Shown here one piece after another: positions 1 to 64,000 of a stretch of DNA of 64,000 bases. The position numbers and the translations under genes are program-made. Under the pieces are notes generated by a model. The model worked only from the letters and a program-made list of their open reading frames with translations. It did not search any database and had not been told where the DNA came from. The stretch's first letter is position 1. Each line of letters opens with the position of its first letter. Source of the DNA: Ignavibacteriota bacterium (GTDB taxonomy: Bacteria; Bacteroidota; Ignavibacteria; Tepidaquicellales; Tepidaquicellaceae); the NCBI GenBank assembly GCA_016218085.1, contig JACREY010000008.1, positions 1 to 64,000 of the forward strand, in the 5' to 3' direction.

Positions 1-31
1 AACACCAACAACGGCAAAAATTTTTACGTTC

Positions 32-192
32 TTCAGTTTAGCCCACGGATTTATCCGTGGGAAAGAAAAGTTCAAAATTTTTAAACCGTTTAAACGGTTT
101 AAATTCTAAAATCATATCCAACCCACGGTTGAAACCGTGGGTTTAACTGAAAAACAAAAGCGAGATCCCCGCTTAAAACATACGGGGATGAC
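32..192. repeat. REP/BIME-like cluster of palindromes
   Basis: Four inverted repeats are packed into about 160 bp. Hairpin 1 (42-61) has arms CCCACGGA/TCCGTGGG. A long palindrome centred on CCGTTTAAACGG spans 80-103. Hairpin 3 (120-143) has arms AACCCACGGTT/AACCGTGGGTT. A smaller hairpin at 165-189 has arms ATCCCCG/CGGGGAT. The outer edges (32-48 and 135-151) are near-perfect inverted copies of each other, 15 of 17 bases, so 32-151 looks like one composite mobile-type unit. This resembles REP elements moved by RAYT transposases. No transposase is visible nearby and no gene is seen in 1-247. Confidence 0.6.
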
Positions 193-247
193 AATATAGT
201 ATTAATTATGAATCCTGAAATGTAAATCTTAATTATTGAACATCACT

Positions 248-1891
248 CTAAAACACAGCGGTTTCGACATACGTGCCGAAGACGACTTTAAGCTCTTCGC
301 ACATTTCGCCGAGAGTCACGTAATTTCTGGCGCAGTTTAAAATATGCGGCATCAGGTTCGTTCCGTCAGCGGCAGATTTTCTTAATTCCGCGAGTGAGTT
401 TTTCACGTTATCCCGGTTACGCGATGCCTTCATTTCGCGCAGGCGCTTCACCTGAACTTCTTCCACTTCTTTTGATATTTTGAGTATAGGAATTTCAATT
501 TCTTCGTTTTCTTCCACGAAGTCATTGATGCCTACAATAATTTTTTCTTTATTATCGAGTTCCTGTTGATAGCGGTAAGCCGAGTCTGCTATTTCCTTCT
601 GGAAGAATCCGTTTTCGATACAGGCGATTACACCACCCTGTGCATCAATCATATCGAAATATTTATTTGCTTCGGCTTCGATTTCATCCGTGAGTTTTTC
701 AACGTAATAGCTTCCGCCGAGCGGGTCAGCCACGTTTGCAACTCCGTGCTCATATGCGAGGATTTGCTGAGTTCTTAAAGCAATTTTAACTGCTTTATCG
801 GATGGAAGAGCAAGGGTCTCGTCCATCGAGTTGGTATGGAGCGACTGTGTGCCTCCCAGCACCGCCGCAAGGGCTTCTACGGCTGTTCTTACTATATTAT
901 TTTCAGGCTGTTGTGCTGTAAGGGAACAACCTGCAGTCTGTGTATGAAATCTTAATATCCAGGATTTGGGATTTTTTGCTTTATATTTATCGCGCATTCT
1001 TTTTGCAAAAATTCTTCTGGCGGCGCGGTATTTTGCGATTTCCTCGAAGAAATCAAGATGAGCATTAAAGAAAAATGAAATTCTCGGAGAGAACGAATCT
1101 ACATCCAATCCGCGCTCTATACAGGCTTCTATATAGGCAAATCCGTCTGCAAGAGTAAATGCGAGTTCTTGAGCGGCTGTAGAGCCGGCTTCGCGAATAT
1201 GGTAACCGCTAACGCTAACAGGATTGAACTGCGGCACTTCCTTCGTGCTGAATTCAATCATATCGGTAATGATACGCATTGATTCTTTCGGAGGAAATAT
1301 AAATTCTTTTTGAGCGATATATTCTTTTAAAATGTCATTTTGCAATGTGCCTCTGAGTTTTGAATAGGGGACTCCCTGTTTTTCGGCAACGGCAAGGTAG
1401 AATGCATAGACCATAATAGCAGGGGAATTGATTGTCATAGATGTCGAAACTTTATCAAGAGGAATTCCATCGAAAAGAATTTCCATATCAGCTAGCGATG
1501 AAACAGACACTCCGCATATTCCGACTTCGCCTTCCGAAATAGAAGCATCCGCATCCCAGCCCATAAGTGTAGGCATATCGAATGCAGTGGAAAGCCCGGT
1601 CTGGCCGTGCTCGAGAAGATATTTAAATCTTTGGTTTGTATCTTCGGGAGTTCCGAAACCTGCAAACTGCCTCATAGTCCAGAGTTTTCCGCGGTACATA
1701 TTACTGTGTATGCCGCGTGTAAACGGGAATTCACCCGGATTTGCCAGATCTTTGCTGTATTTCAGGTTTTTGATATCTTCCGGTATATAGCAATTGTTAA
1801 GTTCACGTCCGCTCAGGGAAGTAAACTTATTAAGAGTAGATTTTGAAATTGAATCTTTTTCTTTCCAGTCCTTTTTATTATTATTTCCCAT
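248..1891 (-). CDS. acyl-CoA mutase large subunit, isobutyryl-CoA mutase type
   Basis: This is the substrate-binding TIM-barrel subunit of an adenosylcobalamin-dependent acyl-CoA mutase, 547 residues. The C-terminal B12-binding domain is absent, so it must pair with a separate small subunit that is not in this window. The conserved stretch STAFDMPTLMG and the active-site histidine in SGYHIREAG are present. At the two positions that separate methylmalonyl-CoA mutase (Tyr and Arg) from isobutyryl-CoA mutase (Phe and Gln), this protein has Phe (RQFAGFG) and Gln (KEYIAQKEFIF). A linear C4 acyl-CoA substrate is therefore more likely than methylmalonyl-CoA. The partner chaperone gene meaB lies at 6789-7718, apart from it. 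The start is the ATG at 1891. Homologues are often annotated as methylmalonyl-CoA mutase. Confidence 0.88.
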   Translation of the reverse strand: MGNNNKKDWKEKDSISKSTLNKFTSLSGRELNNCYIPEDIKNLKYSKDLANPGEFPFTRGIHSNMYRGKLWTMRQFAGFGTPEDTNQRFKYLLEHGQTGLSTAFDMPTLMGWDADASISEGEVGICGVSVSSLADMEILFDGIPLDKVSTSMTINSPAIMVYAFYLAVAEKQGVPYSKLRGTLQNDILKEYIAQKEFIFPPKESMRIITDMIEFSTKEVPQFNPVSVSGYHIREAGSTAAQELAFTLADGFAYIEACIERGLDVDSFSPRISFFFNAHLDFFEEIAKYRAARRIFAKRMRDKYKAKNPKSWILRFHTQTAGCSLTAQQPENNIVRTAVEALAAVLGGTQSLHTNSMDETLALPSDKAVKIALRTQQILAYEHGVANVADPLGGSYYVEKLTDEIEAEANKYFDMIDAQGGVIACIENGFFQKEIADSAYRYQQELDNKEKIIVGINDFVEENEEIEIPILKISKEVEEVQVKRLREMKASRNRDNVKNSLAELRKSAADGTNLMPHILNCARNYVTLGEMCEELKVVFGTYVETAVF

Positions 1892-1984
1892 GCTAATAAA
1901 TTGGTTTTATTTATTATTTTAAAACATCTTAAAATTGTATAAAATTCATATAATTAGGTATATAATCTAAAATACCTGAGAGTG

Positions 1985-2033
1985 GAAAAAAATAAAGCCT
2001 TACTTCCCATTGACCGGATGTTCAGTAAGGCTT
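1985..2033 (-). terminator. rho-independent terminator after the cohesin-like T9SS gene
   Basis: A 10-bp stem (AAGCCTTACT at 1995-2004, AGTAAGGCTT at 2024-2033) is followed on the minus strand by a T-rich run (complement of 1985-1994). It lies just downstream of the stop codon at 2056 and fits intrinsic termination. Confidence 0.8.
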
Positions 2034-2055
2034 CCTGCTGACTAACGACTAAAAC

Positions 2056-3216
2056 TTATTTTATGATGCTCATTTTTTTTGTAATAACGTGGTCATTATT
2101 GCCGGATTTTGCTATTAATCTGTAAAAGTAAGTACCGCTTGCAAGATTTTTTGCATCCATCGATACGGTGTAATATCCGGCTTTTTGTTCCTGATTTACG
2201 AGCTTCGATACTTCGCGTCCTGTTACATCAAAAACTGTAATATTCACCTTGCTGTCTTTCGGCAGTTCATAGTTTATTTTGGTTACAGGGTTGAAGGGAT
2301 TCGGATAGTTTTGTGACAGATTGAATTTTAAAGGTGAACCAACTTCTACCGTGCCATTTAAACCATAATATTTAAAATTTCCGTTGTTGTCTGTCTGCTT
2401 CAATCTGTATATATATTTTCCTGTAGCAAGTTTTTTATCTTCGTATGAATATTTTACCTGTGTATTTGAATTTCCCTGACCTTTAACATATCCGATGGAC
2501 AACCAGTTTGAATTTTCATCGGATTTTCTTTCAACGCAGAATCCTGCATTGTTATATTCGCTCGAGGTTGACCAGTTTAATGTAACATCATTAACTTTTA
2601 CTGCTGAATTAAAATAAGCCAGTGTTACAGGAAGGGGCTGGTCTTCGATGTTTAAAGGAGCCGATAAGTACTGGTCATTAATTACGAATGAATTCGGATT
2701 GTTTCCCGGATTTTCAAAAAGACCAATCTGATTGGTTACGGATTTAAATGTTATTGTCGCTGATTTTGATATGTCTGCAATAGTGAAAATAATTCTAACG
2801 ATAGATGAGTATCCGCTTTCGATATTATATCCGGACTCTGAATTATCATTTCCTGAATTTACATTAAGCCCCTGAACCATTATTCTTAAAGAACGGCTGA
2901 CACCTTCTTCGTCATTACAGCTGACTGACCTGTCGTATCCGGTAACCTGTGAAATAGAAGTATTCCACTCAGTCTGATAGGAAAATTTAATAGCGGAGGT
3001 ATCAAATATTATATCGGCATTTAGTGAGCCTAAAGTATTAGCAACAGTTAAATTTGTTCCTTTAACAGAATATTCAATAATAAAATCACCACCGACAATT
3101 CCTGAATTTGAGACTATAGATAACTTCTGGTCAATGGATGTCTGTGAATAGGCGACGCAAGTATTTATTACCAATAATAAGATTGAAAACCAATATTTTA
3201 AGCTTTTGTTATTCAT
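2056..3216 (-). CDS. secreted T9SS protein with cohesin-like domain
   Basis: Residues 1-25 form a signal peptide (MNNKSLKYWF, hydrophobic core, AYSQ). About residues 28-180 look like a cohesin-type beta-sandwich: strand patterns such as GSLNADIIFDTSAIKF and a later VRIIFTIAD. A fibronectin-like middle (NWSTSSEYNNAGF) follows. The last ~85 residues are a T9SS type A sorting domain (QNYPNPFNP, ending MSIIK), predicting export and anchoring outside the outer membrane. The frame continues upstream to a TTG at 3246, but that overlaps a sigma-54 promoter (3230-3245), so the ATG at 3216 is the start. The next gene upstream, also leftward, ends in dockerin-like repeats, suggesting a possible binding partner. 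The cohesin call is from pattern only. Confidence 0.75.
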   Translation of the reverse strand: MNNKSLKYWFSILLLVINTCVAYSQTSIDQKLSIVSNSGIVGGDFIIEYSVKGTNLTVANTLGSLNADIIFDTSAIKFSYQTEWNTSISQVTGYDRSVSCNDEEGVSRSLRIMVQGLNVNSGNDNSESGYNIESGYSSIVRIIFTIADISKSATITFKSVTNQIGLFENPGNNPNSFVINDQYLSAPLNIEDQPLPVTLAYFNSAVKVNDVTLNWSTSSEYNNAGFCVERKSDENSNWLSIGYVKGQGNSNTQVKYSYEDKKLATGKYIYRLKQTDNNGNFKYYGLNGTVEVGSPLKFNLSQNYPNPFNPVTKINYELPKDSKVNITVFDVTGREVSKLVNQEQKAGYYTVSMDAKNLASGTYFYRLIAKSGNNDHVITKKMSIIK

Positions 3217-3229
3217 TTTCCTATTATTA

Positions 3230-3245
3230 AGCAAGGTACGTGCCA
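3230..3245 (-). promoter_or_regulatory. sigma-54 promoter of the cohesin-like gene
   Basis: Minus strand reads TGGCACGTACCTTGCT, a full match to the -24/-12 consensus TGGCAC-N5-TTGCW. The predicted start of transcription is about 3219, only a few bases before the ATG at 3216, giving an almost leaderless mRNA. A TTGAGA/TCTCAA inverted repeat lies 60 bp upstream (3305-3321). Confidence 0.72.
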
Positions 3246-3304
3246 AAAGTATTCCTTTAGAAACAAGCTAAAAATGCATTATTTAGCAGAAATCATTAAA
3301 ATAA

Positions 3305-3321
3305 TTGAGAAAATTTCTCAA
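3305..3321. promoter_or_regulatory. candidate activator site (TTGAGA-N5-TCTCAA)
   Basis: Inverted repeat TTGAGAAAATTTCTCAA, placed 60 bp upstream of the -24 element at 3245. This is where NtrC-type enhancer-binding proteins commonly sit. Similar repeats occur at 6186-6203 and 14519-14537 at almost the same distance from other sigma-54 promoters. Confidence 0.45.
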
Positions 3322-3444
3322 AAAGAGAATTTTAAATTTCGACAATAAATTAATAAATCAAAGCAATTCGAGACAATAGTCTTATTATGAGAATGGTAAT
3401 CTCGGTTTATTTTTATTTTAAAAACCGGGATTAATAAGAGAGTT

Positions 3445-6084
3445 TTATTTGTTTTTATAGATATTTGAAGATGGAATGGAATTTGGGACGTTTGTTTTCG
3501 CATGATTTTTGTTAACAGGGGCAAATATATTAAAATCACTTCCTGTTAACAGGCCATCCAGATTAAAATCAGAGAAAATATATCCGGTATTTGCAGAGAT
3601 ACTTTCAGATTTAAATATCTGGTAATCCAAAATATTAACATTTCCGTTTCTATCAGCATCTCCCGGATAAAGCGCATATTTTCCGTTAGAAAGTTGATTT
3701 GCCTGATTTCCGTAATACATTTCAGCCCCGAGTGTGAAATCATAAAGTTCCGTAAATGAATTCAGAAAAACCGGATTATTAGACATAACTGCTATGTGAT
3801 TTCTATGCCTGATGATTATATAATAATTATCGGGTACGATTTCAATTTTAAGGGGAACCAGAGAATCTCCGAGAACACTAAGTACTCTTCCGTCATTTCG
3901 CAGGAATGCGGCAATTGTATCAATGGGTACAGCAAAATCCTTTGAATCTCTTATTTCGATAATTATCCAGTCAACAATATCCGGATGAGAATTAAGAAAA
4001 TTTCTGTCAGTTATTTCAGACTGGTTTCTGAAGTAAATAAAAGGTGATTCGTTACCTCCGAGAGTATCGGGAGGAACAAGTGGAATGTTGTTTTTATAAT
4101 TAAGTGAAGTCCTCATCGTATCGGAATTATCATAAACAGCACCGGTGAGGAGTACTTTCAGATTAATCACTATTTCCTTGAGTTCAACATAATCTTCCGG
4201 CTGGAATGAGGCATTCAGGTTTACATAGTTTCTCTGTGATGGTATAAAAGTTATTCCGCTTTTTAAAGGAGTAACTGTTCCTGTCCATCCCGAATCAAGG
4301 AAAACCGAATATTCGCCGAACTCATTTGTCGCGACACTTCCGGGAAAGCCCTGCAAAATTACGCCTGCTATTGATCCGCCGTTATTATCATAAGTTCTGC
4401 CGTCTATATAATAACCTCCTGTAAAATTCGAAATTCTTCCTGAGGTTAAATTATTCACCGGCTCAGTAAATGGAGAAAAGGTCAGTTCGTTCGGGTTATA
4501 AGGCTGAATCGTCCCGGCCCATCCGTAAAAAATATTCACGCTGTAATTTCCTGCGGCATCTGTGTAAGGTTCACCCGGCAGTCCCGTCAGTTTTGTATTT
4601 ACAATCGGAGTATGTGCAACAGGTGATTTAATCGTACCTGATAAATTTAAAATCCTTTTAGATGCGCTGTAATTTGTTGTGATATTCTGTGTAACCGGCG
4701 AATAAGTTACTGATGAATTAATGAAATCAAAACCGGATTTAACGGGTGTTACTGTTCCGCTCCATCCTGATGATACCTGAGTTTCGTAATTACCGTAAAA
4801 ATCTGTTTTCACTTCGGTAGGAAATCCGTTTAGATTAACACCACTTATACCGTTCCCGATTTGCGAAGAAGTGATTCTGCCCTTGATAGAATACAGGTCG
4901 CCTGAAGCAACGCTGATTTTTGATACATCGGGTGTTTTTGTTGTATTGTTTGCACTGTTAATATCTCCCGAAACTATAACTCCGATATAATAATCACCGG
5001 GAGTCTTGTTAATCACGGGCAATGAAGACGCCTGAGAGATATATTCTGAATTTTTTGCACCGAAATTTTTCTGATAATTATATGTTGCAAGCAGTTCATC
5101 TGATGAGGTAATCGTCTGATCCGGTGATAAATATACGTTAACAGTTATATTTGCATTTGATTTATTTTCAGATGAATAGTTATGAAGCACGAAGTTAATC
5201 TGTTCCAGCGGGTCTCCGCTTTTTACCTTTACCGGGCTTGTCGTTACATTCAAAGGAATCAAATCAAATTGTGCCGGAGTATTTAAGTCAATTATTTTAT
5301 TTAAAGCATCGAATTTATTTGCCGTTATTCTGTTGAATTTAACTCCCAGATTCGTAAGAATTCCGTATGCAATATTATCATTATTAACGTTCGTAAATAC
5401 AGGACTTCCGCTCATACCTCCTGCGCCTCTTCGCGTGGAAATAAAATAATCTGTTGAAATGCTTGTGAAATTTCCTTTCCAGTTAAACATAAACAGTCCG
5501 TTATACGGTAACTGGCTCGGATAACTCGGGTTAAAGAAATTATTATTCTGAAAAAATTCGTTACTATTATTGTATCCATATCCGTTCCAGCCTGAAAGAG
5601 CGCCGATCGGCCTGTCAAGCTTTACAATTGCAAAATCCTTTGATGTGCCGGGGAAGTAATCGGAAAGCAGGTAAAAATACTCAGCATATGCATATGAATA
5701 AGGCATATCACCTGATTCGTATCCCGGAATAAATATTACTGTCTGAAAATAAGGATGAAATTCGATAGCGTGTCCTGCGGTCAAAACATGGTAAGGGTCA
5801 ATTAAAAATCCAGTAACATCATTGAATTTTACTATGGTTCTCCACGGATATGCATTCGGATCGTTAATAATATCTAAAGGGAAAAAAGTTCTCGATGTGT
5901 CGGGTGAAAAATTATCAGGTAATATGCCCCTGCTTCCGGGTTTTGAATTTGAAGTTTCAGAGCTCGAATATGTAAATGAAATATCTGTAATTTGTCCCGT
6001 AGCCAGATTATACTGCCTCCAGGTTTGAGCATTAATTAAGTTTATTCCGGACAAAAAAATTATAATAAATAAAATCTTCTTCAT
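3445..6084 (-). CDS. secreted trypsin-like peptidase with repeat domains and dockerin-like tail
   Basis: 879 residues from the ATG at 6084, where a signal peptide begins (MKKILFIIIF to INAQ). Residues ~60-290 are a chymotrypsin/V8-fold serine peptidase: His105 in LTAGHA, Asp150 in KDFAIVKLD and Ser225 in GMSGSPVF. A CARDB-like segment follows. Then come four related ~75-residue modules, each with G-x-V/I-x-L-x-G-F-P and GW(S/T)GTV(T/Q)P, resembling carboxypeptidase-regulatory or SdrD-B type repeats. The last ~70 residues carry two EF-hand-like loops (DADRNGNVNILD and DFNLDGLLTGSD), as in dockerins or calcium-binding repeats. No T9SS sorting domain is present, so retention could depend on the dockerin-like tail. 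A degenerate sigma-54 promoter lies at 6111-6126. Confidence 0.8.
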   Translation of the reverse strand: MKKILFIIIFLSGINLINAQTWRQYNLATGQITDISFTYSSSETSNSKPGSRGILPDNFSPDTSRTFFPLDIINDPNAYPWRTIVKFNDVTGFLIDPYHVLTAGHAIEFHPYFQTVIFIPGYESGDMPYSYAYAEYFYLLSDYFPGTSKDFAIVKLDRPIGALSGWNGYGYNNSNEFFQNNNFFNPSYPSQLPYNGLFMFNWKGNFTSISTDYFISTRRGAGGMSGSPVFTNVNNDNIAYGILTNLGVKFNRITANKFDALNKIIDLNTPAQFDLIPLNVTTSPVKVKSGDPLEQINFVLHNYSSENKSNANITVNVYLSPDQTITSSDELLATYNYQKNFGAKNSEYISQASSLPVINKTPGDYYIGVIVSGDINSANNTTKTPDVSKISVASGDLYSIKGRITSSQIGNGISGVNLNGFPTEVKTDFYGNYETQVSSGWSGTVTPVKSGFDFINSSVTYSPVTQNITTNYSASKRILNLSGTIKSPVAHTPIVNTKLTGLPGEPYTDAAGNYSVNIFYGWAGTIQPYNPNELTFSPFTEPVNNLTSGRISNFTGGYYIDGRTYDNNGGSIAGVILQGFPGSVATNEFGEYSVFLDSGWTGTVTPLKSGITFIPSQRNYVNLNASFQPEDYVELKEIVINLKVLLTGAVYDNSDTMRTSLNYKNNIPLVPPDTLGGNESPFIYFRNQSEITDRNFLNSHPDIVDWIIIEIRDSKDFAVPIDTIAAFLRNDGRVLSVLGDSLVPLKIEIVPDNYYIIIRHRNHIAVMSNNPVFLNSFTELYDFTLGAEMYYGNQANQLSNGKYALYPGDADRNGNVNILDYQIFKSESISANTGYIFSDFNLDGLLTGSDFNIFAPVNKNHAKTNVPNSIPSSNIYKNK

Positions 6085-6110
6085 TAGTGTAATATTGTTT
6101 ATAAAATAAT

Positions 6111-6126
6111 TACAATAATAATGCCA
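6111..6126 (-). promoter_or_regulatory. degenerate sigma-54 promoter of the peptidase gene
   Basis: Minus strand reads TGGCATTATTATTGTA. The -24 half is perfect. The -12 half has TTGTA instead of TTGCA, a mismatch at a normally critical C. The predicted transcript start is near 6100, 16 bases before the ATG. The repeat at 6186-6203 lies 60 bp upstream, which raises the odds. Confidence 0.42.
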
Positions 6127-6185
6127 AATAATAATGTCTAAAATATCACTAAAATAGCACAATTTTAGCTAAAAACATGAGCGAA

Positions 6186-6203
6186 TTGAGAAAAAAGTCT
6201 CAT
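6186..6203. promoter_or_regulatory. candidate activator site (TTGAGA-N6-TCTCAT)
   Basis: TTGAGAAAAAAGTCTCAT is an inverted repeat of the same family as those at 3305 and 14519. It lies 60 bp upstream of the minus-strand -24 element and about 110 bp upstream of the plus-strand one, so one site could serve both promoters. Confidence 0.42.
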
Positions 6204-6314
6204 AAGGAGACTGAGTTATATTGATGTAAATCTCAATATAATTATTTTTGTCTCAAAATAGTTCATTTTAATATTCCTTTTAGTGATTTTTAAAGAATTT
6301 ATTATGTTTTTATT

Positions 6315-6330
6315 TTGCACAATAATTGCA
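6315..6330 (+). promoter_or_regulatory. near-consensus sigma-54 promoter of the lone receiver gene
   Basis: TTGCACAATAATTGCA matches TGGCAC-N5-TTGCA except for T in place of the first G of the -24 GG. Predicted transcript start is near 6341, leaving a leader of about 79 bases before the ATG at 6420. Confidence 0.4.
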
Positions 6331-6419
6331 TTTATATTTTAGAAAAGAATCTTAAAATATTAAAACAGATTTCGTTTTGAATATTAAGAGGGGGTATGGG
6401 ATAGAAAAAACTGATACAT

Positions 6420-6785
6420 ATGGAAATAAAAAAAAGAAAAATCCTTATCATCGAAGACGATGCATCATCAAGAGAGTCTTTATCTACTTTTCTTGAAGAA
6501 GCAGGCTATGAGGTGATTTCGGCAGTTGACGGATATGAAGGACTTGAATTGATGAAAAGCGTGAATCCTGACCTTGTACTAACTGATAACAGGCTTCCGA
6601 AGGTAAACGGAATTGAACTTGCTTGCATAAACGAAAGCTTTAATCCGAAAATTCCGTTTATTATAATCTCTGCATCCGATAATTTGCAGGATTATATTGT
6701 AAATCTCAGTGTAAAATCGTTTATGCAAAAACCAATTGATATTATGGTTTTAAAAGAAACAATTGAAAATATTTTTACGAATTGA
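6420..6785 (+). CDS. stand-alone response-regulator receiver protein
   Basis: 121 residues form a single CheY-like receiver domain with no output domain. Acidic residues E12, D13 and D14 form the metal pocket. D56 (LVLTDNRLP) is the phospho-acceptor, S83 (IIISAS) takes the Thr/Ser switch position and the conserved Lys is in MQKPID. It can act as a phosphorelay relay or bind a partner protein. No kinase is adjacent, but the orphan HPt (19647-19994) and the kinase at 11965-13137 are candidate partners. It converges with meaB three bases away. A sigma-54-like promoter lies upstream. Confidence 0.88.
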   Translation: MEIKKRKILIIEDDASSRESLSTFLEEAGYEVISAVDGYEGLELMKSVNPDLVLTDNRLPKVNGIELACINESFNPKIPFIIISASDNLQDYIVNLSVKSFMQKPIDIMVLKETIENIFTN

Positions 6786-6788
6786 GTA

Positions 6789-7718
6789 TTAGCCTGTAAT
6801 TTTTTCAGTGTAGGTCCAGGGATCAGATTTTTTTTCAGCTATTTCATCGATTTTTTCTGCGAGGTCCCTTTTCTTCTCTTCATCCCAGAAGGTGAGATGA
6901 AGGCGGTTATTCACGAGATCGAGTATCTTTCTGTGAAGGTGCTCTTTTCTTATATTTTTCAGCATTCCGGTTTTTTCAAGATTGTTTTTAAGGTGAAGAA
7001 TTTCACTAAAAAGTTCTTCAATTCCTTCGTTTTTTATTCCCACAGTTTTCAGAACTTTTATTTCAGGTTTATTTTCCACGGGTTCTTTCAGGTGCAGAAT
7101 ATTCTTAAGAGTCGACACAATCCGGTCAGCTCCGTCCCTGTCTGCTTTATTCATTACAAATATATCCGCAATTTCCATCAGCCCTGCTTTCATTGCCTGC
7201 ACGGAATCGCCGGATTCGGGTACCAGAACGACAATTGTCGTGTCTGCAGTTTGCGCTATATCAAGCTCCGACTGGCCGACTCCGACCGTTTCTATAAGTA
7301 TAAAATCTTTTCCCGAGGCATCCAGAATATCGCAGGCTTCAGTAACGTTTTTGCATAATCCTCCCAGGCTGCCTCTTGTTGCCATCGAGCGGATGAATAC
7401 ATTTTTCAGCATTCCGGATTCGGACATTCTAACTCTGTCACCCAGCAAGGCACCTCCGGTAAAAGGGCTTGTAGGGTCAACTGCAATAACACCGACATTG
7501 TAGCCTTTATCGAAAAGTAGTTTAATCAGGCAGTTTGTAATTGTTGATTTTCCTGCTCCCGGCGGTCCGGTAATCCCGATACGGTAAGCTTTTCCTGTCC
7601 TTGCATACAGGCGTTTAAGCAGTTCTGTGCTGTGTGGAATTTCATTTTCGACATAGCTTATTGCTTTTGCTATTGCTCTTTTATCACCGGATAATATTTT
7701 TGAAGTTAAATCTTCCAA
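6789..7718 (-). CDS. meaB: MeaB/ArgK-type G-protein chaperone of B12 mutases
   Basis: 309 residues of the SIMIBI-class GTPase that gates cofactor loading and protects adenosylcobalamin-dependent acyl-CoA mutases. The P-loop GPPGAGKST is at residues 51-59, and the base-recognition motif NKAD is present. The DPTSPFTGGALLGDRVRM stretch is typical of the family. The start codon is TTG at 7718, with an in-frame stop just upstream and no usable ATG. It is last in a leftward run with the epimerase, purD and glycosyltransferase genes (gaps 6-17 bases). Its client is presumably the mutase subunit at 248-1891, although they are not adjacent. Confidence 0.92.
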   Translation of the reverse strand: MEDLTSKILSGDKRAIAKAISYVENEIPHSTELLKRLYARTGKAYRIGITGPPGAGKSTITNCLIKLLFDKGYNVGVIAVDPTSPFTGGALLGDRVRMSESGMLKNVFIRSMATRGSLGGLCKNVTEACDILDASGKDFILIETVGVGQSELDIAQTADTTIVVLVPESGDSVQAMKAGLMEIADIFVMNKADRDGADRIVSTLKNILHLKEPVENKPEIKVLKTVGIKNEGIEELFSEILHLKNNLEKTGMLKNIRKEHLHRKILDLVNNRLHLTFWDEEKKRDLAEKIDEIAEKKSDPWTYTEKITG

Positions 7719-7724
7719 GGGAAC

Positions 7725-8645
7725 TTATTTTGTATGCTCGAAATACCTGCAAGTCAGAGCTAAACCTTCCTCAATGCTGATTTTTGGTTTCCACTTGAGT
7801 GATTTTACGGCAAGCGTATTATCGAGAAGGCTTCTTTTCTGTTCTCCTTTTACGGGCTTTCCGTGCTTTTCCTTTACTTTATTCCCAAAGTATTTATTAA
7901 TGAGTCTGAACACCTTGATGATTTGTGTTTCCACACCGGTTCCGATATTTACAACAAGTGATTTTTTGCAATTCAATGCCTTGTAATTTGCATTAACCAC
8001 ATCTTCGATGAAAACGAAGTCTCTTGTGTTTTTTCCGCTGCCGTTTATTAATGGCTGCTGTTTCCTGATAATTTTTTTACAGAATACCGCAACCACTCCG
8101 GCATCTCCTTTAGGAAGCTGTCTTGGTCCGTAAACATTACTGTATCTCAGACAAACGTAATTAAGTCCGTAATTTCTGTGATAGAAACCGAGGTAATTTT
8201 CAACTGCAAGTTTGGTAATTCCGTATGGGGAAAGGGGATTCTTCGGGTGATTTTCCCCTGCAGGGAAGTAATCCTGCTCGCCGTAAATGGCGCCTCCCGA
8301 AGAAGCGAAGATTATTTTCTTTACCTTGTATTTCACGGCAAGTTGTAAAAGATTAATGGTGCCTTCAATATTTATCTTTGCATCTTCGACAGGAAAATCA
8401 AAGGAAAACCTTAAGTCAACCTGTGCTGCGTGATGGTTTATGACATCAATCCTGTGTTTTTTAAAAATATCTTCGAGCTTGCTGCCTGAAATATCCGTTT
8501 TGTAAAAAACTGCTTTTGTGTTTATATTTCTAAGATAACCCGTAGATAAGTTATCCGCAATAATTACTTTGTGACCTTCCTTAATATATCTGTCTGCAAT
8601 ATTGGAACCGATAAATCCGGCGCCCCCTGTAACTAAAATGTTCAT
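7725..8645 (-). CDS. NAD-dependent sugar epimerase/dehydratase (UDP-glucose 4-epimerase-like)
   Basis: 306 residues of the extended short-chain dehydrogenase family acting on nucleotide sugars in the cytoplasm. The Rossmann motif GGAGFIGS is at residues 7-14. The catalytic Tyr-Lys pair is in SPYGITK, with the conserved Ser in FASSGG. NTRDFVFIEDVVNA is the typical substrate-side motif. The sequence is closest to GalE-like epimerases, but the exact sugar cannot be told. It is cotranscribed with purD and a GT4-like glycosyltransferase, pointing to cell-surface glycan precursor supply. Confidence 0.88.
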   Translation of the reverse strand: MNILVTGGAGFIGSNIADRYIKEGHKVIIADNLSTGYLRNINTKAVFYKTDISGSKLEDIFKKHRIDVINHHAAQVDLRFSFDFPVEDAKINIEGTINLLQLAVKYKVKKIIFASSGGAIYGEQDYFPAGENHPKNPLSPYGITKLAVENYLGFYHRNYGLNYVCLRYSNVYGPRQLPKGDAGVVAVFCKKIIRKQQPLINGSGKNTRDFVFIEDVVNANYKALNCKKSLVVNIGTGVETQIIKVFRLINKYFGNKVKEKHGKPVKGEQKRSLLDNTLAVKSLKWKPKISIEEGLALTCRYFEHTK

Positions 8646-8662
8646 TAAAAAGTCTTTTTGGT

Positions 8663-9982
8663 TTATTTAATTTTTTTTTCCGAATATTTGAATCCGATAT
8701 CCTTTCTTAAATACATTTTGTCAAAATGTATTTTACCGGCAGTGTAATAGCATCGGTTAATTGCATTATTCATTGAAGTTCCGTCAAGAGCCACAACAGA
8801 TAAAACCCTTCCTCCGTTCGTAAGAATACCGGTGCCGTCTTCGGAATATTTTGTACCCGAGTGAAATACAAAAACATCCCGTTCGTTAATATCCAATCCG
8901 TTTATTACCTTATTAGTTTCATATTTATCAGGATATCCACCTGATGCAAGTATTACGCAGCAGGCATATTTATCGAAAGTTTCCAGTTTGTAATTCCTGA
9001 TTGTTTCTTCTTCGGATGCAATGAGCAGTTCAAGGAAGTCCGATTTTATCAGAGGCAGGACAGCCTGTGTTTCGGGGTCACCGAACCTTGCATTGAATTC
9101 GATTACATAAGGTACCAGTACACCGTGCTCGAATTCCGAAATCATAAGTCCGCAGTATAGGCATCCTTTATATTTTCTTCCTTCTTTTTTCATTCCATGC
9201 AGTGTGGGCTCAATTATTTCCAGCATTATTTTTTCATGCAGGTCACTGTTTATCATTATATCCGCAGGGGCATAAGCTCCCATGCCGCCTGTATTTTTTC
9301 CCGTATCGCCTTCGCCGATTTTCTTATGGTCCTGTGAGAATGGAAGTGCAACATAGTCGGTGCCGTCTGTAATCACAAAAAGTGAAAGCTCGAAGCCGGT
9401 AAGAAATTCTTCGATTATGAAGTTAAGCCCCGAATCTCCGAAAATCTTATTTTCAGTCAAATCTGTTAAAACTTCCTTGGCTTCCGAAAAGTTATTTGCA
9501 ATGATTACGCCCTTTCCCGCTGCAAGTCCGTCTGCTTTGATTACAACAGGGTACTTTGAGCATAAAAGGTATTCACAGGCTTCTTTAATATTTCCCGATG
9601 AAAATTCGCGGAATTTTGCGGTAGGAATCCTGTATTTCTGCATCAGGTTTTTAGCAAAGATTTTGCTTGACTCGATTTCGGCCGCGCATTTATCCGGTCC
9701 GAAAATTTTTAGTCCGCGTTTTCTGAATTCATCCGCAATGCCCAATGATAAAGGTATTTCCGGACCGACTACGGTAAAATCAATTTTTTCATTTATGGCA
9801 AATTCCAGAAGTTCCTGAATTTCTGTTGGCTTGATATTTACAGGCTTGCATATTTTATCTAATCCCGGATTTCCGACAGTACAGAAAAGTTCTGAATTGC
9901 TTTTTTTAAATGAATCGGATTCGAAAATACTTCTTGCAATGGCATTTTCTCTTCCCCCGTTCCCAACAATAAGAATTTTCAT
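8663..9982 (-). CDS. purD: phosphoribosylamine-glycine ligase (GAR synthetase)
   Basis: 439 residues, close to the usual ~425. It joins 5-phosphoribosylamine to glycine using ATP, step two of purine synthesis. The N-terminal GNGGRENAIA, the ATP-grasp motif IKADGLAAGKGV, the TGGMGAYAP loop and the metal-binding EFNARFGDPE are all present. It starts at ATG 9982, ten bases after the glycosyltransferase gene, in the same leftward operon. No other pur genes are in the window. Confidence 0.96.
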   Translation of the reverse strand: MKILIVGNGGRENAIARSIFESDSFKKSNSELFCTVGNPGLDKICKPVNIKPTEIQELLEFAINEKIDFTVVGPEIPLSLGIADEFRKRGLKIFGPDKCAAEIESSKIFAKNLMQKYRIPTAKFREFSSGNIKEACEYLLCSKYPVVIKADGLAAGKGVIIANNFSEAKEVLTDLTENKIFGDSGLNFIIEEFLTGFELSLFVITDGTDYVALPFSQDHKKIGEGDTGKNTGGMGAYAPADIMINSDLHEKIMLEIIEPTLHGMKKEGRKYKGCLYCGLMISEFEHGVLVPYVIEFNARFGDPETQAVLPLIKSDFLELLIASEEETIRNYKLETFDKYACCVILASGGYPDKYETNKVINGLDINERDVFVFHSGTKYSEDGTGILTNGGRVLSVVALDGTSMNNAINRCYYTAGKIHFDKMYLRKDIGFKYSEKKIK

Positions 9983-9992
9983 TATAAATTTA

Positions 9993-11270
9993 TTATTCTA
10001 CGTCGAGCAAATAGTTAAATTCTTTTGCAAGATCAGCGGTCAGTATTTTCCTGTCGTACATCTCGACCATTTCTTCGTTTGCGGCAGGCATTGAGTTTTG
10101 TTCAAATAGCCTGTAATATTCATATACTGTGTCTGCAATTTTTTCAGGATTTTCGTCCGGTACGAATTTGATTGCCTTGTAATTTTCCAGTAATTTCTTT
10201 GTAACGCCCTCGGGAATGCAGGCAATAATATTTTTTCTGCTCCCAATATATTCACCGACTTTCCCCGGCATAGCCGCATCTTCGTTTTCCCCTCTGCTGA
10301 TTAAAAGAAAGAGCACATCGGAAGCAAGAATGTACTTGACGCATTCGAAATGGTTTATGTATCCGGGAAGATTAAGTGTATCAAGTATATTCAGATTTTT
10401 TGCAATGTTGAGATGCTCTTTGGTGAATAAACCCAGAAAACAGAATTCAACCTTGTCCCTGAGTTCAGGATGCCTGGTAAAGAAAGTCTTGATTGCCCTG
10501 AAATAAAATTTTGGGTCTCTTGTATAAAAACTTCCGGAGTATGTAACTCTCATTTTATTTGTCAGCGGAAGTTTCTTTGTCGAAGCGTTTTCAAAGTCTT
10601 CGCTGTCGTATCCGTGAGGGAATATTTTTATATCATTATAAGCAATATTGCCGTATCTTGTTATGATTAGCTCTTTAACCCTTCTGTTTGTAGTTATTAC
10701 GATGTTTGCATCCTTAATTACTTTTCTTTCCAGTTTCATATTCCTGTTTTTATGAAACGGAGTTGGGTAGAAATTCAACACTTTGCTGTCAACCCAGGCA
10801 TCTCTGTAATCTATAACAAGGGGTATTTTATATCTTTTTTTTACTTCCTGTCCGATTAAAAAATCCGTGTAAGGCGGTGCAGTCGCAAAAACAAGGTCGA
10901 ATCCATCATATTTTTTCCATAATTTGTCTATTTTTCTCAATGCTTTCTTTTTCCAGGATATTTTGGTATCCGGTATAAAGAAAAATTGACCGATTTTGCT
11001 TTTAATTCTGCGGAATCTTTCTTTCGGTACACGGGTTACAATTTGGCCTGTATCGAACTTCTTCTTACCTGTGCGCTCGATAATTATACCCGAATCAAGT
11101 GCTTCGTGGAGCAGATATTCGTCAATAGCAAAGTATTTTTTCGGATTTATAGTAAGAACTATAGGCTGCCAGTCGTGCTGTAACAGGTATTTTGCGAATT
11201 TTAATGTACGCTGTACTCCGCCCATCCCCATTGGCGGGAAATAATATGATATGAATAAAACCTTATTCAA
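9993..11270 (-). CDS. GT4-like glycosyltransferase
   Basis: 425 residues with a GT-B fold pattern. The N-terminus FISYYFPPMGMGGVQR is the acceptor-side loop of family 4-type enzymes. A donor-side half follows from about residue 230 (MRVTYSGSFYTRDPKFY; later EDAAMPGKVGEYIGS). It probably transfers a sugar to an envelope glycan or polysaccharide. The start is TTG at 11270. It is first in the operon with purD, the epimerase and meaB. Substrate unknown. Confidence 0.82.
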   Translation of the reverse strand: MNKVLFISYYFPPMGMGGVQRTLKFAKYLLQHDWQPIVLTINPKKYFAIDEYLLHEALDSGIIIERTGKKKFDTGQIVTRVPKERFRRIKSKIGQFFFIPDTKISWKKKALRKIDKLWKKYDGFDLVFATAPPYTDFLIGQEVKKRYKIPLVIDYRDAWVDSKVLNFYPTPFHKNRNMKLERKVIKDANIVITTNRRVKELIITRYGNIAYNDIKIFPHGYDSEDFENASTKKLPLTNKMRVTYSGSFYTRDPKFYFRAIKTFFTRHPELRDKVEFCFLGLFTKEHLNIAKNLNILDTLNLPGYINHFECVKYILASDVLFLLISRGENEDAAMPGKVGEYIGSRKNIIACIPEGVTKKLLENYKAIKFVPDENPEKIADTVYEYYRLFEQNSMPAANEEMVEMYDRKILTADLAKEFNYLLDVE

Positions 11271-11504
11271 ATTACGAAATAATCCTTTCTCCTGTAAAAA
11301 CCGTTAACCAATTGTAAAATAAAGTAAATAATTACTTAAAACATTTTAAATAATAATCTTTAAAATAGCTATAATTAAGAAAATTTTCAATCCAATGAAT
11401 ACATTAAAAAAGTGTCTCATTATAAGAAAAATAGCACCGGTAAAGAAATTAAACATTTATTGGAAAATTATTTTACCTTATGAAATTCATATTTTATTAT
11501 TATC

Positions 11505-11942
11505 TTGGAATTAATCGAAAAATCTTCGGTGAATTCAGCAGGGGGAAAAGTTAAAAAATACAAGATATTAATTGCGGAAGATAATAAATTGAATCTGAAG
11601 CTTATTGAGACTCTTTTGGAGAAAAATAATTATTCGGTAATTTCTGCAATAAACGGAGAAGATGCAATACAAGCATATTTTTCAGAATCTCCTGACCTTA
11701 TTATTATGGATGTCGAAATGCCGGTATTGAACGGATATGAAACGGTTAAAAGAATACGGGAATCTGAAAGGAATAATGATTACAGAATACCTGTAATTGC
11801 TTTAACAGGTCATTTTTTTAAAGAAGACATAGAAAGAATTTTTGAGTGTGGTATGGATGATTACGTTCCTAAACCGGTTAATTTTGATATTTTTTTAGCT
11901 AAGATAAAAAATTATTTAACGGTAAAAAATAATATATCTTAA
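11505..11942 (+). CDS. single-domain response-regulator receiver
   Basis: 145 residues. After an 18-residue leader comes a receiver domain with E25/D26 in the metal pocket, phospho-acceptor D69 (LIIMDVEMP), Thr in IALTGH and Lys in VPKPVN. No output domain. The start is TTG at 11505; an ATG at 11480 is out of frame. It is first of three genes (receiver, receiver-kinase, NtrC-type regulator) with gaps of 22 and 11 bases, so a phosphorelay encoded as one operon is likely. A later start inside the leader is possible. Confidence 0.85.
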   Translation: MELIEKSSVNSAGGKVKKYKILIAEDNKLNLKLIETLLEKNNYSVISAINGEDAIQAYFSESPDLIIMDVEMPVLNGYETVKRIRESERNNDYRIPVIALTGHFFKEDIERIFECGMDDYVPKPVNFDIFLAKIKNYLTVKNNIS

Positions 11943-11964
11943 TTTACAATCTTACATTTATTAA

Positions 11965-13137
11965 ATGAAGAAGGCTGAAATTTTAATCGTCGAAGACGAT
12001 TTGCTTACCGCAACAGTTATTCAGAAGTATCTCACCACAAACGGTTATGATGTAACTGCTATTGCAGCAAATGCAGATGAAGCTTTCGATGAAATCGGCA
12101 GGCAAAAGCCTGATTTGATTCTGATGGATATTTTTCTCAGAAACAGCATAGACGGAATTGAAATTGCGAGGATAGTAAGGGAAAAGTATGATATTCCGGT
12201 TATATACCTTACAGCCGATTCAAGTGAAGATACTATAGCACGAGCAAAAATTACAGAGCCGTTTGGTTATCTCGTAAAACCTGTTGACAGCAAAATACTT
12301 ATCACGAATGTCGAGCTTACAATACAGAAACAGCTGTCGCATAATAATAAAATTTTGGAAGCTCTTCGTATTAAAAACGACGAACTGGAGCAAAAGGTAA
12401 AGGAAAGAACATCAGAACTTACAAAAACAAATAAAGAATTAAAAAAGGAAATTGAATTAAGAGTTCAAGCAGAGGAAGCATTAAAAAAAATAGAAAGACT
12501 TGCAACAATTGGTAAAATGTCTGCTGTTTTAGCACATGAAATTAGAAATCCATTAAATTCAATAAAAATAAATGCCGATATTTTACTCGAGACACTTGTT
12601 TTACCAGAGAATAGAAAACGCAGATTGGAAATAATTGGGATTGAAGTTAAAAGACTTAATAATTTGGTTAAAGAGGTATTAACTTTTACGAGACAGAAAA
12701 ATATGATTTATATTGAATTTAATATTAATGAGCTTCTAGAAAATTTATTGTTACAATTAAAATCACATTTTGAGGAGAAAAATATTACTCTGAAAAATAA
12801 TATAGAGAAAATTTCATTAAAAGCTGATAGTGAAAAATTAAAACAGGTCTTCATTAATCTGATATTAAATTCAGTTGATGCTGTGCCCGAAAACGGGGAG
12901 ATTGAGTTTTATTCCGGAAGAGAGTACGGTATGTTTAATATTTTTATTAAAGATAACGGATGCGGGATAAAAGAACCGGAAAAAGTTTTCGAGCCGTTTT
13001 TCACTACAAAAAATTTTGGAACAGGTTTAGGTCTATCAATATCACAAAATATTATTGAACAGCACTCAGGTAAGATAATAATTATTAGTTCTAAACAAGG
13101 TGAAACTATTTTTTGTATTTCTCTTCCAAACAACTAA
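11965..13137 (+). CDS. hybrid receiver-histidine kinase
   Basis: 390 residues. Residues 1-120 are a receiver (E10, D11, D12; phospho-acceptor D55; Lys105 in LVKPVD). Residues ~125-178 form a coiled coil. The HisKA dimerisation helix carries His191 (LAHEIRNPLN). The ATPase domain has the N box (INLILNSVDA), G1 (DNGCGIKEP), the F box (FEPFFTTK) and G2 (GTGLGLS). There is no membrane segment, so it is cytoplasmic, and the N-terminal receiver suggests it is driven by another kinase or a phosphatase. It lies directly upstream of the sigma-54 activator gene that is its probable target. Confidence 0.92.
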   Translation: MKKAEILIVEDDLLTATVIQKYLTTNGYDVTAIAANADEAFDEIGRQKPDLILMDIFLRNSIDGIEIARIVREKYDIPVIYLTADSSEDTIARAKITEPFGYLVKPVDSKILITNVELTIQKQLSHNNKILEALRIKNDELEQKVKERTSELTKTNKELKKEIELRVQAEEALKKIERLATIGKMSAVLAHEIRNPLNSIKINADILLETLVLPENRKRRLEIIGIEVKRLNNLVKEVLTFTRQKNMIYIEFNINELLENLLLQLKSHFEEKNITLKNNIEKISLKADSEKLKQVFINLILNSVDAVPENGEIEFYSGREYGMFNIFIKDNGCGIKEPEKVFEPFFTTKNFGTGLGLSISQNIIEQHSGKIIIISSKQGETIFCISLPNN

Positions 13138-13148
13138 ATTAATTTTTT

Positions 13149-14507
13149 ATGGAAAAAATAATTGTAATAGATGACAACAAGACTTTTCTTGAAACTATAT
13201 CAACTTATTTATCAGAATTAGGTTATGAAACAACTCCGGCAGATTGTGGGAAAAAAGGTTTAGAATTAGTAAAAAAAATAAATCCCGATCTCGTAATTTG
13301 CGATATTACAATGCCTGATATTAATGGATTGGAAGTATTAAAATATATAAAGGAAATTGATGAACTAATACAAGTTATTATGATGACAGCTGTAGATGAT
13401 ATGAATTCAACAATAATTGCGACACAAAATGGGGCATATGATTATTTAGTAAAAGCAGATGATTTAGATTTAAACAGATTAAAAATTTCTATAAGTAGAA
13501 GTCTTGAAAATAGAAAGATGAGTAAAAGATTAGAATCTGTTACTACTGATAATTTAAAAGAGTTGGAAAATAATATTATTATTGGAAAATCTTCTATTAT
13601 TCGCGAAATATACAAAAAAATTGGTCAAGCTTCTGCTTCAAGAGTTACTGTTTTAATTCAAGGTGAATCTGGGACGGGAAAGGAATTGATTGCAAAAGTT
13701 GTACATTCAAGTGGAATTACAAAAAATTTGCCTTTTATTCCATTAAACTGTACTGCAATGCCTGAAACACTTCTTGAAAGTGAATTATTCGGACACGTAA
13801 AGGGCTCTTTTACTGATGCAATAAAAGATAAAAGAGGGAAGTTTGAGCTGGCAGGGGAAGGTACAATTTTTCTTGATGAAATATCCGAAATGTCTATTAA
13901 TCTTCAGGCAAAATTGCTGAGGGTACTGCAGGAGCATGAGTTCGAGAAAGTAGGAGGCGAAACACTCATACCAATGAAAGCCAGGGTTATATCCGCAACA
14001 AACTGCGATTTGCAGAAACTTGTAGAAAAAGGAAAATTTAGAGAAGACCTTTTTTATAGACTTTCAGTATTCTCGATAACGCCACCACCATTGAGGGACA
14101 GGCGCGAAGACATCGAACTACTGGTTAAGCATTTTATTGAAAAAATAAATGTGACTCTACACAAAACCGTCAGAAAAATTCCTGATGAAGTTATGATGAT
14201 GTTAAAGATGCACGACTGGAAAGGAAATGTCAGAGAACTCGAGAATACTTTAATGCAGGCAATAGTCTTATCTAAAGGTGACGTGATTGAAAAAGAAAAT
14301 ATTCTGTTAAGACAAAATGAAGTACAAAGAGGAGACGAAGGGAAAATCGGGAGTAATGTGACAATAGAAGAGCTTGAAAGGATGCATATTAAATCCATAC
14401 TTGAAAAGACAAACTGGGATATAAAAACTACTTGTGACATTCTAGGAATAAGTAAAGCAACTATTTATAGAAAAATAGAAACTTACAATCTTAAACAGCA
14501 TAAATAG
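13149..14507 (+). CDS. NtrC-family sigma-54-dependent response regulator
   Basis: 452 residues: receiver (D8/D9, phospho-acceptor D52), AAA+ ATPase and Fis-type DNA-binding domain. The Walker A is GESGTGKE and the Walker B is IFLDEI. The sigma-54-contacting loop reads GSFTDA rather than the classic GAFTGA, a variant that keeps Phe-Thr. The C-terminal helix-turn-helix is in NWDIKTTCDILGISKATIYRK, split as two helices. It should drive sigma-54 RNA polymerase at -24/-12 promoters from upstream sites. One such promoter follows immediately at 14590. The kinase upstream is its likely phosphodonor. Confidence 0.94.
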   Translation: MEKIIVIDDNKTFLETISTYLSELGYETTPADCGKKGLELVKKINPDLVICDITMPDINGLEVLKYIKEIDELIQVIMMTAVDDMNSTIIATQNGAYDYLVKADDLDLNRLKISISRSLENRKMSKRLESVTTDNLKELENNIIIGKSSIIREIYKKIGQASASRVTVLIQGESGTGKELIAKVVHSSGITKNLPFIPLNCTAMPETLLESELFGHVKGSFTDAIKDKRGKFELAGEGTIFLDEISEMSINLQAKLLRVLQEHEFEKVGGETLIPMKARVISATNCDLQKLVEKGKFREDLFYRLSVFSITPPPLRDRREDIELLVKHFIEKINVTLHKTVRKIPDEVMMMLKMHDWKGNVRELENTLMQAIVLSKGDVIEKENILLRQNEVQRGDEGKIGSNVTIEELERMHIKSILEKTNWDIKTTCDILGISKATIYRKIETYNLKQHK

Positions 14508-14518
14508 CACAAATTGAG

Positions 14519-14537
14519 AATAAAGTTCTCAATTTGA
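14519..14537. promoter_or_regulatory. candidate activator site (TTGAGA-N7-TCTCAA)
   Basis: TTGAGAATAAAGTTCTCAA sits inside a perfect 10-bp inverted repeat (AAATTGAGAA/TTCTCAATTT, 14516-14540). It lies between the regulator's stop codon and the sigma-54 promoter at 14590, 53 bp from the -24 element. It is not followed by a T-run, so a terminator role is less likely than an enhancer site. Confidence 0.5.
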
Positions 14538-14589
14538 GATTTATTTAAATTCTAAATACACTTTCTGAGCAAAAAAAAGCTGATTTTTT

Positions 14590-14605
14590 TGGCATTTTTT
14601 TTGCT
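14590..14605 (+). promoter_or_regulatory. sigma-54 promoter of the small membrane-peptide genes
   Basis: TGGCATTTTTTTTGCT matches TGGCAY-N5-TTGCW with correct GG-GC spacing. Transcription is expected to start near 14616, upstream of the 35-residue peptide genes at 14642 and 14781. Confidence 0.72.
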
Positions 14606-14641
14606 CTTTGTTTTTTAAAAATAATTATGAAAGGGTATAAA

Positions 14642-14749
14642 ATGGAAAGAATCGAAAAAGATAAAGCAGGTTTTTCTAAATCAGATTTAGGCTTTCTAAT
14701 GATTGTCGGTTCATTAATAGCCGTTATTATTGCAGGACTGATGGTTTAA
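14642..14749 (+). CDS. 35-residue single-span membrane peptide, paralogue A
   Basis: The product starts MERIEKDKAGFSKSD and ends in a hydrophobic helix of about 18 residues closing with AGLMV. An AAAGGG Shine-Dalgarno at 14630-14635 favours the ATG at 14642 over the in-frame ATG at 14627 (which would give 40 residues). The next gene encodes a second 35-residue peptide of the same design. With a sigma-54 promoter upstream, these look like regulated small membrane proteins, possibly modulators of a membrane complex. No known family recognised. Confidence 0.62.
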   Translation: MERIEKDKAGFSKSDLGFLMIVGSLIAVIIAGLMV

Positions 14750-14780
14750 AATTCTAAAAAGAACAGGGAGGTAATTAAAA

Positions 14781-14888
14781 ATGTTTCATACAAAATCTGT
14801 TAAGCTGGAAATATCAAAATTCGATGTAAGTTTTATTCTTGTAATGATATCATTATTTGCCATGATTGTTGTCGGGCTAATGATTTAA
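14781..14888 (+). CDS. 35-residue single-span membrane peptide, paralogue B
   Basis: The product starts MFHTKSVKLEISKFD and ends in a hydrophobic helix closing with VGLMI. It aligns without gaps to the peptide at 14642-14749: same length, S-K-x-D at positions 12-15, Phe at 18 and G-L-M-(I/V) at the end. A good Shine-Dalgarno (GGGAGG, 14766-14771) precedes the ATG. A short charged N-terminus and one membrane helix are all that can be seen. Confidence 0.65.
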   Translation: MFHTKSVKLEISKFDVSFILVMISLFAMIVVGLMI

Positions 14889-14898
14889 TCATTCCGCA

Positions 14899-15075
14899 AT
14901 GAAAAAGAAATCATTCAAAACAGGATTTGCAAAAGAGGGATTGAAAATTTCAGAAAAGTTTTTCTGTTTTAAATCGAATGGTGCAATTTACAAAATTGAC
15001 TGGTGCGTTTCTTCAGAATCAGGAACATCAGTTTCTTATAAGTCAAATCAAAACACAGGACAATATAAAAAATGA
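14899..15075 (+). CDS. 58-residue basic hypothetical protein
   Basis: Begins MKKKSFKTGFAKEG ten bases after the second membrane-peptide gene and ends inside the shared hairpin at 15067. It is Lys/Ser rich with two Cys and no membrane helix. Its middle (FKSNGAIYKIDWCVSSE) looks like a small beta structure. Position and spacing make it the third gene of the sigma-54 transcript. Function unknown; no recognisable family. Confidence 0.5.
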   Translation: MKKKSFKTGFAKEGLKISEKFFCFKSNGAIYKIDWCVSSESGTSVSYKSNQNTGQYKK

Positions 15076-15101
15076 TATTATTTGATTAATATCATTTTTT
15101 T
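15067..15101. terminator. bidirectional terminator between convergent genes
   Basis: AAAAAATGATATTA (67-80) pairs with TAATATCATTTTTT (87-100) around a 6-base loop, with A-run on one side and T-run on the other. It covers the stop codons of both the small basic protein gene and the papain-like peptidase gene. Confidence 0.75.
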
Positions 15102-17513
15102 CGTATTGATAAAACTTCCCGCAATTAGCCTGTAAAAATATATTCCACTGGAAAGTTTTCCTGCATTAAAATCTATTATATAGCTTCCTGCATTATATTT
15201 CCCTTTTATAATCTCTTCAATCTTCCGTCCTCTTGTATCATAAATTGCCAGGTTCACATCACTGATTTCCGGAATATCGAATTTAATTTTAGTTGAAGGG
15301 TTAAAGGGATTCGGATAATTATTAAAAAGTTCGAATTTCTCAGGCAAAATATCACTTATTCTTGAAATATCCGTTGTAGTTGTGAATTTCCACCACGTGC
15401 TTTTTGGTCCCCAGCCGAGATTGCTTTTTGCACTGATTCTCCAGTAATATACTGAATTATAGCTAATGCTGTCTTCGGTCCATACTGTATCAGAAGGGGT
15501 TCTTAGAAAATAATTTGCCATTGTAACGGTATCACGTGTTACTTCGAGCAGGTATTTATCTATCAGGCCGTTATCGGATAATTCGAAGGCTTTATTCCAT
15601 TTGAAAACTACAGGTTTAGATAAATTGTTTGCATTATTAACAGGGGCTATCCTGACCGGTACAGAGGGCATCCCCTTAGTTTTAAAGGACCAAATTTGTG
15701 AAAACGGGCTCGATCCTGCCGGGTTGCTCGCACTCAATTTCCAGTAATATTTTGTAAGTGTATTAAGGTAAAAAGACCTTGTTGTGTCCGTTAAGAGAGA
15801 ATCTTTGAATACAATATTACTGAAAAGAGAATCATATGCAAGCTTCAGATAATATTTATCTGCGAACTGCGATTTATTCCATTTAAGCTGTATCATAATC
15901 TCTGCACCAATCAACCCGTTTGATGGTGAAGCTAAAACGGGAGTAGTGGGTATATTCATTATACATAATGATTTTATCAGCGTATCATTAATGCTTGAGC
16001 TGTCATTCTGTAGTCCTGTAAATGCGCAAACCAAATAATTGCCTGTTGAGGCATTCCAGTTGTCGAAACTGACCTGCAAGTCATTATAGGGTAGAAGGTT
16101 GTAAACGTTTTTAGTCGATGTATAAACAACGGATTTTGTATTTCCTGAAGTCCGGGAAATCTGGAATGTAACCGGAAATGACTGCTGCCTGTTTCCGTAA
16201 TTTCTAACAGTTGCTTTCGGAATTATCCCGCCGGGAGTCATATATTCACTCAAATCTACTGACTTCACTCCGGCATTTGAACCTGTATTGGGTCCCATAT
16301 ATAATCCCGCATAAGTCGTAAGCAAAGAGTCGTATATCTTTGCAGGAGTTTCTGTTGAGACGCACAGCATACCCCAGTTAAAGTTTTTAGCTTTTAGAGA
16401 GTCCAGCATTCCGCTCCTGCCGTCTTCAACAGTATCCCTGCAAACTATATATATCCTGTTGTCGGTTGAAGGGTCAATAAAAGAAATTCCGTCTGTCATG
16501 TCAAAGGCTATATAACTTCCGGGGAATGGAACATCGGCATTGCAGCCCATGTTAAAATTAAAGAATTTCTTTGACCATAGCGGACTGCAGTTTGCTCCGA
16601 TAGACATTTTTAACTGGACTTTAAATCTCGAGCTGTGAGTAATCCTTGCAAACGAAACCAGTTCGGGGTTGTAATGCAGTTTATCAGTAGTATAATATGC
16701 CTGCTGGCCTGAAACGAGTGAATTCATTACCGCAGTGTATGACATCCAGAAGAAACCGCTCTGTCCCCAGTTGGTGCCCCAGGAGTTTACAAGTTTGAAT
16801 GCTCCTATTCCGTCGCTTGTTATCCTGTTATCATCATAACCGATTAAAGTAACTGCGTGATAACCTCGCAGACCTCCTGAAACATCAGCTATGCAGTAAT
16901 TATTACCGTAACTGGAAATATTATCGAAGTTCGGATAAACTGCAATACCAAGAACAGCACAATGTCCGTCTGAAATATATTGCTTTAACTGCTGAATTCC
17001 TGTTGTGTTTTCAGTATTGATGTAAAAAAAATCTTCCGAGCGGTATTTAAGTGCATTCAAATAGGTTTTTTCATTAGGCCAGTTGGTATAGTTCTGGTAT
17101 GGAAAATCCTTGTATGTAGCGCATCCGTTATCCAAAAGAAGCTTGAATGCATCGTCAAAGTCAGCGCCGTAATCAGCGCCGCCGTTTATATGATTATAGA
17201 CAAAAGAGGGACTGAAAATATGATTCTGGTCAAATACCGACCAACCATAATCTTCATATTCCTGATAAGTTTTGTAATAATATCCGACTGCCCATCCCAC
17301 GCAACTTCCGTATTGTCCCTGGTTTCCTACGGGCGGAATGTTTGCAGAATGGTCAATAAATGCAGGAACAGAAGCTTTTAAAGAAATATCGGATTTCTTT
17401 ACAAAAGAATAATCCTTTAATTTTATGTTTCTTAATCCTGCAGGGTGATTATTTTGCGAAAATGATGTAACAGCCATTAATAAAATGAAGAAAGTCAGGA
17501 AAGAAGTTTTCAT
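15078..17513 (-). CDS. secreted papain-like (C1A) cysteine peptidase with T9SS sorting domain
   Basis: 811 residues from the ATG at 17513; the TTG just before it is not needed. The signal peptide ends FSQ near residue 20. The peptidase domain (about 50-280) has the oxyanion Gln and nucleophile Cys71 in NQGQYGSCVGWA, the His in GYHAVTLIGYDD and the Asn in LVNSWGTNWG. A 150-residue segment without clear assignment follows, then two fibronectin-III-like domains (about 525-730). The C-terminal ~80 residues are a T9SS type A domain (NNYPNPFNP, ending MILIK). Likely a secreted, surface-anchored protease. It stands alone. Confidence 0.88.
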   Translation of the reverse strand: MKTSFLTFFILLMAVTSFSQNNHPAGLRNIKLKDYSFVKKSDISLKASVPAFIDHSANIPPVGNQGQYGSCVGWAVGYYYKTYQEYEDYGWSVFDQNHIFSPSFVYNHINGGADYGADFDDAFKLLLDNGCATYKDFPYQNYTNWPNEKTYLNALKYRSEDFFYINTENTTGIQQLKQYISDGHCAVLGIAVYPNFDNISSYGNNYCIADVSGGLRGYHAVTLIGYDDNRITSDGIGAFKLVNSWGTNWGQSGFFWMSYTAVMNSLVSGQQAYYTTDKLHYNPELVSFARITHSSRFKVQLKMSIGANCSPLWSKKFFNFNMGCNADVPFPGSYIAFDMTDGISFIDPSTDNRIYIVCRDTVEDGRSGMLDSLKAKNFNWGMLCVSTETPAKIYDSLLTTYAGLYMGPNTGSNAGVKSVDLSEYMTPGGIIPKATVRNYGNRQQSFPVTFQISRTSGNTKSVVYTSTKNVYNLLPYNDLQVSFDNWNASTGNYLVCAFTGLQNDSSSINDTLIKSLCIMNIPTTPVLASPSNGLIGAEIMIQLKWNKSQFADKYYLKLAYDSLFSNIVFKDSLLTDTTRSFYLNTLTKYYWKLSASNPAGSSPFSQIWSFKTKGMPSVPVRIAPVNNANNLSKPVVFKWNKAFELSDNGLIDKYLLEVTRDTVTMANYFLRTPSDTVWTEDSISYNSVYYWRISAKSNLGWGPKSTWWKFTTTTDISRISDILPEKFELFNNYPNPFNPSTKIKFDIPEISDVNLAIYDTRGRKIEEIIKGKYNAGSYIIDFNAGKLSSGIYFYRLIAGSFINTKKMILIK

Positions 17514-17617
17514 CAATAAAATAATTATTGTAAAAATGTAAATTTATCCTAAATAAAATTTAATCTCAATACTTAAAATAGGTATTTACTTTTAAATAAA
17601 AATTCCTCATATTTAAC

Positions 17618-17648
17618 TTTGTTATTTATAAGAAAGTTATTATATTTA
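17618..17648 (+). promoter_or_regulatory. Bacteroidota-type -33/-7 promoter of the TPR gene
   Basis: TTTG (17618-17621), 19 bases, then TATATTTA (17641-17648) matches the TTTG-N19-TAnnTTTG housekeeping consensus except for the last base. The ATG follows 18 bases later. It is a single-site match in AT-rich DNA, so chance is possible. Confidence 0.35.
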
Positions 17649-17665
17649 TTTAAACTATATTATAT

Positions 17666-18739
17666 ATGAAAACACATAAACTAATTAGCTTTATAGCGGT
17701 TATATTTTTTGTGTTTTTGGGGCAAATATTCTCTCAAGAGGATGTGAATTATTTGCAAAAGGGTAACCAGAAGCTTGAAAGCGGGCATTATAAAAATGCC
17801 ATCAGGTATTACAGCAGTGCAATTGAAATAAATCCTACTTATGCTGAAGCTTACTACAACAGGGGGGCGGCCCATGTAGAGTTAAATGAATTTGACTTTG
17901 CGATTGCGGATTTCACAAAGGCAATCGAACTGAACAGGAATGACACGAATGCTTATATTAACAGGGGAATATGCTACCTGCAGAAAGAAGAATACGAACT
18001 GGCAATAAAAGATTTTAATACAGCTCTAAAACTCCAGCCTGATGATGAAGTAGCTGTATTTAACCGCGGATTTGCTTATGATAACCTCAAGAAATATGAT
18101 TTGGCTCTTCTTGATTATCTGCAGTCACTTTCCGCAAAGCAGGATGACCTTGATGCATTAAATAATCTTGGAATGATATACAGGAAACAGAAGAACTATG
18201 ATTCTGCATATATCTGCTTTAACAGGGCAATTCAATACAGTCCTGATGATTATGAAGCCTACTTTAACAGGGCAAACCTGAACAAATTCCTGAAGAAATA
18301 TAAGGATTCGGAAAATGACTTCGATGAAGCATTAAGGTTGAATCCTGATTATGCTCCATTATATAATGGGAGGGGATATTTATATCTTCTTACCAGGGAT
18401 TACGAAAAAGCTCTGGTTGATTTTAATAATGCAATCAGGCTGGATGAAAACTATGCATTCGCATATAATAACAGGGGATTTGCATATTGTCAGCTGAACA
18501 ATTGCGAAGATGCCATAAAAGATTTCGATAAATCGATTTCCCTGAAACCGGATAACCATTCTGCTTTCAGCAACAGGGGAAATACATATTATAAAGAAGG
18601 GAAATTCCTCGAAGCCGTACGCGACTGGGAAAATGCAATTAAGCTGAATTACAAGCTCTACAAGGAACTGACGGCAAAAATTAACGAAGCAAATCTGAGA
18701 ATTACCGATGCCATAGGCGGAGGCGAATCCAGAAAATAG
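17666..18739 (+). CDS. exported tetratricopeptide-repeat protein
   Basis: 357 residues. A signal peptide (MKTHKLISFIAVIFFVFLGQIFSQ) is followed by about nine consecutive 34-residue TPR units with the typical A-x-x-x-Y-x-N-R-G-x-A pattern (AEAYYNRGAAH, TNAYINRGICY and so on) to the C-terminus. No catalytic domain. It probably acts as a periplasmic protein-protein scaffold. It is transcribed alone and ends before a strong hairpin at 18769. Confidence 0.88.
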   Translation: MKTHKLISFIAVIFFVFLGQIFSQEDVNYLQKGNQKLESGHYKNAIRYYSSAIEINPTYAEAYYNRGAAHVELNEFDFAIADFTKAIELNRNDTNAYINRGICYLQKEEYELAIKDFNTALKLQPDDEVAVFNRGFAYDNLKKYDLALLDYLQSLSAKQDDLDALNNLGMIYRKQKNYDSAYICFNRAIQYSPDDYEAYFNRANLNKFLKKYKDSENDFDEALRLNPDYAPLYNGRGYLYLLTRDYEKALVDFNNAIRLDENYAFAYNNRGFAYCQLNNCEDAIKDFDKSISLKPDNHSAFSNRGNTYYKEGKFLEAVRDWENAIKLNYKLYKELTAKINEANLRITDAIGGGESRK

Positions 18740-18768
18740 AAATATCCGGGTCAATAGTTCTAAATTTT

Positions 18769-18832
18769 ATTGCGAATATTGCAAATTATTTTTAAGTTGC
18801 ATATTCGCAATTTATTTTTTATATTTTTAACA
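18769..18832 (+). terminator. hairpin terminator after the TPR gene
   Basis: ATTGCGAATATTGCAA (18769-18784) pairs with TTGCATATTCGCAAT (18797-18811), with one bulged base, and is followed by a T-rich run. It begins 30 bases past the TPR gene stop. Confidence 0.65.
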
Positions 18833-18906
18833 GATTAACGGTGTTTATTTTTTATAATAATTTAGGAAACTGATTAAATTTTTCAAAAAATTTAAAAAAT
18901 AAAACC

Positions 18907-19350
18907 ATGAAAAAAATATTGTACCTGTCGGTCATCGCTTTAGCATTATTTTCTTCCTGCCAGAATAATCCGGTAATAGTGGAGGAAAATAAAATTAATA
19001 TGACAAATTCCTGGACTCCTGTATACTCCGTCACCTCTCTGCATACTTATTCAGGTGATGTTATCGGAAAAAATTTCAGTTTAGGCTACGGTAACTTTTC
19101 AAATTGTACAATGGTGAGAATTAAGATTAAATACAAATCAACTTACCAGAAATGGTGTCTCCCGCCTTCTTTATATGTTGCCGGCTGCGGAGCAGCTTAT
19201 CTAAGGAGTGACGTTTATTCTACGTTCGATTCAATTTTTAAATTAGCACCTAATGATTCAATAAGAGAGATTGGCGGATTTGTAAAAAATGGTAAGCTGC
19301 AATTTGACACTTTGATTATTATGAAGGGGTATCCTAATTTTGATCAGTAG
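18907..19350 (+). CDS. small lipoprotein of unknown function
   Basis: 147 residues starting MKKILYLSVIALALFSSC; the lipobox LFSSC predicts signal peptidase II cleavage and lipidation at Cys18. The mature part is beta-rich, with three further Cys (SNCTM, KWCLPP, AGCGAAY) that might form a disulphide. No recognised domain. It stands alone between the TPR gene and the tRNA. Confidence 0.75.
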   Translation: MKKILYLSVIALALFSSCQNNPVIVEENKINMTNSWTPVYSVTSLHTYSGDVIGKNFSLGYGNFSNCTMVRIKIKYKSTYQKWCLPPSLYVAGCGAAYLRSDVYSTFDSIFKLAPNDSIREIGGFVKNGKLQFDTLIIMKGYPNFDQ

Positions 19351-19441
19351 GATTCTGAAATTTATTTTACTCTAATATTGCAGAAGATTTTCTACGAAAA
19401 GAAACCTTCTTAAACAGGGAATTCTCTAATTTTATCTAAAT

Positions 19442-19478
19442 AAAAAAATAGCCTTGAAGTTTTTGCTTCAAGGCTATT
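19442..19478 (-). terminator. terminator of tRNA-Ser
   Basis: A perfect 13-bp stem (AATAGCCTTGAAG at 19447-19459, CTTCAAGGCTATT at 19466-19478) with a 6-base loop is followed on the minus strand by seven T (complement of 19442-19448). It directly follows the tRNA 3' end. Confidence 0.88.
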
Positions 19479-19480
19479 TG

Positions 19481-19569
19481 CGGAAGGGGAGAGATTCGAA
19501 CTCTCGGTACAGTTTAACCCGTACGCAAGTTTAGCAAACTTGTGGTTTCAGCCACTCACCCACCCTTCC
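19481..19569 (-). tRNA. tRNA-Ser (anticodon GCT)
   Basis: Read on the minus strand: acceptor arms GGAAGGG/CCCTTCC, D-arm GAGTGGCTGAAACCAC region, anticodon stem CAAGT/ACTTG with loop TTGCTAA (anticodon GCT), a long variable arm typical of class II tRNAs and a T-arm GAGAG-TTCGAAT-CTCTC. The discriminator base is G. CCA is not encoded. Confidence 0.95.
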
Positions 19570-19646
19570 GTGGTATAACTGAAATATTGTTTAACAGGGA
19601 AAATTACAAATTTATTCCTCTTTATTCAATATAAATAATTGCGTAT

Positions 19647-19994
19647 TTAAGTTTTGATGTAATTCTCGAATTCAGACAGAATTTTCATCTGAATTCCGAG
19701 AAACTTAGCATACAATGATTCGATGTTCCCGAAATCTTCATTTTCCTTTGAAGCTTTTTCGAGAGTAGCAAGCACTTCATAGCCTGATTGGGAGCCGATA
19801 CTGCCGTATGAGGATTTAAGCTTGTGCGCAATTTTTGAAATTTCCGTATAATTCTTTTCCTGTATATACTGATTAAATTCCTGAATATCCAATCCGGTCT
19901 GCTCCTTAAATAATTCATAAAAAGAAGCCATTTCTTCTTTTGAGTTCCCGACAATTTGTTTTAGTGTTTCAAAATTCAGAATTCCTTCAGTCAT
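19647..19994 (-). CDS. histidine phosphotransfer (HPt) protein
   Basis: 115 residues, a lone HPt four-helix bundle. The phospho-accepting His57 lies in ISKIAHKLKSSYGSIGS, the standard HPt helix. It passes phosphate between a hybrid kinase receiver and a response regulator in the cytoplasm. Nine bases after mutL, so it is read through from the mutL/ftsY operon although functionally unrelated. Likely partners are the receiver-only proteins at 6420 and 11505 and the hybrid kinase at 11965. Confidence 0.88.
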   Translation of the reverse strand: MTEGILNFETLKQIVGNSKEEMASFYELFKEQTGLDIQEFNQYIQEKNYTEISKIAHKLKSSYGSIGSQSGYEVLATLEKASKENEDFGNIESLYAKFLGIQMKILSEFENYIKT

Positions 19995-20003
19995 AATATT
20001 ATT

Positions 20004-21827
20004 TTAAGTTCTGCTGAATCTTTTGTCCAGTTCTTCAGTTGTAATCCGGATTACTGTTGGTCTTCCGTGCGGGCATACGTATGGCATTTTGCAGGCAAAG
20101 AGGCTGTCTATCAGTCCGAGCATTTCCTGTCTTTGCAGTTTATCGCCTGATTTAATTGCACTCCTGCAGGCGAATGATTTTGCAAGGTTATCTCGCTTTT
20201 CGAGCTTCAGTTTTAGCTCATACTCCTTGAACTGGTCAATCAGTTCCTGGAATATTTTATTTTCATCACCTATTTTTACGTCAGAAGGAAGTCCCGTAAG
20301 TTCGATTTTATCTTCCTTCAAAAGCCTGAAATTAAATCCGAGTGATTTCAACTCTTCTCTTATGCCTTCTGCTATATGATAATCAATTTTCGACAGATAT
20401 AAAACTATCGGAATCAGAAGCTGTTGTGAAAATGAAGCCTGTGAATCCAGCATCAGCACAGCTTTTTCGTACAGCACGCGTTCGTGTGCTGCGTGCTGGT
20501 CTATTATCATCAGCCCTGTTTCCGTCTGGCACATTATATACTTAACCTGAAACTGCCACAGGTTAAATTCTTCCGATTCCGAAATTTTATGCTCGAAAAG
20601 ATTTTTCTTTTCTTCTGCGGGCTGTTCAGGCTCTTTACTGCTGAAAAGTTCGTTTGTGATTTCGGAATAAGACAGGATATTTGCTGTTGATTCTTTTTTT
20701 TCAAAAGGTCTGGAGCCGAATATATCTTTTTTCGGTTGTGAAAATGAAAAACTTTTATTCGTTAATTCCTTATGCATTAGTCCGGAGCTTTTATCAGGCT
20801 GCTCCTCGGAAGGGGAGAATCCAATATCGAATACGATATTTGCGTTTCTCAGTGCAGTGCGTACGGAATTCTTAATAAACCCGAACATTGCACTTTCGTC
20901 CTCGAATTTTACTTCCAGTTTTGAAGGATGAACATTTACATCAACTTTACGCGGGTCAAGGTTTATGAAAATAAAGAATGACGGATAATTTCCTTTTTCA
21001 ATTAAATCATCATATCCCGAATAAACTGCGAAATTCAGGGACTTGCTTGTTATGAACCTGTTGTTAAGGTAAAAATACTGGTCTGCTTTGGATTTTTTCG
21101 TAAAATTTGGTCTGGCAATATAGCCGTTAAGGCTGATGAGGTTGTTTCCGGATTCAATTTTTACAAGTGACTCTGAAAAGTTTGCATTAAACAGCTCGGA
21201 AAGCCGTTTTATCAGAGTAGTTCTTTTTAAATCGAACAGTTTTTCATCGTTGTTATAAAATGCAAAAGAGATATCAGGATTTGAAATTGCAAGCTTGACA
21301 AACGTATCGTAGATATGCCTGAATTCTGTTGTATCAGATTTAAGAAAATTTCTCCTTGCAGGCGTGTTATAAAAAATATTCTTCACTGCCACCGAAGTGC
21401 CGGAATCGCAGCTTGTTTTCGAAACCTGAATTACTTCGTCCCCTTCTACTTTAATAAGAGTTCCGACATCTTCATCTGGTGTTCGGGTTTTCATCTCGAC
21501 CTGGGAAATCGAACAAATGGATGCAAGAGCTTCGCCCCTGAACCCGAGCGTATTTATGCATTCAAGGTCTTCTACGGATGATATCTTGCTTGTAGAGTGC
21601 CTCTGGAAGCACATCACGGCGTCTTCTTCAGTCATTCCGCTTCCGTTATCTATTACCTGAATAATCGATTTGCCTGAATCCTTAACCAGTAGTGAGATTT
21701 CTGTTGCGCCGGAATCTATCGAGTTTTCCATTAGCTCTTTGACTACAGATTCGGGACGGTTCACTACTTCACCTGCGGCAATTTTATTGGCTATTGTATG
21801 GGGTAATATTTTTATTTTATTCTGCAA
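20004..21827 (-). CDS. mutL: DNA mismatch repair protein MutL
   Basis: 607 residues. The GHKL ATPase N-terminus carries ENSIDSGA, DNGSGM and GFRGEALASI. The C-terminal domain has the endonuclease motif DQHA-x2-E-x4-E (IDQHAAHERVLYE), the ACR motif (FACRSAIKSG) and CPHGRPT. It is therefore a nicking MutL of the type found in bacteria without MutH. The start is TTG at 21827, two bases after the DUF421 gene, in one operon with ftsY. Confidence 0.95.
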   Translation of the reverse strand: MQNKIKILPHTIANKIAAGEVVNRPESVVKELMENSIDSGATEISLLVKDSGKSIIQVIDNGSGMTEEDAVMCFQRHSTSKISSVEDLECINTLGFRGEALASICSISQVEMKTRTPDEDVGTLIKVEGDEVIQVSKTSCDSGTSVAVKNIFYNTPARRNFLKSDTTEFRHIYDTFVKLAISNPDISFAFYNNDEKLFDLKRTTLIKRLSELFNANFSESLVKIESGNNLISLNGYIARPNFTKKSKADQYFYLNNRFITSKSLNFAVYSGYDDLIEKGNYPSFFIFINLDPRKVDVNVHPSKLEVKFEDESAMFGFIKNSVRTALRNANIVFDIGFSPSEEQPDKSSGLMHKELTNKSFSFSQPKKDIFGSRPFEKKESTANILSYSEITNELFSSKEPEQPAEEKKNLFEHKISESEEFNLWQFQVKYIMCQTETGLMIIDQHAAHERVLYEKAVLMLDSQASFSQQLLIPIVLYLSKIDYHIAEGIREELKSLGFNFRLLKEDKIELTGLPSDVKIGDENKIFQELIDQFKEYELKLKLEKRDNLAKSFACRSAIKSGDKLQRQEMLGLIDSLFACKMPYVCPHGRPTVIRITTEELDKRFSRT

Positions 21828-21829
21828 GC

Positions 21830-22342
21830 TTAATCTGTCTTTTTAATAATTTTATGGGGTCTTCTTCTGCTGACCGATTTATTTTTATAGTTATCTGAAA
21901 TTATGCTGATATTACCGTCTGTTTCCATCACAGCAAGGTTTACATCTACTATGTTTTCAACACCGTGCTCCCTTACTGCCGATTCGATTTCTTCAACAGG
22001 TATTTTCACTTTGTCGAGATTCTTCTTTAAAAGTTTCCCGTTATGAATAAGTATTACAGGATCGCCTTCAATCAGTTCGCTTGCCTTCTTGTACCTGTAT
22101 GTGATGAATTTCAGAATGACATTTACTATAAACAGTGAAACTGCTGCAATTATTCCGCCCAGAAGGCTGTTATCGGGACCGACCATTGCATTCTGCACAG
22201 CGTTGCTTATCAGCAGAATAAAAACAAGGTCAATCACGGAAAGCTGCGCAAGTTCTTTCTTCCCTGCAACCCTTATGGCAATAATTATAAACAAATACAC
22301 TACAACGCTTCTTCCCGCTATTTCGAGAATGCCGTTTATCAT
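21830..22342 (-). CDS. DUF421 (YetF-like) membrane protein
   Basis: 170 residues: three N-terminal membrane helices (about 8-25, 35-55, 62-80) and a cytoplasmic C-terminal domain with the pattern ELIEGDPVILIHNGKLLKK typical of the YetF family. In Bacillus such proteins are linked to spore and envelope functions; here the role is unknown. It overlaps ftsY by four bases and precedes mutL by two, so it is translationally coupled. Confidence 0.85.
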   Translation of the reverse strand: MINGILEIAGRSVVVYLFIIIAIRVAGKKELAQLSVIDLVFILLISNAVQNAMVGPDNSLLGGIIAAVSLFIVNVILKFITYRYKKASELIEGDPVILIHNGKLLKKNLDKVKIPVEEIESAVREHGVENIVDVNLAVMETDGNISIISDNYKNKSVSRRRPHKIIKKTD

Positions 22343-23283
22343 TTTTCAAATAGTGCTTTTATGAATTCTTCGCTTTCGAAAATCTGAAGGTCGTCTATCT
22401 GTTCTCCTACACCAATAAATCTTACGGGAATCTTCATTTCGTTATTAATCTTAATAACTATCCCACCCTTTGCTGTACCGTCCAGTTTTGTAAGTATAAT
22501 TCCGGTAACTTTTCCGAGAGCATTTGAAAATTCCTTTACCTGATTTAGTCCGTTCTGACCTGTGGTTGCATCTATTACTATGAAAATTTCGTTGGGAATA
22601 TCGGGAATTACCTTTTGCATAACCCTCTGGATTTTTTTAAGTTCTTCCATCAGGTGCAATTTGTTGTGAAGCCTGCCTGCCGTATCCACTATTACTACGT
22701 CTGTATTTCTTGAAACTGCCGCTTTCACCGTATCGAATGCAACTGCCGCAGGATCTGTGCTGTGCGGATTCTGAATAATTTCCACCCCTGCCTTATTAGC
22801 CCATATTTCGAGCTGTTCATTTGCAGCTGCCCTGAAAGTATCTGCAGATCCTATCAAAACTGTTTTTCCCGTTTTTTTGAAATTATATGCAAGTTTTCCT
22901 ATCGAAGTTGTCTTTCCTACGCCGTTTACTCCAACTATCATTATGACATAGGGCTTTTTGGTAATGTTAAAGTCGAAAGTTTTGAATTCTGATGCAGATT
23001 CCGAAAATACTTTTTTTATTTCATCAGTTACAAGCTTGTTAAGTTCTTTTTCGTTTTCGTATTTATCGGTTTTTGCTCTTTCCTTTATATTGGAAATGAT
23101 TTTTTCTGAAGTATCGAATCCCATATCCGAGAGTAAGAATATTTCCTCGAGTTCAGACAGAAATTCATCGTCTATTTTAGCTTTTGAATTAATTAACCTG
23201 CTGACTTTGTCAATCAGACCGCCTTTCGTTCTTGATAGTCCTTCTTTTAGTTTTGTGAAACCAATTTTATCTAAAAATGACAT
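22339..23283 (-). CDS. ftsY: signal recognition particle receptor FtsY
   Basis: 314 residues with the NG domain only; the acidic A domain seen in E. coli is lacking, as in many Bacteroidota. G1 is GVNGVGKTTS, DTAGRLHNK is G3 and TKLDGTAKGG is G4/G5. It docks SRP-ribosome complexes at the inner membrane for cotranslational insertion. It starts at ATG 23283, seven bases after the acyl-CoA dehydrogenase gene. Confidence 0.96.
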   Translation of the reverse strand: MSFLDKIGFTKLKEGLSRTKGGLIDKVSRLINSKAKIDDEFLSELEEIFLLSDMGFDTSEKIISNIKERAKTDKYENEKELNKLVTDEIKKVFSESASEFKTFDFNITKKPYVIMIVGVNGVGKTTSIGKLAYNFKKTGKTVLIGSADTFRAAANEQLEIWANKAGVEIIQNPHSTDPAAVAFDTVKAAVSRNTDVVIVDTAGRLHNKLHLMEELKKIQRVMQKVIPDIPNEIFIVIDATTGQNGLNQVKEFSNALGKVTGIILTKLDGTAKGGIVIKINNEMKIPVRFIGVGEQIDDLQIFESEEFIKALFEK

Positions 23284-23290
23284 AATTTGT

Positions 23291-24436
23291 CTAGAAATAA
23301 TTTAATATTTGTTTTGCAATAATCATTCTTTGCACTTCTGATGTGCCTTCGCCGATAGTAACGAGTTTGACATCCCTGTACAGCTTTTCTACCGGGAAGT
23401 CCTTTGTGAATCCGTATCCGCCGAAAACCTGCACAGCTTCATTAGTTGCCCTTGTTGCAACTTCGCTTGCAAACAGCTTTGCCATTGATGCAATCATATT
23501 TATATCCTGTCCGTTTTCTTTCATGAATGAAGACTTGTAAATAAGCAGTCTTGCAGCTTCTATATCTGCGGCTATCTCTGCAATTTTAAACTGAGTTGCC
23601 TGAAATTCGGAAAGTGTTTTTCCGAACTGCTTTCTTTCCTTTGAATATTTTATGATATTATCCAGCGCGCCTTGTGCAATTCCGAGGGAAAGCGCTGCTA
23701 TTGCAATCCTGCCGCCGTCGAGTATTTTCATAACTTGAATAAATCCTTCATTCTCTTTTCCGATGAGGCTTTCAAACGGTACTTTTACATTATCAAAAAT
23801 AAGTTCAGCCGTATCAGAAGACCGCATGCCGAGCTTGTTTTCCTTTTTGCCGACCAGAAATCCATCCATCCCTTTTTCGAGTATGAATGCAGATATTCCT
23901 TTTTTGGGATTTGTTTTATCCGTTACTGCCGTAACCACAGCAACCTGTCCGACAGAGCCCTGCGTAATAAAAACCTTGCTGCCGTTGAGAAGGTAATAAC
24001 CGTCTTTCTTTTCAGCAAATGAACGCATAGCAGAAGCATCGCTGCCTGAAACATTTTCAGTCAGTCCCCATGCTCCGAGCTTCTTGCCTGATGTTAAATC
24101 CGGAAGATATTTCTTTTTCTGCTCTTCACTACCGAAAGAATAAATGTGGTTTGTGCAAAGTCCGTTATGCGAAGCAATGGTCAATCCGACAGAGGGGTCG
24201 ATGCGTGAGATTTCCTCTATTATAATTGCATATTCCGTTACGGAAAAACCTGAGCCTCCGTATTCTTCAGGGAAAATTATTCCCATAAAACCAAGCTCAC
24301 CGAGTTTATTCACTATTTCGTGAGGAAATTCCTGTGTTTCGTCGAACTTCATTACTTGCGGGGCAATTTCCTTTTCAGCAAAGTCCCTTGCGAGTTTTTT
24401 AACCTCGAGCTCTCTTTCGGATAAATTGAAATCCAT
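23291..24436 (-). CDS. acyl-CoA dehydrogenase (short-chain type)
   Basis: 381 residues, normal family length. FAD enzyme that oxidises acyl-CoA to enoyl-CoA. GAWGLTENVSGSDA and VFITQGSVGQVAVV are FAD and substrate loops. GGYGFTKDFPVEKLYRD and IGEGTSEVQRM contain the catalytic Glu in the position used by short-chain and butyryl-CoA dehydrogenases. Chain length cannot be fixed, though a C4 substrate would fit with the mutase at 248-1891. First gene of the leftward ftsY-mutL operon. Confidence 0.92.
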   Translation of the reverse strand: MDFNLSERELEVKKLARDFAEKEIAPQVMKFDETQEFPHEIVNKLGELGFMGIIFPEEYGGSGFSVTEYAIIIEEISRIDPSVGLTIASHNGLCTNHIYSFGSEEQKKKYLPDLTSGKKLGAWGLTENVSGSDASAMRSFAEKKDGYYLLNGSKVFITQGSVGQVAVVTAVTDKTNPKKGISAFILEKGMDGFLVGKKENKLGMRSSDTAELIFDNVKVPFESLIGKENEGFIQVMKILDGGRIAIAALSLGIAQGALDNIIKYSKERKQFGKTLSEFQATQFKIAEIAADIEAARLLIYKSSFMKENGQDINMIASMAKLFASEVATRATNEAVQVFGGYGFTKDFPVEKLYRDVKLVTIGEGTSEVQRMIIAKQILNYF

Positions 24437-24505
24437 TGTATTAATTATTTGATTTATGATGTTTTAAATTGCTAACAACTTAACTGTATATATAAGTTCT
24501 CAATA

Positions 24506-24976
24506 TTAATTTTCATTTGCAATGCTTTCGCTGCCGCTGAAGAGGTTGTTCAGGTTAAGCGCAGGCGCTTTTGATTTTGTAGCGAGGAAAACGTAGGTTC
24601 TTGCCAGATGGTCTTTCCCGGCGCCAAGAACCGTACTAACCAGTCCGAGATTTTCCTTCAGCTTATCCGGATTGATTTCCTTGAAAATTATGTTCCAGAT
24701 TGAGACTTCCAGAGCATTTATTGCAGTCTGTACTTCAAATAAATCATATCCTGAAGAAAATCTCTCTGTCGCTATTTTTTCGGTATAGTTCAGCATTGGC
24801 AGAAGTTCTTTTTTCCTGACGCACTGAATAACTTTTTTCAGCAGGTTTTCGAGTTTTTCCTTTGTTTTTTCCTGACCGACTTTTTTGTAGCCTTTTAATT
24901 TGTCTTTATAAACCGATTTATAAGCTTCCGAAATTATTTTATCGGAATTGCTTTCAAGCAATCTTATTAATTCCAT
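24506..24976 (-). CDS. RsbRD N-terminal-domain-like sensor protein
   Basis: 156 residues, all helical and soluble. The pattern LLESNSDKIISEAYKSVYK, then RFSSGYDLFEVQTAINALEVSIWNII, resembles the sensory N-terminal domain of RsbR-type stressosome co-antagonists (globin-like four-helix fold). No STAS domain is attached and no rsb genes are seen around it. It may be a stand-alone sensor or bind another partner. Transcribed alone, about 60 bases from its neighbours. Confidence 0.6.
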   Translation of the reverse strand: MELIRLLESNSDKIISEAYKSVYKDKLKGYKKVGQEKTKEKLENLLKKVIQCVRKKELLPMLNYTEKIATERFSSGYDLFEVQTAINALEVSIWNIIFKEINPDKLKENLGLVSTVLGAGKDHLARTYVFLATKSKAPALNLNNLFSGSESIANEN

Positions 24977-25035
24977 AACAGTTTATTTAATTTATGAAAA
25001 TAATTAATTTATGTTATCTTTTCAATATTTATTAT

Positions 25036-26061
25036 TTATACAGCTTCATATTTAATCCTGGGCATTGCCCGGGAATTAAATGTGACATCGTTAAAAATTG
25101 CTTTATCATTTGTGTGCATGTACTTGAAATATCCTGTAATACCCACCATTCCAGCATTATCCGTTGAATACGACGGTTCGGGGAGATAAATTCTGTAACC
25201 CTTATTAATCAGCGAGCTGAACTTCTCTTTTAATCCTGTGTTTGCGGATACTCCTCCGGAAACAGAAATACTTTTTATATTCAGGTTCTCCGCGGCTTTT
25301 TTAGCTTTCAAAAAAAGGCTGTCTACGACTGCTTTCTGAAAAGATGCACAGATATTTGCGGTTAACTTATCATTATTATCCTCTATGTAATTAATTTCAC
25401 GCAGGAAATAAAGTACCGAAGTTTTTATCCCTGAAAATGAAAAATCATACGGCTTGTTTTTTATATGGGCCAGAGGGAATTTATGAAAATCAGGATTTCC
25501 TTTTTTTGCAAGCCTGTCAATTTCAGGTCCGCCCGGATAACCCAGTCCGAGCATCTTTGCAACCTTGTCAAATGCTTCACCTGCTGCATCATCAACTGTT
25601 GTGCCGAGTAGGTTGTGCCTGAAAAAATCCTGCACTTCAATTAACAGTGTGTGTCCACCGGAGACAATCAAAGAGATAAAAGGAAATTCGAATTTTTCTT
25701 TTTGAATAAAAGAAGAATAAATATGTCCCTGAATATGATTAACAGGAACAAAAGGCACTTTTAAGGATAAAGCAAGGGATTTTGCAAAGTTCAGACCGAT
25801 TAAAAGTGCGCCAATCAGTCCGGGTTCAGATGTTGCCGCTACTATATTAATATCCTTCAAGTGAATATTTGCTTCTTTAAGTGCCTTTTCAGTTATTTCC
25901 ACAATGCTTTTCAGGTGTTCCCGTGATGCTATTTCGGGAACGACACCGCCGAATTCTGAGTGAAAGTACTGAGAAAGTATCACATTAGACAAAACGGTAT
26001 CATTTTTCAGCACAGCTGCAGAAGTTTCATCGCAAGACGTCTCAAAAGCCAAAGTGTACAT
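25036..26061 (-). CDS. tsaD: tRNA threonylcarbamoyladenosine synthase subunit TsaD
   Basis: 341 residues, standard length. With TsaB, TsaE and TsaC it makes the t6A37 modification of ANN-reading tRNAs. Motifs: FETSCDETSAAV at the N-terminus, the metal-binding HIQGHIYSS, ISLIVSGGHT, TVDDAAGEAFDKVAKMLGLG and SVSGGVSANTGL. It is divergent from the secreted GATase-like gene by about 40 bp. Confidence 0.97.
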   Translation of the reverse strand: MYTLAFETSCDETSAAVLKNDTVLSNVILSQYFHSEFGGVVPEIASREHLKSIVEITEKALKEANIHLKDINIVAATSEPGLIGALLIGLNFAKSLALSLKVPFVPVNHIQGHIYSSFIQKEKFEFPFISLIVSGGHTLLIEVQDFFRHNLLGTTVDDAAGEAFDKVAKMLGLGYPGGPEIDRLAKKGNPDFHKFPLAHIKNKPYDFSFSGIKTSVLYFLREINYIEDNNDKLTANICASFQKAVVDSLFLKAKKAAENLNIKSISVSGGVSANTGLKEKFSSLINKGYRIYLPEPSYSTDNAGMVGITGYFKYMHTNDKAIFNDVTFNSRAMPRIKYEAV

Positions 26062-26102
26062 ATTATATTGAAGTTTTTATATATTAAAATTAATTTGATT
26101 AT

Positions 26103-27374
26103 ATGAATAAATATACATCAAAATTTTTGCTTTTTTTATTTTTATTTCCTGCTGTCCTGCTTTCGCAGAACAAGCTTCTGATACCTATGGAATCAAACGG
26201 ACAGACAAACCACCTTAAAGCATATGGAATTGCATACAGGCATCTGCTTGCAGGGAAAGAGCTTGACTGGCTTCTGAATTACAGGGGCGGCTCTTTTTTG
26301 TTTAATTTCAGCAGTTCGCTCGAAGAAGAATGCAAAAACAAAAATGTAAGTTATGAACTGCTGGATGGCACCCGGTCAGCACAAATTTATGCAGAAGCCC
26401 AGGATGAATCAAAGAATACGGATGTAATCAGACTTGAAAAAGTTGCAAGGCTAGCAGTTTATATTCCACCTTTTTCTCTTCCGTGGGATGATGCGGTTCA
26501 GCTTGCAATGGATTATGCTGAAATTCCATACGACAAACTGTGGGATGAGGAAGTGCTTTCAGGTAAGTTAAAGGGTTATGACTGGATTCACCTGCATCAC
26601 GAGGATTTTTCAGGACAGTACGGTAAATTTTTTGCAACATACGGAATGGCTGCATGGTACCAGAACCAGATGAAAGTTAATGAAGAAACTGCAAAAAAAT
26701 TCGGATACAAAAAAGTATCCGGTCTGAAGCTGGCAGTTGTTAAAAAATTAAAAGAATATATTGCAAATGGAGGATTTCTCTTCACTATGTGCTCAGCTAC
26801 GGATACTTATGACATTGCACTTGCAGTTCAGTATACCGACATTTGCGATGCAATGTACGACCATGACGGGTTTGATACGGATGCAAACAACAGGCTGGAT
26901 TTCAGCGAATGCATTGCATTTCAGGATTTTCAGATTGAACTTAATCCCTATGTTTATAAATATTCAAATATAGATATTACAACAGACTTGCTTTCATACG
27001 GCTCTTACAATGATTATTTCAAACTGGTCGATTTCTCCGCAAAGTTCGACCCTGTCCCGACTATGCTGATTCAGTGCCATACTTCGCTTGTGAAAGGATT
27101 TCTCGGACAGACATCAGGTTTTCATAAACAGTACGTAAAACCAAACGTGGTAATACTTGGAATGAATGAAGGAACGGATTTCGTAAAATATATACACGGA
27201 AATTACGGGAAGGGGACTTTTACTCTACTTGGGGGACACGATCCTGAAGATTACCAGCACCTTGTCGGAGCTCCTGCCACAGAACTGAATAATTACCCGA
27301 ATTCTCCCGGATACAGATTAATTTTAAATAATGTACTATTCCCCGCTGCCAAAAAGAAAAAATTAAAAACCTGA
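26103..27374 (+). CDS. secreted GATase1-like protein of unknown function
   Basis: 423 residues. The signal peptide MNKYTSKFLLFLFLFPAVLLSQ is followed by a globular domain. YIPPFSLPWDD, YDWIHLHHEDFSGQYG and ANGGFLFTMCSATDTYD resemble class I glutamine-amidotransferase-like folds, with Cys in MCSATD at a nucleophile-like elbow. A conserved His follows in LLGGHDPEDY. I recall relatives in this phylum labelled asparagine synthetase B, but no ligase domain is visible and that name looks unsafe. Its stop overlaps the ATG of the BtuF-like gene (TGATG), so the two are coupled and may act together in the periplasm. Confidence 0.6.
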   Translation: MNKYTSKFLLFLFLFPAVLLSQNKLLIPMESNGQTNHLKAYGIAYRHLLAGKELDWLLNYRGGSFLFNFSSSLEEECKNKNVSYELLDGTRSAQIYAEAQDESKNTDVIRLEKVARLAVYIPPFSLPWDDAVQLAMDYAEIPYDKLWDEEVLSGKLKGYDWIHLHHEDFSGQYGKFFATYGMAAWYQNQMKVNEETAKKFGYKKVSGLKLAVVKKLKEYIANGGFLFTMCSATDTYDIALAVQYTDICDAMYDHDGFDTDANNRLDFSECIAFQDFQIELNPYVYKYSNIDITTDLLSYGSYNDYFKLVDFSAKFDPVPTMLIQCHTSLVKGFLGQTSGFHKQYVKPNVVILGMNEGTDFVKYIHGNYGKGTFTLLGGHDPEDYQHLVGAPATELNNYPNSPGYRLILNNVLFPAAKKKKLKT

Positions 27375-28267
27375 TGAAACGAATAATACTTTTTATAGGA
27401 TTTATACTATTTATATCATTATCTTCCTGCGAAAAAGAAGAAGTATTCAATTCCGAAAATTCAATCAGGGATGATGCAGGTAATATATTCCCGCTCGATT
27501 TTAATCCGAAAAGAATAATTTCCCTTGCTCCGAACATAACCGAAACAATATATTCATTAAATGCAGATTCACTATTATTTGGCGTTACAGATTACTGTGA
27601 TTTTCCTCCGGAAGCAAAAAACAAGGATAAGGTAGGCTCCTTGCTTGACCCGAATATTGAAAAAATCACATCACTGAAGCCTGATTTGATTTTTATGACA
27701 ACTGAAGGAAATTCAAAATATACTTACCTGTCGCTGAAAAATAATGGTTTTAAAGTATTTGTAGCGAATCCGGGAGATATTGACGGAATTAAAAGAATGA
27801 TAACCGGGATTGGAATTCTAACCGGAAAAAAGCAGACAGCTAAAAAACTGGCAGAGAGAATAGAAGATGAAAGGAAATATTTCAAGCTTGAAAACACCGG
27901 CATCAAACCGAAAAAATGCCTTTTAATAGTATCAATGAACCCGCTTATAACGGTAAATAGATTCACATATATAAGTGAAGTTATGGAATTGTCCGGTTTG
28001 GAAAATATATACAACAGCGAGCTTCTTGAATATCCGAATATCAGCTACGAAGATGTGCTATTGAAAAATCCCGAATGCATAGTTTATATGTGCGATACAA
28101 CAAATAAAACTTTGGTAATGGAAACGGCTGATGCCATTAAATCAAGGCTGGGAGTAACAGATGCGGTAAAAAACAACAGAATATTTCCCGTTGATGAAAA
28201 TATTATTTCACGCCCCGGTACGAGAGTTATGGAATGCGTTAAATTGCTTAGATTAAAAGTTTTTTAG
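27374..28267 (+). CDS. BtuF-like periplasmic binding lipoprotein
   Basis: 297 residues. The lipobox LSSC gives a lipidated Cys. The body is a helical-backbone (class III) binding protein: PKRIISLAPNITETIYSLNA, VGSLLDPNIEKITSLKPDLIF and SRPGTRVMECVKLLRLK. This family binds cobalamin, haem or siderophores for ABC import. BtuF fits the B12-dependent genes in the window, but no permease or ATPase is adjacent. Its last 15 bases overlap the convergent coiled-coil gene. Confidence 0.8.
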   Translation: MKRIILFIGFILFISLSSCEKEEVFNSENSIRDDAGNIFPLDFNPKRIISLAPNITETIYSLNADSLLFGVTDYCDFPPEAKNKDKVGSLLDPNIEKITSLKPDLIFMTTEGNSKYTYLSLKNNGFKVFVANPGDIDGIKRMITGIGILTGKKQTAKKLAERIEDERKYFKLENTGIKPKKCLLIVSMNPLITVNRFTYISEVMELSGLENIYNSELLEYPNISYEDVLLKNPECIVYMCDTTNKTLVMETADAIKSRLGVTDAVKNNRIFPVDENIISRPGTRVMECVKLLRLKVF

Positions 28268-28936
28268 AATTGTTCCGGCTATTTCTTTAATTCTTTTTTC
28301 CGTCGAGTTAAGTTTTTCAAGAAGTTCTTTCAGGCGGTCCTGTTTTTTCCTTTCCCTGGTTTCCTCTTCGCTTTCAGGGCGTATCGAAAATTCTTCGTTA
28401 TTCCGTGCGGTTGGAATATTATCAGCCTGAACCGGTGAATAGTAATTTATGGCAGTTTTATTCTTTTCCCTGTATGCCGAAAAAATATCTCCGAGCTTGT
28501 TATCCATTTCCTTTATTTTATCTTCAATCATCGCTTTGTTCTGAATATCCGGTTTTATAGAAAAAATCGGTTTTTGAGATTTTTCCAGGTCGTCAAGCAG
28601 TTTATAGTTCTCCTCAATTTTCCTTGAAATTAAATCATTTGTGGAAATGTCAGGCGAATTCAGGTGGTTTTTAAAGCTGTTTTCAAGTACTGTTAAATTT
28701 CTGTTTAATGATTCGAGGTTTTTTGCTTCTGAATTTCTCTTTATATCCTCTGTTTTTTTAATATCTTTCTTTTTCAATTCTTCTTTAAATTTTTCTTCCA
28801 TTAAATCTATTTTCTTCGAAATGACTGATATAGCGTTCATACAAATTCTTTTCTCAAGTCCTTTGCACTGCGATTCAAGTTCGTTCAGATACTCAATGCT
28901 CCTTTTATTCCTTATAAATTGATTTTGCAACCTCAT
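28253..28936 (-). CDS. coiled-coil protein related to the insert in the split glycosyltransferase
   Basis: 227 residues, mostly charged helices with no signal peptide or membrane span. Two stretches, KIKEMDNKLGDIFSAYREK and KELLEKLNSTEKRIKEIAG, resemble repeats in the 32455-34296 product (KLMDVQNQIKNIYEANKEH and RDLLERLISIDERIKQLSS). A sigma-54 promoter lies at 28980-28995. It is divergent from the glycan export operon and may be its cytoplasmic partner, perhaps by coiled-coil contact. No known family. Confidence 0.7.
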   Translation of the reverse strand: MRLQNQFIRNKRSIEYLNELESQCKGLEKRICMNAISVISKKIDLMEEKFKEELKKKDIKKTEDIKRNSEAKNLESLNRNLTVLENSFKNHLNSPDISTNDLISRKIEENYKLLDDLEKSQKPIFSIKPDIQNKAMIEDKIKEMDNKLGDIFSAYREKNKTAINYYSPVQADNIPTARNNEEFSIRPESEEETRERKKQDRLKELLEKLNSTEKRIKEIAGTILKNF

Positions 28937-28979
28937 AAATATTTTTACCCTTTTGCTTGTAGGAATTTATTCAATCTTT

Positions 28980-28995
28980 TGCAAGAACTGTACCA
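28980..28995 (-). promoter_or_regulatory. sigma-54 promoter of the coiled-coil gene
   Basis: Minus strand reads TGGTACAGTTCTTGCA: GG and GC doublets at correct spacing and one mismatch (T for C at the fourth base). Predicted start near 28969, leader about 33 bases before the ATG at 28936. Confidence 0.55.
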
Positions 28996-29337
28996 AAAAT
29001 AGTAAAATTAAAAAACGCTAAATATTTTATATTTTTGAAATTAATAAGATATCAATTCGGTTTCATAACAGAGAATAAGAAAGTCGGATTACTATTTTTT
29101 TATTTATGCATATTTCGATTTACTATTATTATTTTGGTTTCATTGACTTTTTGATTTGTAAAATAGAGTTAAGAGATTTTCAAAAATGAAAATACATAGT
29201 TCGTTCATTACAGAACATAGTATGAATACTGCGAAAATTATGAGATTTTAAGTGAAATAAGTTAAAAAGATAAAAAAATCCTTTTATAATATATTAGTAA
29301 AACAGTAATATATATTTATCGCAAAATTCCTTTCGTT

Positions 29338-29353
29338 TGGTCTAAAAATTGTA
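29338..29353 (+). promoter_or_regulatory. weak sigma-54-like promoter of the glycan export operon
   Basis: TGGTCTAAAAATTGTA keeps GG and the spacing but has GT in place of the -12 GC. The predicted transcript start is about 16 bases before the ATG at 29381. The same -12 variant occurs at 6111-6126. Chance is quite possible. Confidence 0.3.
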
Positions 29354-29380
29354 TGTTACAATTTGTAAAAAATTATTAAA

Positions 29381-31027
29381 ATGATTAAGGGTAAAAAATA
29401 TCAATCAGATATAGGGTCTTTGTTTTATTCGGCTATTGCAGTAGCTATCATATCAATTTTATTAACTTCCGGTAATGCATTTTCTCAGGTATCGGATAAT
29501 AAACTTGATTTAGCATACAATTACCTGAATAACGGCCAGACAGATCTCGCAATTAGTCTTTTCGAGGAGTATGCAGGTTCAAATCCTTCCGAAACAAAAA
29601 TATTTCTTCAGCTTGGTTATGCATATAAACTACAGAAGAATTTAATCAAGGCAAAGGAAAATTTTACTTACGTATATAATCATTCTGTAAATACGGAGGA
29701 AATAAATTCCGCGAAATCGGAACTTGATTATATGAATAAGGGTAATGATTTAAGTCTTTTAAACAGGGCATATGAGACACTCAACCTCGGAAATACGGGC
29801 GAAGCGATAAATATGTTTGAAGACTATATATCAAGAAATCCCAGGTCAACATCGGTTTATCTTCAGCTTGCATATTTATACAAGCAGCAGGAAAATACTG
29901 ACAAGGCAATAACTTATTTCCAGTATGTTGTAGACAATGCTGTAGATGCTGAAAGCATATCAAAAGCACAGTCAGAAATTGAGAATATTTACAGGCAGAA
30001 GTATGCTGTTAAAACAACCGAGAAAACTTATACAGGAACGAGCAGTTCTGATGATTTGAACGAAGCTTATAATGCACTTAACAGCGGAAATACAAAAAAA
30101 GCCATAGATATTTTTGAATCATACTTAAAGACACATACTGATGACACGAAAATATATATGCAGCTTGCATATATTTATGACAAGGAAAAAAATTACAGCA
30201 AGGCTATTCAGTATTTTGATTACGTAGCAGCTGTTTCAAACAACAGGGATGAAATTGATAATGCAAAGCAGTCGGCAATGATTTTAAGGCAGATGAATGC
30301 ATACAGGTCATTCAGGTCATTGGAAATTTATTTCTACAATGCTTATGATTCTTATTACCAGAATTATATTTCAAATTTCCTCGGTCATTTGAGTTTTAAA
30401 ATGAGCAAATATGTTGATTACGGATTTTACGGTGACATCTATATGGATGCAAGATCAAAAAAGACAAATATACTAAACGACAGGTATCTCGAAGCCGGCG
30501 GATTTATGAGGTTTAAGTTTTCAAATCATATCGGCCTTGAAATGAGACTCGGTTATTTCAGAGAGCTTGATCTGGATAAAAACGGCGTGAACTTCAAACC
30601 CATTCTTTATATGGGAACGAGGTTCGGAGATGCTCCTGTATATCTGAGCAGGAAAACAACAAAAACAGAGAATTTCTATTTCGATATTTATTCGACAGAA
30701 TTATACGATTCAAAATATAAAAACCTTTTTGCACAGATTCAGCTGAAAGAAGTATTAAGATATATGACCGGCGGATATTCCTATCTTGAGTTCTATCTTA
30801 TGCAGATGGCTCAGGCGGACAGCAGGCAGCTATCTTACAATAATTACGGCGAAGCTAGCATTGGGCTTTCTTTTAAACCAAATCTTGCAAATTTCCCCGC
30901 AATATTTATCGAAGGTACAAATAGAATAAATTTTGTGGATGATAACGGAAATTACTTCCAGGGTGAAATGAAAAGTATTTTTCAAGTCAAAGCAGGTTTT
31001 ATAATTAATTTTAACTTGGCATTATGA
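29381..31027 (+). CDS. NfrA/BcsC-like TPR and outer-membrane barrel protein
   Basis: 548 residues. After a signal anchor (about 15-35) come three ~100-residue units with TPRs (NNGQTDLAISLFEEY, NLGNTGEAINMFEDY, NSGNTKKAIDIFESY). From about residue 310 the chain is beta-rich with aromatic girdles (SLEIYFYNAYDSYYQNYISN), matching the C-terminal barrel of NfrA-type proteins. It ends in a strand (IINFNLAL). By analogy it forms the periplasmic scaffold and outer-membrane exit for a glycan made by the inner-membrane synthase encoded next. Its stop overlaps the ATG of the glycosyltransferase half by four bases. Confidence 0.78.
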   Translation: MIKGKKYQSDIGSLFYSAIAVAIISILLTSGNAFSQVSDNKLDLAYNYLNNGQTDLAISLFEEYAGSNPSETKIFLQLGYAYKLQKNLIKAKENFTYVYNHSVNTEEINSAKSELDYMNKGNDLSLLNRAYETLNLGNTGEAINMFEDYISRNPRSTSVYLQLAYLYKQQENTDKAITYFQYVVDNAVDAESISKAQSEIENIYRQKYAVKTTEKTYTGTSSSDDLNEAYNALNSGNTKKAIDIFESYLKTHTDDTKIYMQLAYIYDKEKNYSKAIQYFDYVAAVSNNRDEIDNAKQSAMILRQMNAYRSFRSLEIYFYNAYDSYYQNYISNFLGHLSFKMSKYVDYGFYGDIYMDARSKKTNILNDRYLEAGGFMRFKFSNHIGLEMRLGYFRELDLDKNGVNFKPILYMGTRFGDAPVYLSRKTTKTENFYFDIYSTELYDSKYKNLFAQIQLKEVLRYMTGGYSYLEFYLMQMAQADSRQLSYNNYGEASIGLSFKPNLANFPAIFIEGTNRINFVDDNGNYFQGEMKSIFQVKAGFIINFNLAL

Positions 31028-32412
31028 TATACGACATTTTTCAAATATTATTATGGGTTACCGCTATTATGCTTGTAATTAGCGGACTCGATGATATGTA
31101 TATGGATTTACTGTACTGGATTTACAGGAAGAAATACAAGGATAAGATGCCCGATTTCAACGAAATGTTTGACAAGGATGAGAAACCTATTGCTATCATC
31201 TTGGGTGCATGGAAAGAATCTTCCGTAATCGGCAGGACACTTAGTTATGCGGTGAGAAATCTGAAATACAATAACTACAGATTCTTTGTAGGTGTATATC
31301 CGAATGATCCCGATACAATCAGGATTGTAAAAGAGATATCCAAAAAGGACTCAAGGGTTATTGCCTGTATAAATCCGCAGAACGGACCGACAACGAAAGC
31401 TGACAATCTGAACAGTCTTTATGCGGGATTATGCGAATATGAGAAAGTTTATGGTGAATTCGAAATAGTGCTGGTTCACGACGCAGAAGATTTTATGCAT
31501 CCATACGCTTTGAAGTTGTATAATTTCCTTATAGGTTATAAAGGCTATCACGGTGTGCAGATTCCCGTTATACCGATAAAAAGCAAACTTGGTGGAATTT
31601 TCCACAGAACTTATTGCGATGCTTTTGCGGAAGTCCACACAAAGGATATGATTGTCCGCGAAGCAATGGATACTTTCATTCCGTTCTCAGGTACGGGTAT
31701 GGGATTCCACAGGAAAGCAATTTATTATCTTGAGAAGAATAACGGATTACAGGAAGGCAAGGAAGTGCATATTGATGCTGAACTTACAAATACTTACTTC
31801 CAAAATAATGAAGAAGCCGTAAAAGACGATATTCTTGTAAATGATACAAGCTATAAAGACGATCCGTTTGAAAGCCTGAATGCAAAATCTTATATTCCAC
31901 CTCGCGAAACTCCGAACCAGATAAGAAATTATACTACGGTATTTTTATCATTTGTTCTGATGTTTGTCTCATTCCTGGTTTATACCGGAGCTACTGAAAG
32001 CTCCGAGCAGGAAGTAATAGCAGATAACAAGGATGGAAATGTAATTGAAAACATAGTGAACAAGGTCAGTTATACGGACGCTTTTGCAAATACAATGGCA
32101 AATGAAAACCTGAACTTGCCTGAAAATGTAATCAGAATATCAAACAGCTTCAGGGACAATCAGTACAATGTAAATTATATTGTAAAAGACGGAATGTATA
32201 ATATCGAAGAATCTAACTGGAATAATGATGAAGCGGCAAGGAACAGACTCAGTGAAGTTCAGAGCATATTAGGTTATGAAAAAACCAAAGGTCTTATTAT
32301 TAAAAGCACGGGCGAAGATGGAAATATTTATAAAGTAATAATTGGTGAATACGGTTCAATTGATGAAGCAAGAGAACAGGTTTCAAAAATAAAAGAAATT
32401 ACAGAGAAATAA
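31024..32412 (+). CDS. N-terminal half of a split NfrB-like family 2 glycosyltransferase, with SPOR-like tail
   Basis: 462 residues. A membrane helix (4-25) is followed by GLDDMYMDLLYWIYRKK and a GT-A half: IAIILGAWKESSVIG, VGVYPNDPDT, GPTTKADNLN and the metal-binding HDAEDF (152-157), all as in NfrB. Similarity stops near residue 245 (FHRKAIYYLEKNNG). The family's catalytic TED and QxxRW motifs are missing here; they occur in the next gene. The rest is unrelated: linker, membrane helix (~304-320) and a SPOR-like domain (~380-460, IYKVIIGEYGSIDEAREQV). The frame ends TAA TAA. Confidence 0.82.
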   Translation: MIYDIFQILLWVTAIMLVISGLDDMYMDLLYWIYRKKYKDKMPDFNEMFDKDEKPIAIILGAWKESSVIGRTLSYAVRNLKYNNYRFFVGVYPNDPDTIRIVKEISKKDSRVIACINPQNGPTTKADNLNSLYAGLCEYEKVYGEFEIVLVHDAEDFMHPYALKLYNFLIGYKGYHGVQIPVIPIKSKLGGIFHRTYCDAFAEVHTKDMIVREAMDTFIPFSGTGMGFHRKAIYYLEKNNGLQEGKEVHIDAELTNTYFQNNEEAVKDDILVNDTSYKDDPFESLNAKSYIPPRETPNQIRNYTTVFLSFVLMFVSFLVYTGATESSEQEVIADNKDGNVIENIVNKVSYTDAFANTMANENLNLPENVIRISNSFRDNQYNVNYIVKDGMYNIEESNWNNDEAARNRLSEVQSILGYEKTKGLIIKSTGEDGNIYKVIIGEYGSIDEAREQVSKIKEITEK

Positions 32413-32454
32413 TAAATTTTAAGGAAATTAGTTCCAAGGGTAAATCTAAAAAAA

Positions 32455-34296
32455 ATGGTTGCACATTTTCAAATTCAGAACTCTTCTATTATTTCAAAAA
32501 TTCTTGAGATAATAAGAAAACAAGCAAAAGAGGGCAATGGGAAGTTCCTCCGCATCATCGATGATTCCATCAGGTGGGGGGAACTTCGTAGCTCAATTGT
32601 TAATAAAATCCCAATTCTCAGCAACGGCAGTTTCGAGCATCACGATGTACTCCAGCTCTTTAAATGCCTTGTTATCGGTAACATCTACGATTTAACCGAC
32701 AACCAGATTCCCGAAGAAATTTCAGACAGAAAAAGTTATCAGAATTTCATCGAATTATTGTCAAGGCAGGAAATTCCTGACGCAAAAATAATTTCGGCTT
32801 TTAAAATGCTGCTTGAAAAATATGATTTGTTCGATGAGTTATTCGACAAATTCTATGAGCAGTTACTCGAATCAAAATTAAAAGTTATGGAAGGAGAAGA
32901 GAAAGGTTTTATGGAAAACTTTAACGAAAACCAGGAGAATAATTTAGTGGACTTCAACAAATACAAAACAGACGATAAAATAAAAATGGACGAAAAGATT
33001 AACGAAATCGAGGACAGAATCAAGAAACTATATGAAAGAAAACTTCCATCGGACCCGGAAAGTTCAGATATTGATTCAAATGCCGGAGAGGTGCTCAAGC
33101 ACAAGCTTATGGATGTTCAGAATCAGATAAAAAACATCTACGAAGCCAATAAAGAGCATCGTGAAAAAACAATAATAGATGGCGTTAGCGAAAAATCATC
33201 GAAAGAATCGAGAGATTTACTGGAAAGGCTTATCAGCATTGACGAAAGAATAAAGCAGTTAAGCAGCATTGCTTCAAAAATAGATGATAAAAATGAACAC
33301 GAAACCGGCGGAAAAAGCGGAGAACTCTATAAAAAGCTTTTCGATACTTTCTATAACCAAAGCCCAAAAACTTCTGAAATGAAGTCAGAGTTTACTTCCG
33401 ATTCACCGTCCGGCAAAGGGATTGTAAAGGATAAGCTTAGTACGATAGATTACGAGATTAACGAGCTTAAGGAAAGCCTGAATAAATTGTATCCCGCCGG
33501 CAGCAGGACAAAAGAAGAAAATAAAGAAACCGAAGTTTTAACCGCAGAGCAGGAAATAGCAGAAACTGAACCGGTGATAAATATTGAGTCTGAAAAGGCT
33601 CCTGAAGAAGAGAAAATAAAAATTGAAGCAAAGCAGATTACTCCCCACGGAGTGCTTGTACTGACACCTAAAGCAAAAAAAGAGGGAATATTCAATGATG
33701 CGAATCTTACAGAAGATTATGAGCTTGGATACAGATTTTATGAACTCGGTTTTAAAACCGGATTCTTTAATGTTAAATTGGATAAAAACGATGACGCAAC
33801 AAGAATAGCAACTGCGGAATTTTTCCCGAATACATTCTGGACTTCCGTTAAGCAAAGGTCAAGATGGATTGCCGGAATCTGCTTCCAGAACTGGAAATCA
33901 CATAAATGGAAAGGAAATCTTTCGACAAAATATTTCCTTTTCAGGGACAGAAAGTCAATATTCAGTTTCTTTGGAGCGTTTTTGTCAAACATTGTTATCC
34001 TGTATTTCGTTTATGCTATCATTGCTCATATTTTCCATTTTAAATATGTTTATTCACTCGTTGGACATTCATCGGTTCTATGGTATCTTATGATTGCAAA
34101 CTTTTTGTTTATGATATCAAGGGCTTCACACAGGTTTATATTCACTTATAACTGGTACGGATTTAAATACGCATTTTTCAGCTTCTTCAGGCTGATACTC
34201 GACACCTTTGTAAACTTTTTCGCAATAGCTCGTTCAGTGGATGTTTTCAGAAAGACCAAGAAAAAAGTTGTGTGGGATGCTACATCACACTATTAA
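32455..34296 (+). CDS. transposase-N (DUF772-like), coiled-coil and C-terminal half of the split NfrB-like glycosyltransferase
   Basis: 613 residues. Residues ~20-145 resemble the N-terminal DUF772 domain of IS5/IS1182-type transposases (NGSFEHHDVLQLFKCLV, IYDLTDNQIPEEISDRKSY, EIPDAKIISAFKMLLEK), but no DDE nuclease follows. Residues ~175-350 hold four related coiled-coil units (IEDRIKKLYE, VQNQIKNIYE, IDERIKQLSS, IDYEINELKE), then an acidic linker. From ~412 the chain is the missing NfrB half: NLTEDYELGYRF (catalytic TED), QRSRWIAGICFQNWKSHKW (QxxRW), FLFRDRKSIFS, three membrane helices and a final VVWDATSHY. The c-di-GMP-binding MshEN domain of E. coli NfrB is absent. Confidence 0.8.
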   Translation: MVAHFQIQNSSIISKILEIIRKQAKEGNGKFLRIIDDSIRWGELRSSIVNKIPILSNGSFEHHDVLQLFKCLVIGNIYDLTDNQIPEEISDRKSYQNFIELLSRQEIPDAKIISAFKMLLEKYDLFDELFDKFYEQLLESKLKVMEGEEKGFMENFNENQENNLVDFNKYKTDDKIKMDEKINEIEDRIKKLYERKLPSDPESSDIDSNAGEVLKHKLMDVQNQIKNIYEANKEHREKTIIDGVSEKSSKESRDLLERLISIDERIKQLSSIASKIDDKNEHETGGKSGELYKKLFDTFYNQSPKTSEMKSEFTSDSPSGKGIVKDKLSTIDYEINELKESLNKLYPAGSRTKEENKETEVLTAEQEIAETEPVINIESEKAPEEEKIKIEAKQITPHGVLVLTPKAKKEGIFNDANLTEDYELGYRFYELGFKTGFFNVKLDKNDDATRIATAEFFPNTFWTSVKQRSRWIAGICFQNWKSHKWKGNLSTKYFLFRDRKSIFSFFGAFLSNIVILYFVYAIIAHIFHFKYVYSLVGHSSVLWYLMIANFLFMISRASHRFIFTYNWYGFKYAFFSFFRLILDTFVNFFAIARSVDVFRKTKKKVVWDATSHY

Positions 34297-34406
34297 AATT
34301 GTAATAAAAATTTAAATAAAAACATAAAAAATATTTATAACAGTAAATATTGATATTTAGAGTTTAATTCAAAAATAACATTAATTTAATTTATTAGGAG
34401 ATAAAA

Positions 34407-36446
34407 ATGAAAAAATCTTCAGTGCCATTCTATGCTTTAATCTTTACATTGGTAATTATGTTTATGACAAGTATCGATGGATATTCCCAGCCTTTAACAG
34501 GCAAAGCAAAATACCGTGATTTTAATTTTAATCAGTTTAAATTGCTTCCCAGTCCTCCTGTACCACAGCTGGATGTACCTTACTCAGTTATAAAGCAGGA
34601 CTTCACTATTACATTAAGGGATAATGTGATTATGGACTGTGCAAAATTTTATCCGAGTACCCCAAATCCGTATTTACCAAACGGTTATCCTACGGTAATA
34701 ATGGTACACGGATACGGTGACAGAAAGGAAACATTGGAAGGTTTTGCAAGTGCACAGGCACAGTATAATTATGTTGTTTATACATATAGCGTAAGAGGCC
34801 AGGGAAATTCGGGCGGACTTTCAAATATGATTAGCACAACTGAAGCTCAGGATTTGATTGAGCTTGTCAATTTTATACATACAGATTTCTCAACAGGACT
34901 CGACACCGCAAATATTCTAATAATGGGCGGCTCACAGGGCGGTACAGTTCCTTATATAGCGGCTTGTTTAGGCGGTTTGAAAGTCAAAACCATTATCTCA
35001 GCGGTTTCTTCGCCTGAATTTGCAACAAGCTGGATTGAAAACGGATGCATTAAAATGACTCTTCTCTGGACAGTCGAATACACTCCCGACACTGCAAGGT
35101 ATGCACCTCAGGTGGAAAGAATGTCGGATTGGATTTATTCAAACGCGAAAGACAAATGGGACAGTCTCGCAAAATGGCTTCCTTTTAACAGGGATTTCAA
35201 AAATATCGTATCTCAGAACAGAATTCCTATAATGCTTGAAAACTGCTGGCAGGATAAATTTTTTAATGCGTATGGCAATATATCAACAATCCCGCTTCTT
35301 CAGTCTGATAAGAGATATTACTTCGGTGCTGTAATGGGACACGGCGGAGATACTTCCTGGACAGAGGACCAGTGGCATATGAATTTCTTCAATGAATGGT
35401 TCTATCATTACCTCTGGGGAATGGACCAGGGTCTGAATACAAGACCTAAATTCCATTATGCTTCCACAACTTTCCCCACAAACAGCATTGGTATGTGGTC
35501 GTTTAAGCACGATAGTTCATCGGTTTGGCCGCCGGTTGGTGTTTCTGACCTGAAGTTATATTTCAACTCAAACAGCAGGCTGAAAACCACACCCAATACA
35601 AACAGTAGCAGTTATGTAACATTAAATAATACAGTTTCAAGCGGATATACGATGGAACAGGCAGTCAATTCGGAATTTACAGGAACAACATTTACAAATA
35701 AATTTAAAAAAGCTTCAATTACTTTTAATTCCGATCCGCTTACACAGAATATGCAGATTGTCGGAACTCCAAGCATAAAACTTGATTACTATTCAAATGT
35801 AAACCTGTGCCAGTTTAATTTCCAGATTTATGAAGTACAGGGAACAGTAGCAAAGCTTGTAAACAGAATTAATTACACAGACAGAGCATATACAAGTAAA
35901 ACAAGAAAGAACAAACTTATCAATGGGATTTCACATTCGCATATTTTCAAAGCGGGAAGCCGAATCAGAGTTGTAGTGACCAATCTGGATAAAACTCCGG
36001 ATGATACAGCATTCCTCGGAACAAATCCGTTTGTATTGCCGGTAATGACCAGCGGTGCGCACAGGTTGTATTTAAGCAGTAATTCTTATCTGAATCTTCC
36101 TATGAAGTCACCTGTATCAAGCAAAATTGCAATCTTTGCGCCTGAACAAAATGAAACCGGAGTGACCGACGGAGTATTCACATTAAATCAGAACTATCCG
36201 AATCCGTTCAATCCGGTGACCAATATCAGTTTCTCAATTCCAAAAGAATACAGCGGTATTGTTTCGCTAAAAGTTTATGATGTTGCCGGTAAGGAAGTTT
36301 CATCGCTTGTTAATCAGGTAATGAGTAATAATTCAGGTATATACAATTTAACATTTGACGGCTCGAAATTAGCCAGCGGTGTATATTTTTATAAACTTAC
36401 AGCAGGCGGTTTCTCCGACATCAAGAAAATGATTCTTATTAAATAA
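34407..36446 (+). CDS. secreted S15/CocE-type alpha/beta hydrolase with T9SS sorting domain
   Basis: 679 residues. The signal peptide ends DGYSQ. The hydrolase (about 60-370) has the oxyanion region MVHGYGDRKE, the nucleophile Ser in MGGSQGG and a probable His in VMGHGGD. A jelly-roll domain like that of X-Pro dipeptidyl peptidases follows (to about 580, AGSRIRVVVTNLD). The last ~80 residues are a T9SS type A domain (QNYPNPFNP to MILIK). It probably cleaves peptides or acyl/ester groups outside the cell. A good Shine-Dalgarno (TAGGAGA) precedes the ATG. A paralogue without sorting domain lies at 39679-41271. Confidence 0.85.
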   Translation: MKKSSVPFYALIFTLVIMFMTSIDGYSQPLTGKAKYRDFNFNQFKLLPSPPVPQLDVPYSVIKQDFTITLRDNVIMDCAKFYPSTPNPYLPNGYPTVIMVHGYGDRKETLEGFASAQAQYNYVVYTYSVRGQGNSGGLSNMISTTEAQDLIELVNFIHTDFSTGLDTANILIMGGSQGGTVPYIAACLGGLKVKTIISAVSSPEFATSWIENGCIKMTLLWTVEYTPDTARYAPQVERMSDWIYSNAKDKWDSLAKWLPFNRDFKNIVSQNRIPIMLENCWQDKFFNAYGNISTIPLLQSDKRYYFGAVMGHGGDTSWTEDQWHMNFFNEWFYHYLWGMDQGLNTRPKFHYASTTFPTNSIGMWSFKHDSSSVWPPVGVSDLKLYFNSNSRLKTTPNTNSSSYVTLNNTVSSGYTMEQAVNSEFTGTTFTNKFKKASITFNSDPLTQNMQIVGTPSIKLDYYSNVNLCQFNFQIYEVQGTVAKLVNRINYTDRAYTSKTRKNKLINGISHSHIFKAGSRIRVVVTNLDKTPDDTAFLGTNPFVLPVMTSGAHRLYLSSNSYLNLPMKSPVSSKIAIFAPEQNETGVTDGVFTLNQNYPNPFNPVTNISFSIPKEYSGIVSLKVYDVAGKEVSSLVNQVMSNNSGIYNLTFDGSKLASGVYFYKLTAGGFSDIKKMILIK

Positions 36447-36500
36447 TTTTAAATCCCCAAAGTAATATGTCCCGAATTAAAAGTCAGGACAGTTGCACAA

Positions 36501-36525
36501 AAACCGGCTTCGGCCGGTTTTTTTA
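36501..36525 (+). terminator. rho-independent terminator after the S15-type gene
   Basis: AAACCGGC-TTCG-GCCGGTTT (36501-36520) with a TTCG tetraloop, then five more T. A textbook intrinsic terminator 55 bases after the stop codon. Confidence 0.92.
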
Positions 36526-36582
36526 TTTTGAATTTTTTAATACTGTAAAAAACATTATTTTGAGTTAATTAAAATTACAATT

Positions 36583-36993
36583 ATGGGATTAATAAAGGAA
36601 TTCAGGGAGTTCTCGGTCAAAGGTAATGCTATTGACCTTGCAGTAGGTGTTATCATCGGTGCCGCATTCGGAAAAATCGTTTCTTCAATAGTAAACGATA
36701 TAATTATGCCGCCAATAGGATTGCTTTTAGGCGGAGTGGATTTCAAAGCTTTAAAAATTATTATGAAAAATCCTGTAGTCGATTCCACAGGTAAAGTAAT
36801 TTCAGAAGCTGTAACTTTGAATTACGGCAATTTCCTCCAGACAACATTTGATTTCATGATTATTGCTTTCTGCATATTCATGCTTGTAAAGGCGATTAAT
36901 TCTCTCAAGAAAAAAGAAGAAGAAAAGCCTGCGGCGCCTAAGGAAGAAATTGTGCTTCTGACTGAAATTAGGGATTCACTTAAAAGTAAATAA
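36583..36993 (+). CDS. mscL: large-conductance mechanosensitive channel MscL
   Basis: 136 residues. Inner-membrane pentameric channel that opens under membrane tension to release solutes after osmotic downshock. The N-terminal [20 protein letters not shown] helix and TM1, the periplasmic loop, TM2 ([19 protein letters not shown]) and a charged C-terminal helix ([14 protein letters not shown]) are all typical. It ends 18 bases before the heparinase-like gene. Confidence 0.96.
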
Positions 36994-37011
36994 TTCCTTA
37001 ATTAAAATTAT

Positions 37012-39678
37012 TTGAAGAAGTTTTTCATATTATTATTGGTAATATTTGCTTCCTGTAAAGTTTCCATTTCACAGGTATATCCGCCTGTGAATTCTTCTCA
37101 TCCGAAAATTGTAATATCAGGTGAGAGATTCAACTGGCTAAGAAATCATTTTACAGACCCTGCTGTTTCGCCGATATATAATCAGTTTGTTTATAATTAC
37201 AATAATTACTGGATTACAACTTCATATTCTTATCTGAACGGGAGCGATTCGATGCAATGGAATTATGTATTCAGGCGATTTACAGAAGGCGAAGGAGCAT
37301 ACAGGAATGATATAGTTTGGACGGGATTGTTTTCTGCTTTTCTTTGGAAGGTGAACGGTGACACTCTGATGCTGAAACGCAGCAAGTATGTCATAAACAG
37401 ATTGATTTATGCTATCTATCATTATCCTTATGACAGTCTGAATTCATCCGAAAAGGAATGCGTCTACAGGGATTACGGCCAGATGGCATCGATGTATCTT
37501 GATTGGTGTTATGACGATTTGCCTTTGGATTTGAAAATCGGGCTTGGACAGTCTCTGTTTAAAATAAACAGGGATTTTATCGCCTACTTTATTACATCAT
37601 CCGCAGGAAACAGCTACGTCTCAAGTCATAATGCATATAATTCCGTTCTTACAATGCAAAATACACTTGCATTGTACAATGCATCAGGAATAAGCCCTCC
37701 ACAGCAGGATTCTATTGATAACTGGTATCATATCCTTTATGATAAATGGATGAATAATTTTTTTCCTGTTTACGGTTATTACAGGGGTAATACAGGGGGA
37801 TGGAACTGGGGTGCGGCTTATAGTTTCTGGAGCTTGATTGACCAGTACACTTTATTCGATAACCTGTTTTTTTCAACAGGAAAAAATTTATATACTGATT
37901 TGCCTTGGGTTTTTAATTCGATTAACCAGTATTATTATATGTGCCGACCTGATAATTATTCGATTCATTTAGGAGACGGAATAACTAGAGTATACGGCGA
38001 TAATGCGGTTTACAGGCATAGTGCTATGTTTAATGATTTAAGAAGCAACTGGCTTTCTCAGGTGTTTGGCGTTCCTTCCTATGCTGACTGGACCATGCCG
38101 AAGTTTTACCAGCTTGCATTCAGGGAATTTAATCAGATGCCGGCAACCCAGCCTGAACTTCCGCTTGATTGGTATTCCAAAAATGTAGGACTTGTTACAA
38201 GCCGAACTACCTGGGATACAAATGCAGTTCAGGTATGGTTTTTCAACTCATTAAGCAAAAAAGCTTCCCACGAGCACAGGGATAATCTTACATTCGGTAT
38301 TTATCATAAAAAACCACTTGTAGTGGATGCAGGACATTATGACTCATACGGCTCTGTACACTTTAAAAATTATTATACAAGAAGTGCTGCTCATAATGTA
38401 ATAAATATTTTTGATACTACAGAAGTATATTATTACGGAGGAGATATCGTTTCCAACGATGGAGGACAGGTAGAGTCTCCTACTCTTATGAATTATAATA
38501 ATATATTTGAGCCGAATTATCAGAGGGGAAGATGGTTGAGCTATTACTCAGGCAATAATTTTTTATATTGTGCTTGTGACGGCAGACTTTCATACAGCTC
38601 GGTAAAAGTAAAAAAAATCACAAGAAGACTTTTATTCATAAAACCCGACATTGTTGTAATTTACGATAATCTTGTTTTGAATTCACATCCTACAAATATT
38701 TATAAACCCAGATGGAATCTGCATCTGCAGAATTTGCCCGCAATGTCCGGGCAGATTGTTTTTAGCGAAGTACAGAATCACATAGAGCATTTTTCAGGAA
38801 AAGAGTTTTATGCAGCAAACGGCGGAGGAAATATTTATGTCAGAAATCTTTTACCTGACTCCATAAGATTTGTCAGAATTGGCGGAATGGGATATGAATA
38901 CTGGGTAAACGGAATCAATTATCCTCCTTCAGTAACACCGGACACAAATTACACAGAAGCGGGAAAGTGGAGAATAGAAGTGCGGCCCGTTTATAATTCG
39001 GATACAGTTGAATTTCTTCATACTATTAAGGTCGGCAATCATTATAATCCTTCCCAGCCATGCGGATTTAAAATAAAAAATGAAACATCAACGGGAGTTG
39101 ATTTGGACAGTGTAGTGTGCATATTCAATTCAAAAGGCGACACAGGTGTTACATACCATAAATTCAATATTGGCGGAGCAAGAAACATAAAACTGTTTGC
39201 ATCCGATGTAAGAAAAAATCTGAATACTTTCCTGTATTTGGATAACATAAAAATAAAATCCTTAAAATCTGATACGAACGGAATTATTGTTACCCAGATT
39301 AATATCCCGTCAGGAGCAAATCATTTCATCGAATTAAAAGACTCGGCAAGTGTTTCAGTTAATTCCGGCTCAAACATATCCGACAGGTTTTTCCTGTCAC
39401 AAAATTATCCCAATCCTTTTAATCCCGAAACACGAATCAAATTCGGTCTGAAAAATCCGGGGCAAGTTTCGCTGAAGATATATGACCTGCTTGGCAGGGA
39501 AGTTTATGTTCTTGTGAATGAGTTTCTGAATCCCGGTGAGTATTTGGTAATATTCTCAAATGAAGTGCTTTTCTCAAATATTCTGCCCAGCGGATTATAT
39601 ATTTACAGGCTTACGGCAAAAAACCGCAACGGGTATATTAGTTTTACAGATGTAAAGAAAATGCTGTTAATAAAGTGA
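37012..39678 (+). CDS. secreted heparinase II/III-like polysaccharide lyase with T9SS sorting domain
   Basis: 888 residues starting with TTG at 37012; a hydrophobic signal MKKFFILLLVIFASCKVSISQ follows. The first ~350 residues are an alpha-helical barrel (Trp/Tyr rich). The central part has the heparinase II/III beta-sandwich pattern KASHEHRDNLTFGIYHKKPL, VVDAGHYDSYG and RSAAHNVINIFDT, with the His and Tyr expected in the active site. The C-terminus is a T9SS type A domain (QNYPNPFNP, ending MLLIK). Likely degrades an acidic glycan outside the cell. Cys16 (ASCK) could make it a lipoprotein instead, but the sorting domain argues against that. Confidence 0.82.
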   Translation: MKKFFILLLVIFASCKVSISQVYPPVNSSHPKIVISGERFNWLRNHFTDPAVSPIYNQFVYNYNNYWITTSYSYLNGSDSMQWNYVFRRFTEGEGAYRNDIVWTGLFSAFLWKVNGDTLMLKRSKYVINRLIYAIYHYPYDSLNSSEKECVYRDYGQMASMYLDWCYDDLPLDLKIGLGQSLFKINRDFIAYFITSSAGNSYVSSHNAYNSVLTMQNTLALYNASGISPPQQDSIDNWYHILYDKWMNNFFPVYGYYRGNTGGWNWGAAYSFWSLIDQYTLFDNLFFSTGKNLYTDLPWVFNSINQYYYMCRPDNYSIHLGDGITRVYGDNAVYRHSAMFNDLRSNWLSQVFGVPSYADWTMPKFYQLAFREFNQMPATQPELPLDWYSKNVGLVTSRTTWDTNAVQVWFFNSLSKKASHEHRDNLTFGIYHKKPLVVDAGHYDSYGSVHFKNYYTRSAAHNVINIFDTTEVYYYGGDIVSNDGGQVESPTLMNYNNIFEPNYQRGRWLSYYSGNNFLYCACDGRLSYSSVKVKKITRRLLFIKPDIVVIYDNLVLNSHPTNIYKPRWNLHLQNLPAMSGQIVFSEVQNHIEHFSGKEFYAANGGGNIYVRNLLPDSIRFVRIGGMGYEYWVNGINYPPSVTPDTNYTEAGKWRIEVRPVYNSDTVEFLHTIKVGNHYNPSQPCGFKIKNETSTGVDLDSVVCIFNSKGDTGVTYHKFNIGGARNIKLFASDVRKNLNTFLYLDNIKIKSLKSDTNGIIVTQINIPSGANHFIELKDSASVSVNSGSNISDRFFLSQNYPNPFNPETRIKFGLKNPGQVSLKIYDLLGREVYVLVNEFLNPGEYLVIFSNEVLFSNILPSGLYIYRLTAKNRNGYISFTDVKKMLLIK

Positions 39679-41271
39679 TTACTCCTTTAACGGCAATTCT
39701 AAGTAACTTCCTTCCGTACCCCCCACATAAATAGTATTTGAAGAAGGAATCAGAACCGGAAGTACATACGGATTTGTCCTCAGAAAATTATCGTTTTCCC
39801 TTGTGTCGAGATTGGTAAGGATTATTCTGATTTTGCTTCCGGCAGTGAATATATGGCCTAGCGCATCTCCTTCTATATCAGCCTTTGTTTTCCCTGATGA
39901 ATTTCTGTCAGTAAAATTGATACTGCTTATTAATTTTGTTGTTCCATCCTTGTGGATTTCGTATATCTGGAAATTATACTGGCAGACTTTTCTGTCTGAT
40001 TTGTAAACAAGATGAACCTTTGGAATTCCGAGTGCATTGTAATTCCATTCAAGTGGTTCGGATTCGAAAATGATATTTGTTTTTGTGAATTTCTTCCAGA
40101 AACTTTCTCCGTTAAATTCTGTATTAACGGATTCTATCATCGATATTGATGTGTCGCTGACTGTATTTTTGAAAATAAAAGATGCCGTCTTACCTGAATA
40201 TGGAGTTTCGGAGACTTTTTCAGACGGATGAAAATATAACTTTATTCTGTTCGGCTTATCGAATATAGTCGGCTGGGAATATATACGCTGAAAACTCCAG
40301 GAACTGTTTATCACCGGATATATACTGAAGCAGATTACACAGGAATTGTTTTCTTCAGGCTCGGCTTTGTTAAGTCTGTAATCAATCCACTCAAACATGC
40401 TTTTATCATGATATTTATTTTCATCTTCGGTTGATACGGTACCGTGTCCTTCTATTGCTCCGAAATAAAATTTTGAACCGTAAGGAAATTTAAAAATATT
40501 TTTTATAATACTGTTTGAATTAAAAAATTTATCCTGAAAAGAATTTGAAATGTAAACAGGTCGGGTGCATTTTGAAATCAACTTTGAAAAATCCCTGTTC
40601 TGCGGAAGGTAAAATGCAAGGCTGTCCCATTTATCTCTTTTCTTCGATAATATCCATTTCCTGTAGTTCTTCACTTCATCACTGTATCTTGCATTATTAT
40701 CTCCGTAACTCAGAGTCCAGAGTAGTGACATTTTTACACAGCCGTTATCAATCCAGTTGGATGCAAAATCGGGTGAAATTAAATCAGTGATTAAACACTG
40801 GATTTCGAGTCCCATTGCATGCGCCATCAGGGGAATTATCCCTCCCTGCGAAGATCCTGAAATTGCAATCCTGTTTCTGTCAATAAGTTCATTCGACTTA
40901 ATATAATCGATGAATTCCATCAGGTCTTTTGCTTCCGTTCTGCTGATTAAATTCGATACACCGCCAGAGTTACCCTGGCCCCGCATCGAAAAAGTATAAG
41001 TGACGAATCCGGATTTAGCAAAAGAGATAGCGTTGGATAGATTATCATCTTTTGATTTACCGTATCCGTGACAATATACAATGCAAGGGAATCCGCCGTT
41101 TGGCCCGGGAGCATCGGGGGTGAAGGATGTACAGTCCAGTATAACACCATCTCTCAGTTTAAAATTAAAATTATTTCTTGAAATCTCAAAATAATTTTCT
41201 TTATAACTCTGGGAAAATGTGTACCCTGCGAAAAGAAGTATAAGGAATAATAATCCTTTTATATTCATCAT
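39679..41271 (-). CDS. secreted S15/CocE-type hydrolase without sorting domain
   Basis: About 530 residues, clearly paralogous to the 34407-36446 product: KLRDGVILDCTSFTPDAPGP, YCHGYGKSKDD, SMRGQGNSGGVSNLISRTEA and the nucleophile Ser in GSSQGG, followed by the same jelly-roll (AGSKIRIILTNLDTREN). It stops at the end of that domain (SYLELPLKE) with no T9SS tail, so it should be periplasmic or freely secreted. The signal peptide ends AGYTFSQ. ATG at 41271 or 41268 is preferred over the TTG at 41277. It converges with the lyase gene, with no gap. Confidence 0.84.
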   Translation of the reverse strand: MMNIKGLLFLILLFAGYTFSQSYKENYFEISRNNFNFKLRDGVILDCTSFTPDAPGPNGGFPCIVYCHGYGKSKDDNLSNAISFAKSGFVTYTFSMRGQGNSGGVSNLISRTEAKDLMEFIDYIKSNELIDRNRIAISGSSQGGIIPLMAHAMGLEIQCLITDLISPDFASNWIDNGCVKMSLLWTLSYGDNNARYSDEVKNYRKWILSKKRDKWDSLAFYLPQNRDFSKLISKCTRPVYISNSFQDKFFNSNSIIKNIFKFPYGSKFYFGAIEGHGTVSTEDENKYHDKSMFEWIDYRLNKAEPEENNSCVICFSIYPVINSSWSFQRIYSQPTIFDKPNRIKLYFHPSEKVSETPYSGKTASFIFKNTVSDTSISMIESVNTEFNGESFWKKFTKTNIIFESEPLEWNYNALGIPKVHLVYKSDRKVCQYNFQIYEIHKDGTTKLISSINFTDRNSSGKTKADIEGDALGHIFTAGSKIRIILTNLDTRENDNFLRTNPYVLPVLIPSSNTIYVGGTEGSYLELPLKE

Positions 41272-41407
41272 TGGCAAACTTATAAATTAATTAAACAAAA
41301 GACAACCGATAAAAGTGCTTTATTATTAATAAAATATTAACACGATATATCCCGATTTGAATTTATATTTAAAATTCATAATTGTATTTTAAATAAATTT
41401 TATAAAT

Positions 41408-43384
41408 TTGATATCATTAGGCAACATAGGATTGTCGTTTGGCGCAAGGACTCTTTTTGAAGATGTAAGCTTCAGGATAGCAGGCAGGGACAGGGTGGCA
41501 TTTGTAGGCTCGAACGGAGCCGGTAAATCCACGCTTCTGAAAATCATAGCGGGTATTCAGCCGCAGGATTCAGGCGTTGTCGCCGTTTCGAAGCACACGA
41601 CCGTCGGCTATCTACAGCAGGAAGCGGCTTTCTTCGAAGGCAAAACGCTGTACGATGAAGTGTATTCCGCGGCAGATGCCCTGAACAGGATTCAGGAGGA
41701 AATCAGTGAAACGGAAAATGAAATTAAGAACTTTGAAGATACTGAATCAGAAGAATATTTTGACTTGCTGAATGAATTTTCCGAGCTTCAGGAAAGATTT
41801 CTTCTGCTTGACGGATTCAGGTTGAAATCCAAAATCGAAAAAATATTAATCGGACTCGGATTCGAAGAAGAGGATTTTTTAAGACAGACACAGGAATTTA
41901 GCGGCGGCTGGCAGATGAGAATTATGCTTGCTAAACTTCTTCTCAGCAATCCCTCGGTATTACTGCTCGACGAGCCTACAAACCATCTTGATTTTGAATC
42001 TCTGCTCTGGGTGGAGAATTATCTTCAGAATTACAACGGTGCTGTCGTGCTAGTATCTCACGACAGGAATTTTCTCGATAACATTACAAAGAAGACTTAC
42101 GAAATATCTCTTGGAAAAGTGACGGAGTACGGTGGTAATTATTCTTTCTTTGTCACCGAAAAAGAAAAAAGAAAGGAAATGCAGGAAAGCAGGTATGAAA
42201 ACCAGCAGAAGTACCTTAAACAGCAGGAAAAGTTCATTGAGCGCTTCAGGTATAAGGCGACTAAAGCCCGCGCAGTGCAGAGCAGGATTAAGCAGATTGA
42301 AAAGCTGGATCTGATTGAACTCGAAGATGAAGAAACAACCGTGCATTTTCATTTTCCTCCCGCAACTCACTCGGGAAAAATTACAATTGAAATCGAAGGC
42401 CTTGCAAAAAGCTACGACGGTCATAAAAATGTTCTTGAAAACCTTGACTTGATTGTAACCAGGGGAGAAAAAATAGCTCTCGTCGGAAACAACGGAGCAG
42501 GAAAATCAACACTGACAAGAATTATTGCGGGCATCGAACCCATAAATAAGGGAACGGTAAAATACGGGCACCTTGTTGACCTGAAATTCTTTGCCCAGAA
42601 CCAGGCGGAAGAACTCAGCGGAGAAAAGACAGTACTGGAGGTGATGGAGGAATCGCAGAGCGGGGTGATTGTAAAAGATTTGAGGACAATCCTGGGAAGC
42701 TTCCTTTTCAGAGGTGATGATGTCTTTAAAAAGGTAAGAGTGCTTTCAGGAGGGGAAAAATCCAGACTTGCTCTTGCAAAGATGCTTGTCGAGCCTTCAA
42801 ATTTCCTTGTACTCGACGAGCCGACAAACCACCTCGATATGAAATCAAAGGAAGTGCTGAAAAATGCGCTTAGGCAGTATCAGGGCTCGGTGATAGTTGT
42901 ATCGCACGACAGAGAATTTATGGACGGCTTTGTCTCAAAAATTATTGAAGTTAAAAACAGGAATATCAGAGCTTTCTTCGGAAACTCATTTGATTATATT
43001 AAGGTTAAGGAAATGGAACTTGAAGAAAGAAACATTTTTGCAAAAGAAAGCGGCGACCGGCAACCGGAGGTTCAGGAAGTCATTCAGGAAAAATCACATT
43101 ACGAAAAAAACCGGGAGCAAAAGAAAAGAAGAAGAGAGTTTCTGAAGGTTGCAAATCCGGTTAAGAAAAGAATTTTTGAAATAGAAGCAGAGCTTGAGAA
43201 GAAGGAAAAAAGAAAATCTGAAATTGAAGCACTTATGTCAGACGAGGAATTCTTCAGGGATGCTGATAAAGTAATTGAAATTAATACCGAATATAAGGAA
43301 ATTCAGAGAATTGAAGATTCGCTGAACAGGGAATGGGAAACAAAGGTGACCGAACTCAACGAACTTGAAAAGCGTTTTGAATAA
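41408..43384 (+). CDS. ABC-F family ATPase (Uup/YdiF-like)
   Basis: 658 residues with two ABC ATPase domains and no membrane span. Walker A motifs GSNGAGKST and GNNGAGKST; signatures FSGGWQMR and LSGGEKSR; Walker B VLLLDEPTNHLD and FLVLDEPTNHLD. A ~60-residue linker with charged helices lies between them, and the C-terminus is a coiled coil. ABC-F proteins act on ribosomes stalled in translation or occupied by antibiotics. The start is TTG at 41408; no ATG is usable upstream. Confidence 0.92.
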   Translation: MISLGNIGLSFGARTLFEDVSFRIAGRDRVAFVGSNGAGKSTLLKIIAGIQPQDSGVVAVSKHTTVGYLQQEAAFFEGKTLYDEVYSAADALNRIQEEISETENEIKNFEDTESEEYFDLLNEFSELQERFLLLDGFRLKSKIEKILIGLGFEEEDFLRQTQEFSGGWQMRIMLAKLLLSNPSVLLLDEPTNHLDFESLLWVENYLQNYNGAVVLVSHDRNFLDNITKKTYEISLGKVTEYGGNYSFFVTEKEKRKEMQESRYENQQKYLKQQEKFIERFRYKATKARAVQSRIKQIEKLDLIELEDEETTVHFHFPPATHSGKITIEIEGLAKSYDGHKNVLENLDLIVTRGEKIALVGNNGAGKSTLTRIIAGIEPINKGTVKYGHLVDLKFFAQNQAEELSGEKTVLEVMEESQSGVIVKDLRTILGSFLFRGDDVFKKVRVLSGGEKSRLALAKMLVEPSNFLVLDEPTNHLDMKSKEVLKNALRQYQGSVIVVSHDREFMDGFVSKIIEVKNRNIRAFFGNSFDYIKVKEMELEERNIFAKESGDRQPEVQEVIQEKSHYEKNREQKKRRREFLKVANPVKKRIFEIEAELEKKEKRKSEIEALMSDEEFFRDADKVIEINTEYKEIQRIEDSLNREWETKVTELNELEKRFE

Positions 43385-43427
43385 AATCAGAATTTTATTA
43401 TTAATTAATCACATAAAAGGAGAAGTA

Positions 43428-44195
43428 ATGAAAAAAGTAATTACGTTGTTTTTAATGTTCGTTTTCATTTCCGGATTGCAGACTGCAAAGTCCGAAGGTG
43501 ACCCTGATAAGCCTTTATTTAATAAATACGGAAAGAGCGAATTACTTTCGAAAAAAGAACTTGATTACAATAAAGCTAAAAAAGAATTTCAGTTCCGTTC
43601 CGGCAAGATTATAGATTTTTATGTTGACTTCCAGCTCGGTGTAGGCGGCACGAGCGCTAACGTGACTTCAGCAAGTGGAGTTCAGGACTATAAAACGGCA
43701 TCGAAACTCGGATTCAAGACAGGAGCTTTGTTTTATGTAGCATTATTCGATATGTTCAGTTTTTCATCGGGTTTGAGTTTCAACGGAAAAAGCTTTGAGC
43801 TTACAAACCCCAACATAAAACCTCCCGTTGCCGATACAACTTTCAAACCCGGCTCAACGATGTACGTTACCGCAAATTACCTGAATATTCCTCTTAATAT
43901 TCATCTTGGCGGAAAATTAACGGAGACATTCGAAATCGATTTCAACGGCGGTCCGTATCTCGGAATAAGGATGTCCGTGCCCGATAACGTTTCGAACGGC
44001 TCCGGATTCAAAAATTTCGACCTTGGATTGAACGGAACAATCACTGGAGCATATACTTTTGCATATCCTTTGAGCGCGATTGTCGGTGTGGACCTTCAGT
44101 ACGGCGGACTGAACAATCTCGGCAGCACTGCAACCGTGGAAAGAATTTCAATGCTTAATTATACTTTCTTCAGCGGACTAAGAGTAGGTTTCTGA
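43428..44195 (+). CDS. outer-membrane beta-barrel protein (PorT-like fold)
   Basis: 255 residues from the ATG at 43428, which follows a strong Shine-Dalgarno (AAAGGAGAAG) and opens the signal peptide MKKVITLFLMFVFISGL. The mature part has alternating hydrophobic strands (FYVDFQLGVGGTSANV, LGFKTGALFYVALFDMFS) and ends in a Phe-terminated strand (FFSGLRVGF) suited to barrel assembly. No function can be named. Confidence 0.75.
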   Translation: MKKVITLFLMFVFISGLQTAKSEGDPDKPLFNKYGKSELLSKKELDYNKAKKEFQFRSGKIIDFYVDFQLGVGGTSANVTSASGVQDYKTASKLGFKTGALFYVALFDMFSFSSGLSFNGKSFELTNPNIKPPVADTTFKPGSTMYVTANYLNIPLNIHLGGKLTETFEIDFNGGPYLGIRMSVPDNVSNGSGFKNFDLGLNGTITGAYTFAYPLSAIVGVDLQYGGLNNLGSTATVERISMLNYTFFSGLRVGF

Positions 44196-44211
44196 TATTA
44201 AAATAATTTTT

Positions 44212-44247
44212 AAACACACGATTTCTTAACTGAGGTCGTGTGTTTTC
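44212..44247 (+). terminator. terminator after the beta-barrel gene
   Basis: AAACACACGA (44212-44221) pairs with TCGTGTGTTT (44236-44245) and runs into T residues. It lies 16 bases past the stop codon. Confidence 0.75.
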
Positions 44248-44297
44248 ATTAATAAAATATTTTATATACTATTCGCAGAACAACAAAAATAAAAATC

Positions 44298-45704
44298 TTG
44301 CTTGTTGCTAGTCCCGATATGTATTTCGGAATAGATATGCTGTTCAGAATACCAAATCTCGGACTCTGTTCCCTTGCCGCAAATGCCGACAGGGAATTAT
44401 GCGATATAAAAATTGTTGATTTAATTTCAGTAAGGAAAAAATATAAATCTTATTTTATTAAACTCCTCAGGGATTATTCTCCCGATATAGTTGGATTTTC
44501 AAGCATGGCATTTCAGTATGCAGGCACTCTCGGTCTCGCTAAGCTTGCAAAAGAATTTAATCTGAATATAACAACACTTCTTGGCGGATATTATGCTACG
44601 GTTGATTCGCAGACTATTCTCGAAAACGATGACATGAAGTACTTCGATTTTCTCTTCAGGGGGGAAGGGGAGATTGCTTTCAATGAATTTATAAAAGCGT
44701 TTTATAACGATTGGGGTTTCGAAAATGTTCCCGGTATTTCTTACATATCAGATAACAAAATCATAAGTAATCCTTCTGCATGTCTTGCAAATCTCGATGA
44801 ACTGAAACTGCCCGACAGGAGCGCAAGACTTCTTACAAAAGGATTCAACTGCATGGGCTTCAAATCCGATGCAATAGAAACATCACGCGGATGCGTTTAT
44901 GACTGCAACTTCTGCTCAATACAAAATATGTACGGAAAAAGTTACAGGAAATATAAAATTGAAAGAGTGCTGGATGACATACGCAATGCAAAGAAATTCG
45001 GCGCACAGTCCCTTATGATGACCGATGACAATATTTCTCTCGACGGTAAAAGATTCAAACAGCTTTGCGAAGCAATTACCGATGCTAAATTGAATGATGT
45101 GAAATACCTTACGCAGGCAAGCGTGGACGGCATTCGCCGCACTCCGGGACTTGCAAAAGCTATGGCGGAGAGCGGAATGAATTGGGTTTTCCTGGGTATA
45201 GAAAGCTCGGATGATACAGCTCTCGATTACCTGAATAAAAGCGAACAGCTTAAAAGCTCAGATACGGTTGAAGTTGTAAAAGAACTTAAAGCATACGGTA
45301 TAATAGTAATCGGAGGATTTATTTTCGGCTATCCCGATGATACTGAAGAAACATTAAGGGCAAATTTTGAATATGCAAAAAAAATAGGAGTGGATATACC
45401 CACATTCAATATTCTTACTCCTTATCCAAATACAAAAGTAAGGGAAGAACTCCTTCAGCAAAATCTTATTACAAATAAATCCGATTATTCAAAATACGAT
45501 TGCTGGGAAGTGAACATTAAAACAAAACACTTATCAACCGCAGATATATACAGAATACGTAATGAACTTGAAGCGCGTTTCCCGATAGAATCAGGCGCTC
45601 TCTGGCGTATGGCAAGGAAATATCCAATGTATTTTGCAAAGCTGATTCCTCGCTGGACTTTCACCAAACCGCAGGATTTCTTTAAGTTCCTGAAAGGGTT
45701 TTAA
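44298..45704 (+). CDS. B12-binding-domain radical SAM protein
   Basis: 468 residues. An N-terminal cobalamin-binding-like Rossmann domain (PDIVGFSSMAFQYAG, TLLGGYYATVD) is followed by a radical SAM barrel with the 4Fe-4S motif Cx3Cx2C in SRGCVYDCNFCSIQ and the SAM-side FGAQSLMMTDDNIS. Substrate unknown; relatives include methyltransferases and lipid-modifying enzymes. The annotated start is TTG at 44298, but the typical family N-terminus M-K-I-L-L-V would need an ATA start at 44289. First gene of a rightward run ending with priA. Confidence 0.85.
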   Translation: MLVASPDMYFGIDMLFRIPNLGLCSLAANADRELCDIKIVDLISVRKKYKSYFIKLLRDYSPDIVGFSSMAFQYAGTLGLAKLAKEFNLNITTLLGGYYATVDSQTILENDDMKYFDFLFRGEGEIAFNEFIKAFYNDWGFENVPGISYISDNKIISNPSACLANLDELKLPDRSARLLTKGFNCMGFKSDAIETSRGCVYDCNFCSIQNMYGKSYRKYKIERVLDDIRNAKKFGAQSLMMTDDNISLDGKRFKQLCEAITDAKLNDVKYLTQASVDGIRRTPGLAKAMAESGMNWVFLGIESSDDTALDYLNKSEQLKSSDTVEVVKELKAYGIIVIGGFIFGYPDDTEETLRANFEYAKKIGVDIPTFNILTPYPNTKVREELLQQNLITNKSDYSKYDCWEVNIKTKHLSTADIYRIRNELEARFPIESGALWRMARKYPMYFAKLIPRWTFTKPQDFFKFLKGF

Positions 45705-45761
45705 TTGATATTCTCCCTCTGAACTTTTTTCCCTCCTTTTAGTGTTAAAAATATAAAAATC

Positions 45762-46613
45762 ATGGAAATAGGCGATTATAAAATTCATTTAATCAGGACA
45801 GGCTTATTCAGGCTGGATGGCGGAGCAATGTTTGGAGTTGTGCCGAAACCGCTTTGGTCAAGGTCAAACCCAGCCGATGATGCAAACAGGATTCAGATGT
45901 GCACTAATTCTCTTTTGCTGGATAATGGTAAAAAGAAAATTCTTATCGATACGGGTATGGGTCACAAGCTTTCCAATAAAATGAATGAAATATATGCAGT
46001 CGATTTTTCTGAAAATACTTTAATCAATTCACTAAATAAGCTGAACATAAAGAGGGAAGATATTACTGATGTTCTGCTTACTCATCTTCATTTCGACCAT
46101 ACAGGTGGCTCGACATATTACGATGAAGACAAGCAGTTAAAAATTACTTTCCCTAATGCAACTCATTACGTACAGGATAAACATCTCGAATGGGCGCAGA
46201 ATCCCACCGAAAGAGACAAGGCAAGCTTTATTACAAATAACTTCGAACCGCTCGTCGAAAATAAAATGCTCAAGACAGTTAAAGGCGAATATAAATTCGA
46301 TGATTTCATTTCCACAATTCCCGTTAACGGTCACACGCGAGATATGCAGATGATAAAAATTTCAGACGGCGAAAATACAATTCTCTATGCCGCGGATTTG
46401 CTTCCTATGTCTGCTCACGTTCCGCTACCTTATATAATGGGATATGATTTATTCCCGCTTATAACACTCGAAGAAAAAAGAAAACATCTTACGGAAGCAG
46501 TTGAAAAAGACCGGATAATATTCTTCGAGCACGACCCTTTTACTCCTGCCGCAAAAATCGGTTTAAGCGATAAGGGATTTTTTATCAAGGAATCTTTCGT
46601 AATTAATGATTAA
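45762..46613 (+). CDS. MBL-fold metal-dependent hydrolase
   Basis: 283 residues. The zinc motif HxHxDH is in LTHLHFDHTGG. Further ligands are His in PVNGHTRDM, Asp in YAADLLP and His in FFEHDPF. The fold is shared with lactonases, phosphodiesterases and glyoxalases; no specific substrate can be read. It is encoded between the radical SAM and sodium-symporter genes (gaps 57 and 32 bases). No signal peptide, so cytoplasmic. Confidence 0.86.
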   Translation: MEIGDYKIHLIRTGLFRLDGGAMFGVVPKPLWSRSNPADDANRIQMCTNSLLLDNGKKKILIDTGMGHKLSNKMNEIYAVDFSENTLINSLNKLNIKREDITDVLLTHLHFDHTGGSTYYDEDKQLKITFPNATHYVQDKHLEWAQNPTERDKASFITNNFEPLVENKMLKTVKGEYKFDDFISTIPVNGHTRDMQMIKISDGENTILYAADLLPMSAHVPLPYIMGYDLFPLITLEEKRKHLTEAVEKDRIIFFEHDPFTPAAKIGLSDKGFFIKESFVIND

Positions 46614-46645
46614 TTTGAGGTTCGCAACCTTATAATTGATTATTA

Positions 46646-48133
46646 ATGAATTTCAGTACCGTAGATTATTTTATTGTCATTGCATATCTCGTCGGAAGTG
46701 TCGTTTTCGGTGTAATAGCGGCAGGCAAACAGAAATCCACAAGTGATTATTTCCTCGGAGGAAAAGAGTTAAAATGGTGGATGGTGGGCTTCTCTATCGT
46801 GGCAAGCGAAACCAGCACACTCACATTTATCAGCATTCCCGGACTTGCATATAAATCCAATATGCATTTTATGCAGCTTATCTTCGGATATTTCATAGGA
46901 AGGCTTCTTGTTACTCTTATTTTTATTCCTGCTTATTATAAAGGGGAAATGGAAACAGCTTATGATTTCCTCGGAAAAAGATTCGGACAGGGCTTAAGGA
47001 AATTTACTTCATCGGTTTTTATTGTTACACGCGTTCTTGCTTCAGGTGTAAGACTATTTGCAACAGCAATACCCGTGCATATTATTACCGGTCTCGATTA
47101 TCCGACAAGCATAGCTATCATAGGAATATTCACGCTTGTATATACTTACTTAGGCGGACTGAAGGCAGTCGTTACGATGGATGTTGTTCAGATGTTCATT
47201 TATATCGGCGGGGCGATTGCTTCTATGATTATAATATTCAGTTTTCTTCCGAACGGAATGGATGATGTTATAAAATATGCCTCGACAGGGGGAGTGAATA
47301 AATTAGAAATATTTAATATGACAAGCTTTGCAAGCTGGGCAGAGTTTTTTGCTTCTCCATATACACTTGTCGGAGCATTTATCGGCGGTACATTCCTTAC
47401 TATGGCTTCGCACGGCACAGACCAGCTTCTCGTTCAGCGTCTGCTTGGCTGTAAAACAAAGAAAGACAGCCAGAAAGCTCTTATGCTGGATGCAACGCTG
47501 ATAGTTCTGCAATTTGCTTTCTTTTTATTCCTTGGCTTATGCTTATATGCATTTTACCAGGGAGTTCCGTTCAATCAGCTCGCACTGAAATCTACAGGGC
47601 TGAATCTTACATCATCTGATGAGATATTTCCGAAATTTATAGTAGAAAATCTGCCTGTTGGAATTGCAGGGCTTGTAATTGCAGGGGTCCTCGCATCTGC
47701 AATGGGCACATTATCATCGGCTATCAGCTCACTTGCATCATCTACTTATCTGGATTTATTTAAATCCAAATCATCCGACCCGAAAAAAGAAATCCTTTGG
47801 TCAAGGGTTTTCACCTTGCTGTGGGGAGTTGTACTTATCGGGGGAGCTATGCTTTTCAGGGATTCAAAAAATCCTGTTGTGGAAATCGGTTTATCGATTG
47901 CATCCTTTACATACGGAGGTTTGCTTGGTACATTCCTTCTTGGTCTTTTCTTCAAAAAAATCAATCAGGCAGAAGCTACAACCGGATTTATTGCAGGCAT
48001 TTTGACAATGGTTTATATTATATATTTCACAAAAATTGCTTATACCTGGTACACGATTATTGGAGTTTTAGCTACTATTTTTGTTGCAAATTTATTCTGG
48101 ATGTTGAAAAAGCTATTTGTTAAAAAAATATAG
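46646..48133 (+). CDS. sodium:solute symporter (SSS family)
   Basis: 495 residues with about 13 membrane helices. SDYFLGGKELKWWMVGFSIVASETSTLTFISIPG is the conserved first helix pair of the family (sodium site), and AGVLASAMGTLSSAISSLAS is the signature in TM8. It brings in a small solute with Na+. The substrate could be a sugar, carboxylate or amino acid; not decidable here. Eight bases before priA. Confidence 0.9.
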   Translation: MNFSTVDYFIVIAYLVGSVVFGVIAAGKQKSTSDYFLGGKELKWWMVGFSIVASETSTLTFISIPGLAYKSNMHFMQLIFGYFIGRLLVTLIFIPAYYKGEMETAYDFLGKRFGQGLRKFTSSVFIVTRVLASGVRLFATAIPVHIITGLDYPTSIAIIGIFTLVYTYLGGLKAVVTMDVVQMFIYIGGAIASMIIIFSFLPNGMDDVIKYASTGGVNKLEIFNMTSFASWAEFFASPYTLVGAFIGGTFLTMASHGTDQLLVQRLLGCKTKKDSQKALMLDATLIVLQFAFFLFLGLCLYAFYQGVPFNQLALKSTGLNLTSSDEIFPKFIVENLPVGIAGLVIAGVLASAMGTLSSAISSLASSTYLDLFKSKSSDPKKEILWSRVFTLLWGVVLIGGAMLFRDSKNPVVEIGLSIASFTYGGLLGTFLLGLFFKKINQAEATTGFIAGILTMVYIIYFTKIAYTWYTIIGVLATIFVANLFWMLKKLFVKKI

Positions 48134-48141
48134 CAGTTAAC

Positions 48142-50643
48142 ATGAAGGACTTATATGCAAATATAGCCCTCAACCTGCCGCTTAACCGGCTTTTCACTTA
48201 CAAAGTACCTGAAAGGTATTCCGGCGAAATATTCGTGGGAAAGCGTGTACTTGTGCCTTTTTCACAGAAAATCCTTACAGGAATTGTAATATCTCTTAAA
48301 AACGAATCGGAATTTGAAAAAACTAAGGAAATTAAGACGATTTTGGATGAAAATGCCATATTTTCTGATGAAATGATTAAATTTTCGAAATGGATTTCGG
48401 ATTATTACCTCGCACCCTTTGGCGAAGTTCTTTTTTCATTCATACCCAATAAAACCAATATTCAATCCGATACATTTTATTCGCTTAGTGAGGATTTTAA
48501 AGGCAATCTTGATAGGATAAAAAGCAAAGAAGAGATTTATATAGATATAATCAGTTCCTTTAAAAATAAGAAAAGTACTGTTTTAACTAAAAAGCAAATC
48601 GAAAAGAAATTCGATATTAAAGATGCCGGTAAATATCTGGAATATCTTGTTTCAGAAAATATTTTAATTTCCTCAAAATTATTCACAAGACAGACTGCCG
48701 AAAAATATGTGAAAATGGTAAGCAGGAATTTCAAACCCGGCGATATTGAATCAGTGATTTCGGAAAATAAAATTAAAAGTGAAAAGCAGTCTGCATTCTT
48801 AAGCAAACTTGCCGAAGTGGATTCAATCGAGTTGTCTGAATTGCTGAAAATAACAGGATTGTCTTCGGGTTCGGTAAATTCGATTTTAAAAAAAGAGTTG
48901 ATTTCTATTGAAGAAGTGAGGGTCTCAAGAGACCATCCGGAAGTTTATTCGGAGGAATATAATTCAGTTATACTTAACGAAGAACAGGAAAAAGTTTTAG
49001 ATGAAATTAAATCCGGATTGAATTCGGAAGAATTCAGTCCTTATCTCCTGCACGGCATTACTGGCAGCGGCAAAACAGAAGTATATATCAGCGCAATACG
49101 CGAGGTATTGAAAAGGAATAAAACTGCAATCGTTCTTGTCCCTGAAATTTCCCTTACGCCTCAGCTCATATACAGGTTCAGGCAGAACTTCGGTGAGAAA
49201 ATCGGAGTGATTCACAGCAAGCTCTCGGAAGGCGAGCGGTTTGACTCATTTGAAAAAATAAAAAACGGCGATTATAAAATAATTATCGGTGCGCGCTCTG
49301 CACTGTTTGCGCCTGTCCGGAATATCGGGATAATTGTGGTGGATGAGGAGCACGATTCATCTTATAAGCAGGAAAATTCACCGCGCTACAATGCTCGAGA
49401 TGCCGCTATTATCAGGGCAAAGATGAATAATGCGGTTGTCCTGCTGGGCTCTGCTACTCCTTCACTCGAAAGCTATTTCAATGCTCAGAACGGTAAATAC
49501 AAACTGCTGGAACTTACAAAAAGAGCGGCGAATATTAAACTGCCTGAGATTAAAATTGTTGACCTTAAGAACAGGCAGACTCCGGAAGAATATAAAAAAG
49601 ATATATTTAATTTTATTGATAAGACTAAGGTAAGATTTTTATCAAAAGAGCTGATAGTCGAAATAGGGGAGCGGCTTGAAAAGAAAGAAAGCGTAATCAT
49701 TCTGCAAAACCGCAGGGGCTATCACTCTTATCTGGAATGCCTTAACTGCGGCGAAGTAGAAATGTGTCCCAGGTGTACAATTTCACTGACCTATCACAAA
49801 ACATTCAATACTCTTAAATGCCACTTCTGCGGCTATACGAAAAAAGTAATTGAAGTATGCTCGGGTTGCGGAAGTTCGAAAGTAATTCCCGTTGGTGCCG
49901 GAACGGAAAGGGTCGAGGAAGAACTTGTAAAAATCTTCCCGAAAGCAAAAATCGAAAGACTCGATTCTGACTCTATAACTTCACGTAAAAAATACCAGCA
50001 GATTTTAAAAGATTTTTATGATAAGAAAATTGATATCCTTGTCGGCACGCAGATGATTTCAAAAGGTCTGGATTTCCCTGATGTGACATTGGTAGGAGTG
50101 ATTAATGCAGATATAGGATTGCTCAATCCCGATTTTCGCGCTACAGAGCGGACATTCCAGATACTCACGCAGGTATCGGGACGCAGCGGCAGAAGCGGAA
50201 AGAAAGGGGAGGTGCTTATTCAGACAAGCCATTCCGAGTTTTATGTATTCGAAGATGTGAAAAATCATAATTACATGGATTTCTATGAAAAGGAATTGAA
50301 GTCAAGAAAGGCGCTGAATTATCCTCCGTTCAGTAGGGCGGCAGTCGTTGAATTAAAATCGACTGACAGGAATCTGACCGAATCAAAAACAAAAGAAATA
50401 TATAACCTGATTATAAAACTGGATTCAAAGAAATATTTAAATCTCTTTCCTCCTACTCCGCCGCTTTTTTCTAAATTAAAAAATCTGTACAGGTTTCACA
50501 TTTTAATAAAATCATCCAAGGAAACTGACCCGTCAGGTAATTATATAATCAGTCTGCTGAAAGCAGTAAATGAATATTCCGAAAAAAACATATCTTCAAA
50601 AATCCGACTGACAATAGATATTGATGCTGTAAATCTTTTATAG
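48142..50643 (+). CDS. priA: primosomal replication-restart helicase PriA
   Basis: 833 residues, slightly longer than E. coli PriA (732). The N-terminal 3'-DNA-binding domain (NLPLNRLFTYKVPE) precedes a superfamily 2 helicase: GITGSGKTEVY (Walker A), DEEHDSSYKQ (DEAH) and GRSGRSGKKG (motif VI). The two zinc sites are formed by CLNCGEVEMCPRC and CHFCGYTK...CSGCGSS. It reloads the replisome at collapsed forks. The symporter gene is just upstream, and a convergent T9SS gene ends two bases away. Confidence 0.96.
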   Translation: MKDLYANIALNLPLNRLFTYKVPERYSGEIFVGKRVLVPFSQKILTGIVISLKNESEFEKTKEIKTILDENAIFSDEMIKFSKWISDYYLAPFGEVLFSFIPNKTNIQSDTFYSLSEDFKGNLDRIKSKEEIYIDIISSFKNKKSTVLTKKQIEKKFDIKDAGKYLEYLVSENILISSKLFTRQTAEKYVKMVSRNFKPGDIESVISENKIKSEKQSAFLSKLAEVDSIELSELLKITGLSSGSVNSILKKELISIEEVRVSRDHPEVYSEEYNSVILNEEQEKVLDEIKSGLNSEEFSPYLLHGITGSGKTEVYISAIREVLKRNKTAIVLVPEISLTPQLIYRFRQNFGEKIGVIHSKLSEGERFDSFEKIKNGDYKIIIGARSALFAPVRNIGIIVVDEEHDSSYKQENSPRYNARDAAIIRAKMNNAVVLLGSATPSLESYFNAQNGKYKLLELTKRAANIKLPEIKIVDLKNRQTPEEYKKDIFNFIDKTKVRFLSKELIVEIGERLEKKESVIILQNRRGYHSYLECLNCGEVEMCPRCTISLTYHKTFNTLKCHFCGYTKKVIEVCSGCGSSKVIPVGAGTERVEEELVKIFPKAKIERLDSDSITSRKKYQQILKDFYDKKIDILVGTQMISKGLDFPDVTLVGVINADIGLLNPDFRATERTFQILTQVSGRSGRSGKKGEVLIQTSHSEFYVFEDVKNHNYMDFYEKELKSRKALNYPPFSRAAVVELKSTDRNLTESKTKEIYNLIIKLDSKKYLNLFPPTPPLFSKLKNLYRFHILIKSSKETDPSGNYIISLLKAVNEYSEKNISSKIRLTIDIDAVNLL

Positions 50644-50645
50644 TA

Positions 50646-51851
50646 TTATTTCAGTAGCACCATTCTTTTATTCTCGATTAATTTTCCGTTCACATAAAGC
50701 GAATAGAAATAAATCCCGCTGTTTAATGCCGAACCGTCAAAATTAAATTCATATTCACCCGGAGATTGTTTCTCGTTTACAGGAATCGAAATTTCTTTCC
50801 CGAGTAAATCATAAATTACAATTTTTATTTCAGAGTTTTGTTTAATGTTGTAGCCTATATTTGTATTAGGATTAAACGGGTTCGGATAATTCTGTTTTAG
50901 CAAATAGTTTCCAGGTAAATCTTGAGATACGTTTTGCACAGTTACAAAATCTGATATCAGACGTTTCCAGATTGACTGACCTTGAGTTCCCGCAAATATA
51001 AAATTATTGAAAATTAATAATGAATTTATTGATGGTGTAGTGGAAAATCCATCATTTTTTTGATTCCAGCTAATCCCATTATTAGTTGAATAAAATACAC
51101 CATTTTGATATGTCCCTGCAAGTATATTGGCACCATATAGCGCAATCGAAAGAACAGTTTGATTATTCATTCCTGTTTGAATCCAGTCTGTTCCGTTGTT
51201 AGTCGATAAAAATATTCCATTATAGCGTGTTCCGGCATATAAATTACTTCCATTTATTGCGAATGACCATACTGTTTGGTTATTTAAAGAAGTTTGTACC
51301 CAGTTAAACCCATAATTTGTAGATTTGTAAACTCCATTGTAATATGTTCCGGCGAAAACAATGTTACCATCAGAGATTAATGTATTAATAACAATATTGG
51401 TTAAAGCATTTTGATTCCAATTCTGCCCGTTATTTGAAGTTAGATACAAACCTGTTGTTGTTCCAGCAATAATATTATTCCCACTAACTGTGAGAGACCA
51501 AATATCAGAGAAGCTTGATTGAGTTTGTAGCCAGGTTGACCCATAGTTTGTTGAGTAATGTACACCATTTGTATATGTACAAGCAAAAATTGTGTTTTCT
51601 TTCAGTGCTAGAGCGCTTACTGACAAGCTATCAAAAGTAGTTTGACTCCAGTAGTTTCCATTATTTGTTGATATATATACACCTGTACTTCCCATGAAAA
51701 TACTATTATTCACAGGTAATAATGAATACACAAAATTATTATTTCCAAATCCATTTGAAGATATTATCCATTGACAGTTGCAGAAATTAAAAGTTAATAC
51801 TGAAAATACTGAAATTAATATTATTTTTTGAGAAATAAAAAGTTTTTGCAT
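50646..51851 (-). CDS. secreted BNR-type beta-propeller with T9SS sorting domain
   Basis: 401 residues. The signal peptide ends at about residue 27 (NFCNCQ). About seven ~40-residue blades carry the pattern Y-x-G-V-(Y/F)-x-S-T-N-(Y/N)-G-x-x-W-x-Q, typical of sialidase/BNR or photosystem-stability-factor repeats. The repeats are very alike, which suggests recent internal duplication. The C-terminal ~80 residues are a T9SS type A domain (QNYPNPFNPN to MVLLK). Binding or glycan role is possible; no catalytic residues stand out. Confidence 0.85.
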   Translation of the reverse strand: MQKLFISQKIILISVFSVLTFNFCNCQWIISSNGFGNNNFVYSLLPVNNSIFMGSTGVYISTNNGNYWSQTTFDSLSVSALALKENTIFACTYTNGVHYSTNYGSTWLQTQSSFSDIWSLTVSGNNIIAGTTTGLYLTSNNGQNWNQNALTNIVINTLISDGNIVFAGTYYNGVYKSTNYGFNWVQTSLNNQTVWSFAINGSNLYAGTRYNGIFLSTNNGTDWIQTGMNNQTVLSIALYGANILAGTYQNGVFYSTNNGISWNQKNDGFSTTPSINSLLIFNNFIFAGTQGQSIWKRLISDFVTVQNVSQDLPGNYLLKQNYPNPFNPNTNIGYNIKQNSEIKIVIYDLLGKEISIPVNEKQSPGEYEFNFDGSALNSGIYFYSLYVNGKLIENKRMVLLK

Positions 51852-52023
51852 AATTTATCTTTATATTTGTAGTAAATTAAATATATTTTTCTATATAAAC
51901 AATAATATAATCAAGGATTTTAAAAATTGCTATAAAACGTAGTATACGAACTTCCTTTTTTCATCCAAATATTATGTTTTCAACTATTAAACTGCAATTT
52001 TTAACTATTTTTTGCCTTTTAAA

Positions 52024-52039
52024 TGGCATTAAAATTGCA
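52024..52039 (+). promoter_or_regulatory. sigma-54 promoter of the stand-alone sorting-domain-like gene
   Basis: TGGCATTAAAATTGCA, a full match to TGGCAY-N5-TTGCA. Predicted transcript start about 52050, leader about 25 bases before the ATG at 52075. No TTGAGA/TCTCAA repeat is seen upstream. Confidence 0.72.
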
Positions 52040-52074
52040 AAGTATTCCGTAGGGTAAATTTTATTTTTTAAATT

Positions 52075-52380
52075 ATGAACAATTTCAACAAAACTGAAGA
52101 CAGGTTCTTTCTCAAAACGAAGATTTACAACAAGATAGAAGAAATAAGCAAGTGTCTTGCTGCAGCAGTAGAGTTTAATATTCCTTATAACGGAAAGGTA
52201 AATCTGGTACTTGCAGAAAAAAACGGAAGAAAATCTTATACTCTGATTGACAATAAATTCATGAAAAAAGGATTTTATTCTACAGAGTTTGATGTCACCA
52301 ATATACCGGGCGGAGAATATTGCTACAAGTTTAAAACGGACAGGATCGAGCAGACAAGAGAACTGAAGCTTATAAAATAG
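52075..52380 (+). CDS. stand-alone T9SS sorting-domain-like protein without signal peptide
   Basis: 101 residues. From about residue 30 it follows the T9SS type A domain seen in five neighbours: VEFNIPYNGKVNLVL (compare IKFDIPEISDVNLAI), then GFYSTEFDVTNIPGGEYCYKF (compare GSYIIDFNAGKLSSGIYFYRL), ending LKLIK like MILIK. The N-P-F-N-P box and a passenger domain are lacking, and the N-terminus (MNNFNKTEDRFFLKTKIYNK) is charged, not a signal. So it should be cytoplasmic. It is monocistronic, between a sigma-54 promoter and a terminator. Possible roles: decoy, sensor or regulator of the secretion system. The homology is inferred from pattern alone. Confidence 0.65.
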   Translation: MNNFNKTEDRFFLKTKIYNKIEEISKCLAAAVEFNIPYNGKVNLVLAEKNGRKSYTLIDNKFMKKGFYSTEFDVTNIPGGEYCYKFKTDRIEQTRELKLIK

Positions 52381-52406
52381 CTTTTATTCTCCTTTTTCCT
52401 CTCCCC

Positions 52407-52452
52407 AATCTTTACGGATCGCCGAAAGGCTTTTCGTAAAGATTTTTTTTTT
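52407..52452 (+). terminator. rho-independent terminator after the sorting-domain-like gene
   Basis: AATCTTTACG (52407-52416) pairs with CGTAAAGATT (52435-52444) around an inner GCC-GAAA-GGC hairpin and is followed by a run of ten T. Clear intrinsic terminator 27 bases past the stop. Confidence 0.9.
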
Positions 52453-52531
52453 GCCTTTTTGGAACTTATTTAACGTGAAAAACATTAAAATAAGTGTATT
52501 AAAAAAATTAAATTCTTAAGAGGAGAAAACA

Positions 52532-53056
52532 TTGAATAAACTTCTTATAAACGGAGTTATTTTATCCGTTTTTCTAATTATCATTTCTTTTATCAGCGGT
52601 TGCAGCAACAGCGATTCAAATCCGGTTAATAATCCGACTTTTGATGCAAATTCAATCAACGGAACAATTACCTTTGTTGATAATGCATTTATATCCGATA
52701 CAAATGTGGGATATTACAGCGTATCTGCATTTGCCAACTGGCCACCTACAGCAAATGCCTCAGCAACTGCAAAAATTATCCCGGTATTGTCAAACGGTAA
52801 ATATACTGCTACATTCAAGATAATTGTACCCGGCGACGGCTCTTACACGATAACTTCATCTTTCATAAAACTTCCTTACGTACCCGGCTCGGTTTACGGT
52901 TTAGGTATGTATGATGTACCCGGTAATGACACTACTCATAATGTCGGGATAATAATGGGAAGCCATCCAAAAGCTACAATTAGCAGCGGAGCAGGTGTAG
53001 GAAATATCAACTTTAATTCCTGGGTTGATACTGCAAAGAAAATTTACAAATTTTAA
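52532..53056 (+). CDS. lipoprotein of unknown function upstream of a TonB receptor
   Basis: 174 residues, TTG start at 52532 supported by AGAGGAG ten bases upstream. The lipobox ISGC predicts lipidation. The mature part is beta-rich, Ser/Thr/Asn/Pro rich (SNSDSNPVNNP) and looks like a single immunoglobulin-like or jelly-roll domain (NGTITFVDNAF, SYTITSSFIKLP). It lies 18 bases before the TonB-dependent receptor gene, so it may be the surface lipoprotein partner of that transporter. No known family recognised. Confidence 0.72.
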   Translation: MNKLLINGVILSVFLIIISFISGCSNSDSNPVNNPTFDANSINGTITFVDNAFISDTNVGYYSVSAFANWPPTANASATAKIIPVLSNGKYTATFKIIVPGDGSYTITSSFIKLPYVPGSVYGLGMYDVPGNDTTHNVGIIMGSHPKATISSGAGVGNINFNSWVDTAKKIYKF

Positions 53057-53074
53057 TCAGTTTTTATTTAAAAC

Positions 53075-55387
53075 TTGAAAAGATTACTGATATTATTTGC
53101 TGTATTTATATGTTTTTCAGATTTGCTTTCACAGGGACAAACCGATGTTACGGGTTTAGTCCTTGATGAAAGCACAAATGAAGTGCTGAATTCCGTTGTC
53201 CTAAAATTAGTTGAAAAGGGAAGGAATTCGGAATCAAAGACTTCCACCGATTTAGTGGGAAAATTCGAATTCAAGAACCTTTCTTCAGGCTCATACCAGT
53301 TATCTTTGACAAGAATTGGTTACAAGACAAAATTGTTCGATTTCGAAATCGAAAATTCCGCAAACAGGAATTTTACAATTGCATTAACTCCTGTTGAAAT
53401 CGAAATCGAAAAAATAAATGTTACTGCCACACGAACAGAGCAGACACTACAGAAAACACCTTCATCAATAAACCTTATCTCATCGGATGAAATCAGCCAG
53501 AAAAATAAATTTACTTTCGATGAAGTCCTTCAGGATGTTCAGGGAGTAACTATCAACAGAACAAGCGGTATTAATGTCAGTGCTTTATCTATTCGCGGTA
53601 GTTCTGATGTAGCCGGAGGGGGAATCGGAAACAGGGTTCTTCTTCTGCTGGATGGAAGACCTTCGCTGACGGGGGATTCCAAGGGCGCACTTTGGTCGTT
53701 GATTCCCGTAGCCATAATAGAAAGAACCGAGGTTGTTAAAGGTGCATTTTCCTCGTTATATGGTTCCAGTGCAATCGGCGGTGTTGTGAATGTTATTACT
53801 AAAAAACCTACTTACAAACCGTATACAAATATCAGTATTAATTACGGATTTTACAACAAGTTTTCCGATAGTCTTAAATTTTCGGATAATCTAAGGCAGA
53901 TAGGCGGACTCGATATCCTTCACAGCAATACCGTGAAAAAGTTTTCATATCTTCTTAACTTCGATTACAAGAACAACGACGGCTATTCTGAAATGACCGG
54001 ATTTAATTTTTACAGCGGAATAGCAAAATTCTCTTATGACCTCTTTGCCAACAGGGATATTGAACTTACTTTTCAATACACGAATTCACAGAGCGGTTAT
54101 CCTCATTACTGGCGGGTTGACCCGGGGAAGTATCCGGAGCCGTATAAAACAAATCCTGTTTATCACGGCGACAGGATTAACAAGGAAACACAAAGTGTGG
54201 ATTTCTATTATTATGCAATACCAAGCAGCAGGGCAAAATTTTCATCAAGATTTTACTATTATAAACTGAAAAGCATTTCAACATATAATCCCCGGAATCC
54301 GGTTTCGATTCAGTATGGATTGCCCGGCGGTGAATTTCAGAATTTTATTACATCCTATAATTTCGGGAATATTAACCAGATGAACTATGAATTCAGCGGT
54401 TCGAATTATATGATTGCGGGAACCGATGTACAGTGGAATGTAGTCCGCTCTTCACCGGCAGATATTCTTTATGGTGACCAGCAGCAGAACAATATAGGGG
54501 CATATATTCAGGACCAGTGGAATTTGATTAGCAGGGCAAACGGCGAACCTGTATTCTCGACTACTTTCGGAGGAAGGTTTGACTATAACGCTTTTGTAGG
54601 CGGAACTCATACGATGCAGCTCAGCCCGAAAATATCATTTCTCTATAATCCTGATTCCGAGGGAACTTTCTTCAGCAGCACTTCCTTCAGATTCCTTGTC
54701 GGACGAGCATTCCGCGCTCCTTCTATCGCGGAGCAGTATTTCAAAAAAGAATTATTCGGTGGGTTTAATTTTATTTATAATCCGGACCTTACGCAGGAGG
54801 AAATGCTTTCTTTCGAACTCGGATTCAGGAAACAGTTTAAGAGCAGGTTTATAGTTGATTTAGCTGCTTACTTTAACCTTTATGATGATTTGATTCAGTA
54901 TGTTAATATCAGCACTAATCCGCTTGGACCGTTCCAGGTACGGAATATCGCTAAATCACAGATGAGGGGATTTGAATTTCTTATTGACTATAATTCTTCT
55001 ATCAGAATTTTTAATGAAAAATTTTCCTACAGGTTCGAATTCGATTATTCATACAACGATGCAAGGGACCTTTCAGCGGGAAGAAAAGATGATTTGCTTC
55101 CCTATAAGCCGAAACATCTTTTTAATTTCTGCGTGAATCTGGAATATCAGGGCTTTAATTTGAATACTTCGGGCAAGTATTTAAGCAGGATTGAAGAGGT
55201 AATATTTTACAAATATGAAGAACCGAAAGAATATTTTCTCCTTAATATGAAAATCAGCAAGAATATCGGCAAGCACGTGAATGTGTTCTTTGCCGTGAAT
55301 AATATCTTCGATAAATTCTATCAGGAACTCGAAAGAATAGCCGCTCCCAACCGTAGCTTCAATTCCGGAATAAATATCGAGTTTTAA
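53075..55387 (+). CDS. TonB-dependent outer-membrane receptor
   Basis: 770 residues from a TTG at 53075. The signal peptide (LLILFAVFICFSDLLSQ) is followed by a carboxypeptidase-regulatory-like domain (TDVTGLVLDESTNEVLNSVV). The plug starts at INVTATRTEQTLQKTPSSIN and contains LLLLDGRPSLTGD and SSLYGSSAIGGVVNVITKK. The 22-strand barrel ends in NRSFNSGINIEF. It imports a ligand such as cobalamin, a siderophore or a glycan. The N-terminal extension is typical for Bacteroidota, but it is not clearly SusC. It is coupled to the lipoprotein at 52532. Confidence 0.92.
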   Translation: MKRLLILFAVFICFSDLLSQGQTDVTGLVLDESTNEVLNSVVLKLVEKGRNSESKTSTDLVGKFEFKNLSSGSYQLSLTRIGYKTKLFDFEIENSANRNFTIALTPVEIEIEKINVTATRTEQTLQKTPSSINLISSDEISQKNKFTFDEVLQDVQGVTINRTSGINVSALSIRGSSDVAGGGIGNRVLLLLDGRPSLTGDSKGALWSLIPVAIIERTEVVKGAFSSLYGSSAIGGVVNVITKKPTYKPYTNISINYGFYNKFSDSLKFSDNLRQIGGLDILHSNTVKKFSYLLNFDYKNNDGYSEMTGFNFYSGIAKFSYDLFANRDIELTFQYTNSQSGYPHYWRVDPGKYPEPYKTNPVYHGDRINKETQSVDFYYYAIPSSRAKFSSRFYYYKLKSISTYNPRNPVSIQYGLPGGEFQNFITSYNFGNINQMNYEFSGSNYMIAGTDVQWNVVRSSPADILYGDQQQNNIGAYIQDQWNLISRANGEPVFSTTFGGRFDYNAFVGGTHTMQLSPKISFLYNPDSEGTFFSSTSFRFLVGRAFRAPSIAEQYFKKELFGGFNFIYNPDLTQEEMLSFELGFRKQFKSRFIVDLAAYFNLYDDLIQYVNISTNPLGPFQVRNIAKSQMRGFEFLIDYNSSIRIFNEKFSYRFEFDYSYNDARDLSAGRKDDLLPYKPKHLFNFCVNLEYQGFNLNTSGKYLSRIEEVIFYKYEEPKEYFLLNMKISKNIGKHVNVFFAVNNIFDKFYQELERIAAPNRSFNSGINIEF

Positions 55388-55427
55388 TCTTTCGAATCTT
55401 ACGAATCTTTCAGATCTTACGAATCAT
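55388..55427. repeat. short tandem TCTTACGAAT-type repeats between convergent genes
   Basis: About three imperfect copies of (T)CTT(A/T)CGAAT(C) follow the TonB receptor stop (TCGAATCTTACGAATC, then AGATCTTACGAATC). Slippage-prone simple repeat; no stem-loop terminator is obvious. Confidence 0.4.
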
Positions 55428-58400
55428 TTACAAATCAAATCCAAATAACATTCCGAAATAATATCTTACTTCTTTTCCGTAAGTAACATTTTTTCCCTGG
55501 AAGTTTTTAGTAAACGAATCGAATCCGTATGCAGCATTAAAAAACAGGCTTGTCGGGAAAGCATACGCTGAAAACATCTGCAGTCTTAATTCTGCTCCGA
55601 TGTCTTTTTTGAACTGGTTCAGTTTCACGTCTTTTTCGTCCCAGGCATTTCCCCAGTCTCCGTAAACCCCGAAATAAAGCTTATCCAGGTAGAAAGGAGA
55701 AATTCTCATATCGATTTTTGATAATATTGGGAATCTGTATGTCAGGTTCGCAGTGAATAGCCGCCCGCCCCCCAGTGCGTAAAACGGATAACCCTTCATT
55801 CCGGGCAGACCTGAGGCATAGAAGCTGTAAAACTCATCCACCTGCGGGCCAAATACGGTAGCAGCCCTTAATTTTAATGCAAGTGAATGCTTGTTGTCGA
55901 ATAATCCGACAGATTCAAGCCAGTTTGCATCGAGCTTGTGAAGTCTATTGCTCTTGTATACGGTTAAAAGATTATTATTCTCATCTACTGTGTATTCGGG
56001 ATTAATTTTGCTTCCTTCATACTGGTACTGGATTTTCACTTTCCTTCCGACAGGATTAATATCCGTATTTCTGCTTGGATAATACACTTCGTAATTATAA
56101 TCGACTGTTAAAGCATTGGCCCTGAAATAATCTTCCGAAGAACCCCTGATAAAAATTCCTGATGAAGGTATTAAAAATCCGTCTATGCTGGCCGCATATT
56201 TTGAAAAATTATATGTGAATTTCAGTTCGTGGTTTGTGTTTATTATTTTGAACGCCATTCCGAAATCAATTGCCAGCAAATCATAATTTACCCCAACATT
56301 AATTGAATCCGCTCCTGCTATTACATCACCGCTTGATTTTCTCGATACGTTATATAGTGCAAGGTCGAATTTCGGAGCAAATCCGAGTTTTCTTGCAAAG
56401 AATTTTTCGTTGAAGGGAACTCCGTTATTATATGTAAACTGGAAGAATATATCACGTTCGAACTTGTGGTTCATGCTGATGCCTCCGAAAATCGAATAAC
56501 GGCTCATTATTTCATCCGAATAAATATATATGCCCGGCTTTATGGCATCTATCACCTTATTGCTTTTCGAATAATTATCGTACCTGATTACAGGGAATAT
56601 GGAAAGTTGCGTGAACATGCTTTTATACGGACGGGGTTTCAGTTCGGTGTATTCCTTATCGTTAAAGTTTTTAAGCCTGTTCCATTTCGTGCTGTCTTCC
56701 GAAGCGCTTTGTCTGATAAGCTTTTCAGGCCTATTGTAATCTCCGAATTCACCGATTTTCTTTTCCAGGAAATCTTTATAAACCGCAACTTTGTAACCGG
56801 TTGATTTATAAGTTGCGTATGCAAGGCTTCCGTTGATTATGGAAGGCATTAAAGCACCTCCCTCGACATTTGTAATCTGCTTGACTTCTTTTGTTTCAAA
56901 ATCATATGAATAAATATTGAAAATACCGGTTCTGTCTGATGAGAAATACAATTTCTTTCCGTCCGGAGATGGAACGGGATTTCTTGTGTCAATATTATCA
57001 TCCCTGAAAACGAATTCCATATTTTTATCTTCTATATCCATATATGCAATGTTCCTTGCATCCTGCAGGGAAAAATCGAAATAAATTCTTTTTCCGTCGT
57101 GCGAGAAGCGCGGATTATAAATCTGCTCGCCTTTTGAAAAGTTTGTCAGCGCTTTCTTGTTTTTAGCATCTTTATCGGCTATGTATAAATTAAGCGTTCC
57201 TCCATTGCTGACAACGAAACAGATTTTTTCGCCGTCAAATGAATATGAAGGTGAAAAAGCCCTTAATTCATCAGTGAGCTTCTTTATTGATTTATCTTTA
57301 AGTGTAAATTCGTATAAATCGAAAATTGAAATCTCATCGATTGTAGGAGGATAAGTCCTCTCTGCAAACATAATTTTCTTTCCGTCCGGCGACCAGGAAA
57401 AATTTGAGGATACCGGAGCTGCAATCATTTCCGTCTTTTTTGTTTCCATATCATATAGAAATAAACCGGTCCTTGCATAATCGAAATCCTGGTTGGAAAG
57501 ATACGCAACTTTTTTCCCGTCAGGAGAGAAATGCGGGAAATAATTTGCAAATCCCGTCTTCTCTATTATTTCTTCGCTGGTTTTTGTTTCCTTAACGCTT
57601 TTTAGCTTTTCGGCATAATCATTCTTCAGATAATTTTTCCATTCATTGTAAAGTTCATCGCCGTCTTTTCCGAGTACCTGCTTTATAGCCTTGTCAACGC
57701 TGAAATTTGTAAGATCTCCGAGTTTTTTAGTAATATCTCTTAATTTTTCTTCACCGTATTTTTCCGAAATATATCTTGTAAGTGCAAAACCTGAATTGTA
57801 TATAGATTCAGCTTTAAGGCTTGTTATGGATGAAAACTGTCCCATTTCATTCCAGGTCAGCATATTGTCATCCGTAACATAAGACCTTAAAATCATATCC
57901 CTGTGCGCGTCCCAGTAATCATATCCCATCTGCTGCCTCTGGTACTGGGCAACTCCTTCCGCAAACCAGGAGGGAACACCAAAACCTGAAATCGGGTAAG
58001 AGACTATAACATTCGGATAACCGTATAAAACATCAGGCCTTCTTTCTGTTTCATAGTTAAGCCACTGAAGATAAATGGCAGGAACTCTCTTTGCAAATTT
58101 CATCGCCGCCTGCAGCTGTACCATATGTGTGAATTCGTGCGTAATCACATTCCTGAGCCAGTTATGAGTGCCTCTTAAATCGAAATCCAGCGCAGATGCG
58201 AATATTTCAATCCTGTTTCCGTAAAAATCAGTCGCGCCGTTTGCCACGTCAGATACATCGCTTACTACGAAATTGACTTTATCTGGCAGGGGATAATTGT
58301 ATAGTGATGTTATCGGACCGTAAACCTCTTCGGCTATCTTTGCAATTGTCTGTGCAGTTCTTTCCGTTCCCGCGTGATAGGTCACTGTAAAATGCTCCGT

Positions 58401-58520
58401 TTCAATAGTGTACCAGTCAAGGTCGGGATAGGATTCGAACTGGGAATAAACCCGCATATTAGAAAAAAAACAAAGGGCAATAGCAATCCAAACAAAAAAA
58501 ATAGCTTTTTTATTAATCAT
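55428..58520 (-). CDS. gluzincin metallopeptidase, PD40 propeller and Omp85-like barrel fusion
   Basis: 1030 residues. Signal peptide ends MRVYSQ. Residues ~35-300 are a zinc peptidase of the MA clan with HEFTHMVQ (HExxH) and a downstream Glu ligand in WFAEGVAQY. Residues ~320-620 are WD40-like PD40 blades (FSPDGKKVAYLS, WSPDGKKIMF, FSHDGKRIYF, PSPDGKKLYFSS). The last ~300 residues resemble a surface-antigen (D15/Omp85) barrel: SGLPGMKGYPFYALGGG, LTYRFPI, VYGDWGNAW, ending YFGMLFGFDL. It may be a barrel-anchored periplasmic protease. Divergent from sprA, about 180 bp away. Confidence 0.85.
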   Translation of the reverse strand: MINKKAIFFVWIAIALCFFSNMRVYSQFESYPDLDWYTIETEHFTVTYHAGTERTAQTIAKIAEEVYGPITSLYNYPLPDKVNFVVSDVSDVANGATDFYGNRIEIFASALDFDLRGTHNWLRNVITHEFTHMVQLQAAMKFAKRVPAIYLQWLNYETERRPDVLYGYPNVIVSYPISGFGVPSWFAEGVAQYQRQQMGYDYWDAHRDMILRSYVTDDNMLTWNEMGQFSSITSLKAESIYNSGFALTRYISEKYGEEKLRDITKKLGDLTNFSVDKAIKQVLGKDGDELYNEWKNYLKNDYAEKLKSVKETKTSEEIIEKTGFANYFPHFSPDGKKVAYLSNQDFDYARTGLFLYDMETKKTEMIAAPVSSNFSWSPDGKKIMFAERTYPPTIDEISIFDLYEFTLKDKSIKKLTDELRAFSPSYSFDGEKICFVVSNGGTLNLYIADKDAKNKKALTNFSKGEQIYNPRFSHDGKRIYFDFSLQDARNIAYMDIEDKNMEFVFRDDNIDTRNPVPSPDGKKLYFSSDRTGIFNIYSYDFETKEVKQITNVEGGALMPSIINGSLAYATYKSTGYKVAVYKDFLEKKIGEFGDYNRPEKLIRQSASEDSTKWNRLKNFNDKEYTELKPRPYKSMFTQLSIFPVIRYDNYSKSNKVIDAIKPGIYIYSDEIMSRYSIFGGISMNHKFERDIFFQFTYNNGVPFNEKFFARKLGFAPKFDLALYNVSRKSSGDVIAGADSINVGVNYDLLAIDFGMAFKIINTNHELKFTYNFSKYAASIDGFLIPSSGIFIRGSSEDYFRANALTVDYNYEVYYPSRNTDINPVGRKVKIQYQYEGSKINPEYTVDENNNLLTVYKSNRLHKLDANWLESVGLFDNKHSLALKLRAATVFGPQVDEFYSFYASGLPGMKGYPFYALGGGRLFTANLTYRFPILSKIDMRISPFYLDKLYFGVYGDWGNAWDEKDVKLNQFKKDIGAELRLQMFSAYAFPTSLFFNAAYGFDSFTKNFQGKNVTYGKEVRYYFGMLFGFDL

Positions 58521-58699
58521 TGATTATGTTATTATTAATATTTATTATTGAATCGAAAAAACTTATTTTAATATAGCGAGTATAAATTGTGAATAGGATT
58601 ATTGAGTTGATTTTGTTAAAAATATTTTAAGAATTTTTATTAATTTAATTTAATTGCCTATTGAATAATTAATTATTACTTATTAATTATTATTAATTT
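58521..58699. other. divergent promoter region of the peptidase fusion and sprA
   Basis: Very AT-rich 179-bp spacer with runs of TTAATTATTA-like sequence. No sigma-54 match or strong palindrome is seen, and no gene. Confidence 0.4.
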
Positions 58700-61600
58700 T
58701 TGATTTCAACTATAGCAAACATACGGAAAAGTCATAATTGTTTCAACACAAATAAGCTGTTAATAGTTTTTACAATTATAATAAATCTTTTTGCTATTAG
58801 CAATATTTCTTTTTCTCAGGGTAGAAGGGATTTGGATAAATTCCGCACCTATGTCTATAATCCGTTCGATTCTTTGAAAACGAAATTAAAGGATTCCAAC
58901 CAGCTTGCAATCGAGGATTCTTTAAGGCGCGTGCCTGTTGATTCCTCTGCCCGTGTAAAATATTTCAAATACATTAAAAATTACCTGTTCGGAACATCCC
59001 TTGCGGAAAAAGTGCATCCGCTTCTGCTTCCTAATGCATCCTCTATTAAAACCGAAATGTCATTCGATTCCCTGAATAATGTGGTAATCAGGCAGAGTTT
59101 CGAAGGTGAGGATATCAAGGCACCGCTCGTGATTCCGATTGAAAAATATGTGGCTACACTTTCAAAATCAACTGAAAGAGCCGTTTTCAATGGATTGTTT
59201 GATGAGAAATTCAAGGGCGTAACAGTGGATGATATTTCGCAGTTAATTCAGAAATTTACCGATATTACGATTCCGCTTCCTTTTAAAAGCGAAACAATAT
59301 TTGGTCCGCCTACTGCAAATCTAAGGATAAACGGGGCTATTGATATTACAGCATCGTATCAGAATATCAAAAGCGAGCAGTCAGTACTGACGCTAAATTC
59401 AAATTCTCAGAATAATATCAACTTCAAGCAGGAAGTGCAGGTTACTGCAAAAGGTACGGTGGGTGATAAACTGACTATTGAAGCTGACTGGAATACACAG
59501 AGAGTTTTTGATTTTGAAAACCAGCTTAAAATTAAATACACCGGATATGCTGACGAAGTTATTCAGAAAATTGAAGCGGGAAACGTTTCCCTCGATACGA
59601 AATCAAGCCTGATTCAGTCCACGCAAGCATTGTTTGGCATTAAAGGTGAGTTCAAACTGGGTCCTTTAAACCTCTCAGCCGTAATTTCTCAGAAAAAAAG
59701 TAAGCAGGAAACAAAAGATTATACGGGTGGCGCCCAGCAGCAGGATTTTCAGATAAACGTCTGGGATTATTCCGAAAGTCATTATTTTCTGGATACGACT
59801 TATTTAAGCAGTTTTCTTGCTGTGTATAATGATTCTACGGGAATTATTTCTCAGGAAGTGCTGAATAAAAAAATAATGTCTGATTTGCCGAGTTTTCAGG
59901 TCTGGGTGCAATGCGACAATACCGTATCTCTGAAAAAATATGCCGCAGCTCACATTTATCTTCCAAGCCTTCAGTCTGTCGGCGGCACTTATGATTCGGC
60001 TACTTATAAAAGAACTGACCAGGCAAGAGATACCTGCTTTTACGGATTTTTCAGGGAGCTGAGCCCAACCGAATATACGGTTGACCCGATTGCAGGATTC
60101 CTCAGCTTGAAAATTTCCGTACCTGAAAACTATGCAGTAGGAGTATCTTATGAAACTTACAACGGTCAGAAATTCGGTTACGGAAAATATGATGTTTCTT
60201 CGAGCCAGATGATGGTTTTGAAAATGGTGAAGTGCGCAAACCAGAATCCTGATACTAATGCTACGCCCCGAGCGTGGGTGCTCAAGATGAAGAATATTTA
60301 CAGACTTCCTATATCAAAGGTTATTCAGGACGGTTTTAAACTGGATGTAATGTTTAATAATAATAACGTTCTGAATACAAACCTCCCTGATAAGCAGATA
60401 TCACTTAGCACTATGCTTTATATTGACAGGTATTCCGGAACTACAAAGAAATACGCTCCTGACCAGCTTTTTGATTATATTCCCGGCAGGACTATCAATA
60501 CTGAAACAGGTGATATTATTTTCCCGACTTTAAGACCTTTCCTCGATAATATAGCAATGTTCGATACGACTTTAACAAACAGGTACTCTGAAATTTATGA
60601 GAAAAGAAAATCAGTTGCACAACAGTCAAATAACTCGACAAAGTTTTATATAAAAGGAAGTGCTAAAGGAGAAGCAGGAATTAGCAATACGATTAATCTT
60701 GGCCTGAACGTAGTGCAGGGAAGCGTTAAACTTATGCTGGGCAATACTGCGTTAAGGGAAAATGAAGATTATTCTATTGATTATTCGACAGGTATAGTTG
60801 TAATCAGGAATGCATCAGCACTTGCCTCAAAGGATTTGAAAATTACATACGAAACAAATGACCTGTTTTCTCTTGCTTCAAAAACTTTATTCGGTGTCAG
60901 AGGAGACTACAAGATTACCGAAAAAACGGGATTCGGGTTTACTTTCGTGAACCTCAGACAGGAAACTCTCAACGATAAAGTCAGGATTGGCGAAGAACCC
61001 ACTAATAACTCGATGGTCGGTGTCGATTTTACAACGGAGGCAAAACCGAAATTCCTTACTAAGCTGGTTAACCTTCTGCCCGGTTATAATACAAAAGAAG
61101 AGTCTTCGGTCTCGTTCAAAGGTGAACTGGCTTATATTTTGCCCGATCCCAATACTAAGAAAAGCCCAATACCCCAGGATAATAATGAAGCGGTAGCTTA
61201 CGTAGATGATATGGAAGGAGCAAAGAAAATCGTTTCGCTCGGAATAAATTACAGTTACTGGTCATTAAGTTCAATGCCTATTGATACTATTGGCAGCACA
61301 GGACCGATATACAGGGAAAATGCAAGACGCTCGACTTTCAGATGGTATAATGTTGCTAACGGAGTCAGCATTAAAGATGTATATCCCTTAAGGGATGTCC
61401 AGCCGGGACAGGACAGACTTACACCCTTAATTGTGAATTACAATCCGACAAAGCGCGGAATGTACAATCCGAATGTTATAAGGTGGGATACTACAGATAA
61501 ATACACAAACTGGGGCGGTATGATGAGGTATTTAAATACAACCTCGACCGACCTTATCAATGAAAATATTAATTTCATTGAATTCAATATGCAGGTGAGC

Positions 61601-64000
61601 AATATTAACAACATTAACCTTAGTACAGCGAAATTAATGATAGATTTAGGTTCGATTTCAGAAGATGCTATACCTGATAATAAACTTAATACGGAAGATT
61701 CATTGAATAACGGCATACTTCTTCAGGAATTCGATATTGGCCTTGATTTCAGAAATGACCTGCAAGAGCTTGCTTATATTAATTTGTATAATAGTGCAAA
61801 TTACTCTATTGACACATTTCCAAACCGCGACCCTATGCTGGATAATAATGACTCTACTGGCGCAATTAATTACGGAATAATTAACGGAACTCAGAATAAC
61901 AGGTTGTTTGAAGGGGGCAATAAACCGGATACGGAAGACCTTAACAAAAACGGAACGATGGACCCTGCAAATCAGTATTTTGAATATGTGATTAATCTCG
62001 ATACGACAAACAATTCCCGCATATCAGGAAGGGGTGCGCCGGGAACAGGATGGTTCCAGTACAGGATTCCCTTATCCGAATTTACTAAAAATATTAACGG
62101 AGCGAGTCTTAACCGTATTGAGTACGCTCGAGTCTGGCTCACAGGGATTAATGATGAAATAACACTTCAGTTTGTTGATTTCAACCTCGTTGGAAATCAG
62201 TGGTACAAGCCGAATAAGAATGACAATACTTACAATGTAAACGTGGTCAGCATCGAAGAAAATTCGCAGATATATATGAGCCCTGTTCCGGGAGATATTT
62301 TAAGACAAACCGTAAGAAACACAAGCGGTAACAATACAAAATCAAACGAACAGTCCCTCTCTCTGGAAGTGATAAACCTTACAAACGGTCAGGCAAAAAT
62401 TGCAATCAAAGATTATATGTCCCAGACTCTTGACCTGTTCAATTATAAATCACTTAAGCTTTATGTAAACGGCGACCCTTCGTTCAATTATACGAATGAA
62501 AATGTCTATGATGCGAATATGGTTGTTAGATTCGGAACTGATTCTCTAAACTATTACGAATACAGGGCACCGATTCATCCGGACATAAGACCGGGACAGC
62601 CGTGGAATTCGTATAACGATGTTACTATTAATTTCACCGATTTAACAAGCCTTAAATTCCAGAGGGATTCTGTTAACCAGGTAATAGATATGAAAGTGCC
62701 GAACGGACCGCCCGGCGCATATTACAGAATTCGCGGAGCGCCTGCGCTGAATATAATCAGGCAATTTGTTGTAGGAGTCGAAAAAAACCGTTCCGGTCCG
62801 AATGCTACCGTTACAGGAAGCGTTTGGTTTAACGAAATCCGCGTACTTAAAGTTAACGACGACAACGGATATGCTTATAATCTAAATACATCAGTTAAGT
62901 TTGCAGACCTTGGAAACGTATCGATAAACGTATCTAAAGTTGACCCGAATTTTCATTCCATAGATACGCGCGTGGGCTCCAGAAACACAGGGCAGTCCTG
63001 GGATTTGAGCGCTTCTCTTAACGTGCATAAAATTCTTAACAATGCACTGGCTTCGATTCTTTCAGATGAATGGAAGGATTTTCTTACTCTGCCGGTCTCA
63101 TTCAGGCACAGCGAAAATCTTACAAATCCAAAATATTATCCCGGAACGGATATTGAAATTGACAAGGCAGCCGAAGAAAAGTATAAACAGGTTCTGGCGA
63201 AAACAAATGATGAAAATCTCGCCGCTCTCGCACGGGATAATCTGAGAAAAGAAGCTCAGACGCTAGTAATAAGAAATGATTTTGCCGTATCGGGAATGGC
63301 ATTCAAATTTCCCGGTAATAATTTCTTTGTCAAAAAAGTACTGAATGCTTTTACGTTCAACTTTACATCAACATTCGGACAGCAAAGGGATGTAACCTAT
63401 GAAAGCAAATCCGATTTTAACTATACGGGAAGCATTAACTATACAACTGATTTCGGTCTTGCAGAAAAAGTAAATCTGAAGGTCGGCAAACTTATTAACC
63501 TCGGTGAACAGTTCCAGAATGCGAAGATATACCTTTTCCTTCCGTTCCTTCCTCTTGCTCCGCTTTTCTCTGAGAACTTTACTGCAACCACGGATTTTAA
63601 CAGGTCGCGAAACGAATCAAAACAAAGACTGTACCAGTTTGAAGATCCGACAGGAAGAAACTTCAGGGCGAACAGGGGATTCGGATTTAACTGGAAGTTT
63701 ATTGAGGACTGGATACTGGATGTAAACGGAACGTACAGCGTTAGAATAGGAAGCGAACTTACCCAGCTGGAAACTGACAGCCTGAGCAGGCAGAGGTCAA
63801 ACAAGGAAATCTTCGGGGATATTTTCCTGAATGAAGGTCTTGTAAATTTTGGAAGGGACCTCGATTATAATCAGGCAATTACGATTAATCCCAAAGTTAA
63901 CCTGCCTTTCCTTAATAAGTATCTTGACTTTACTACCAATTACAGCGCTAACTACGGATGGCTGAATCCGAATTCAACAGCTAATATAGGTTATAATGTT
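58700..64000 (+). CDS. sprA: SprA/Sov, outer-membrane translocon of the type IX secretion system (3' end outside window)
   Basis: An uninterrupted frame of 1767 codons runs to the last base. SprA is the very large barrel through which T9SS cargo crosses the outer membrane; the family is usually about 2300-2500 residues, so the C-terminal quarter is missing here. A signal sequence (NKLLIVFTIIINLFAISN, then ISFSQ) lies near the N-terminus. Family features include GDKLTIEADWNTQRVFDFEN, ENEDYSIDYSTGIVVI, VAYVDDMEGAKKIVSLG and SNEQSLSLEVINLT. The start is uncertain: no ATG in frame, with TTG at 58700 or ATA at 58721 as options. Several T9SS cargo genes lie in the same window. Confidence 0.93.
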   Translation, partial: MISTIANIRKSHNCFNTNKLLIVFTIIINLFAISNISFSQGRRDLDKFRTYVYNPFDSLKTKLKDSNQLAIEDSLRRVPVDSSARVKYFKYIKNYLFGTSLAEKVHPLLLPNASSIKTEMSFDSLNNVVIRQSFEGEDIKAPLVIPIEKYVATLSKSTERAVFNGLFDEKFKGVTVDDISQLIQKFTDITIPLPFKSETIFGPPTANLRINGAIDITASYQNIKSEQSVLTLNSNSQNNINFKQEVQVTAKGTVGDKLTIEADWNTQRVFDFENQLKIKYTGYADEVIQKIEAGNVSLDTKSSLIQSTQALFGIKGEFKLGPLNLSAVISQKKSKQETKDYTGGAQQQDFQINVWDYSESHYFLDTTYLSSFLAVYNDSTGIISQEVLNKKIMSDLPSFQVWVQCDNTVSLKKYAAAHIYLPSLQSVGGTYDSATYKRTDQARDTCFYGFFRELSPTEYTVDPIAGFLSLKISVPENYAVGVSYETYNGQKFGYGKYDVSSSQMMVLKMVKCANQNPDTNATPRAWVLKMKNIYRLPISKVIQDGFKLDVMFNNNNVLNTNLPDKQISLSTMLYIDRYSGTTKKYAPDQLFDYIPGRTINTETGDIIFPTLRPFLDNIAMFDTTLTNRYSEIYEKRKSVAQQSNNSTKFYIKGSAKGEAGISNTINLGLNVVQGSVKLMLGNTALRENEDYSIDYSTGIVVIRNASALASKDLKITYETNDLFSLASKTLFGVRGDYKITEKTGFGFTFVNLRQETLNDKVRIGEEPTNNSMVGVDFTTEAKPKFLTKLVNLLPGYNTKEESSVSFKGELAYILPDPNTKKSPIPQDNNEAVAYVDDMEGAKKIVSLGINYSYWSLSSMPIDTIGSTGPIYRENARRSTFRWYNVANGVSIKDVYPLRDVQPGQDRLTPLIVNYNPTKRGMYNPNVIRWDTTDKYTNWGGMMRYLNTTSTDLINENINFIEFNMQVSNINNINLSTAKLMIDLGSISEDAIPDNKLNTEDSLNNGILLQEFDIGLDFRNDLQELAYINLYNSANYSIDTFPNRDPMLDNNDSTGAINYGIINGTQNNRLFEGGNKPDTEDLNKNGTMDPANQYFEYVINLDTTNNSRISGRGAPGTGWFQYRIPLSEFTKNINGASLNRIEYARVWLTGINDEITLQFVDFNLVGNQWYKPNKNDNTYNVNVVSIEENSQIYMSPVPGDILRQTVRNTSGNNTKSNEQSLSLEVINLTNGQAKIAIKDYMSQTLDLFNYKSLKLYVNGDPSFNYTNENVYDANMVVRFGTDSLNYYEYRAPIHPDIRPGQPWNSYNDVTINFTDLTSLKFQRDSVNQVIDMKVPNGPPGAYYRIRGAPALNIIRQFVVGVEKNRSGPNATVTGSVWFNEIRVLKVNDDNGYAYNLNTSVKFADLGNVSINVSKVDPNFHSIDTRVGSRNTGQSWDLSASLNVHKILNNALASILSDEWKDFLTLPVSFRHSENLTNPKYYPGTDIEIDKAAEEKYKQVLAKTNDENLAALARDNLRKEAQTLVIRNDFAVSGMAFKFPGNNFFVKKVLNAFTFNFTSTFGQQRDVTYESKSDFNYTGSINYTTDFGLAEKVNLKVGKLINLGEQFQNAKIYLFLPFLPLAPLFSENFTATTDFNRSRNESKQRLYQFEDPTGRNFRANRGFGFNWKFIEDWILDVNGTYSVRIGSELTQLETDSLSRQRSNKEIFGDIFLNEGLVNFGRDLDYNQAITINPKVNLPFLNKYLDFTTNYSANYGWLNPNSTANIGYNV

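Follow-up and report, generated by a model that had tools for sequence, protein, structure and literature searches.

Membrane-bound family 2 glycosyltransferases (GT2) of the NfrB/PRK14716 type, the closest described relatives of the locus analysed here, combine a DxD, a TED and a QxxRW motif with membrane helices on a single polypeptide, and NfrB of E. coli, which ends in an MshEN c-di-GMP domain, is activated by c-di-GMP and has the outer-membrane TPR protein NfrA as partner. Phage N4 infection via the glycan of E. coli NfrB depends on residues D169, D267 and W330 of the enzyme (PMC8669469). The locus described here lies in a window of 64,000 nucleotides (the whole stretch of DNA that was analysed) and resembles these systems in GT2 sequence, in the three motifs, in the membrane helices and in an adjoining TPR partner gene; it differs in that the active site is coded on two chains, by genes A and B, with the motifs matching D169, D267 and W330 on A, B and B, respectively, in having no MshEN domain, and in its added SPOR, coiled-coil and IS5 domains. 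Two separately encoded halves of one glycosyltransferase are known from Alg13/Alg14 and similar bacterial split enzymes; these are GT-B enzymes cut between two Rossmann domains, whereas here a GT-A fold is cut internally, between DxD and TED. Gene A shares with SPOR-domain proteins (PF05036) a C-terminal periplasmic SPOR fold and a single membrane helix, but attaches them to a glycosyltransferase half-domain. Gene B shares with IS5-family transposases (NF033581; PF05598) an N-terminal domain of ~120-140 residues, but is fused to the other glycosyltransferase half and has neither the DDE nuclease nor the mid-domain GRPP motif.

An earlier note on this DNA had proposed an NfrB-like glycosyltransferase coded in two same-frame genes, and the family matches indeed divide between A and B (Table 1). 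On gene A the matches to PRK14716 (2.9e-69) and NfrB (8e-57) are confined to residues 4-241 and both stop at residue 239-241; on gene B the matches to PRK15489 (2.9e-40) and NfrB (1.6e-37) restart at profile residue ~249-254, at B residue 406-413, and continue to the C-terminus of B. The break is thus as proposed, with its bounds slightly shifted, to ~240 instead of 245 on A and to ~411 instead of 412 on B. B extends to position 470 of the 723-position profile, and no MshEN domain was matched in Pfam. Inspection of the open reading frames in the window places A and B in one frame, with a spacer of TAA TAA and 13 sense codons. The TPR gene shares 4 nt with the start of gene A, and the same gene precedes A in those main split loci that cover this stretch, as well as the one-piece genes examined; the adjoining TPR outer-membrane partner typical of NfrAB-type export systems is present, its barrel being a prediction. 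An assembly artefact was considered and rejected, since the split recurs in many independent assemblies.

Table 1. Features of the two-gene synthase locus and its upstream neighbour (window positions; residues numbered within proteins A and B)
Feature	Position	Strand	Remarks or evidence
TPR and putative outer-membrane barrel protein, NfrA-like partner	29381..31027	+	TPR families, E 1e-15; barrel predicted from sequence
Gene A, whole	31024-32412	+	462 aa
Gene A, donor-binding half of GT2 domain (aa 1-240), N-terminal membrane helix, DxD	31024..31743	+	PRK14716, NfrB
HDAEDF, DxD-type metal/nucleotide motif (A152-157)	31477..31494	+	motif in sequence
Gene A tail: NDTSYKDDPF, membrane helix (aa 302-325), SPOR domain (periplasmic; fold at aa ~375-460)	31744..32412	+	
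Gene B, whole	32455-34296	+	613 aa
IS5-family transposase N-terminal domain (B aa 1-148)	32455..32898	+	PF05598, NF033581, tblastn, profile, model
Gene B linker: four coiled-coil-like units, conserved ELYKKLFDTFY (aa 290-300)	32899..33684	+	
Gene B, acceptor/catalytic half of GT2 domain (aa 411-613), TED, QRSRW, membrane helices	33685..34296	+	PRK15489, NfrB
TED catalytic motif	33709..33717	+	LTEDYE starts at B418
QRSRW (QxxRW) motif	33853..33867	+	starts at B467

All three motifs of the NfrB/PRK14716 synthases are present, and their assignment in the earlier note, HDAEDF to the first gene and TED, QRSRW and the membrane helices to the second, agrees with the positions found. HD[AS]EDF occurs in every A protein and one-piece relative aligned, all A proteins retain HDxEDF and GTGM, and TED and Q[RK]SRW are retained in every B protein long enough to reach them. 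Transmembrane-like segments lie at residues 1-26 of A and at 501-532 and 573-592 of B. The tail of A had been described as a membrane helix followed by a SPOR-like domain, which profile and modelled fold both bear out: the PF05036 match on A 403-457 (21.5 bits against a cut-off of 21) is marginal taken alone, the family is matched by 11/11 SPOR-type A proteins, and structure modelling gives the domain in the window a SPOR-like fold with high confidence (pLDDT about 90). The SPOR domain is absent from A of the short second pairs, which retain the helix; its role may be to link the synthase with peptidoglycan or else with the export partner. Directly before the added helix stands NDTSYKDDPF (window 31840-31869), which is kept in genera g1, g5, g6 and g8 and in the short pairs.

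The four coiled-coil units claimed for the second gene are all visible in the linker of B, as KINEIEDRIKKLY, KLMDVQNQIKNIY, RLISIDERIKQLS and KLSTIDYEINELK. This linker is fast-changing apart from ELYKKLFDTFYxQ (window 33322-33363), a candidate docking motif. The motif is recognisable in most split B proteins, short pairs included; its origin from an internal duplication of the last helix of the IS5 domain was rejected, as self-BLAST gave no match. A separate coiled-coil gene at 28253-28936 (- strand), with an orthologue only in a same-genus relative (L037) among the loci compared, has a C-terminus resembling the linker units, and kinship between the two was rejected at an E of only 0.05.

The N-terminal domain of B had been described as DUF772-like, without a DDE nuclease, and failure to match DUF772 would have spoken against the proposal; the match proves real. 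PF05598/DUF772 matches B 64-132 with 36.9 bits (cut-off 23.1) and is matched by 8/10 of the B N-terminal domains individually, NF033581 (IS5) matches with 2.4e-7, and tblastn against annotated IS5 transposases on plasmids gives 2e-6 at best, while no DDE nuclease was matched in B in Pfam or family-model searches. The IS5 ancestry of the domain is solid, because a profile built from ten of these domains recovers genuine IS5 transposases: it finds similar proteins across the phylum, the seven inspected having transposase length and layout, and its best match, a genuine IS5 transposase from the same class (243.5 bits, cut-off 140), aligns to B 6-142 with 30% identity (E 6e-18). In alignment, the captured domain ends right before the first catalytic Asp (DAT motif) of IS5 transposases, and the GRPP motif has been lost from every captured copy. 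A PF05598 family search of the organism's own genome gave no match despite the 36.9 bits of this open reading frame, which was attributed to the first look of that search. The domain is modelled as a compact helical fold (pLDDT 79, pTM 0.76); nothing meaningfully similar to this model turned up in a fold search of PDB and viral libraries, and the profile found no relative in PDB. Net charge was rejected as a discriminator of captured domains and transposases, the separation not being clean. Six genera have the domain, whereas g6, g8 and the short second pairs lack it; as the split persists in these, the domain is dispensable. Of the proposal that B's transposase domain serves as the assembly module of a working two-subunit synthase, the working pair is strongly supported by conservation and selection, whereas an obligatory role of the domain is not; the IS5 domain and linker may help A and B to assemble.

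The earlier note had suggested looking for the same split in related genomes, and 8 genera carry it. A search of the order with a one-piece relative as query, in which half-length and full-length matches were scored, found split pairs in 14 species of these 8 genera, all of the same family, as half-length matches of about 1-240 and 240-444, with the break at an identical residue throughout; the single polypeptide of the NfrB/PRK14716 synthases is here replaced by two genes, and none of the genomes with the split (14/14 species, order search) has a one-piece copy. A break confined to this strain, with one-piece genes in its relatives, is contradicted by this distribution. Each species of the sister family (15/15) has one full-length one-piece gene, and a class search of other Ignavibacteria beyond the order found one-piece genes only, in 12 further species. 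Named relatives from a second collection are all metagenome-assembled Ignavibacteria-type genomes, and G006 and G018 have their B half on a separate contig. Within the family, genus g16 includes two species (L096, L097) that have one-piece genes with a 59-residue loop exactly at the break site, against 20 residues in the sister family; the g16 one-piece branch is long in the tree, and these genes either preserve a longer ancestral loop or were re-fused. Several genomes contain a second, shorter split pair, and the one in the organism's own genome (L036, G000:C15:156323-158480) consists of an A of 387 aa, with the helix and no SPOR domain, and a B of 322 aa without IS5 domain; it adjoins carbamoyl-phosphate synthase-like genes and has no adjoining same-strand TPR gene.

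A tree of the joined halves divides split from one-piece forms by one branch (94/91; 65/63 with fewer tree rows), and the split would have arisen once in the family. For its origin we lean towards the reading that the catalytic centre of a natural GT-A enzyme came to lie on two polypeptides through an insertion sequence that cut the gene in two and gave B its start codon and N-terminal domain, further modules being gained later. An IS5-family element would first have inserted into the loop between the GTGM helix and TED; an in-frame deletion of its nuclease and right end would then have joined the transposase N-terminus to the downstream half, the transposase start becoming the start of subunit B. 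Judged by the anatomy of the locus, insertion is the most likely route, although no IS-like ends, terminal inverted repeats or target duplication were recognised around the region; a recent insertion with such marks still visible was rejected on that ground. The arrangement in G003, with a short-tailed A protein lacking the added helix and SPOR and then directly an IS5-linker-GT B, is the form that would be expected soon after such an insertion, and by its sequence layout would be reachable in two steps. After the split, A would have gained its SPOR domain and B its transposase domain and coiled coil as targeting or assembly modules, the IS5 domain later being retained in some genera, as a folded module in the cytoplasm, and lost from others. 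The main rival on this point, possible but rather doubtful, is that the IS5 domain joined a gene already split by another cause, such as tandem duplication with complementary half loss, as its absence in g6, g8 and the short paralogs and the missing IS ends might suggest; however, B opens with this domain, at its very N-terminus, in six genera that fall on either side of the deepest branchings of the split forms, and the domain is thus most simply ancestral to the split.

Most pairs are close to saturation at synonymous sites, which makes dN/dS values rough; the least saturated pair (G004-G018, dS about 0.9-1.2) gives 0.016 (A core), 0.13 (A tail), 0.044 (IS5 domain) and 0.26 (linker). Between the window and G001 the proportion of non-synonymous differences is 0.028 in the A core, 0.039 in the B core and 0.108 in the IS5 domain, the last with a dN/dS of about 0.07, and one-piece relatives have a dN/dS of about 0.05 in the first half. 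Both split halves are under strong purifying selection and are constrained about as tightly as the intact enzyme; relaxed selection on either half, which would have spoken against a working enzyme, is contradicted by values as strict as those of one-piece relatives. The alignment of split and one-piece forms has 74 invariant columns in half A and 55 in half B, and A-half and B-half distances among split forms correlate with an r of 0.93, against a maximum of 0.42 in 300 permutations, the shorter second pair included. As no other synthase copy is present in the genome, A and B either assemble or are both idle, and the selection on the halves argues against the latter. Own added domains on each half (SPOR on A, IS5 on B) and the second pair in several genomes could also be read as A and B now having separate functions, for instance as a sugar-nucleotide sensor and a membrane scaffold, which is unlikely given that the catalytic motifs of both halves are invariant and the halves as slow-evolving as one-piece enzymes, that they co-diverge, and that the pair stays adjoining, next to the TPR gene.

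Post-transcriptional rejoining of the two products into an ordinary one-chain enzyme, whether by reading through the stops, by frameshifting or by protein splicing, could be suspected from the identical frames and short spacer in the window, but is very unlikely: the A-B gap varies from 6 to 60 nt among split pairs with all three frames represented, which excludes conserved read-through, no intein domain was found in Pfam, an Rfam scan of the region matched no intron and no other RNA element, and the joined chain would carry ~650 extra residues within the GT-A fold. That the synthase is dead or decaying, broken by an old insertion with frames left open by chance, is hardly credible, for although a transposase-derived domain sits exactly at the break and G005 shows apparent frameshifts in both of its pairs (on short, fragmentary contigs), the split residue is identical in 8 genera with synonymous sites near saturation and both halves have a dN/dS of 0.01-0.05, in agreement with the earlier note's view that neither gene is decayed.

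A and B were also modelled as one chain read through the stops, with an alignment of one-piece and split relatives. The overall confidence is modest (pLDDT 57, pTM 0.36): most of the donor half and the SPOR domain score high, the B half is middling and the linkers are low. Residues 8..1079 of the model align with single-chain hyaluronan synthases (Z 15-16.5, ~360 residues) and with PcManGT (Z 17.6, 317 of 345); in the model, the A and B halves are complementary parts of one fold, although with the chains tied together and one-piece rows guiding the alignment it is uninformative on the association of separate chains.

In summary, the whole is very probably best explained by a two-subunit NfrB-like synthase with one split origin, for which IS5 insertion is the likeliest route, and A and B almost certainly make up a functioning enzyme of two parts rather than the remains of a broken gene, its assembly and activity being what we infer from the sequence comparisons. 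As subunits of one membrane-bound family 2 glycosyltransferase, A would contribute the half of the GT-A fold that takes the nucleotide sugar (DxD), together with a SPOR domain placed in the periplasm by an added membrane helix, and B the TED base, QxxRW and most of the membrane helices, so that the active site would be complete only upon assembly; the synthase would polymerise a sugar for export via the TPR/barrel protein coded just upstream. A partial survey of the literature, which is weak evidence, found neither a split GT2 synthase nor an IS5-glycosyltransferase fusion. A cut straight through the active site of an enzyme fold should as a rule destroy the enzyme; here such a split appears to have been retained across the family, and a transposase domain marks the cut, so that the route can be read. 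For structural work the pair may offer a membrane glycosyltransferase that is already split, and it may be a system for asking whether subunit assembly controls polymer synthesis, and it would be a clear bacterial example of a metabolic enzyme having captured a transposase domain.
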